From Candidatus Rokuibacteriota bacterium (GTDB lineage: Bacteria > Methylomirabilota > Methylomirabilia > Rokubacteriales > CSP1-6): 34,566 bases of DNA. The position numbers were made by a program, and so were the translations under genes. Numbering within the stretch: position 1 is the stretch's first letter; every line of letters starts with the position of its first letter. Location of the stretch: NCBI GenBank assembly GCA_003220315.1, contig QHSA01000088.1:1-34566 (forward strand), given 5' to 3'. A model generated the notes under the pieces. The model saw nothing but the letters and a program-made list of their open reading frames with translations, had not been told where the DNA came from and searched no databases. Shown piece after piece: positions 1-34,566 of this stretch.

Positions 1-320
1 AGAAACGCGGGAATCTGGAGCACGTCGAGCACCTCGGCCGCGGGCGCGACCTCCGCCACCTGGTGCACGTCGGAGAGCACGGGCACGCCGAGCGTGTCGC
101 GGACCTTCTTCAAGATGCGGAGCCCCTCGATGAGACCGGGCCCACGGTAGCCGCGGACCGACGAGCGGTTGGCCTTGTCGTAGGACGATTTGTAGATGAA
201 GGGCACGCGTCGGTCGGCCGCGATCGTCGCGATCCGCTCGGCCGTCTCGAGCGCGTGCTTCTCGTTTTCGATCGCGCACGGTCCGCCGATGAGCGCCAGC
301 GGTTGGCCGCCGCCCAGCAC
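1..320 (-). CDS. kdsA: 3-deoxy-8-phosphooctulonate synthase (KDO-8-P synthase), N-terminal part, cut by window edge
   Basis: Condenses phosphoenolpyruvate with arabinose 5-phosphate to KDO-8-phosphate, the first committed step of the KDO sugar of lipopolysaccharide; cytosolic. Reading from the right, the translation gives LIGGPCAIE, then YKSSYDKANRSS, YRGPGL, LSDVH and DVLQIPAF, which are the PEP/A5P-binding blocks of the KdsA/DAHP-synthase barrel in their normal order. The frame is open to the window edge, so the C-terminal two thirds lie outside. GTG at 320 is the first ATG/GTG/TTG and has GGCAGG a few bases upstream, but the family normally begins about 10 residues earlier; the same frame continues upstream as IIRIGRVV without a usual start codon. 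Downstream of pyrG on the same strand, a pairing common in Gram-negative LPS operons. The identity is firm; the start is not. Confidence 0.93.
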   Translation of the reverse strand, partial: MLGGGQPLALIGGPCAIENEKHALETAERIATIAADRRVPFIYKSSYDKANRSSVRGYRGPGLIEGLRILKKVRDTLGVPVLSDVHQVAEVAPAAEVLDVLQIPAF

Positions 321-339
321 GACCCTGCCGATCCGGATT

Positions 340-345
340 ATTGTA
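340..345 (-). promoter_or_regulatory. possible -10 element ahead of kdsA in the pyrG-kdsA gap
   Basis: The 179-base gap between kdsA and pyrG (321-499) holds no ORF I would call. On the minus strand TACAAT (5 of 6 to TATAAT) stands out in otherwise GC-rich sequence and lies 19 bases before the kdsA GTG. No -35 of quality is at 17-18 bases. kdsA may therefore have its own weak promoter besides read-through from pyrG. Confidence 0.28.
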
Positions 346-499
346 GCGGGGGCCGCGAGGTCGCCTTCGGCCGAGGGTGGCCTGCTGGAGGTGCGGCCTG
401 GCTCGGCATCGCCCGATCGGGTCCTGGCCGGTGCGGCTCGGCGTGGCTCCGTCACGCTCGTTCCGGGCTCTGGCGATCGCTTGCGCCGGCGTGGCGGCG

Positions 500-2101
500 T
501 CATGCGCCCGCATGCTCCAGCGCGGCCCGGATGAAGCCGGCGAAGAGTGGGTGCGGATCCCAGGGCCGTGAGCGGAACTCCGGGTGGAACTGCCCGGCCA
601 CGAAGTACGGGTGCTCGGGAATCTCGATGATCTCGACGAGCTGCTTCTCGGCCCAGATCCCCGAGATGCGGAGCCCATGCTTCTCGAGCCTGTGGACGTA
701 GTCGTTGTTGACCTCGTACCGGTGGCGGTGCCGCTCCTGAATGATCCCCTGCCCGTACAGGCGTGAGGCGAGGCTGCCCTCGCCGAGCACGATCGGATAG
801 AGGCCGAGGCGCATCGTCCCGCCCTTGTCGGCGATCGTGCGCTGCTCGGGCAGGAGGTCGATGAGGTTGTGGGCGGGGTGGGGCTCGAATTCCGTGGAGT
901 TGGCGCCGGCCAGGCCGCAGACGCTGCGCGCGTACTCGATCACCGCGCACTGCATCCCGAGACAGATCCCGAAGTACGGCACGCCCCGCTCGCGTGCGTA
1001 GCGGACCGCCTGGACCTTGCCCTCGATCCCCCGGTCGCCGAAGCCGCCGGGCACCAGGATGCCGTGGACGTCGGCGAAGGGCGCGTCGGCGCCCATCTTC
1101 TCGACGTGCTCGGCGTCCACCCATTGGATGTCCACGCGCGCCTCGTTGGCGATCCCGCCGTGGGCGAGCGCCTCGATCAGGCTCTTGTACGAGTCCTTCA
1201 GGTCGATGTACTTGCCGACGACGGCGACCCGCGTCGCAGCGCGGGGCGACTTCACGCGACGGACGACGGCCTCCCACCGCGAGAGGTCGCAGGGGCGCGG
1301 CTCGAGCCCGAGGAGCTTCGTGACGATCTCGTCGAGGCCCTCCTTGTGGAAGACCAGCGGGACCTCGTAGATGGTCTCCACGTCCTTGGCGGTGATGACC
1401 GCCTCCTCCTCGACGTCGCAGAAGAGGGCGATTTTCGACTTGATGCCCGGCGGCAAATAGCGGTCGGTGCGGCAGAGGAGGATGTCCGGCTGGATCCCGA
1501 TCGCGCGAAGCTCCTTCACGGAGTGCTGTGTCGCCTTGGTCTTGAGCTCCGACGCCGCCTGCATGAACGGCACGAGGGTCAGGTGCACGTAGAGGACGTT
1601 CTCGCGGCCGACGTCCTTCTTGAACTGGCGGATCGCCTCGAGAAACGGGAGCCCCTCGATGTCGCCCACGGTCCCGCCGACCTCGACGATGACGACGTCC
1701 GTGTCGCGCGCGACGCGACGGATCGACGCCTTGATCTCGTCGGTGATGTGCGGGATCACCTGGACGGTCCGGCCGAGGTAATCACCGCGCCGCTCCTTTT
1801 GGATGACGGAGAAGTAGACCTTCCCCGTCGTCACGTTGTGGTCACGCGTCACACGGCCCGAGGTGAACCGCTCGTAGTGCCCGAGGTCGAGGTCGGTCTC
1901 ACCGCCGTCGTCGGTGACGAACACCTCGCCGTGCTGATACGGGCTCATCGTCCCCGCGTCGACGTTAATGTAAGGGTCCATCTTCTGTAGCGTGACGCGG
2001 AGGCCCCGCGCCTCGAGGAGTGACCCGATCGAGGCGGCCGCGAGGCCCTTGCCCAACGACGACACGACGCCGCCCGTCACGAAGATGTATTTCGGGGCCA
2101 C
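500..2101 (-). CDS. pyrG: CTP synthase
   Basis: Makes CTP from UTP, ATP and glutamine; last step of pyrimidine nucleotide synthesis, cytosolic. The 533-residue length is typical. The N-terminal amidoligase domain starts with [16 protein letters not shown] (P-loop-like nucleotide site, residues 4-19). The C-terminal class I glutamine amidotransferase domain carries the nucleophile C380 in FGICLGMQ, with H506 and E508 in GQFHPEF completing the triad, so both half reactions look intact. The start is GTG at 2101, preceded by GGGAGG; the upstream stop codon is one base away, so translation is likely coupled to the CBS/nucleotidyltransferase gene. Together with kdsA it supplies two needs of CMP-KDO synthesis: CTP and the sugar. 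Confidence 0.98.
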
Positions 2102-2102
2102 C

Positions 2103-3752
2103 TCAGCCTCCCTTCGTCAGCAGTCGCCGGACCTGTTCGATCTCCGTCGCACGGTCCGTGATGCGACCGTCCAACCGCCCGTCCCGCAGCTCGGTGAGGA
2201 CACGCGCGACTGCCGGCCCGCGCGGGACGCCGAGCGCGATGACCTCGTCCCCGGACAGGGAGACGGGCGCGCGGTCGAGCCCGAGGTACCAATCGAGCGC
2301 GGCGCGCGCGTTGCCGTCGCCCACGAGCCAGAGCCAGGCCAGCGCCACGGGAGCGAGCTCGCGGAGCAGGCGCGCACGGGTGCTCGGCGCGCTCGCCGCG
2401 GAGAGCCGCGCCAGGCGCGCCCGCCCCTCGCCGAGGGCGTGTCGGAGGCGCGCGAGGGGCTCGCCCGCGAACGCCAGCCGCTCGAGTGCGGCGCTCGCAA
2501 CCGCCGACGGCTGGTCGGCCGTGAGCGCGAGCGCGCCGAGCTCGACCGGCTCGGCGCCGAGGCCGCGCTGCCGCGCCCACGCGAGCGTCCCGGGCAGCTC
2601 GGTGACGAGGCGCCCGGTCGCCGCGGTGAACCGGTAGCGGGGATCCAGGAGACGGAAGGCGCCGCCCCTCCCGAGCCGCGCCAGCGTCTCCGCGGCGTGC
2701 GGCTCGACGAGGATCCGCTCGAGTTCGGCGACGATCCGTTGTCCCGAGAGCGCCGCGTACGGCGCGAGGCGGAGCGCGAGCGTCTGCGCCCGGGCGGTCG
2801 CCGCATCCGGGGCGAGGCCGAAGCGCGTCGCGTAGCGCGCGGCCCTGAACAGGCGCGTCGGATCCTCCACGTACGACAGCGGGTGGAGCACGCGTAGACG
2901 CTGGCGCGCGAGGTCGGCCCGCCCGCCGAGCGGATCGAACAGGCCGAAGGCGCCGGAGTGGAGCTCGACGGCCATCGCGTTGATGGTGAAGTCGCGGCGC
3001 CGCAGGTCCGCGTCGATTCCCGCCGGCATCACCCGCGGTAGCGCCCCCCTCGATTCGTAGCGCTCGCTCCGTGCCGTCGCCACGTCGATCCGTCCGACGC
3101 GCGGCGCCTGGACGGACGCCGTGAGGAAGCGACGATGCTCGCGGACGACGCCGCCGAGCGCGCGCGCGAGGTCGCGCGCCACGGCCGGACCATCGCCCTC
3201 GACGACGATGTCGAGATCGGTGGATGCCACTTCCGCGTCGCGCCAGAGGTCGCGGACCATCCCGCCGACCAGGAACGCGTGCGCCCCCTGCGCCGCCGCG
3301 CACCGCCCGATCGACGCGAGCAGCACCTGCGTGTCGGCGGGGAGTCGTCGCGCCACGCGGGGCGCCGTGGGGACGGCGGGCGGCGAGGCCGTCCCGGGTG
3401 CGACCGCGCCCACCGGGGGGCCCCGGCGGTCGCGCACGACCACAAGCGGCGCGCCCTGCGCGAGGAGCCGGCGCACCGTCACCTCGCTCGCCGTGGGCTC
3501 CACGCGGGGAAGGTCGCGGGCGATGACGGTGGACGCCAGGTCGTCGAGGCCGAGGCGACTCGCTCGGACGAGGTCCTCGCGCAGGACGTACCGCCCGTCC
3601 GCGACGACGATCACCGCGTCGCGCTTCCTCGCCAACCGCAAGGCGGCGCCGATGGCGAGTGGCGCGCGCGTCCACGCGACCGCGGCGTTGACGAGGTCGG
3701 TCGCCACGAGGCTCACCTGGGGATACACGTGGGCGCGCTTCGCCACCCTCAT
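2103..3752 (-). CDS. CCA-adding / poly(A) polymerase family nucleotidyltransferase with N-terminal CBS-like region
   Basis: A class II tRNA nucleotidyltransferase-type enzyme, expected to add CCA (or A residues) to RNA 3' ends. Residues about 15-120 look like a pair of CBS-type regulatory motifs ([14 protein letters not shown], then [19 protein letters not shown]). The catalytic head follows: [13 protein letters not shown] (160-172), the metal-binding [12 protein letters not shown] with D179 and D181, [12 protein letters not shown] (251-262), DPLGGRADL, and the neck motif [17 protein letters not shown] (296-312). The family version common in deltaproteobacteria and cyanobacteria has a DHH phosphoesterase domain before the CBS pair; here that domain is absent and the protein starts directly in the CBS region. 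Starts with ATG overlapping the recombinase stop (ATGA). Whether it adds CCA or only A cannot be read from the sequence. Confidence 0.88.
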
Positions 3753-4633
3753 GCCCTGGGGTGGAAGCGCCGGTACATCCGCGCAAGCGCGGAGGTCGGT
3801 AGATGGGTGTAGATCTGGGTCGTTGCGATGTCGGCGTGGCCGAGCATGGCCTGCACGGAGCGCAGGTCGGCGCCGCCCTCGAGGAGATGGCTCGCGAAGG
3901 AGTGACGGAGCATGTGCGGCGACACCTGGGCCCGGAGTCCGGCGCGCGTCGCGGCGCGGCGGACGACGATCCAGAGCGACTGGCGCGAGAGCCGCCCCCC
4001 GCGAGGGTTCACGAAGAGGCGGCCGCTATCGCGCCGACGCGTGTGGAGCGGCCGGACCTCCCTGAGGTAGCGTGTGACCCAAGCGGAGGCCTCGGCGCCG
4101 ACCGGCACGAGCCGTTGTTTCTTGCCCTTGCCCGTGCAGACCACGTACCCGGATTGTAGATTGAGATCCTCTCCCCTGAGGTCGAGGCACTCCGAAGCGC
4201 GCATCCCTGTCGCGTAGAGGAGCTCGAGGATCGCGCGGTCGCGCACGCCGCGGGGCTCGGCAATGTCCGGCGCCTCGACGAGCGCCGTCACCGTCTCCCG
4301 CGACAGCGTCCGGGGCAGCGAGCGCCCGCGCCGCGGGGCCTCGAGGTGCTCCGTGGGGTCGCGCTCGAGCGCCCCCTCACGAAGCAAGTGACGGTAGAGT
4401 CCACGCACCGCGGACATCCGGCGCGCGACGCTCGAGGGCCGGAGGCCGCGCCTCCGGAGCCCTGCCAGATACGCGACGAGATCGTCGGGCGCGAGACTTG
4501 CGAGGGTGCGGCGGTGGCGGCGGAGGAACTCCGTGAAGTCGGTGAGGTCGCTGCGGTAGGCGGCGAGGGTATTTCGAGACGCCCCCTGCTCCGCTTGCAG
4601 GGCGCCGAGATACCCAACGACGACCTCGGTCAT
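3749..4633 (-). CDS. xerD: XerC/XerD-type tyrosine recombinase
   Basis: A site-specific recombinase, probably resolving chromosome dimers at a dif site. The 294-residue length is typical of XerC/D. The N-terminal SAM-like DNA-binding domain spans residues 1-95 ([14 protein letters not shown]). The catalytic set is complete: R145 in ATGMRASE, K169 in TGKGKKQR, H240 and R243 in HMLRHSFA, H266 in LGHADI and the nucleophile Y275 in TQIYTH. XerD rather than XerC is my best guess from overall pattern; the two are hard to separate by eye. It heads a tightly coupled run with the nucleotidyltransferase gene (ATGA overlap), so it looks like a housekeeping recombinase, not a mobile-element integrase; no attachment site or element border is visible. 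The 93-base gap to murJ holds only a weak TAAGAT (4650-4655, minus). Confidence 0.93.
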
Positions 4634-4726
4634 AGGGTGACCACGTCGAATCTTATCACGGCGCCCACGAATCGCGAAACCGCCGGGCGGACGGGTAGTG
4701 TGTGTTGAGCCACTCCCCGCGGGTGC

Positions 4727-6331
4727 TCACGCGCCGGGCCTGCTCCGGGGCTCGGCGCGCGGCAGCATCCGGAGGAGCGCGGTGCGCTCCGGAAGATCGA
4801 GGACCACGCTGGCCGACCAGAAGAGGCCGACGGCTCCCGCGATCGTTCCCCCGAGCCACAGGACGTCCACCAGGAGTGACCGCGACCCGGGCCACACGAG
4901 GACGGCGAGCCCGCACCACACGAGGAGGGGAAGCGACGCCGCGAGCGTCCGGGCCACGCTCGCGACCAGTGCGCGCCCGCCGAGGGGCCCGAGCCGTCGT
5001 CGGGCTGCCCAGAGGAGCGCCACGAGGTTGACGTAGGCGCCGACGGACGATGCGCCGGCGAGGCCCGCGTGACCGAGCGGCGCCATCATGACGAGCGCGG
5101 CGAGCACGTTGGCGCCGACGGCGACGATGCCGAGGCGAACCGCGGTGCCCGCCTCGCCGAGCGCGTAGAACACCTGCGCGGTGATGCGCGAACCCGCGAA
5201 GCCGGCGAGACCGATCGCGTACCACGCGAGCGCGTCGGCGGTGGCGGCCGTCTCGGCGGGCCCGAACTTCCCCCGCTCGAAGAGCACGCGGACGATCGGT
5301 GCGCGCAGGACCACGAGGCCGGCCATGGCCGGCAGCGCAATGTACGCGGCGAGGCGGAGCGAGAAGTTCAGGGTGTCGGCCACGGCCCGCGTCTCGCGCG
5401 CCGCCGCCTGCCGGGCCATCACGGGCAACGAGGCCGACGCGAGCGCGATCCCGAAGACGCCGAGGGGGAACTCCATGACCCGATCGGCGTAGTAGAGGTA
5501 CGAGATCGACCCCGGCCGAAGCAGCGAGGCGAGGAGCGTGTTCACGAAGACCATCACCTGCACCGCGGCGAGCCCGAACACCGCGGGCAGGAGCAAACGG
5601 AGCAGTCGCGCGAGGGCCGGGTGGCGGAACTGAGATCCGGGCAGGACCAGGAGCCCGGACCGGCGAAGGCTCGGCAGCTGGACCAGGAGCTGGCCGATGC
5701 CGCCCAGCAGGACCCCGATCGCGAGCGAGAGGATCGGTGGATCCACCCGCGACGCGAGCAGCGAGATGGCGAGGATCATCCCCACGTTCTGGACGGCGGG
5801 GCCGAGCGCGCTGGCGAAGAACCGCCCCTGTGCGTTCAGTGCGCCGGCGGCGAGCGCTGCGAGCCCGACCAAGACGACATACGGGAACATCACGCGCGTG
5901 AGGAGCACCGCGAGCCCCCCCCGCGCGGGGTCCTCCGCGATGCCTGGCGCGATCGCCGTCACGAGCCACGGCGCCGTCGCGATGCCGAGCAGCGCCGTCA
6001 CGCCGAGGGCGACGAGCGCCAGCGCCAAGACCGCGCGGAGCATCCGGAGGACCTCGGGTCGCGACTGCGTCACGAAGTATTCCGAGAAGACGGGGATCAT
6101 CGCCGTGGACAAGGCCCCCTCGGCGAGGAGGCGTCGCAGGATGTTCGGGATTCGGAACGCGACGAAGAACGCGTCGGTCACCGGCCCGGCGCCGAACACG
6201 AGCGCGACGACGATGTCACGGACGAAGCCGACCACGCGGCTCACGAGCGTCGCGCTTCCGATGGACCCGAGCGCCCGGACCACCTGCCGTTCCGTCGAGC
6301 TCACCTTGAATTCGTCCCATCGTTCGGGCAT
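4727..6331 (-). CDS. murJ: lipid II flippase MurJ (MviN family)
   Basis: Moves the peptidoglycan precursor lipid II across the inner membrane. At 534 residues it has the usual length, with about 14 hydrophobic segments along the protein and the family's N-terminal blocks SATLVSRVVGFVRD, DAFFVAFRIPNILRRLLAEGALSTAMIPVF and later YYADRVMEFPLGVFGIAL. These place it firmly in the MOP-superfamily MurJ group. The track start is ATG at 6331; a GTG at 6304 (after TTCAAG) is an alternative, and the shorter form would clear the likely rpsT promoter that overlaps the first codons. Divergent from rpsT; xerD follows 93 bases downstream on the same strand. Confidence 0.95.
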   Translation of the reverse strand: MPERWDEFKVSSTERQVVRALGSIGSATLVSRVVGFVRDIVVALVFGAGPVTDAFFVAFRIPNILRRLLAEGALSTAMIPVFSEYFVTQSRPEVLRMLRAVLALALVALGVTALLGIATAPWLVTAIAPGIAEDPARGGLAVLLTRVMFPYVVLVGLAALAAGALNAQGRFFASALGPAVQNVGMILAISLLASRVDPPILSLAIGVLLGGIGQLLVQLPSLRRSGLLVLPGSQFRHPALARLLRLLLPAVFGLAAVQVMVFVNTLLASLLRPGSISYLYYADRVMEFPLGVFGIALASASLPVMARQAAARETRAVADTLNFSLRLAAYIALPAMAGLVVLRAPIVRVLFERGKFGPAETAATADALAWYAIGLAGFAGSRITAQVFYALGEAGTAVRLGIVAVGANVLAALVMMAPLGHAGLAGASSVGAYVNLVALLWAARRRLGPLGGRALVASVARTLAASLPLLVWCGLAVLVWPGSRSLLVDVLWLGGTIAGAVGLFWSASVVLDLPERTALLRMLPRAEPRSRPGA

Positions 6332-6334
6332 GAT
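6306..6334 (+). promoter_or_regulatory. candidate sigma70-type promoter for rpsT
   Basis: TTGAAT (6306-6311), a 17-base spacer and CATGAT (6329-6334). It lies inside the first codons of murJ on the other strand. Transcription would begin near 6341, giving an approximately 74-base leader before rpsT. Confidence 0.4.
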
Positions 6335-6347
6335 GCAGCGCGTGCGA

Positions 6348-6388
6348 CGCGCCGCCCCGCCGGCCTCTCGAGGGCCGGGCGCGGCGCG
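6348..6388 (+). promoter_or_regulatory. strong hairpin in the rpsT leader
   Basis: CGCGCCGC (6348-6355) pairs with GCGGCGCG (6381-6388); after a one-base bulge (C6380) CCCG (6356-6359) pairs with CGGG (6376-6379), about 12 pairs with an internal loop rich in CTCGAG. It ends 12 bases before the Shine-Dalgarno sequence AAAGGAG. It could be a regulatory leader; S20 and other ribosomal proteins often control their own mRNA, but nothing here proves it. Confidence 0.4.
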
Positions 6389-6414
6389 GACCTCACGACG
6401 AAAGGAGCGTTCAG

Positions 6415-6666
6415 GTGGCGAATACGAAGTCGGCGATCAAGCGCATCCGTCAAAACGAGCGACGGCGGCTCCGCAACCGGACCGTGCGGTCCCGGGTGCG
6501 TACCCTGATCAAGGCGGCGCGCGCTGCGGAAGGCCCGGCCGCGCCCCCGGCGATCCTCGGAGCGATCCGCGCTCTCGACAAGGCCATGTCGAAGGGCGTG
6601 CTTCACGCGAACACCGCGTCCCGCAAGAAGTCCGCGCTCGCTCGCCGACTCGCCGCTCACCGCTGA
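6415..6666 (+). CDS. rpsT: 30S ribosomal protein S20
   Basis: Small basic protein that binds the bottom of 16S rRNA (body and helix 44) early in 30S assembly. The 83 residues begin ANTKSAIKRIRQNERRRLRN and end HANTASRKKSALARRL, the two signature blocks of S20. The GTG start has a clear Shine-Dalgarno AAAGGAG seven to eight bases upstream. It is the only plus-strand gene in the first 24 kb. Its last ten bases overlap the 3' end of the convergent ceramidase-like gene, so no intrinsic terminator can follow before that gene. Confidence 0.97.
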   Translation: MANTKSAIKRIRQNERRRLRNRTVRSRVRTLIKAARAAEGPAAPPAILGAIRALDKAMSKGVLHANTASRKKSALARRLAAHR

Positions 6667-8024
6667 TCCGCGGCCGCGAGCTCGTGGAGCAGCTCTGACG
6701 CCGCGCGCGTGAGGCGCGCGCCCCCGTCCGGGCCGTACAGGCTCGCGCACGCGACGTAGGCGCTCCGGCTGTAGTCCTCGGCCGTGAGGAAATACCCGAG
6801 GTAGTCGTTCGACACGCCGGCGACGAAGGCGTGCATCCCGGCGGCCTGTCCCGTCTCCTTCACCGCGCGACCGAGCCGGGCCTGGAGTTCGCCCGGGATC
6901 GTCACCCAGGCTGTTCCGCCGAGCGCGCCGGCGGTCAGCTCGGTCTCCCGCGGGAGCGTGCGCCCGAGGGGGAGCGTCAGCGCCCTCGGCATCCAGGGAC
7001 GCGTGCAGTTCCGGAGCGAGAGGGTGGGCGCGGGGAGCCGGACGCGCGCGGTCCGCGTCGTGAGCGTGCTGACGAGCTCGGGGGTGGCGCGCGCCCACGC
7101 CTCTTCGACGGCGGTGGCGAGGGTCCGCGCGTCGGCGACGAGCGCGGCCGGGCCGTGGCGCCTGGGGCTCACGTCGCCCACGGCGCCGTTCACGAAGAGG
7201 GCCGGGACCCGTAAGCGCCGCTCGAGCTCGCGCGCGGCCACGCCCATGACGTCGCCGGAGTACTTGAGGTTGCGGGCGCCGAGGATCGTCCCGTGGATCG
7301 CATAGTTCCACAGGAGCGCAATCGGCGCGCCCGTCGGCGACACGACCCGGAGTACCACGATCTCGGGGTCCACGGGCTGGTCGAGGCGACCGGCCGTCAG
7401 CGCGGGTCCGTCGATGCGCGCGGTGCCGATGCGCGACGGCGCCCTCCCAGCCTCGGCTCGCTGTACGGCCTCGACCACCGTGTCGAGGAACGCCCGCAAC
7501 ACCTCCCCGTCGAAGCGGTCGGTCGCCAGGATCCCCATCAGCCACGAGTCCAGGAAGGCACCTGGACCGGAGTGGGTGTGGGACGCCGAGACGATGAGCG
7601 TCCCGGGGCGCGACCCCGCGTCCTCGAGCCGTTGCTGGACGGCGTCCACGAACGCCCGATCCACCGCGATGAGATCTACCGTCACCCACGTGAGCCTGGC
7701 GGTGGCCGTCTCGACGACGAGCGCCCTGGCGGCCGGCGCGTCGAGCTCGCCCTCGGCCGGCCGGAACCAGAACGCGTGGGGGTGGAGGCCGAGGAGGTCC
7801 GGCACGAGCAGGCGGCGTCGGACGCTTCCGTAGCCGGCGAGCGGCGTGCCCGGCGGCACGCGCAGCGGGACCATCGCCGCGCCGGCGCGGAGAGGCTCGA
7901 CGGCTGGCGCCCCGCGCGCCTCTCGGCGGCCGCCTTCGGCGGACACGGCGTGGCGGGTCTCGATGAACGGCGCGACCGCGATCCACCCGAGACACGCGAC
8001 GAGGGCGAGTGCCCGCAGCGTCAC
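6657..8024 (-). CDS. secreted neutral/alkaline ceramidase-like hydrolase
   Basis: Related to the N-terminal domain of neutral ceramidases (zinc amidases that split N-acyl sphingoid lipids). The chosen start is GTG at 8024, overlapping the holA stop as GTGA; this gives 455 residues with an N-terminal signal peptide or anchor (ALALVACLGWIAVAP, likely cut near AVSA). The longer track ORF adds 29 residues that lie inside holA. Family landmarks: SASHTHSGPGAF (zinc-region histidines, about 146-157), NYAIHGTIL (about 240-248, second zinc histidine) and NGAVGDVSP with the expected nucleophile Ser at about 286. It is much shorter than classical ceramidases (about 650 residues) and lacks room for their C-terminal immunoglobulin-like domain. 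The substrate is unknown; other amides or esters are possible. Predicted outside the cytoplasm. Confidence 0.82.
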   Translation of the reverse strand: MTLRALALVACLGWIAVAPFIETRHAVSAEGGRREARGAPAVEPLRAGAAMVPLRVPPGTPLAGYGSVRRRLLVPDLLGLHPHAFWFRPAEGELDAPAARALVVETATARLTWVTVDLIAVDRAFVDAVQQRLEDAGSRPGTLIVSASHTHSGPGAFLDSWLMGILATDRFDGEVLRAFLDTVVEAVQRAEAGRAPSRIGTARIDGPALTAGRLDQPVDPEIVVLRVVSPTGAPIALLWNYAIHGTILGARNLKYSGDVMGVAARELERRLRVPALFVNGAVGDVSPRRHGPAALVADARTLATAVEEAWARATPELVSTLTTRTARVRLPAPTLSLRNCTRPWMPRALTLPLGRTLPRETELTAGALGGTAWVTIPGELQARLGRAVKETGQAAGMHAFVAGVSNDYLGYFLTAEDYSRSAYVACASLYGPDGGARLTRAASELLHELAAADQR

Positions 8025-9025
8025 CTCGCGGCACACAGGTCGGAGACGAGCACGGTCAGCTCCGCACGGGGCTCGCCGCCCGACTTGACCTGCCGCTCGA
8101 CCTCCCAGCACCGTCGGAGCTTCTCCGCGAGGAGCGCGGCGGGGTCGCCGTGGCCGAGCGCCTCGACCACCGCGGGCGGAAGCCGGAGGGCGCGCGCGAT
8201 TTCCGCGGGCGGCTGGCCGCGCTCAGCGAGCGTCCGTACCGCCCAGGCCACGCGGAGGTCGCGCGTCAGGAGTACCAGCATGCGCATCGGCTCCTCGATG
8301 GCGAGGAGCCGCTCGAGCGTCCGGAGCGCCAGGGGCAGGTCGCGACGCTGCACGGCGCGCGTGAGCTCGAAGATGTCGGCGAGCCGGTGCTCCCCCACGA
8401 TCGCGCCGACCTCCTTCACCCCCACGCTCCGGTTGTCGGCGCCACCCGCGAGCGCCGCCTTCTTGACCTCACCGAGTAGGACCGCCCCGTCCTCCCCCAC
8501 CCACTCGATCAGCAGCTTCGCCGCTTCCGCGCTGACCTCGAGATCCTCGGCCGCGGCGCGCTGGCGGAGCCACCCCGCGAGCTCGCGCCCCTGGCGAGCC
8601 GGAAGGTCCACGATGTGAGCCGCCGACACGGCCTGGACGAGCCAGTGATCGGTGCGCCGGTCGCGTGAGGCGCGGAGGCCCTCGTCCGCGAGGAGCACCA
8701 GGCGCGTCGCGGGGTTCGGGTCACGGGCGTAGGCGCCAAGCGCCTCGGCGTGCCGCGGGCCGAGCGCCTGGGCGTGGCGGACGACGACCAGGCGCACGCC
8801 GCCCAGCAGCGGAAGCGTCATCGCCGAGGTGACGACGGCCTGCACATCTGCCTCGCTGCCGTCGAGCACCTCGCGGGCGAGCGCGGCCCCGGCGGGGTCC
8901 GGGAAGAGGTGCCGGGTGACGAGCGCGAGCGCATCGTCGAGGAGCTGGGCGTCCGGTCCGTGGAGCAGGAGCACCGGAGGCAGCTCGCCGCGCTCGACGA
9001 GTCGCAGGAAGCCCGTGGAGTCCAA
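8021..9025 (-). CDS. holA: DNA polymerase III delta subunit
   Basis: The clamp-loader subunit that opens the beta sliding clamp. The 334-residue length is normal. PPVLLLHGPDAQLLDDAL at residues 16-33 is the family's N-terminal block, followed by FPDPAGAALAREVLDGSE, TLPLLGGVRLVVVRHA and, in the C-terminal domain, DIFELTRAVQRRDLPLALRTL and EPMRMLVLLTRDLRV. As usual for delta, the P-loop region is not a working Walker A. The start is TTG at 9025, three bases after the lptE stop and without a visible Shine-Dalgarno, so it probably depends on coupling. The order leuS-lptE-holA followed by rpsT nearby is a widely seen neighbourhood in Gram-negative bacteria. Confidence 0.92.
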   Translation of the reverse strand: MDSTGFLRLVERGELPPVLLLHGPDAQLLDDALALVTRHLFPDPAGAALAREVLDGSEADVQAVVTSAMTLPLLGGVRLVVVRHAQALGPRHAEALGAYARDPNPATRLVLLADEGLRASRDRRTDHWLVQAVSAAHIVDLPARQGRELAGWLRQRAAAEDLEVSAEAAKLLIEWVGEDGAVLLGEVKKAALAGGADNRSVGVKEVGAIVGEHRLADIFELTRAVQRRDLPLALRTLERLLAIEEPMRMLVLLTRDLRVAWAVRTLAERGQPPAEIARALRLPPAVVEALGHGDPAALLAEKLRRCWEVERQVKSGGEPRAELTVLVSDLCAAR

Positions 9026-9028
9026 CGA

Positions 9029-9532
9029 TCAGAAGCGGTCGATCGTGAGGCTCACGATCGCCCGTGCGATGTCCACCGCCGCCGCGCGCAGCGCGGTCTC
9101 CTCACGGGAGATCGTCTGTGAGACCGCGCCCACCACGCGGAAGTCGGATTTCTCCTGGAACCGCGGCTCCTCGAAGAGGAGCGTGTTGCTCCGCGCGTCG
9201 CGCATCTTCAGATTCATGGTGACGAGGAGCCGGTACTGCTGGATGTTGGCGCGCGGGTCGAACGCGACCGCCTGGATCTGGTAGCCCACGACCTCGCCCT
9301 CGAGGATCGCGTCCGCCTCGCCCGGCTTGACGACGCGCAGGCGGCCGTTGGTGGAGAACGCCTGGACGACCGCTTGCGTGAGGAAGTTCTCCACCGCCGG
9401 CTCGGCAGTGCGGTTCACGAACACGGGGACGGCGACGGTCTTGATCCGGTCCGGAAGATTGCCGCGGAGCGAGTAGCCGCAGGCGGCGAGGACCACCGCC
9501 ACGGCCATGAGCGCCAGGGCCCGTCGCGTCAC
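9029..9532 (-). CDS. lptE: LPS-assembly lipoprotein LptE
   Basis: Outer-membrane lipoprotein that plugs the LptD barrel and helps insert lipopolysaccharide. I start it at GTG 9532, overlapping the leuS stop (GTGA). This gives 167 residues with a short signal peptide ending in the lipobox VLAAC, lipidated on C18, followed by GYSLRG, the typical LptE opening (CGYxLRG). Further family patterns: IKTVAVPVFVNRTAEP, VENFLTQAVVQAF, ADAILEGEVVGYQ and LLFEEPRFQEKSDF. The 256-residue ORF in the track carries an unrelated extension inside leuS. Its location between leuS and holA matches the E. coli order (leuS-lptE-holA). Confidence 0.93.
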   Translation of the reverse strand: MTRRALALMAVAVVLAACGYSLRGNLPDRIKTVAVPVFVNRTAEPAVENFLTQAVVQAFSTNGRLRVVKPGEADAILEGEVVGYQIQAVAFDPRANIQQYRLLVTMNLKMRDARSNTLLFEEPRFQEKSDFRVVGAVSQTISREETALRAAAVDIARAIVSLTIDRF

Positions 9533-12051
9533 GCGCGGGTCACGATGTTGACCAGCCGATTCGGGACGACGACGACCTTCTCGACACGGCGCGAGGCCAC
9601 CCAGGGCCGTACCCGATCGTCCCCCAAGGCTAGCTGGCGCACACGGTCCTCGGCGGCGTCGACGTCCACGACGAGCCGCCCGCGCACCTTGCCGTCCACC
9701 TGGACGACGATCGTGACCTCCTCCTTCTTGAGCGCGGCCGGGTCGGCCACCGGCCAGCGCCGCCTGAAGACGCTCTCGCGATGGCCGAGCTGCGCCCACA
9801 GCTCCTCGGTGATGTGCGGACAGAAGGGCCCGAGCAGGAGGATGACGGTCTCGACCGCCTCGCTGAGAAGGACCAGGCGCTCGGCGGCGGGGACCGCGTC
9901 GGGAGACATGGCCTCGAACGCATAGAGCGCGTTGACCAGCTCCATGATCGCGCTGATCGCGGTATTGAAGTGAAAGTCGTGCTCGATGTCCTCGGTGACG
10001 CGCTGGATCGTCTCGTGGATCTGGCGCCGGAACGCCCGACCGGCTTCCGTCGACGGCGTCGGAACGGTGGCAGCCCTCGCGCGATCCGGGGGGCCATCGG
10101 CGGGACGCCTCGCCCCCCCGACCTCATCAAGGTGGGCGAGGACGAAGCGCCAGACGCGATTGAGGAACCGGGAGGCGCCCTCGACACCGTGGTCGTTCCA
10201 CTCGAGATCCTTCTCGGGCGGCGCCGCGAACAGCTCGAAGAGCCGTCCGGTGTCGGCGCCGTACTTCTCACGGATAAAGTCGTCCGACACCACGTTGCCT
10301 TTGGACTTGGACATCTTCGCGCCGTCCTTGATCACCATCCCCTGGGAGAGGAGCGCGGTGAACGGCTCGTCGACCTTCACGAGCCCGAGGTCGCGGAGAA
10401 CCTTCGTGTAGAAGCGCGCGTAGAGGAGGTGGAGCACGGCGTGCTCGATCCCGCCAATGTACTGGTCGACGGGCATCCAGTACTCGGCCGCGCCACGCTC
10501 GAACATGCCGCCCTCGTAGTGCGGCGAGCAGTAACGGAAGAAGTACCACGACGACTCCACGAACGTGTCCATCGTGTCCGTGTCGCGGCGCGCGCGGCCG
10601 CGGCAGCGCGGGCACTTGGCGTTGACGAAGCTCGTCACGTTCGCGAGCGGGGAGCCGCCCTTGCCGCTGATTTGCACGTCGCGCGGGAGGACGACGGGGA
10701 GATTCTCCTCCGCTTCGGGCACCATTCCGCAGGTATCGCAGTAGAGGACGGGGATCGGCGCTCCCCAGTACCGTTGTCTACTGATCCCCCAGTCGCGGAG
10801 CCGGTAGTTCACCTTCGCCTCGCCGAGGCCCTGCGCCACGAGCCAGTCGGTCGCCTTCCGCTTCGCCTCGGCGACGGTGAGGCCGTCGAGGAAGCCCGAG
10901 TTGATCTTGATGCCGTCGCCCGTGTAGGCCTCCCCGGTCCAGCCCGGCGGCCGCCTCACCGTCTCGATGATCGGCAGGCCGTGCTGCCGGGCAAAGTCCC
11001 AGTCGCGCTGGTCCTCGCCCGGCACCGCCATGATCGCCCCCGTGCCGTAGCCCGTCAGCACGTAGTTGCCGAGGAAGAGCGGGATCACCGCGCCGTTGAA
11101 CGGGTTGACGACACGCGCCAGGAGGCGGAGACCACGCTTGGGCCGGTCGGCGGCGAGCCGCTCGATCTCCGACTCCTTCGCCACCTCCGCGCGGAACTGC
11201 GCAACGGCCGCCCGTTCGCCCGCGTCAGTGACGAGGTGATCGACGACCGGGTGCTCCGGCGCGAGCACCGCGTAGGTCATGCCGAATGCGGTGTCAGGAC
11301 GCGTCGTGAAGACGCGGACCCGGACCCCGGGCCGACCCACCGTTGGGAGATCGAACTCGACGCCCTCGCTCCGGCCGATCCAGTTCCGCTGCATCGTGAG
11401 CACACGCTCGGGCCAGCCGGGGAGGCGGTCGCACCAGGCGAGCAGCTCGTCGGCGTACGCGGTGATCTTGAAGAACCAGCCGTCGATCTCCCGCGGCGTC
11501 ACCTCGGAGTTGCACCGCCAGCAGCGGCCATCCTCCACCTGCTCGTTGGCGAGGACGGTCTGGCAGGAGGGGCACCAGTTGACGGTCGAGCGCTTCCGGT
11601 ATGCGAGCCCGCGCTCGAGCATGCGGATGAAGATGAGCTGCTCCCATTTATAGTAATCGGGCTCACAGGTATTGACCTCGCGATCCCAGTCGTAGGAGAG
11701 CCCGAGCTTCTTGAGCTGGGCGCGCATGTAGTCGATGTTCTCGTAGGTCCAGATCGCGGGGTGAACGCCGTGCTCGATGGCCGCGTTCTCGGCGGGCAGG
11801 CCGAAGGCGTCCCAGCCCATCGGGTGGAGCACGTTGAAGCCGCGCATCGCCTTGTAGCGGGCGAGGAGGTCGCCGATCGCGTAGTTGCGCACGTGACCCA
11901 TGTGAATGCGCCCGGACGGGTACGGAAACATCTCGAGGCAGTAGAACTTCGGGCGGCTCGGGTCTTCGGTGACGCGGAACTGCTTCCGCTCCTCCCAGGC
12001 CCGCTGCCACTTCGCCTCGATCTCCCCGAACGGGTATCGGTCGCTCGACAT
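9529..12051 (-). CDS. leuS: leucyl-tRNA synthetase
   Basis: Class I aminoacyl-tRNA synthetase charging tRNA-Leu. The 840-residue length is usual for the bacterial form. Signature HIGH-type motif PYPSGRIHMGH (HMGH at 50-53) and KMSKS at 579-583 (GAKMSKSKGN). A zinc-binding insertion CPSCQTVL...CWRC is near residues 160-185 and the editing CP1 domain follows. The C-terminal anticodon-binding and tail domains end with VVQVDGKVRGRL, as expected. The ATG start at 12051 has no clear Shine-Dalgarno. It is the first gene of leuS-lptE-holA-ceramidase-like, with the first junction overlapping. Confidence 0.98.
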   Translation of the reverse strand: MSSDRYPFGEIEAKWQRAWEERKQFRVTEDPSRPKFYCLEMFPYPSGRIHMGHVRNYAIGDLLARYKAMRGFNVLHPMGWDAFGLPAENAAIEHGVHPAIWTYENIDYMRAQLKKLGLSYDWDREVNTCEPDYYKWEQLIFIRMLERGLAYRKRSTVNWCPSCQTVLANEQVEDGRCWRCNSEVTPREIDGWFFKITAYADELLAWCDRLPGWPERVLTMQRNWIGRSEGVEFDLPTVGRPGVRVRVFTTRPDTAFGMTYAVLAPEHPVVDHLVTDAGERAAVAQFRAEVAKESEIERLAADRPKRGLRLLARVVNPFNGAVIPLFLGNYVLTGYGTGAIMAVPGEDQRDWDFARQHGLPIIETVRRPPGWTGEAYTGDGIKINSGFLDGLTVAEAKRKATDWLVAQGLGEAKVNYRLRDWGISRQRYWGAPIPVLYCDTCGMVPEAEENLPVVLPRDVQISGKGGSPLANVTSFVNAKCPRCRGRARRDTDTMDTFVESSWYFFRYCSPHYEGGMFERGAAEYWMPVDQYIGGIEHAVLHLLYARFYTKVLRDLGLVKVDEPFTALLSQGMVIKDGAKMSKSKGNVVSDDFIREKYGADTGRLFELFAAPPEKDLEWNDHGVEGASRFLNRVWRFVLAHLDEVGGARRPADGPPDRARAATVPTPSTEAGRAFRRQIHETIQRVTEDIEHDFHFNTAISAIMELVNALYAFEAMSPDAVPAAERLVLLSEAVETVILLLGPFCPHITEELWAQLGHRESVFRRRWPVADPAALKKEEVTIVVQVDGKVRGRLVVDVDAAEDRVRQLALGDDRVRPWVASRRVEKVVVVPNRLVNIVTRA

Positions 12052-12065
12052 AATTGGGCTAGAGT

Positions 12066-12094
12066 TTTACATGGTTAGCTGGCAGGAGCAACAA
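12066..12094 (-). promoter_or_regulatory. possible promoter for leuS
   Basis: Minus strand TTGTTG (12089-12094), 17-base spacer, TGTAAA (12066-12071). It lies directly after the terminator-like hairpin of the upstream gene and 14 bases before the leuS ATG. The -35 matches only at TTG, so this is tentative. Confidence 0.33.
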
Positions 12095-12096
12095 AG

Positions 12097-12131
12097 GGGA
12101 GGGGGCGGGGCGGAGAGCCCGACCCCCTCCC
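12097..12131 (-). terminator. GC-rich hairpin terminator after the small exported protein gene
   Basis: GGGAGGGGG (12097-12105) pairs perfectly with CCCCCTCCC (12123-12131), and an inner CGGG/CCCG adds four pairs around an 8-base loop. On the minus strand it starts eight bases after the stop codon and is followed by CTTTGTT, a weak T tract. It separates this gene from leuS. Confidence 0.6.
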
Positions 12132-12138
12132 GAGACGG

Positions 12139-12393
12139 TTACTTCTTCACGCCGAGCAGATCGAGGGCTTCATTCGCCTGCTTCACGGAGTCCGCGTGCT
12201 TCCCGTCCTTGTGCAGCGCCTCGGCCTTGTCCAGCATCGACACGGCCTTCTTCACCTTGTCGCTCTTCGCGTCCATCGTCGCCGCCGCGTCGCGCCCCTG
12301 CTTGATGAGCGTGGGGCACATGTTCGCCGTCGCCGTGCCGGCCGCGAACGTCAGGCCCACAACGACGGCGGTCACTGCCATGAGCGTCTTCAT
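12139..12393 (-). CDS. small exported protein of unknown function
   Basis: 84 residues. A signal peptide is clear: MKTLMAVTAVVVGLTFAAGTATA, with likely cleavage after ATA, leaving a mature chain of about 61 residues that is highly charged (Lys/Asp/Glu) and probably helical. It has one cysteine, in MCPTLIKQG, just after the cleavage site. The rest (MLDKAEALHKDGKHADSVKQANEALDLLG) reads like a single TPR-like helix pair, so it may bind a peptide or protein in the periplasm. I do not recognise a named family. A TAGAAT -10-like box (12432-12437, minus) lies upstream without a good -35, and GAGGGGGTGA is a possible ribosome site. Between uvrC and leuS but with its own terminator, so probably a separate unit. 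Confidence 0.72.
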   Translation of the reverse strand: MKTLMAVTAVVVGLTFAAGTATANMCPTLIKQGRDAAATMDAKSDKVKKAVSMLDKAEALHKDGKHADSVKQANEALDLLGVKK

Positions 12394-12434
12394 CCGTGTG
12401 TCACCCCCTCACACGCCAGGTTGGCTCCACCATT

Positions 12435-14267
12435 CTAACCGCCCGACCCGCCCTTAGGTTCCACGGATTCTGCCGGGTGAAAGTGGTCGAAGATGCGCTG
12501 CGCGACTCGCGGCGTCACCTTGGGGACCGCGGCGAGCTCGGCCACCGACGACTCGCGGACGCGTCGGGCCGAGCCGAGGCTCTTGAGGAGGCTCGTCCGG
12601 ATCGTCGGCCCGACGCCGGGGATCGTGTCCAGCACGGACTGCAACGTCCGCCTCGACCGGAGCTTCTTGTGGTACGTGATCGCGAAGCGGTGCGCCTCGT
12701 CGCGGACCTTCTGAAGCGTGTGGAGCGCGGGCGACGTCGGGTCGAGCACAAGCGGCTGGAGGCTCTCGCCGACGTAGACCTCCTCCTGTTGTTTGGCAAG
12801 CGCGACGACCGAGAGGTAGTCGAGGCCGAGGTCCTGGAGCACCTTGAGCCCCACATTGAGTTGGCCGCGGCCGCCGTCGATCAGGACCAGATCCGGCAGG
12901 GGCGTCCCCTGCTCCAGCGCCCGCGCGAACCGCCGCGTGAGGACTTCGCCGAGCGCGGCGAAGTCGTCCGCGCCGGCGACGCTCTTGATGCGGAACCGCT
13001 TGTAGTCGTCCTTCTTCATGCTCCCGTTTTCCCACACGACCATGGAGCCGACTTGCTCGCTGCCCTGGACATGGGAGATGTCGTAGCCCTCGATCCGGTT
13101 CGGGAGCCCGGGCAGCGTGAGCGCGCGGCGCAGCTCCTCGAGCACGACCTGCTGGCGGTCGTCGCGGGAGAGGAGATGGTTCTGGAGCGCGATGGCCGCG
13201 TTCGCCTCCGCCATCGCGACGAACTCGCGCTTCGCCCCCCGCTGGGGCACCAGGAGCTGGACTCGGCGGCCGGCGAGCGTGGAGAGCCACTCCGTCGTGA
13301 GCTCGGCCTCTGGGAGCTCCTCGGAGACCAGGATCTCCGGCGCGGGCGTGACCGCCTTGCGGTAGAACTGGCGGACGAAGGCCGAGAGGATCTCGCCGGC
13401 CCCCCAGCCCGCGACCTTGTCGAAGAAGAACGCCTCCTGGCCGAGGAGCCGTCCCTTTCGGACGAAGAAGAACTCGACGCAGGCGTCGCTCCCCTGCCGC
13501 ACGACGCCGATCACGTCCTGGTCCACTTCGTCCGTCGAGATGATCTTCTGGCGCTCCCGGACCTTGTTGAGGGCCTGGATCTGATTGCGGAGCACGGCTG
13601 CGCGCTCGAACTTCATCTCCGCCGCCGCGGCCTCCATCGCGTGCGTGAGCCGGAGCGCCAGGGCCTCGTCGCGGCCCTCGAGGAACTGCACCACGTCCCG
13701 CACCGTCTGGGCGTAGCCCTCACGGGTCTCCCAGCCCGTGCACGGCGCGTTGCACCGGTGGATCGCGTACTGGATGCACGGGCGCTCGAGGGTGCCGTCG
13801 ATCGTGATCGAGCAGGTCCGGAGCGGGAACAGCTGGCGCGTGAGCTTGAGCGTCTCGCGCATCGCCGTCGCGGGATAGAAGGGGCCATAGTAAATCGCGC
13901 CGTCGTTCTGGACCCGCCGCGCGACCAGGAGTCGTGGGAAATCTTCATTCGTCGTCAGTTTGAGAAACGGATAGTGTTTATCGTCCCTCAGGATGATGTT
14001 GTACCGCGGCCGGTGCTTGCGGACGAGGTTCGCTTCCAGCATCAGCGCCTCGAGCTCGTTGTCGGTCACGATGTACTCGAGGTCGCGGATCTGGCGGACG
14101 AGCGCGTCGGTCTTCGGGTCGCGCGGCCGGGACTCTTGGAAATACGAGCGCACGCGGCTCCGCAGCGAGGCCGCCTTGCCCACGTAGAGGACCTGGGCCT
14201 TCGCGTCCCGGTAGATATAGACGCCCGACCGATCGGGCAGGCGGGCGAGCTTCTCCTCGAGGCTCAC
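12435..14267 (-). CDS. uvrC: excinuclease ABC subunit C
   Basis: The nuclease of nucleotide excision repair; it cuts on both sides of a lesion marked by UvrB. 610 residues, standard length. The N-terminal GIY-YIG domain is visible ([19 protein letters not shown], residues 14-32), then the UVR motif that contacts UvrB ([17 protein letters not shown], near 205-222), the RNase H-like second nuclease region ([20 protein letters not shown]) and C-terminal helix-hairpin-helix repeats ([18 protein letters not shown]). The start is GTG at 14267, overlapping the uvrB stop (GTGA), so the two are translationally coupled. Confidence 0.98.
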
Positions 14268-16246
14268 AGGAGGTCCCGTCGTCGCAGCGCCTTGATCCGG
14301 TCGCGCAGCTCGGCCGCCTGCTCGAAGTCGAGCCGGCGCGCCGCTTCCTTCATCCGCGCCTCGAGCTCGCCGATCCGTTTTGCGAGCTCCGCCGGGGACG
14401 CGAACGCCTCCTCGGCGGGGGCCTCCACCTCGACCGTGTAGTAGTCACGCTCGTAGATGGTCTGGAGGAGCTCGCGGATCGACGACCGGATCGTCTCGGG
14501 CGTGATGCCGTGCTCGCGGTTGTAGCCCGCCTGGAGCTCGCGGCGCCGCTCCGTCTCGCGGATCGTCGCCGCCATCGAGTCCGTGACGTGGTCGGCGTAC
14601 ATGATGACCTCGCCGTTGACGTTTCGCGCGGCGCGTCCGGCCGTCTGGATCAGCGAGGTCGCCGACCGGAGGTAGCCCTCCTTGTCGGCGTCGAGGATCG
14701 CGACCAGCGAGACTTCGGGGATGTCGAGCCCCTCACGGAGCAGGTTGATGCCGACCAGCGCGTCGAACTTGCCCAGGCGCAGGTCGCGGATGATCGCCAC
14801 GCGATCGAGGGTATCGACGTCGGAGTGCAGGTACCGCACACGGAGCCCGACCTGCTGGTAATACTCGGTGAGGTCCTCCGCCATGCGTTTGGTCAGCGTC
14901 GTGACCAGCACGCGCTCGTTCCGTTCCGCCCGCGCGCGGATCTCGGCGAGCAGGTCGTCCACCTGCTCCTTCGCCGGCCGCACCGTGATCTTCGGGTCCA
15001 TGAGGCCGGTCGGCCGGATCATCTGCTCGGCGACGGCGTCCCCGACCAGCTCGAGCTCGTACGGCCCCGGCGTCGCCGAGACGTAGATCGTCTGCCCCGT
15101 CGCTCGCGTGAACTCCTCGAAGGTGAGCGGCCGGTTGTCGAACGCCGAGGGCAAGCGGAAGCCGTACTCGACCAGCGCCTCCTTCCGGGACCGGTCGCCG
15201 TAGTACATGCCGCGGACCTGTGGCACCGCCACGTGGCTTTCGTCGATGATGATCAGCGCGTCCTTCGGGAGGTAGTCGATGAGCGTCGGCGGCGACTCGC
15301 CGGGGCGCCGGCCCGTCAGGTGGCGCGAGTAGTTCTCGATCCCGTGACAGTAGCCGAGCTCGCGCAGCATCTCCATGTCGAAGAGAGTGCGCTGCTCGAG
15401 CCGCTGCGCCTCGAGGAGCCGGTTCTTCGGCTTGAGGAAGGCGAGCCGCTCCTCGAGCTCCTCCTGGACCGTCTGGATCGCGCGCTCGAGCTGGCCCGCC
15501 TCGGTGACGTAGTGGCTCGCGGGGTAGACGTGGACCGCGCCCGCCCGCTCGAGCACGGAGCCCTTCAGCGGATCGATCCGGGAGAGCGCCTCCACGACGT
15601 CGCCGAACAGCTCGACGCGGAGGGCCACCGACTCCTCGTTGGCCGGGAAGATCTCCACGACGTCGCCCCGCACCCGGAACGTGCCGCGGTGAAAGTCGTA
15701 GTCGTTCCGCTCGTACTGGACGGCGATCAGCCGGCGGATGATCTCGTCGCGGTCGATCTGCTCCCCCGTGCGTAGCTCGAGGTGCAGCCCCGCGTAGGTG
15801 TCAGGGGCGCCGATGCCATAGATGCACGAGACCGAGGCGACGACGACCACATCGCGCCGCTCGAGCAGCGACTTCGTCGCCGAGTGCCGCATCCGGTCGA
15901 TCTCGTCGTTGATGAGCGCGTCCTTCTCGATGTACGTGTCGGACTGAGGAATGTACGCCTCGGGCTGGTAGTAGTCGTAGTAGGAGACGAAGTACTCGAC
16001 CGCGTTGTCTGGGAAGAAGGCCTTGAACTCGGCGAAGAGCTGGGCCGCCAGCGTCTTGTTCGGCGAGATCACCAGCGTCGGGCGGTCCGCGCCGGCGATC
16101 ACGTTGGCGATCGTGTAGGTCTTGCCCGAGCCGGTGACGCCCCGCAGCACGACGTGGCGCCGGCCCTCGTGGACGAGGCGCGCGAGGGCGGCGATGGCCT
16201 GTGGCTGATCGCCGCGGGGCGAGTACTCGGAGGTGAGTCGGAACAC
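14264..16246 (-). CDS. uvrB: excinuclease ABC subunit B
   Basis: The damage-verifying helicase-like subunit of nucleotide excision repair. 660 residues, as usual. Walker A GVTGSGKT (36-43), the beta-hairpin that clamps DNA ([21 protein letters not shown]), the DE-box [12 protein letters not shown], helicase motifs [19 protein letters not shown] and QTAGRAARN, and the C-terminal UVR domain [15 protein letters not shown] that binds UvrC. GTG start at 16246 with GAGGG just upstream. It sits 14 bases after the HNH gene and overlaps uvrC. uvrA is not in this window. Confidence 0.98.
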
Positions 16247-16260
16247 GGCCCTCGGCTACG

Positions 16261-16791
16261 TCAGGACGGCGTCGGGACGGCGAGCAGGTACTTCCGCCAC
16301 GAGTCGAGGAGCGAGTGCGCGTGCGGGTGCCGCAGCATGTGCGTCGAGAATACGAACTTGGGGTGCACCGGCTCTCGGATTAGCCGCATCCCGACCTCGT
16401 CGGGCAGTCGGTTGCCCTTTCGGAGATTGCACCTCAGACACGCCGCCACCACGTTCACCCACGTCGTCTCCCCGCCGCGCGAGCGCGGCACCACGTGGTC
16501 GACGGTCAATCGCTCGCCGCGGCGGTTGCAGTACTGACACGTGTAGCCGTCGCGCCGCAGGATGTTCTTCTTGTTGAAGGCGACGCGGTCGAGGAAGGGC
16601 TTGCGGATGTAGATCGCGAGGCGGATCACCGCCGGCAGCGCGAAGGCGACCGACGGCGAGCGAACGACACGCGGGGAAGCCTCCACGGCCTCGGCCTTGC
16701 CCGCGAGCAACAGCGTGATGGCGCGGCGGGCGTTGGTGAAATGGAGCGGCTCAAACGTGTAGTTGAGCACCAATACTGCGATTTCGTCCAT
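16261..16791 (-). CDS. HNH endonuclease-domain protein
   Basis: 176 residues. The core is a zinc-finger type HNH nuclease: YTCQYCNRRGERLTVDHVVPRSRGG, with C85/C88 and C118/C121 as likely zinc ligands and D98-H99 as the start of the catalytic His-metal finger, then TTWVNVVAACLRCNLRKGNR. The N-terminal 80 residues (AVLVLNYTFEPLHFTNARRAITLLLAGKAE) match the widespread stand-alone bacterial HNH family of about 170-180 residues whose role is unknown. Here it is the first gene of an operon with uvrB and uvrC, 14 bases apart, behind a good promoter, which suggests a link to DNA damage. It is not in a restriction or phage context. Confidence 0.88.
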   Translation of the reverse strand: MDEIAVLVLNYTFEPLHFTNARRAITLLLAGKAEAVEASPRVVRSPSVAFALPAVIRLAIYIRKPFLDRVAFNKKNILRRDGYTCQYCNRRGERLTVDHVVPRSRGGETTWVNVVAACLRCNLRKGNRLPDEVGMRLIREPVHPKFVFSTHMLRHPHAHSLLDSWRKYLLAVPTPS

Positions 16792-16803
16792 ACTTGAACA
16801 CCT

Positions 16804-16832
16804 AGCTTAGTCGGCGCCCCGGACACTGTCAA
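16804..16832 (-). promoter_or_regulatory. promoter of the hnh-uvrB-uvrC operon
   Basis: Perfect -35 TTGACA (16827-16832), 17-base spacer, -10 TAAGCT (16804-16809). The predicted start of transcription is around 16797, only about six bases before the ATG, so the message would be almost leaderless. No LexA-type box was recognised. Confidence 0.6.
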
Positions 16833-16857
16833 ATCGCGCCGGAGTGCGGACAACCTC

Positions 16858-17730
16858 CTAGCCTCGGAAAAGGTGGCGAAGGAAAAAGGCGAGGTTCGCC
16901 GGGCGCTCGGCGAGCCGGCGCATGAAGTAGCCATACCAGTCCTCGCCGTACGGGACGAGCACCCGGAGCCGGAGCCCGTCCGCGGCGATGCGCGCGTGCA
17001 GGTCCTTCCGGATCCCGTAGAGCATCTGGATCTCGAATCGCTCGCGCGCGATCCCTCTCGCCCGCGCGGTGTCGCGAGCGCGGGTGATCAGCCGCGTATC
17101 GTGCGTCGCGACGCCAACGTAGACCGAGCGCGCCTGGGCGTCCGCCGCGAACAGGCGGTCCAGCAGCCGGGCGTAATTCGCGTCCACGTCGCGCTTGGCG
17201 GGAAACGCGAGCTCCGGAGGCTCGCGGTAGGCGCCCTTGCAGAGCCGCACCGTCGCGCCGAGCTCGATCAGCCGCTCGACGTCCTGTGCGGTGCGGCGGA
17301 GGTAGGCCTGGACCACGCACGCTGCGTTGGGAAACGCGGGCCGCACGCGCGCGTAGAGGTCAAGCGTCCGGTCGGTGTACGCGGTGGACTCCATGTCGAT
17401 CCACACGAGCGTCGCGCTGGCGCGGCCGCGCGCGAGCACCGCCTCGAGGTTGGCCCGGCACACCGCCTCGTCCAGGTCGAGCCCGAGGTGCGTGAGCTTG
17501 AGCGAGGGAACGGCGGCGAGCCGCCGTCGCTCGATCTCGGCGAGCAGCTCCACGTAGGCGCGCGCCGCGTGCGTGGCGTCGGCAACGGTAACGACATTCT
17601 CCCCGAGGTGGGTCACGGCGCAGAGGAGCCCCTGGGCGTTCAGCTGCGCGATGACGCGGAGCGCGTCCTCGGCATGTTCACCGGCCACGAAGCGGCGGAC
17701 GAACCGACGCGCTGCCGGCCAGCGAGCCAT
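16858..17730 (-). CDS. proline dehydrogenase
   Basis: FAD-dependent oxidation of proline to pyrroline-5-carboxylate, first step of proline catabolism; peripheral inner-membrane or cytosolic. The barrel motifs are present: RFVAGEHAEDAL, LTHLGLDLDE, VWIDMESTAYTDRTL, TVRLCKGAYREPPELAFP, ERFEIQMLYGIRKDL and the C-terminal RVLVPYGEDWYGYFMRRLAERPAN, which binds FAD and the substrate. This is the monofunctional short form (PutA domain only); no P5C dehydrogenase gene is in the window. The first ATG (17730) yields 290 residues, yet the same frame continues upstream as LLLKLSTRRGIGEA, which fits the usual N-terminal helix of this family. No ATG, GTG or TTG exists there; CTG at 17770-17772 would give 304 residues. 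Confidence 0.93.
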   Translation of the reverse strand: MARWPAARRFVRRFVAGEHAEDALRVIAQLNAQGLLCAVTHLGENVVTVADATHAARAYVELLAEIERRRLAAVPSLKLTHLGLDLDEAVCRANLEAVLARGRASATLVWIDMESTAYTDRTLDLYARVRPAFPNAACVVQAYLRRTAQDVERLIELGATVRLCKGAYREPPELAFPAKRDVDANYARLLDRLFAADAQARSVYVGVATHDTRLITRARDTARARGIARERFEIQMLYGIRKDLHARIAADGLRLRVLVPYGEDWYGYFMRRLAERPANLAFFLRHLFRG

Positions 17731-17761
17731 CGCCTCGCCGATCCCGCGCCGGGTCGAGAGC

Positions 17762-18715
17762 TTAAGGAGCAGCGTCCGGCCGAGGCTCGTGGCGTGCCTC
17801 CAGCGCCTCGGCCACCATGCCCTCCCGCAGGCCCCAGTCGCTGACGACGAGCGTGTCGAGGCCGAAGGCGTCGAGGGTCGCCGTCACGATCGCGATGCCC
17901 GGGATGATCAGGTCCGCCCGCCCCGGCTCGAGACAGGGCAGCGCCGCTCGCGCGGCCACCGGCAGGCAGCCGAGGCGCCCGAGGAGCCGCTCGACCGCGG
18001 CCCGGCTCAGCCGGTGACCCTGAACGCGCTGCGGGTCGTACTCGACGAGGTCGAGGTCGAGCGCCGCGAGCGTCGTCACCGTTCCGGCGGTGCCCACGAG
18101 ATGCGCGAGGCGCGCGCCGCGGATTGCCGGGGGCAGCTCGCGCTCGAGCCGGCCCCGCACCTCGGCGAGTAGGGCCGCGTAGCGGTCCCAGGCCACCCGG
18201 TCGGTGAACGGGAACCGCTCGGCGAGCGGGACGACGCCGAGGCGGAGGCTGACCGTTGCGAGGATTCGCGCAGGATCCGCCAGAATGTACTCGGTGGAGC
18301 CGCCGCCGATATCGAAGGTGACCAGGGTCCCGGCGAGGCCTTGGAGACCGGACCGCACGCCCCGAAGCACGAGCCGCGCTTCCTCCTCGCCGCTCACCAC
18401 CTCGACGCGCCGGCCCGTCGCGCGCTCGACCGCGGCGACGAACGCCCTCCCGTTCGTCGCCTCGCGCACGGCGCTCGTCGCGACCATCCGCACACGCGCG
18501 GCCGCCAGGCGCTCGGCGTGCGCCACGTAGTCGCTCACGACGGCGAGCGTGCGCGCCATGGGCGCATCGCCGAGCGCGCCCGCGGCGGCGAGCCCCTCGC
18601 CGAGCCGCGTCACGGTCTGGCGCGCGTCGACGATCCTCCACGTCTCGGGCCCGATCACGTCGACGACGAGGAGGCGGACCGTGTTGCTGCCGACATCGAT
18701 CGCGCAGAGGCGCAT
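17762..18715 (-). CDS. Ppx/GppA family phosphatase (exopolyphosphatase or pppGpp phosphohydrolase)
   Basis: An actin-fold phosphatase that shortens polyphosphate or removes a phosphate from pppGpp. 317 residues, the short two-domain form. Phosphate-1 loop CAIDVGSNTVRLLV (residues 4-17), TSAVREATNG (adenosine-site region), the catalytic VSGEEEARL with the conserved Glu, and phosphate-2 loop FDIGGGSTEYI. GTAGTVTTLAALDL follows, and SDWGLREGMVAE closes the fold as usual. Which of the two activities it has cannot be told from sequence. Its stop lies 31 bases before the proline dehydrogenase ATG, so the two are probably one operon. Confidence 0.94.
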   Translation of the reverse strand: MRLCAIDVGSNTVRLLVVDVIGPETWRIVDARQTVTRLGEGLAAAGALGDAPMARTLAVVSDYVAHAERLAAARVRMVATSAVREATNGRAFVAAVERATGRRVEVVSGEEEARLVLRGVRSGLQGLAGTLVTFDIGGGSTEYILADPARILATVSLRLGVVPLAERFPFTDRVAWDRYAALLAEVRGRLERELPPAIRGARLAHLVGTAGTVTTLAALDLDLVEYDPQRVQGHRLSRAAVERLLGRLGCLPVAARAALPCLEPGRADLIIPGIAIVTATLDAFGLDTLVVSDWGLREGMVAEALEARHEPRPDAAP

Positions 18716-18727
18716 GCCGATAGACGA

Positions 18728-18754
18728 ACGCCCCGCCGGATCACGGCGGGGCGT
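18728..18754 (-). terminator. perfect 11-bp hairpin, terminator of the cytochrome gene
   Basis: ACGCCCCGCCG (18728-18738) pairs perfectly with CGGCGGGGCGT (18744-18754) around a five-base loop. It lies 22 bases after the cytochrome stop on the minus strand and is followed by TCGTCTATC, which has only scattered Ts. It separates the cytochrome from ppx. Confidence 0.6.
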
Positions 18755-18776
18755 GTCGCGCTCGACGCCTGGGAGC

Positions 18777-19178
18777 TTACTTCCCCTTGAGCGTGCGGAT
18801 GTAGTTTACGATCTCCCAGCGCTCCTTCTCCGGGAGGTGCTTCCACGGGGGCATGGCGCCCCGCCCGTTCGTAATCTTCCAGAAGATCTCGCCGTCGCTC
18901 TGCTTCTGTACGGCGTCGGACGTCCAGTTCGCCGGCTTCGGCGGTGGCAGCGCCGCGGCCGCGGGACCGTCGCCGTGTCCGCTCGCGCCGTGACACGTCA
19001 CGCAATTCGTCTCGACCAGCTTCTTCGCATCGCCGACGCCCTTCACGGGGTTCTTGAGGCTCTTCGCCTCTGGCGGCGCGACCCACGGGCCCTGCGCCAA
19101 CACCCCCAGCGTCCCCGCCACGAGAATGAGAGCGGCCCCAGCGACGACGGCTGTCATCGACTTCCCGAACGCGCTCAT
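18777..19178 (-). CDS. small exported class I cytochrome c
   Basis: Periplasmic or membrane-anchored single-heme electron carrier. I start it at ATG 19178, preceded by a strong Shine-Dalgarno (AGGAGG, six bases away). The result is 133 residues with an N-terminal hydrophobic segment (TAVVAGAALILVAGTLGVLA, about 9-28), a single heme site CVTCH at 59-63 (NCVTCHGASGHGDGP) and the likely axial methionine M109 in GRGAMPPWKHLPEKERWEIVNYIRTL. This is the cytochrome c/CccA-like pattern (PF13442 type). The 562-residue track ORF is a chance fusion with a shadow of the permease gene. Its redox partner is unknown; no oxidase genes lie near. Confidence 0.93.
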   Translation of the reverse strand: MSAFGKSMTAVVAGAALILVAGTLGVLAQGPWVAPPEAKSLKNPVKGVGDAKKLVETNCVTCHGASGHGDGPAAAALPPPKPANWTSDAVQKQSDGEIFWKITNGRGAMPPWKHLPEKERWEIVNYIRTLKGK

Positions 19179-19229
19179 GACGCCTCCTCTCGGACGCCTC
19201 ATCGTGACGACGTTCACAACGCCTCGGCC

Positions 19230-19259
19230 ATTTAACACTCGTGTGACGAACGAGGTCAA
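19230..19259 (-). promoter_or_regulatory. promoter of the cytochrome c gene
   Basis: TTGACC (19254-19259), an 18-base spacer and TTAAAT (19230-19235) on the minus strand. The -35 overlaps the stop codon of the upstream permease gene. Transcription near 19223 would give an approximately 45-base leader with the AGGAGG ribosome site. Confidence 0.5.
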
Positions 19260-20671
19260 GCCGATATTCGCTCGGCGGCACGCGCACGGTCGCGGGCCGC
19301 CGCAAGCCAGCAGACCGCGGCCAGCACGCCGTAGGCGCCCGCCAGGCGCGTGGGCACGGCGGACGGCGGTGCCCAGGGCCAGAAGACGGCGCCGCTCGGC
19401 TCGGGCGAATGGATCACGCCGACGAGCGTCGCGACGCTCGCGAACACGAACAAGACACCCGCCACCGCGAAGCGTCGCTCGATGATCGTGACGAGCGCCC
19501 AGCCCCACACGACGGAAGTCAGGATGAAGCCGTTGCCGAGGACGAGGAGGGTCCCGTGGGTCAGCGCGGCGTCGCCCGTGAGGTGCCTCGGCGAGGCGCC
19601 GAGCGCCGACAGCACACCACCCGTCTCGATGAGCACTACGGCCGCGGCGACCGGCACGAACGCGAGGGCGACCGCGGCCCCGTGCCGCGGCGGCGACGCG
19701 AGGAACCCCTGGGCCGTGATCTCGAGACCAATAAAGACGAGGATCGGCGCGATCGCCGCTTCCGGGAGCACCGCGACGAGGAGCGAGAGCGCGCCCGCGG
19801 CGGCGCCCCCGCCGATGACGAGTCCCGTGGCGAATGTGTACCCGGCGCGCGCGCCCATCGCCTTGTAGGCGGGGTGGCCGAGGTACGGCGTGTTCTGGAC
19901 GACGCCACCGCAGAGCGCCGCGAGCACGGTGGCCCCCGCTTCGGTCAGGAGGATGTCGCGCGCCCGGTACTCGTCGCCCGCCGCCGCCGCGCTCTCGGTG
20001 TTGTCGATCCCGCCGATGATCGTGACGAGCGCGAAGGGCAACGCGACCGAGAGGTAGGGCAGCGTCGTCTCGAGTGCGTCGAGCCAGGCGAGGGTCGGCC
20101 ACGGGACGGCGACCCCGAGCGCCACCCGGACGGGCAGGCCGTCGTCGTGGCCGCCGCCGAGCCACGCGCGGAGCCAGAAGAGGGCCGTGCCGGCGAGGAC
20201 CGCGGCGAACGCGCCCGGCAGGCCGAGCGGCATCCGCACGCCGCCGAAGAGCCCGAGCAGCAGCACCACGAGCGCGACGAGACCGACGAGCGGGTCGCGG
20301 AGGATCTTCAGCATCGGCAGGAACGCGATCAGGAGGACCGCCACACCGGCGATGGAGCCCAGCAGCGCGGCGCGCGGCACGACCCGACGCGCCCAGTCGC
20401 CCACGAAGGCGAGGCCCACCTTGGCGAGGCCGATCGCGAGCGTCGCGACCATCCCGACTTTCCACGCGAGCACCGGGTCGCCGGTCGCCACCATCACGGG
20501 CCCGAGCACCCCGAACACCATCGCGAACAGGGTCGGCGTGTCGATGCCGAACGGCATGGCGGTGACGTCGTCGCGTCCCGTCCGGCGTCCGAGCCTCACG
20601 GCGAGCCAGGTGTACGCCAGGTCACCGACGAGGACGCCGAGCGCGGTGCCGGGGACCATCCGGCCGAGCAC
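19256..20671 (-). CDS. NCS2/AzgA-like nucleobase permease family membrane protein (N-terminus uncertain)
   Basis: Inner-membrane permease with about 12 hydrophobic segments. The pattern is that of the xanthine/uracil/AzgA (NCS2) superfamily: TAMPFGIDTPTLFAMVFGVLGP, MPLGLPGAFAAVLAGTALFW, FALVTIIGGIDNTESAAAAGDEY and NTPYLGHPAYKAMGARAGYTF. The substrate is unknown; a nucleobase is likely for the family. The listed start, GTG 20671, is the first usual start codon, but the frame stays open upstream and reads WIASGDLNGFLGLALDN, then QLVILSSLLIGVFKF, an evident first membrane helix. Coding therefore begins near 20780, where no ATG/GTG/TTG exists in any frame; ATC at 20780-20782 is one candidate. The cytochrome gene follows with its own promoter. 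Confidence 0.85.
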   Translation of the reverse strand: MLGRMVPGTALGVLVGDLAYTWLAVRLGRRTGRDDVTAMPFGIDTPTLFAMVFGVLGPVMVATGDPVLAWKVGMVATLAIGLAKVGLAFVGDWARRVVPRAALLGSIAGVAVLLIAFLPMLKILRDPLVGLVALVVLLLGLFGGVRMPLGLPGAFAAVLAGTALFWLRAWLGGGHDDGLPVRVALGVAVPWPTLAWLDALETTLPYLSVALPFALVTIIGGIDNTESAAAAGDEYRARDILLTEAGATVLAALCGGVVQNTPYLGHPAYKAMGARAGYTFATGLVIGGGAAAGALSLLVAVLPEAAIAPILVFIGLEITAQGFLASPPRHGAAVALAFVPVAAAVVLIETGGVLSALGASPRHLTGDAALTHGTLLVLGNGFILTSVVWGWALVTIIERRFAVAGVLFVFASVATLVGVIHSPEPSGAVFWPWAPPSAVPTRLAGAYGVLAAVCWLAAARDRARAAERISA

Positions 20672-20798
20672 GAGGTCGGCCGGAAACTTGAAGACGCCGA
20701 TCAGGAGGCTCGAGAGGATGACGAGCTGGGTGACGTTGTCGAGGGCGAGGCCCAGGAACCCGTTGAGGTCCCCCGAGGCGATCCAGGCCTGGCGGCGC

Positions 20799-21113
20799 TC
20801 AGCGCGCTCCGCCGTCGGCGGCCCCCTGGGCGCGCTGGGCGCTCCGCAGGACCCACGCGAACTCCCGCGTCCGGTCGGCGAGCGCCGAGCACCACGCGAG
20901 GCTCCCGCGGTTGTCCGCCACCTCGCGGTAGTCGAACTCCACCAGGGGGCTCACCTCGTGTCCGAACCGGAGCCGCGCGCCGTAGGTCTTCCCCGCGCGG
21001 GCGTCGCTCGCCTCGAGCTCGACCTCCATGCGGGGATCGACGCGCTTGGCGTGCGCGGTGAGAAAATTCCAGAGCCAGCGCGCGACCTCGTCGTAGCTGC
21101 CGCCGGAGAACAC
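20799..21113 (-). CDS. uncharacterised 104-residue protein
   Basis: Not recognised. The GTG start at 21113 has no clear Shine-Dalgarno. The composition looks like a real cytosolic domain: aromatic residues throughout, FSGGSYDEVARWLWNFLTAH as a likely helix at the N-terminus, then alternating polar/hydrophobic strands (MEVELEASDAR, YGARLRFG, PLVEFDYREVADNRG) and a final helix (LADRTREFAWVLRSAQRA). No signal peptide, membrane segment or cysteine pair. The stop lies just before the region where the permease must start, so the two genes are probably co-transcribed. It could be a small regulator or partner of the permease, but that is only context. Confidence 0.6.
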   Translation of the reverse strand: MFSGGSYDEVARWLWNFLTAHAKRVDPRMEVELEASDARAGKTYGARLRFGHEVSPLVEFDYREVADNRGSLAWCSALADRTREFAWVLRSAQRAQGAADGGAR

Positions 21114-21153
21114 GGCGGAACTTTACGTCGGCTCCGTGTCCGGCCGCGCTCGA

Positions 21154-21172
21154 GCGCCGGCTCTGCCGGCGC
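21154..21172 (-). repeat. small perfect hairpin between nrdJ and the 104-residue gene
   Basis: GCGCCGGC (21154-21161) pairs perfectly with GCCGGCGC (21165-21172) around a three-base loop. Second of two tandem hairpins in the 110-base gap; it may help termination or be a palindromic intergenic repeat. Confidence 0.45.
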
Positions 21173-21181
21173 CACCCTCCT

Positions 21182-21218
21182 GGGGGGAGGCTTCGGAAGG
21201 GAGGCGAAGCCCCCCTCC
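21182..21218 (-). terminator. hairpin after nrdJ
   Basis: Starting five bases after the nrdJ stop on the minus strand, GGGGGGCTTCG-type sequence pairs with CGAAGCCTCCCC (arms about 21182-21195 and 21205-21218), with seven perfect inner pairs (GGCTTCG/CGAAGCC) and a bulge in the G-run. No T tract follows. Likely a terminator or RNA-stabilising hairpin. Confidence 0.5.
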
Positions 21219-21223
21219 GAGGG

Positions 21224-23263
21224 TCAACACTCGTTGAAGCCGCACGAGAGGCACTTCTTGCACCCTTCCTCGTAGATGAAGGTCGCCTGGCCACACTCCT
21301 TGCACAGATCGCCGATCTGCTTGCGGCCGTCCCCGCGAGCCACGGGCGGCTCCGCCAGCGGCTTCACCTGGCCGATGTGCTCGGCCAGCGTGCGGGCAAG
21401 CGCGTCCGGGAGCGACAGGATCTTGGCCGGCCCGAAGCCTGTCGGCTGGCCGCCGCCGATCCGGGAGAGCTGGCTGATCACCTCTTCGAGGCGTCGCTGA
21501 GCCGTGAAGGGTGAAGGGAGCCTCAACACGAGCGAAATCAGTCGTCCGAGCGCCTCGGCAACCGCCATCGTGTCCGAGCCACCTTTGCCGACCTGAACGA
21601 AGACCTCGAACGGTTCCTTCTGCGCTGTTTCGGTCACGGTGATCCATGCCGTCCCGATGGGCGTATCCGTGCGGTACGTGGTCCCGTTGAGACTCCGCGG
21701 ACGCGGCCGGATGACCGCGGGTGCCGCGCTCGGGACGTTCTCCTTCGTGCCGATACCGACGTTGAGGACCTGCTCGCCCTTGCAGCCGTCGCGGAAGACC
21801 GTGATGCCGAGGCAGCCGAGCTCCCACGCGAGCAGGTATGCGCGGGCGACGTCCTCCTCGCTCGCGCTGTTCGGGAGGTTGATCGTCTTCGACACGCCGT
21901 TGTCGGTGTAGCGCTGGAACGCGGCCTGATGACGCACGTGCCACTCGTGGTTGATCTCGTGCGAGGTCTTGAAGATCCGGGCCGCGTCCTCGGGCACCCC
22001 CGGAATGCCATCGAGCGAGCCGCGCTTGGCGATCTCCCGCATGAGCGCGTCCGAGTAGAAGCCCCGCTCCTTGGCGATCCGCTCGAACGTCTCGTTGACG
22101 AAGGTCAGCACCCGCTCACCGTCGGGCTGCCTCACGCGATGCTCGAAGGCGAGCGCGAAGATCGGCTCGATGCCCGACGAGCAGCCTGCGATCATCGAGA
22201 TCGTGCCCGTCGGGGCGATCGTCGTGACCGTCGAGTTCCGGAGCGGGCGGTCGTTTGCGTAGATCGACAGGCTCCAGTTCGGGAACGGCCCGCGCTCCTC
22301 CGCGAGCTTCGCCGACTGATCGTGCGACTTCTCCTTCACGAAGGCCATCAACCGGTCGGCGAGATCGATCGCCCCCGGGCTGTCGTAGGGGATGCCCATG
22401 GTGAAGAGCAGGTCCGCCCAGCCCATGAGGCCGAGGCCGATTCGGCGGTTCGACTTCACCGTGGCGTCGATCTCCGGCAGCGGGTACGGGTTCATCTCGA
22501 TCACGTCGTCGAGGAAGCGCACCGCCAGCCGCACCACACGCTCCATCTCGTCCCAGTCGATCGACCAGTCCCCGTCCTCACCGCGGCGGGCGAACTTCGA
22601 GACGTTGAGCGAGCCCAAATTACAGGCCTCGTTCGGTAAAAGGGGTTGTTCGCCGCAGTTATGGGCTATAAAACCATTACTGACGAAGCTATGAGTGAGT
22701 GGTTCCTTGAGGTCGAAAACGCCTTCTTCTCCCTTGGGCTCGAGCGACTTGAAACGCGCGAGGAACGTCTCCCTATATGGCTTGCGAGAGTACGTCGAGA
22801 CGAGCTGGAGTAGCCTGTTCTGCTTGGCCGTGCTGAGGAACCCAATTTCCCGCACGAATGCGACGAGGTTCTCCCTGGCTACGGTCAGGTCGTGATCGGG
22901 CTGGCACTCATACTCCGCCATGCCACCATGACCGTCGGGAAGCTGGGCTCGCCGTGCCGCATGGCGGTCCTGGTAGATCCGTGACGCGATTCCGAAGTTC
23001 AGAAGCATCCGCTGTACATCCACGAGAAGCGGATACGAAATCGAGGTAAGCCGAACGGATACTCCCTTCTGCGTGGTCCCGCTGACATGCCCGTCGGCGG
23101 TGAACAGGGCCTGCAAAACCCCTCGCTGCAGGTCCTCAGAGCCGCACAGGACTCGCTCGGGAATGCGTGCGGTCTTTGCGTCCTGAGTCAGTCCGTATTT
23201 CTCAGTCACCGCTCTGGCGATTGAGAACGTGCAGGAGGTCGCCGGGCCGGAGCTCATCGGCAC
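21224..23263 (-). CDS. nrdJ: class II ribonucleotide reductase, C-terminal part preceded by C-terminal intein fragment
   Basis: Second half of adenosylcobalamin-dependent ribonucleotide reductase, in a different frame from the first half. From GTG 23263 (AAAGGG seven bases upstream) or GTG 23209 it reads a homing-endonuclease remnant and intein blocks F/G, then the extein [18 protein letters not shown] at 22657: the catalytic thiyl-radical Cys and Glu of CGE and the redox Cys of EACNLGS. Barrel motifs follow ([27 protein letters not shown]), then a TSCPD domain and a C-terminal zinc-ribbon-like tail (CKECG...[12 protein letters not shown]) that can carry the shuttle cysteines. The extein part is 477 residues; joined to the N-terminal 282 it makes 759, a normal length. 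No stop interrupts this half. The track lists 679 residues from GTG 23263. Confidence 0.9.
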
Positions 23264-23504
23264 GTCGCCACCCTTTCACGGTCATCAAGCGATGATCCGC
23301 CGTGAGTCGAATCTCGTAACCTTCCTCAGTGCGGAGGCAACACACCCGCTTCACTCCGGTCTCGAAGACGGAAGAGGCGGGCCCGAACTCGCCGGCGTCA
23401 AACCGAGAATCTAGGATCACGTCGACAGCCTCGCCGGCCCGGGCGAGTGTGTCGGCACGGAGGAGTCCGCGCGTGGTGTAGATCAGCGCATCACCCGTGA
23501 TGCA
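22658..23504 (-). mobile_element. intein in the nrdJ catalytic site, split over two reading frames, half of its endonuclease lost
   Basis: The intein begins at C1 in [15 protein letters not shown] (block A) and has block B ([17 protein letters not shown], the T-x-x-H motif). The N-fragment then stops at TGA (23202-23204) after exactly 100 intein residues. The other frame supplies a LAGLIDADG-type half ([16 protein letters not shown], block E), [20 protein letters not shown], then block F ([17 protein letters not shown]) and block G (FIAHN/C). All residues needed for splicing are present: C1, T-x-x-H, the block F Asp and His, the penultimate His, the terminal Asn and C+1. The first LAGLIDADG motif (block C) and its linker are missing. 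GC is lower than in the flanks: two counted 60-base lines gave about 52% and 57%, against about 67% in a neighbouring extein line. Confidence 0.88.
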
Positions 23505-24350
23505 GGGGTTGGTCGCCTCGACCATGCCGATCTCCGGCGTCGGGTTCGCGGGGCTCGCGTTGATCCGGTCGATGAAGATCATCCCGGGATCGCCCGTGCG
23601 CCAGGCGGCGCGCACGATCCGCTCGAAGACCTCCTTCGCCGACAGCCGGCCCGTCACCGCGCCCGTGTGCGGGTTCACCAGGTCGTACTCGGTGCCCGCG
23701 GCGAGCGCGTCCATGAACTTGTCGGTGGCGGCGACGGAGATGTTGAAGTTGGTGATTCCGCCGTCGAGCTTGCACTCGATGAACTCGAGGATGTCCGGGT
23801 GGTCGACCCGCAGGATGCCCATGTTCGCGCCGCGCCGGGTTCCCCCCTGCTTGACCGCCTCCGTCGCGCTGTTGAAGACCCGGAGGAACGAGATGGGCCC
23901 GGAGGCGCGACCGCCGGTGGACGCCACGATGTCGTCCTTCGGGCGCAGGCGCGAGAAGGCGAAGCCGGTGCCGCCACCGGATTTATGGATGATCGCCGCG
24001 GCCTTCACCGAGTCGAAGATCTCTTCCATCGAGTCCCCGACCGGCAGGACGTAGCAGGCCGAGTACTGCAGGCCGTTGCCCTTCCCGGCGTTCATCAGGG
24101 TCGGCGAGTTCGGCAGGAAGTCGCCGTCGACCATCACCTCGTAGAAGGCGGCGGCGATCTCACGGACCGCCGCCCGGCTGCGTCCGTATCGGGCCTCGCC
24201 CGCGGCAATGGACAGGGCGACCCGCCAGCACATCTCCTCCGGCGTCTCGGCCACCTCGCCGCCTTCGCGCGCGAGGTAGCGCTCCCGGAGCACTCGCAGG
24301 GCGGGTTCGGTCCATTTGCCAACCTTTGCGGGGCGGGTTTCAGCCAGCAT
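23202..24350 (-). CDS. nrdJ: class II ribonucleotide reductase, N-terminal part ending in N-terminal intein fragment
   Basis: First half of the B12-dependent enzyme that reduces ribonucleotides to deoxyribonucleotides. I start it at ATG 24350, which has GGGAGGA seven bases upstream; the track start 30 bases earlier has none. It gives 382 residues: 282 of extein and 100 of intein. Extein motifs: [31 protein letters not shown] (first redox Cys), [61 protein letters not shown] and EATNP directly before the intein. The ORF ends at TGA within GTGACTGA, where the second ORF is already open. Without splicing to the second half the enzyme lacks its radical cysteine. Confidence 0.92.
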
Positions 24351-24453
24351 GCGAATCCTCCCTCGGGTCAGCCTCGCCAAGTCCGACCAAAATCAGATTG
24401 GGACTTGTCATGACGGAAAATCGCCTACCTCCTATATCTTGTGGTGTGGGCGA

Positions 24454-24483
24454 CTCTAGCACGCAGAATCTAGAGGTCGTCAA
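24454..24483 (-). promoter_or_regulatory. likely nrdJ promoter/operator region with a dyad
   Basis: In the 195-base gap between the divergent nrdJ and tolC-like genes, the minus strand has TTGACG (24478-24483) with TAGAGT 19 bases on. Between them lies an inverted repeat CTCTAG (24454-24459) and CTAGAG (24470-24475), nearly extended to GACTCTAG/CTAGAGGTC. A half-matching NrdR-box-like core CTATATCTTG is at 24432-24441. No cobalamin riboswitch was recognised. The gap is notably AT-rich for this window. A regulator bound to the dyad would cover the promoter. Confidence 0.4.
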
Positions 24484-24545
24484 GAAAAAAGGTATACACC
24501 GGCCATCCACCGCCTGTCCACCGGCGTGATATTCTCAGGGGCCGT

Positions 24546-25886
24546 ATGAAGCGGTTCTCTCTTCCGAGTGTCTCTCTCGCATGCCTTCTCGTTCTGTTCT
24601 CGACCGAACGCGCCCCTGCGCAGGCCGCGCCCCCCCCGGCAACAGAACGGGCTCCGATCGCCGGACGCACCCTGACGCTCGACGAGTGCATCGCCATCGC
24701 GCTCGAGGCGCAGCCGAGGATCCAGGCGACCCTGAGCGACTATGCCGCGGCGCGTTATCGCGTCAACCAAGCGCTGTCTCCGCTTCTGCCCCAACTCTCG
24801 GGCTTGGTGTCGGCGACGCGGAGCCAAAGCAACCTTACCGTCACGTCGCAGACGACTGGCCAGACCCTCCAGATCCCGTCGTCGCGACAGCTCTCGGACA
24901 CGTTCCTCGCCCAGGTGTTGCTCTCCCAGCTCCTCTTCGACTTCGGCAAGAACCTCGCCGCGACGGAGGCGGCGCGGAAGCTCGCCGAAGTGGCGGTGGA
25001 GGACGTGGAGCTCCAGCGCCAGCTCATCTCGCTCGCGGTCAAGGAGGCGTACACGAACATCCTGTTCGCCGGGCGCCTGATCCGGGTACAGGAGCAGGCG
25101 GTTCAGCGCGCCGAGCTGAACCTCCGGTCGGCGAAGGGATTTTTCGAAGTCGGCACACGGCCCAAGTCCGACGTCGCGCGCGCCGAGGTGGACGTGGCCA
25201 ACGCGCGGGTGGATCTCATCCGCGCCCGGAACGCGCTCCGGACCGCGCGGGTCGCCCTCAACACCGCGATGGCGATCGAGGTGGACACGCCCACCGCGAT
25301 CCAGGACAACCTCGTCTTCGAAGCCGTCAACCTCGACCGTGGCCAGCTCCGCGGCGAGGCCCTCCGCAGCCGTCCCGAGTACCGCCAGTCCAAGCTCCGC
25401 GTCAACGCCGCCGAGGCCACCGAGCGCCAGACCTTCCGCAACTTCTTCCCCGACATCAGCGGCACCGGCTCGTACGGCGGCAGCCAGCCGCAGCTCACCG
25501 AGAGCTGGACGCTCGGGCTGAGCCTCTCGTGGTCGCTCTTCGACGGAGGCAATCGAGTCGCGAAGTACCAGGAGGCGAAGGCCAACCTCGAGGGCGCGAG
25601 GCAACGGGTGAAATCCACGGAGCTCGACATCATTCAGAACGTCGAGCAGGCCGAGATCGCGGTCGAGGAGGCCCAGGAGCGTATCCAGGCCGCCCAGGCC
25701 CTCGTCGCCTCCGCCCAGGAGAACTTCCGGCTCGCCCAGGGCCGCTTCGACGCCGGGGTGGGGACGATCCTCGAGCTCACGGACGCGCAGCTGGCGCTCA
25801 CACAGGCGCAGAACACCGAGGCTCAGGCGCTCGCCGACTACCGCATCGCGCTAGCTCGGCTCGATCGCGCCGTCGGTCGTCGTTAA
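24546..25886 (+). CDS. TolC-family outer membrane efflux protein
   Basis: Outer-membrane channel of a tripartite exporter. 446 residues with a signal peptide (SLACLLVLFSTERAPAQA) and two repeats of the family's helical/beta unit: TLDECIAIALEAQPRIQATLSDYAAARYRV at the first and EALRSRPEYRQSKLRVNAAEA at the second, each followed by a beta segment (LAQVLLSQLLFDFGKN; LGLSLSWSLFDGGNR). Long heptad-like helices fill the rest (QNVEQAEIAVEEAQERIQAAQALV). It is the first gene of a plus-strand operon with adaptor, ATPase and permease, 44 bases before the adaptor, so all parts of the pump are encoded together. Confidence 0.95.
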   Translation: MKRFSLPSVSLACLLVLFSTERAPAQAAPPPATERAPIAGRTLTLDECIAIALEAQPRIQATLSDYAAARYRVNQALSPLLPQLSGLVSATRSQSNLTVTSQTTGQTLQIPSSRQLSDTFLAQVLLSQLLFDFGKNLAATEAARKLAEVAVEDVELQRQLISLAVKEAYTNILFAGRLIRVQEQAVQRAELNLRSAKGFFEVGTRPKSDVARAEVDVANARVDLIRARNALRTARVALNTAMAIEVDTPTAIQDNLVFEAVNLDRGQLRGEALRSRPEYRQSKLRVNAAEATERQTFRNFFPDISGTGSYGGSQPQLTESWTLGLSLSWSLFDGGNRVAKYQEAKANLEGARQRVKSTELDIIQNVEQAEIAVEEAQERIQAAQALVASAQENFRLAQGRFDAGVGTILELTDAQLALTQAQNTEAQALADYRIALARLDRAVGRR

Positions 25887-25930
25887 CGGCCGGCAGGTAA
25901 ATACCCCCTGCGCCGATCGCGTCGAACACC

Positions 25931-27574
25931 GTGATGAGGCGAGTTCTCTCACTCCTGGTCGTGGCTGCTCTCGCGGGCGCGGGCGTGTGGGCCTACCTCT
26001 ACACGCAGTCCATCGGTAACGCGCCGAAGTACAAGCTGGCGCGCGTCGAGCAGGGTCCCCTCACCGCCGCCGTCTCGGCGACCGGCAACCTCAACGCGGT
26101 CATCACCGTCCAGGTGGGCAGCCAGGTTTCGGGGCAGATCAAGGCGCTCTTCGTCGACTTCAACTCGATCGTGAAGAAGGGGCAGGTCGTCGCGCGCATC
26201 GACCCCGACATCTTCGAGGCGAAGGTCAACCAGGCGAAGGCCGACCTCGACTCCGCCAAGGCCGCGGTCCTCAACCAGCAGGCCCAGATCGAGCGGTCCC
26301 GCGCCGACGTCGACAACGCCCGCGCCGCGCACGCCGAGGCCAAGGCGCAGACGGCGAAGGCGCAGGTCGCCGTGGTGGACACCAAGCGCGATCTGGACCG
26401 GAAGACCGAGCTCTTCGCGCGGCAGCTCATCGCCAAGAGCGATCTCGACTCGTCCCAGGCCGCGTCCGACTCGGCGGGCGCCCAGCTCGACTCGGCGCGG
26501 GCTCACGAGCAGGCGCTCGCGTCCGCCATCCAGTCGGCGATCGCCCAGCTCAGGGTCGCCGAGGCGATGCTCGAGTCCGCACGGGCCCAGGTGGAGCAGA
26601 AAGACGCGGCGCTCAAGCAGGCTCAGGTCGACCTCGACCACACCACGATCAGCGCCCCGGTAGACGGGGTCGTCGTCTCGCGCCAGGTGGATGTCGGCCA
26701 GACGGTCGCCGCCAGCCTCCAGGCGCCGGTGCTCTTCACGATCGCCCAGGACCTGACAAAGATGCAGGTGGAGACGAGCGTGGACGAGGCGGACATCGGG
26801 CGCGTCAAGCTGAACGACCAGGCCACCTTCACGGTGGACGCGTTCCCCAACGAGACGTTCGTCGGTCGGGTCACGCAGATCCGGAAGGCGGCGCAGGTCG
26901 TCCAGAACGTGGTCACGTACACCGTCGTCGTCGCCGTCGACAACCCGTCGGGCAGGCTCCTGCCCGGCATGACGGCGAACGTGAAGCTCGTCGTCGCCGA
27001 GAAGTCGAGCGTGCTGAAGCTCCCGAACGCGGCGCTCAGGTTCCGGCCCGCCGGCGGTGACGCGGTGGTCCCGAGCGGGCCACCGGGGGGCGCGACGGCG
27101 AGCGGCCAGCCCTCACTCGAGCAGACGCGTGACTGGCTCGTCCGGGACCTCAAGCTCAGCGCGGACCAGCAGAAGAAGCTCGAGCCGATCCTCCAGGACA
27201 GTCGCAAGCAGTTCATGGCGCTCCAGTCCTCCGGGCTGGCGGAGCCCGACCGGCGCGCGCGAGCGCAGAAGCTCCGCGACGCGGCGCGCGTGAGGATTCG
27301 CGAGATCCTCACGCCGGAGCAACAGACCCGCTACGACGAGATGTCCGGCGTCTCGGGTGACGACCGGCGTGGCGGCGTCGCCGGCCGCGCCTGGCTCCTC
27401 GGCCCCGACGGGAAGCCTGCGCCGGTCCAGCTCACGCTCGGTCTCAGCGACGGGACCTTCACCGAAATCCTGCGCGGCGACCTGAAGGAGGGCCAGGAAG
27501 TCATCGTCGGCCTGGCTGGCGGTGCGGTCCGCGGCGCTCCCCAGCCGCAGAGCGGACCGCGCCTGAGACTGTAG
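25931..27574 (+). CDS. MacA-type periplasmic adaptor with a Spy/CpxP-like insertion
   Basis: Inner-membrane-anchored adaptor linking ABC permease and TolC channel. Starts with an N-terminal anchor ([21 protein letters not shown]), then the lipoyl/beta-barrel pattern [32 protein letters not shown] and a long coiled coil (about 90-235). The barrel returns with [33 protein letters not shown]. Residues about 393-473 are an insertion ahead of the membrane-proximal domain: [16 protein letters not shown] and [15 protein letters not shown], the LTxxQ repeats of Spy/CpxP-type periplasmic chaperones. The membrane-proximal domain resumes ([19 protein letters not shown], then EGQEVIVG). 547 residues, against about 370-400 for a usual MacA. 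GTG 25931 and ATG 25934 are adjacent start choices. Followed two bases later by the ATPase gene. Confidence 0.92.
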
Positions 27575-27576
27575 TC

Positions 27577-28323
27577 ATGGCCGGACCGATCATCGCCGCC
27601 GAAGGCTTGACGAAGGACTACCACCTGGGGCCGTACACGGTCCACGCGCTCCGCGGGGTCACGGTGACGATCGAGCGCGGTGAGTTCGTCGCGGTGATGG
27701 GACCGTCGGGTTCCGGGAAGTCCACCTTCATGAACCTCCTCGGGTGCCTCGACACGCCGACCGCCGGTCGCTACGTCGTCGACGGCGAGGACGTTGCCGG
27801 CCTCTCCCCTGACGCGCTCGCGCGGATCCGGAACGCGAAGATCGGCTTCGTCTTCCAGCAGTTCAACCTCCTCCCCCGGACGACCGCCCTCGAGAACGTC
27901 GAGCTGCCCCTGCTCTACGCGGGTGTGTCCGCCCGCGACCGCCGCGCCCGCGCCCGGGCGCGCCTCGCCGCCGTGGCGCTCGCCGACCGTGAGGACCATC
28001 AGCCGAGCCAGCTCTCGGGCGGCCAGCAGCAGCGCGTCGCGATCGCCCGCGCGCTCGTCAACAATCCGGCCGTGATCCTCGCCGACGAGCCCACGGGCAA
28101 CCTCGATTCGCGCACCAGCGTCGAGGTGCTCACGCTCTTGCAACGGCTCAACCGCGAGGGTCTCACGATCGTCCTGGTCACCCACGAGCCCGACGTCGCC
28201 GCCTACGCGGGCCGTATCCTCTCCTTCAAGGACGGCCGGCTCCGCGGCGACGAGCGCGTCGCGTCGCCCCTCGACGCCGAGCGGGTCCTCGCCTCGCTCC
28301 CGGTGGACGAGGACGCCGCGTGA
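27577..28323 (+). CDS. ABC transporter ATP-binding protein, MacB/LolD type
   Basis: Cytoplasmic ATPase of the exporter. 248 residues with a full set of motifs: Walker [10 protein letters not shown] (residues 44-52 or so), Q-loop [21 protein letters not shown], signature [15 protein letters not shown], Walker [13 protein letters not shown] and switch histidine VTHEPD. The FNLLP stretch after the Q-loop is typical of the MacB/LolD/FtsE class of mechanotransmission ABC proteins. In E. coli MacB the ATPase and membrane parts are one protein; here they are separate genes that overlap by GTGA. Confidence 0.97.
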
Positions 28324-29552
28324 GCGTCTGGCAGAGCGTTCGCATCGCCGTCCGCGCGCTGCGCGTCAACACGCTCAGGAGCGCCCTCACGATGCTCGGC
28401 ATCATCATCGGTGTCTCCGCCGTCATCGCGATGGTCGGCGTGGGCGCGGGCGCCCAGGCGCGGGTCGCCGAGCAGATCCAGAGCCTGGGGTCGAACCTCA
28501 TCATCGCGCTGTCGGGCAGCGTCACCTCGAGCGGCATTCGCCTCGGCACCGGGAGCCAGCTCACGATCTCGGAGGACGACGCGAGCGCGATCGCGCGTGA
28601 GGTTCCGTCGGTCCAGGTCGCCGCGCCCGCGGTCCGCGGGACCGCGCAGGTCGTCTACGGGAACCTCAACTGGTCGACCGTGATCCAGGGCGTCACGCCC
28701 GATTACTTCGAGGCGCGCGACTGGCCCGCGGTGGACGGCCGGCAGATCAGCGTCGAGGACGTGGACGGCGCCACGAAAGTTGCCCTCGTGGGCCAGACGA
28801 CGGCGCTCAACCTCTTCGGCGAGGCGGAGCCCACCGGCCAGATCATCCGGATCAAGAAGGTCCCCTTCACGGTGATCGGCATGCTCGACCGCAAGGGCCA
28901 GAGCTCGTGGGGCCAGGACCAGGACGACATCATCATGATCCCGATCTCGACCGCGAAGAAGAAGGTCCTCGGCACGAGCCAGGCGAGCCCGAGATCGGTC
29001 GGATCGATCTCGATCAAGATCCGTCCGGGCGAGGACATGGCCGAGGCCGAGAATCAGATCCGGGCGCTCCTGCGCCAGCGCCACCGGTTGCAGCCGTTCC
29101 AGGACGACGACTTCTGGCTACGGAACCTCTCCGAGGTTCTCCAGACGCAGGAGGAGTCGTCGAGGGTGATGACCTATCTCCTGGCCGCGATCGCGTCGGT
29201 CTCCCTGCTCGTCGGTGGCATCGGCATCATGAACATCATGCTGGTCTCGGTCACGGAGCGGACGCGCGAGATCGGCCTGCGGATGGCGGTCGGCGCCCGG
29301 CGGCGTCACATCCTGCTCCAGTTCCTGATCGAGGCCGTCACGCTCTCGCTGATCGGCGGGATCGCCGGCATCGCGCTCGGCCTCAGCGGCTCGCGCGCGA
29401 TCAGTTACTTCGCCGAGTGGCGCACCCTCGTCGCGCCGGAAGCCATCGTGCTCGCCTTCGGCTTCGCCGCCGGCATCGGGATCTTCTTCGGCTTCTATCC
29501 GGCCCGCAAGGCCTCCCGCCTGGACCCCATCGAAGCGCTCCGCTACGAGTAG
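28320..29552 (+). CDS. MacB/FtsX-type ABC transporter permease
   Basis: Membrane part of the exporter. The GTG start overlaps the ATPase stop. 410 residues: first membrane helix [21 protein letters not shown] (about 22-42), a large periplasmic MacB-core domain (about 50-280, including [21 protein letters not shown] and [20 protein letters not shown]), then three helices at the C-terminus ([45 protein letters not shown], and later [12 protein letters not shown] and [21 protein letters not shown]). It ends [17 protein letters not shown], the standard ending of this family. The cargo (macrolide, peptide, lipoprotein or other) cannot be inferred. Confidence 0.96.
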
Positions 29553-29698
29553 CGGGGCCAAAGAGGCGCGGGCGGTCGGCCCTCCTCGACCACGCTAGCA
29601 CTCGGCACGCGAGACTCGTCGATCGGTCTGTGGCGAAGCGACGCCCAGAAGACACGGGTCTCGGAGGGCCGGCCGCTCCGCGCCTTCGCTGGCCCCGC
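29552..29698. repeat. 147-bp element with long imperfect terminal inverted repeats
   Basis: In the 201-base gap after the exporter operon. The left arm 29554-29585 (GGGGCCAAAGAGGCGCGG, then GCGGTCGGCCCTCC) and the right arm 29663-29696 (GGAGGGCCGGCCGCTCCGCG, then CCTTCGCTGGCCCC) are near-complementary, with blocks GGGGCCA, GGCGCGG, CGG and CGGCCCTCC matching. Two more pairs flank the arms. The 77-base interior has smaller dyads (CTCG/CGAG; CCAC/GTGG). No clear target-site duplication. It may be a MITE-like element, a structured RNA or an elaborate terminator. The remaining bases up to 29753 hold only a short AAGG before the next start. Confidence 0.55.
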
Positions 29699-29753
29699 CA
29701 CTCGGAGCCGAAGGCTTCGTCGGCCTCCCGGCGCCTGTTATCTTCTAAGGACG

Positions 29754-30221
29754 ATGGAGCGCGCGCGCAAACGCCTGGCGAAGCGCAAGCGCCCGCGTGC
29801 CCCGCGGCGCCCGACCCGCGTCGCGACGCCGCGACCGACGCCGGCGGAGAAGCGACTGCTCGGCCTCTCGCGCGAGATCGCGCGGCTGCCGCTCGCGGCG
29901 GCGCTCGGGAAGCTCGCCGCCGCCTGGGCGCCCGGCGGGCCCCTCCTCTACGAGGTGGCCACCGCCTGGACCGAGAGCCGCGGCAACAAGACGTCCGCGC
30001 TGGCGCTCGCGTGGGCGCGTGAGCAGGTGCGCCTCTCCCTGCAGGAGATCATCGAGGCGACGCCGAAAGACAAGCGCGGCCGCATCGAAGCCACGCCCGA
30101 GACCCTCGCCTGGGTCGTGCTGGCCGGGTGCGAGGCGCTCGCCCACGAGCCGCCGTCGGCGGTCGCCGACCGGGTCCACGCGCTGCTCGAGCTCACGGGC
30201 CACGCCGCGCCGGGCGACTGA
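29754..30221 (+). CDS. hypothetical protein, basic N-terminal tail and helical domain
   Basis: Not recognised. 155 residues. The first 33 residues are extremely basic and proline-rich (KRLAKRKRPRAPRRPTRVATP), as in nucleic-acid-binding tails. The rest looks all-helical and soluble: EKRLLGLSREIARLPLAAAL, VRLSLQEIIEATPKDKRGRIEATP and LAWVVLAGCEALAHEPPSAVADRVHALLELTG. The last stretch resembles the ligand-side helices of TetR-type regulators, but there is no helix-turn-helix, so I do not call it one. The ATG has TAAGG six bases upstream. Its 3' end overlaps the convergent DUF4149-like gene by 29 bases. Confidence 0.62.
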   Translation: MERARKRLAKRKRPRAPRRPTRVATPRPTPAEKRLLGLSREIARLPLAAALGKLAAAWAPGGPLLYEVATAWTESRGNKTSALALAWAREQVRLSLQEIIEATPKDKRGRIEATPETLAWVVLAGCEALAHEPPSAVADRVHALLELTGHAAPGD

Positions 30222-30648
30222 GGGCCTCCAGCACGAGGAAGGCGGCGCCCGTCAGCATGGCCGCGGTGTTGAGCTGGACGGCCGAGCGGTGGGCACGCGC
30301 GAACGCCGTGTCGTCACCGGCGCGCCGCGCCGCCTCGGCGCGCGGCATGGCGACCGTCGCCGCCCAGACCAGGAGCCCGCACATCGCCCCACAGAGCGCC
30401 CCGCCGATGAGGGGGCGCGCCCGCCCTTCCCTGCCCGAGAGCACCTGGACGACGCAGGCGACGACCGCCATCCCGCAGAGGACGAGCCCCCAGTCGTAAT
30501 AGCGCGGCAGGACGGCGGCGACGGCTTGGCCCGCGACCGCACGGTCGATCGTGCGGAAGACGAGCGGCGCGACGCCGAAGGAGAAGAAGGCCATGATCCC
30601 GAGCCAGCCGGCGATCGCGACGACGGCGAGGCTCCGGAGGATCCTCAT
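30193..30648 (-). CDS. DUF4149/TMEM205-like integral membrane protein
   Basis: 151 residues from ATG 30648, with four membrane helices: SLAVVAIAGWLGIMAFFSFGVAPLVF, YYDWGLVLCGMAVVACVVQVL, PLIGGALCGAMCGLLVWAATVAM and AVQLNTAAMLTGAAFLVLEAL. FFSFGVAPLVFRTIDRAVAGQAVAAVLPRYY matches the F-x-GVAP...LP-x-YY pattern of the DUF4149 group; the function is not known. The track's 38-residue N-terminal extension is upstream of the promoter and is not used. The promoter places the start of transcription about three bases before the ATG, so the message is probably leaderless. Confidence 0.82.
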   Translation of the reverse strand: MRILRSLAVVAIAGWLGIMAFFSFGVAPLVFRTIDRAVAGQAVAAVLPRYYDWGLVLCGMAVVACVVQVLSGREGRARPLIGGALCGAMCGLLVWAATVAMPRAEAARRAGDDTAFARAHRSAVQLNTAAMLTGAAFLVLEALSRPARRGP

Positions 30649-30657
30649 AGCGGGAGG

Positions 30658-30686
30658 AGCATCGGCGAAGCGTCGGGGCGTGTCAA
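30658..30686 (-). promoter_or_regulatory. promoter of the DUF4149-like gene
   Basis: Perfect TTGACA (30681-30686), 17-base spacer, GATGCT (30658-30663) on the minus strand; only nine bases then separate the -10 from the ATG. It shares the palindrome GTCAAGTTGAC with the plus-strand promoter next to it. Confidence 0.45.
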
Positions 30687-30687
30687 G

Positions 30688-30716
30688 TTGACGGGGTCCG
30701 CCCCCGGCGGTACAGT
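30688..30716 (+). promoter_or_regulatory. promoter of the TPR protein gene
   Basis: TTGACG (30688-30693), 17-base spacer, TACAGT (30711-30716). Eight bases later comes the ATG at 30725 and there is no Shine-Dalgarno, so the message should be leaderless. The -35 boxes of the two divergent promoters form one 11-base palindrome, GTCAAGTTGAC (30682-30692). Confidence 0.6.
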
Positions 30717-30724
30717 GCCGAGCG

Positions 30725-31453
30725 ATGCTCGCCCGTCTGGCGCTCCTCGGGCTGCTGCTCATCCCCCTTCAAGCGTCCGCGGAGACCCCGGCCGCCGAGG
30801 CGCGGACGCTCCTCACGCGCTACCACGAGGACCTGACGGCGATCGACCGCGCGCGCAACCTGCTCGAGGCCGCGGTCGTGCGTGAGAGCGAGGTCGACAC
30901 GACCATCATGCTCTCCTACGTGAGCTTCCTCTGGGGCGACGTCCGCGCGACGACGACCGAGGAGAAGCTCGCCGCATACGCGCGCGGCCGTGAGCTCGGC
31001 CGGCGCGCGGTGGAGCTCGCGCCGCGGAACCACGACGCGCACCTCTGGTACGCGATCAACACGGGCCGTTGGGGCCAGACGAAGGGCGTGCTCCGCTCGC
31101 TCTTCCTCCTCCCGACCGTCCGCGAAGAGATCCAGATTCTCCTGCAGCTCAACCCGCGCTCCGTACGCGCCCACTCCCTGGCCGGCAACGTCGCCATGGA
31201 GGTGCCGGGACTCTTCGGGGGCGACAAGGAAAAGGCGGAGGAGCACTTCAAGAAGGGGCTCGCGATCGATCCGAAGTTCACCGTGCTTCGGATCGACCTC
31301 GCTCGGCTGTACCTTGTCACCGGCCGCTACGCCGAGGCGCGCGGCGAGCTCCAGCAGGTGATCGCCGAGACCGCGCCGACGAACGTCGCCGACTGGACCG
31401 TGAAGGATCTGCCACGCGCGCGAAAGCTCCTCGAGTCCATCAAAGACAAGTAG
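30725..31453 (+). CDS. exported TPR protein, TatT/RMDN-like
   Basis: 242 residues with a signal peptide (ARLALLGLLLIPLQASA, probable cut after ASA). The mature part is tetratricopeptide-like helices: EEKLAAYARGRELGRRAVELAPRNHDAHLWYAINTGRWGQ, then REEIQILLQLNPRSVRAHSLAGNVAMEVPGLFGGDKEKAEEHFKKGLAIDPKF as two stretches and LARLYLVTGRYAEARGELQQVI. The block around HLWYAINTGRWGQTKG resembles the TatT component of TRAP-associated proteins (Treponema) and eukaryotic RMDN proteins. No TRAP transporter genes are nearby, so a transport role is not supported by context. A periplasmic protein-interaction role is the safe reading. nth follows immediately after the stop. Confidence 0.85.
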   Translation: MLARLALLGLLLIPLQASAETPAAEARTLLTRYHEDLTAIDRARNLLEAAVVRESEVDTTIMLSYVSFLWGDVRATTTEEKLAAYARGRELGRRAVELAPRNHDAHLWYAINTGRWGQTKGVLRSLFLLPTVREEIQILLQLNPRSVRAHSLAGNVAMEVPGLFGGDKEKAEEHFKKGLAIDPKFTVLRIDLARLYLVTGRYAEARGELQQVIAETAPTNVADWTVKDLPRARKLLESIKDK

Positions 31454-31455
31454 CG

Positions 31456-32097
31456 ATCGCAGAGGTCATCCGGCGCCTCCGGTCCACGGCGCCGCGGTGG
31501 AACCCGACCGCCCTCGCGGTCATCGCCGACCGGAGCCGCGACCCTTTCTGCGTCCTCATCGCGTGCATCCTGTCGCTGCGCACCCAGGACACGACGACGG
31601 GCCCGGCCTCCGAGCGGCTCTTCGCCGTCGCCGACACGCCCGACGCCATGCTGGCCCTCTCGCCCCGCCAGATCGAGACCCTCATCTATCCGGTCGGCTT
31701 CTACCGGACGAAAGCCCGGGTCATCCTGGGAATCTGCCGCGACCTCCTCGAGCGCTTCGGGGGGCGCGTGCCCGACGAGATCGACGCGCTCCTCAGGCTG
31801 AAGGGTGTCGGGCGGAAGACCGCCAACCTGGTCGTGACGATGGGCTACGGCAAGCCGGGGATCTGCGTCGACACCCACGTGCACCGGATCTCCAACCGCC
31901 TCGGATACGTGCGGACGCGGACGCCCGAGGAGACCGAGATGGCGCTCCGGGCCAAGCTCCCGAAGCGATACTGGATCGGCTACAACGACCTCCTCGTCGC
32001 CTTCGGCCAGAACGTCTGCACGCCGATCTCGCCCCGGTGCTCCACGTGTGCCGTGCGGGCGCTCTGCCGGCGGGTCGGCGTCAAGAGCTCGCGTTAG
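31456..32097 (+). CDS. nth: endonuclease III (start codon uncertain)
   Basis: Base-excision repair glycosylase/AP lyase for oxidised pyrimidines. Motifs: FCVLIACILSLRTQDTTT, helix-hairpin-helix LKGVGRKTANLVV containing the catalytic Lys, CVDTHVHRISNR with the catalytic Asp, and the 4Fe-4S loop C-x6-C-x2-C-x5-C (CTPISPRCSTCAVRALC). About 213 residues if it begins at ATC 31456. The homologous part clearly begins at AEVIRRLRSTAPRWNP, but there is no ATG, GTG or TTG in any frame between the TPR stop (31451-31453) and 31493; the track ORF runs far back into the TPR gene in a shadow frame. The next in-frame ATG would remove conserved sequence. The 3' end overlaps nfo by four bases. Confidence 0.92.
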   Translation: MAEVIRRLRSTAPRWNPTALAVIADRSRDPFCVLIACILSLRTQDTTTGPASERLFAVADTPDAMLALSPRQIETLIYPVGFYRTKARVILGICRDLLERFGGRVPDEIDALLRLKGVGRKTANLVVTMGYGKPGICVDTHVHRISNRLGYVRTRTPEETEMALRAKLPKRYWIGYNDLLVAFGQNVCTPISPRCSTCAVRALCRRVGVKSSR

Positions 32098-32960
32098 CCG
32101 CGTCTGCGCAGGGCTCGGAGGAGGGCGAGGTTACGTCGATCGGCAACGGGCTCGGGCTCCTTCGGGGTCTCGAGCACCTTCGGGACCTGTCGGAACCGTC
32201 GGTCCCGCAGTAACCGCCTGAACGGTAGCCGCCCGAGGTATCCCCGCCCGATGTGCTCGTGACGGTCGAGCCCCGAGTCGAGCGGCGCCCTGGCGTCGTT
32301 CAGATGAAACGCGAGCACGCGCTCGAGGCCGACGGCCTCGCGGCACTCACCGAGCGCCCGCCGGTAGCCCGCCTCGCTCCTGACGTCGTAGCCCGCGGCG
32401 AAGAGGTGGCAGGTGTCGACGCAGACCCCGACCCGCTCGGGGCGCGCCGCACGCGCCAGGAGCGCTCCCAACTCTTCGAACGTCCGCCCGATAGAATGGC
32501 CCGCGCCCGCAGTGTTCTCGAGCGCGATCCTGACCGTGTAACCCGGTGTCCGCCGTGTCACCTCGTCGAGGGCGGCCACGACCCGTGCCAGGCCCGAGGC
32601 GACGCCGGCCCCCAGATGCGACCCGGGGTGAACGACGACGCAGGAGAGATCCAGCCTCTCCGCGCGCTCGAGCTCGTCGGTGAAGGCGTCCACGGCCCGG
32701 CGCCAGGCGGCGTCATCCGGCGCGCCGAGATTGATCAGGTAGCTCGCGTGGGCGAAGACGTGGCGGATGCCCGTCTGCCGGCGCGCCGCGTGAAAGGCGC
32801 GGACCTCCGCGTCCGTCAGCGGCGGGGCGTGCCACTGGCGCTGGTTCCTCAGGAAGAGCTGCACGGCGCCGCAGTCGAGCGCCCGTCCGCGCTCGAGGGC
32901 GCGGTGGAGGCCGCCCGCGATCGACATGTGGGCGCCGAGCTCGTCGCGCGGCCGGGCCAT
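32094..32960 (-). CDS. nfo: endonuclease IV (AP endonuclease)
   Basis: Zinc-dependent AP endonuclease that nicks 5' of abasic sites; it can process what Nth leaves. From ATG 32960 it has 288 residues, the family norm, beginning near the conserved GAHMSIAGGLHRAL. Metal-site and barrel motifs: FLRNQRQW, HASYLINLG, VVHPGSHLGAG, IALENTAGAGHSIG, GVCVDTCHLFAAGYD and HLNDARAPLDSGLDRHEHIGRGYLG. The longer track ORF (ATG 33011) would run across the promoter of the divergent diiron gene and adds non-conserved residues, so I reject it. Convergent with nth, with the stop codons interleaved (TTAG). Confidence 0.94.
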   Translation of the reverse strand: MARPRDELGAHMSIAGGLHRALERGRALDCGAVQLFLRNQRQWHAPPLTDAEVRAFHAARRQTGIRHVFAHASYLINLGAPDDAAWRRAVDAFTDELERAERLDLSCVVVHPGSHLGAGVASGLARVVAALDEVTRRTPGYTVRIALENTAGAGHSIGRTFEELGALLARAARPERVGVCVDTCHLFAAGYDVRSEAGYRRALGECREAVGLERVLAFHLNDARAPLDSGLDRHEHIGRGYLGRLPFRRLLRDRRFRQVPKVLETPKEPEPVADRRNLALLRALRRRG

Positions 32961-32985
32961 GGCGCCGAGCGTAGCACGCGCCGCC

Positions 32986-33014
32986 TTGACCCCGCGGTGC
33001 CCCGACGACATAAT
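32986..33014 (+). promoter_or_regulatory. promoter of the diiron protein gene
   Basis: TTGACC (32986-32991), 17-base spacer, CATAAT (33009-33014, five of six). Transcription near 33021 gives an approximately 33-base leader with the AAGGAG site. Confidence 0.65.
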
Positions 33015-33053
33015 GCCGAGGAATCACCGACCGGGCGCTGGAAGGAGATCGGC

Positions 33054-34025
33054 ATGGAGCCGCGCGCGATCGCGTCGTCGTTCACCACGATGTTCACGTT
33101 CGACTACGGCATGGCCGAGGCCGACATGCGGCGGCTCTACGAGAACGCGAAGCGGGACCAGTGGAACGCCGCGCGCGACATTCCCTGGTCCACTCCACCA
33201 CCGTCCGACGGTCGGGCGATCGCCGACGAGCTCATCGACATCTACGGGAGCGCGCTCTGGGACCGGTTGCCGGAGGCCGAGCGCGTCCAGCTCAACCGGC
33301 GAATCGCCGCATGGCGTCTCTCGGCCCTCATGCACGGGGAGCAGGGCGCGCTCCTCGCCACGAGCCAGCTCGTCGACATCGTCAAAGGCGCCGACGCGAA
33401 GTTCTTCCAGGCGACACAGGTCATGGACGAGGCGCGCCACAACGAGGTCCTCGACCGGTACATCACCGAGCGCCTGGACAATCGGAAATACCCGATCCCC
33501 GCCAACGCCCGCGACGTCTTCGACTCCATCCTGGGCGAGAGCCGGTGGTACGTGAAGACGATCGGGCTCCAGCTCGTGGCCGAGACCTTTGCCGTCGCGC
33601 TGTTCAAGATGATGGCGGAGAGCGCGCGCGACCCGGTCCTCGAGGCGGTCTGCCGCCGGATCCTCCAGGACGAATCGCGGCACATGGGCTTCGGCATGCT
33701 CGCCCTGCCCGAGGTGGTCCACGGGGCGTCCCCCGGCGAGCGCCGCGAGCTCGAGGACTACACGTGCTTCGCCGTCGAGAAGACGCTCACGGGCTTCTTC
33801 CCGCGCGAGGCCTACGAGGACGCGGGGTTCAGCCGGGCCGAGATCGAGGAGGCCAAGCGCTACCGTCGTGACGTCGCGGCGCGGAACGACTACGCGCCGT
33901 TTCGCAAGCTCTTCAAACGTGACATGCACGCCTCGATGGTCGCGAACCTCGCGCGCCTGGGGCTCCTGACGGAGCGCGTCCGACCGAAGCTCGCGAAGCT
34001 CGGCGTCACCCTGCCGGCGAACTGA
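33054..34025 (+). CDS. ferritin-like diiron protein (possible oxygenase/desaturase-type)
   Basis: I start it at ATG 33054, which has AAGGAG eight bases upstream, giving 323 residues; the 590-residue track ORF is an extension antisense to nfo. The diiron signature is complete: E96 (MHGEQGA), E126-x-x-H129 (MDEARHNE), E177 (LVAETFA) and E207-x-x-H210 (QDESRHMGFG), two E...ExxH sets on a four-helix bundle. This is the ferritin-like/RNR R2-like arrangement used by oxygenases, acyl-ACP desaturases and amine oxygenases such as AurF. No cargo or redox partner is encoded beside it, so the substrate is open. Soluble; no signal peptide. The 3' end overlaps the SRPBCC gene. Confidence 0.88.
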   Translation: MEPRAIASSFTTMFTFDYGMAEADMRRLYENAKRDQWNAARDIPWSTPPPSDGRAIADELIDIYGSALWDRLPEAERVQLNRRIAAWRLSALMHGEQGALLATSQLVDIVKGADAKFFQATQVMDEARHNEVLDRYITERLDNRKYPIPANARDVFDSILGESRWYVKTIGLQLVAETFAVALFKMMAESARDPVLEAVCRRILQDESRHMGFGMLALPEVVHGASPGERRELEDYTCFAVEKTLTGFFPREAYEDAGFSRAEIEEAKRYRRDVAARNDYAPFRKLFKRDMHASMVANLARLGLLTERVRPKLAKLGVTLPAN

Positions 34026-34476
34026 CCGGCGCGAGAAGCTCCGCTAGCCGCCGGTCGCGGTAGGCCCAGAGCGCCGCGAGCTGGCGCCGCACGACGAGCG
34101 CGTGTGCCGCGTGCCCGAGCGGTCCCAGCGGCAGCCGGTAGGTCACCCGGTCCTCAATCCATGTGCCGCCGTGCGCCTCGAGAAACCGGTGGCGATGCTC
34201 CCAGCGCGCGTACGGGCCACGCACCTGCACGTCCACGAAGCGGTAGGGCGGATCGAACTCGCGGATGAAGGCGCGCCACCGGAGGGGCACGCCGAGCCAC
34301 GAGAGCGCGAAGTCGTAGGCGCTGCCCGCGACCATGGGCGCGGGCTCGGCGAGGAGGCGCAGACGGAGCGCGGGCGGCGTGACCCGCGCCAGGTTCCGCG
34401 GGTCGGCGAAGAATGCAAAGACGTCGGGGCGCGCCTTGCCGAGCCACACGCGCGATTCGAGGATGTGATCGGCCAT
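34006..34476 (-). CDS. SRPBCC-family (START/Bet v 1-like) protein
   Basis: 156 residues from ATG 34476. The fold's pattern is visible: an opening strand HILESRVWLGKARPDVFAFFADPRNLARVTPP, then MVAGSAYDFALSWLGVPLRWRAFIREFDPPYRFVDVQVRGPYARWEHRHRF as successive beta strands, GTWIEDRVTYRLPLGPLG, and a long C-terminal helix (ALVVRRQLAALWAYRDRRLAELL). This is the ligand-binding/cyclase-dehydrase-like subgroup; such proteins bind lipids or aromatic ligands in a deep pocket. It overlaps the convergent diiron gene by 20 bases. The track's start at 34518 coincides with the -35 box and is not used. Confidence 0.85.
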   Translation of the reverse strand: MADHILESRVWLGKARPDVFAFFADPRNLARVTPPALRLRLLAEPAPMVAGSAYDFALSWLGVPLRWRAFIREFDPPYRFVDVQVRGPYARWEHRHRFLEAHGGTWIEDRVTYRLPLGPLGHAAHALVVRRQLAALWAYRDRRLAELLAPVSSPAG

Positions 34477-34489
34477 CGAGGCGCAGCAT

Positions 34490-34518
34490 ATGATAGGCAG
34501 GTGCCCGCACTCAGTCAA
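34490..34518 (-). promoter_or_regulatory. promoter of the SRPBCC gene, overlapping the start of the next gene
   Basis: TTGACT (34513-34518), 17-base spacer, TATCAT (34490-34495) on the minus strand; 13 bases later the ATG. On the plus strand TATGAT (34489-34494) overlaps this -10 and would put transcription of the rightward gene at or near its GTG (34501). Confidence 0.6.
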
Positions 34519-34566
34519 ACGCGCGCCTACGCGGCGCTCGTCGCGATCGCCGCGCTCTGGGGCAGT
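34501..34566 (+). CDS. probable EamA/DMT-family transporter, first 22 codons only
   Basis: GTG 34501 opens a frame to the window edge reading PALSQTRAYAALVAIAALWGS. A first membrane helix ending in ALWGS is the standard opening of EamA (drug/metabolite transporter) permeases, where the next residues are usually (N/T)F. The rest is outside the window, so this is a pattern guess. Confidence 0.5.
   Translation, partial: MPALSQTRAYAALVAIAALWGS

What the first reader, a model, noticed from the sequence alone, without database searches (positions are those of the whole stretch)
22658..23504. Ribonucleotide reductase with a two-frame, possibly naturally split trans-splicing intein
Seen: the nrdJ intein is divided between two overlapping ORFs. 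ORF 1 ends after 100 intein residues at TGA in GTGACTGA. ORF 2 is in the +1 frame and open from upstream GTG codons (23263 with AAAGGG upstream, or 23209 inside the junction). All splicing residues are kept, and both extein halves are free of stops. Known: natural split inteins are broken where the endonuclease sits in contiguous inteins, and this is such a point. Inference: loss of the first half of the endonuclease left two coupled genes whose products may splice in trans to restore a 759-residue enzyme. A simple one-base error does not explain the missing LAGLIDADG motif.
Basis: partly seen in the sequence, partly recalled or inferred. Interest (0 to 1): 0.85.

Follow-up and report, generated by a model that had tools for sequence, protein, structure and literature searches.

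The report
Reductase intein split by recent deletion
In an uncultured bacterium, the only gene found for the essential enzyme ribonucleotide reductase is cut in two by a 251-base deletion inside its intein (a self-removing protein insert); if the sequence is right and the two half-proteins rejoin themselves, it is a split intein caught at birth, but an assembly error or a broken gene copy is not excluded.

Summary
The minus-strand nrdJ (class II ribonucleotide reductase) carries an intein at exactly 22658-23504, spread over two frames: ORF1 (24350-23202; 282 extein + 100 intein residues) and an overlapping ORF2 (to 21224). All splicing residues are kept.

The cause is now clear. A same-genus genome (QHSX01000072, Candidatus Rokuibacteriota) has the same intein in one 1144-codon frame. 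The window differs by a single 251-bp deletion (3x83+2) with 3-4 bp microhomology that removes the first LAGLIDADG motif; the rest of the gene aligns without a gap. The break falls in the only very-low-confidence stretch (98-110) of an AlphaFold2 model whose Hint fold is otherwise complete. The 98%-complete genome shows no other RNR. Exteins and endonuclease remnant show no decay, so the deletion is recent. No other genome searched has this split.

Trans-splicing from two coupled genes is the most economical way for such a cell to live, but it is inferred. Without reads, an assembly fault or doomed allele cannot be excluded. Verdict: real two-frame anatomy; at best an incipient split intein; function unproven.

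The parts
23505..24350 (-). nrdJ N-extein, 282 residues, start ATG 24350 with SD GGGAGG
   Evidence: PF00317, PF02867, PRK08665; SD -11.4 kcal/mol; omega 0.02 vs G002
23202..23504 (-). N-intein of ORF1: 100 residues (C1 to D100) plus the TGA stop; blocks A and B
   Evidence: TIGR01445 over cut-off; matches DnaB mini-intein 4o1r up to its residue 103
23220..23221 (-). deletion junction: 251 bp present in same-genus G002 are missing here; 3-4 bp microhomology (TCG/TCGC)
   Evidence: alignment; for the breakpoints
23202..23209 (-). GTGACTGA: 8-nt overlap of a possible ORF2 start (GTG 23209, no SD) with the ORF1 stop (TGA)
23255..23263 (-). alternative ORF2 starts upstream of the ORF1 stop: GTG 23263 and ATG 23257, behind AAAGGGTGG
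   Evidence: duplex -6.3 and -6.9 kcal/mol
22739..23209 (-). remnant of the homing endonuclease (second LAGLIDADG motif [10 protein letters not shown]), open frame, omega 0.13 vs G002
   Evidence: (PF14528)
22658..22738 (-). C-intein splicing part (blocks F and G, ending HN)
   Evidence: (PF14890)
21224..22657 (-). nrdJ C-extein, 477 residues beginning [15 protein letters not shown], with stop
   Evidence: omega 0.065

Best explanation
A contiguous, endonuclease-bearing intein at the NP|CGEQ site of the single class II ribonucleotide reductase gene recently lost 251 bp (shown by comparison with a same-genus genome). The deletion took out the first half of the LAGLIDADG endonuclease and shifted the frame, so the gene is now two overlapping ORFs on one strand (shown in sequence). 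Most likely mechanism (inferred): ORF1 gives N-extein + complete N-intein. ORF2, started by translational coupling at GTG 23209 or at ATG 23257/GTG 23263, gives endonuclease remnant + C-intein + C-extein. The two halves of the Hint domain associate and splice in trans to the 759-residue NrdJ. This would be a split intein at or near its birth.
For: Sister genome with the same intein in one frame, differing by one 251-bp gap and otherwise gap-free over the gene. First LAGLIDADG lost; C1, T68, H71, D264, H281, N282 invariant in 23 aligned sequences and kept here, +1 Cys. ORF1 ends where the DnaB mini-intein 4o1r has its N/C boundary; AF2 (pLDDT 88, pTM 0.82) gives a complete Hint fold with pLDDT below 50 only at 98-110, the break; Foldseek matches gp41-1 (TM 0.85 by target) and the NrdJ-1 split intein (0.76). 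Only RNR found in a 98%-complete genome. Exteins and remnant under purifying selection, no excess change on the window branch. In the ~17.6 kb collinear with G002 no other conserved ORF is cut into two frames in this way. The two other inteins of this genome are intact. Contiguous inteins cut artificially at the endonuclease site often trans-splice (PMC7090010).
Against: Seen in one assembly only; no reads or conspecific genome available. ORF2 has no strong ribosome-binding site. The C-fragment carries about 157 residues of orphan half-endonuclease, which may harm solubility. Lack of decay also fits an artefact or a very young lethal allele. Same-genus G001 has an apparently chimeric nrdJ at another intein, so this gene can be mis-assembled in such data.
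Confidence: 0.42

Rival explanations
1. Assembly or minority-variant artefact: the organism has the contiguous intein as in G002, and the 251-bp gap comes from chimeric reads, local mis-assembly or a rare deleted allele taken into the consensus.
For: The assembly has 301 contigs and looks like a metagenome bin (the nearest named relatives are MAGs). Sister loci are contiguous. The remnant shows no relaxed selection. A same-genus bin has an apparently strain-chimeric nrdJ at another intein.
Against: The break has only 3-4 bp of shared sequence, too short for k-mer overlap to create it without reads that span it (inference). No N in the window. Flanks are collinear and largely frame-clean against G002.
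Confidence: 0.33
2. Real deletion, but the gene is dead: a recent pseudogene, with dNTPs supplied by an RNR missing from the bin, or an allele being lost from the population.
For: The bin is 98%, not 100%, complete; some members of the same family carry a second RNR locus (for example G005, G011, G021, G031).
Against: No other PF02867, and no NrdD or NrdB, in the genome. Same-genus G002 shows one RNR gene only. No further stops or frameshifts, extein omega 0.02-0.07.
Confidence: 0.17
3. Translational +1 frameshifting at GAC-TGA-G joins the frames, giving a contiguous 282-residue intein that splices in cis.
For: The +1 reading has no stop and folds well in the model.
Against: No slippery run, no SD-like stimulator at a prfB-type distance, and re-pairing of the Asp tRNA from GAC to ACT is poor (sequence; inference).
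Confidence: 0.05

Closest known systems
Contiguous NrdJ intein of Candidatus Rokuibacteriota AR20 (QHSX01000072; G002, L005, L034)
   Same: Same gene, same insertion site, C-part 91% identical, same splicing motifs
   Different: One 1144-codon frame with a complete two-motif LAGLIDADG endonuclease; the window lacks 251 bp and is in two frames
NrdJ-1 natural split intein (PDB 8UBS)
   Same: Ribonucleotide reductase host, Hint fold, break in the endonuclease-site loop
   Different: Distant sequence; there the parts are separate genes with a short C-intein of about 40 residues (own knowledge), here the ORFs overlap and the C-part keeps half an endonuclease
Cyanobacterial DnaE split inteins (Npu, Ssp)
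   Same: Two fragments of an essential enzyme, same region of the Hint fold as break point
   Different: Distant loci and experimentally proven; here adjacent, overlapping and unproven
Gemmatimonadota nrdJ intein lacking the first LAGLIDADG motif (JARIEX010000030, L048)
   Same: Independent loss of the first LAGLIDADG motif in the same intein family
   Different: Frame kept, so a contiguous 312-residue intein
nrdJ on two ORFs in Thermus phage phiYS40 and Synechococcus phage P60 (PMC3653736)
   Same: nrdJ encoded by two neighbouring or overlapping ORFs
   Different: Phage genes; an intein is not named for these two in the passages read

Membership tests
Intein (Hint splicing domain) | Nucleophile C1, block-B TxxH, block-F Asp, C-terminal HN and nucleophilic +1 residue | tested here: met
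   C1, T68, H71, D264, H281, N282 invariant in 23 aligned sequences and present here; +1 is Cys
Intein (Hint splicing domain) | Hint fold | tested here: met
   AF2 pLDDT 88; the listed top Foldseek hits are inteins or intein endonucleases; model made on the +1-joined reading
Two-motif LAGLIDADG homing endonuclease | Two LAGLIDADG motifs | tested here: not met
   First motif deleted, second kept
Natural split intein | N- and C-intein on separate reading frames, each fused to its extein | tested here: met
Natural split intein | Break at the canonical endonuclease/split site | tested here: met
Natural split intein | Split form inherited in more than one genome | tested here: not met
   Only G000 among 23 class genomes with a match to this intein and none of the named loci; L051 has only a 1-nt frameshift
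Natural split intein | Both fragments expressed and splicing in trans | not testable with these tools
   Needs expression or proteomics
Class II ribonucleotide reductase NrdJ | NrdJ domains across the exteins | tested here: met
   PF00317, PF02867, TSCPD; PRK08665 (NF006417) 10-288 in ORF1 and 279-758 in ORF2; full-length cut-offs cannot be reached by halves

The most novel reading that the evidence does not exclude
A freshly born natural split intein in the sole ribonucleotide reductase of a living bacterium: one out-of-frame deletion inside the endonuclease turned a contiguous intein into two coupled genes whose products trans-splice, with the unbroken form still present in a sister species.
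Probability: 0.38. Interest if true: 0.75.

Novelty: new variant of a known kind. Interest (0 to 1): 0.5.

Why it matters
How contiguous inteins become split inteins is treated as speculation in reviews (genomic rearrangement splitting a contiguous intein; PMC5874633). Here a single small deletion would do it, with the unbroken sister form at hand for comparison, in an enzyme the cell cannot do without. If the halves trans-splice on arrival, the step from contiguous to split needs no intermediate, and the pair G000/G002 would be a direct experimental system for that step. If they do not, the case shows how intein decay or metagenome assembly can imitate split inteins, which matters for mining split inteins from metagenomes.

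Tried and rejected
One-base sequencing error: rejected, since 251 bp are missing relative to G002. Separate horizontal origin of the two parts: rejected, since the remnant, N-extein and C-extein have similar dS to G002 (0.34, 0.39, 0.32). A second RNR in the genome: none found for PF02867, PF13597 or PF00268. An inherited split form in relatives: none in the class search or in the named loci; L051 has a 1-nt frameshift in the N-intein, another kind of lesion; G025 and G071 end at contig edges within the intein. The exact junction in viral contigs: no match. Viral relatives of the intein that could be checked were in open frames, with no split RNR partner established. Papers on inteins in Rokubacteria: none held; the Dassa 2009 'fractured genes' paper is not held. 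A first reading of the G001 repeat with an exact pattern found nothing and was redone.

Full report
Anatomy. The gene lies on the minus strand. ORF1 starts at ATG 24350 behind GGGAGG and encodes 282 residues of NrdJ (all-alpha domain and first part of the barrel), then 100 intein residues, and stops at TGA 23204-23202. ORF2, in the +1 frame, is open from about 66 nt upstream of GTG 23209 and encodes an endonuclease remnant with the second LAGLIDADG motif, the C-intein and 477 residues of NrdJ to 21224. Together the exteins are 759 residues.

Cause of the split. The same-genus genome G002 (QHSX01000072, Candidatus Rokuibacteriota bacterium AR20) has the same intein at the same site in one 1144-codon frame. 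A global DNA alignment of the gene gives 2877 identical of 3198 aligned bases and a single internal gap: 251 bp absent from the window. Since 251 = 3x83+2, the frame shifts. The breakpoints share TCG in G002 (AATCG/TTCGCC), or TCGC if the left side read as in G004 (AATCGCAAGG), the usual mark of a microhomology deletion. The missing segment holds KGGFG...LLGWLIGDGHI...VSSVR, that is, the first half of the endonuclease.

Is the splicing machinery complete? In an alignment of 23 inteins C1, T68, H71, D264, H281 and N282 are invariant and present here, with Cys at +1. ORF1 covers the N-intein up to the point where the DnaB mini-intein 4o1r (142 residues) has its N/C boundary. For a model, the intein was read with one +1 step (GACT=D): pLDDT 88, pTM 0.82, Hint strands complete, pLDDT below 50 only for residues 98-110, which is the junction. 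Foldseek returns inteins, including the split inteins gp41-1 and NrdJ-1. The break thus lies in a loop where a chain cut should be tolerated. This model says nothing about expression or association in trans.

Must the gene work? No other PF02867 gene, NrdD or NrdB was found in the genome, 98% complete with 1.8% contamination. Same-genus G002 shows one RNR gene, although some other genera of the family have a second type. dN/dS against G002 is 0.02 for the N-extein, 0.065 for the C-extein, 0.12 for the N-intein and 0.13 for the endonuclease remnant, and amino-acid changes polarised with G004 are no more frequent on the window branch. So decay has not begun: the deletion is young compared with the species split (dS about 0.35), or not real.

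How widespread? Of 95 genomes of the class searched, 23 match this intein and only the window's genome splits it. Named relatives from other phyla are contiguous where the contig is complete, except for a 1-nt frameshift in L051. L048 (Gemmatimonadota) lost the same motif independently but kept the frame, so loss of this half of the endonuclease is tolerated.

Artefact or real? For real: the join needs reads that span it, because the shared sequence is only 3-4 bp (inference); no N; about 17.6 kb collinear with G002, in which no other conserved ORF is cut into two frames like this; the two other inteins of this genome, in a UvrD/Rep-type helicase and in GTP cyclohydrolase I, are intact. For artefact: single assembly; and G001, same genus, has an nrdJ in which a 5' extein stretch of about 120 bp appears on both sides of a C-terminally truncated second intein, the two copies differing at synonymous sites, which looks like a join of two strains. 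I put a real deletion at about 0.65.

Expression of ORF2. GTG 23209 overlaps the ORF1 stop by 8 nt (GTGACTGA), a geometry compatible with termination-reinitiation, but has no SD. ATG 23257 and GTG 23263 have a weak AAAGGGTGG upstream. All are relics of ordinary intein codons, not new signals: G002 has GTG where the window has ATG 23257, and keeps GTGACTGAG at the junction.

Conclusion. The two-frame intein and its origin by deletion are shown for the sequence as given. Trans-splicing is the most economical explanation for a viable cell, given precedent for splits at this site (PMC7090010), but rests on inference. It is not a member of an established inherited split-intein family; it may work like one.

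Noticed in passing
L027-L033 and L097 (G001, G003, G015, G019, G023, G029, G033, G044), NrdJ site NP|CGEQ: In other Rokubacteria, including two same-genus genomes, the same site holds a 136-residue mini-intein-like Hint element starting CVTGDT with block-B TxxHQ, but ending TWITEGYVSRG|CGEQ: Gly in place of the terminal His-Asn, conserved across genera and in open frame with the exteins. How or whether it splices is unclear.
   Followed up: partly
L097 (G001:C90, locus positions about 1393-5314): nrdJ carries a second intein after IIHK that breaks off at block F and is followed by a repeat of the preceding extein stretch, the two copies differing at synonymous sites, then a frame change: probably a chimeric join of intein-plus and intein-minus strains.
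   Followed up: partly
L048 (JARIEX010000030, intein 4572-5507): Gemmatimonadota nrdJ intein of 312 residues with the first LAGLIDADG replaced by unrelated sequence but the frame kept: an independent inactivation of the same endonuclease.
   Followed up: partly
L051 (JAJPKB010000109), about 573-609: Chloroflexi nrdJ with a 1-nt frameshift inside the N-intein; likely sequencing error or pseudogene.
   Followed up: partly
L026 (G046:C177): Mini-intein of about 173 residues at the same site ending His-Gln before Cys+1, a Gln-terminated intein.
   Followed up: no
L069 and L071 (G000:C154, G000:C81): Two further inteins in the window's genome, in a UvrD/Rep-type helicase (ending VVHN|S) and in GTP cyclohydrolase I (ending LSHN|C), both in one frame.
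   Followed up: partly
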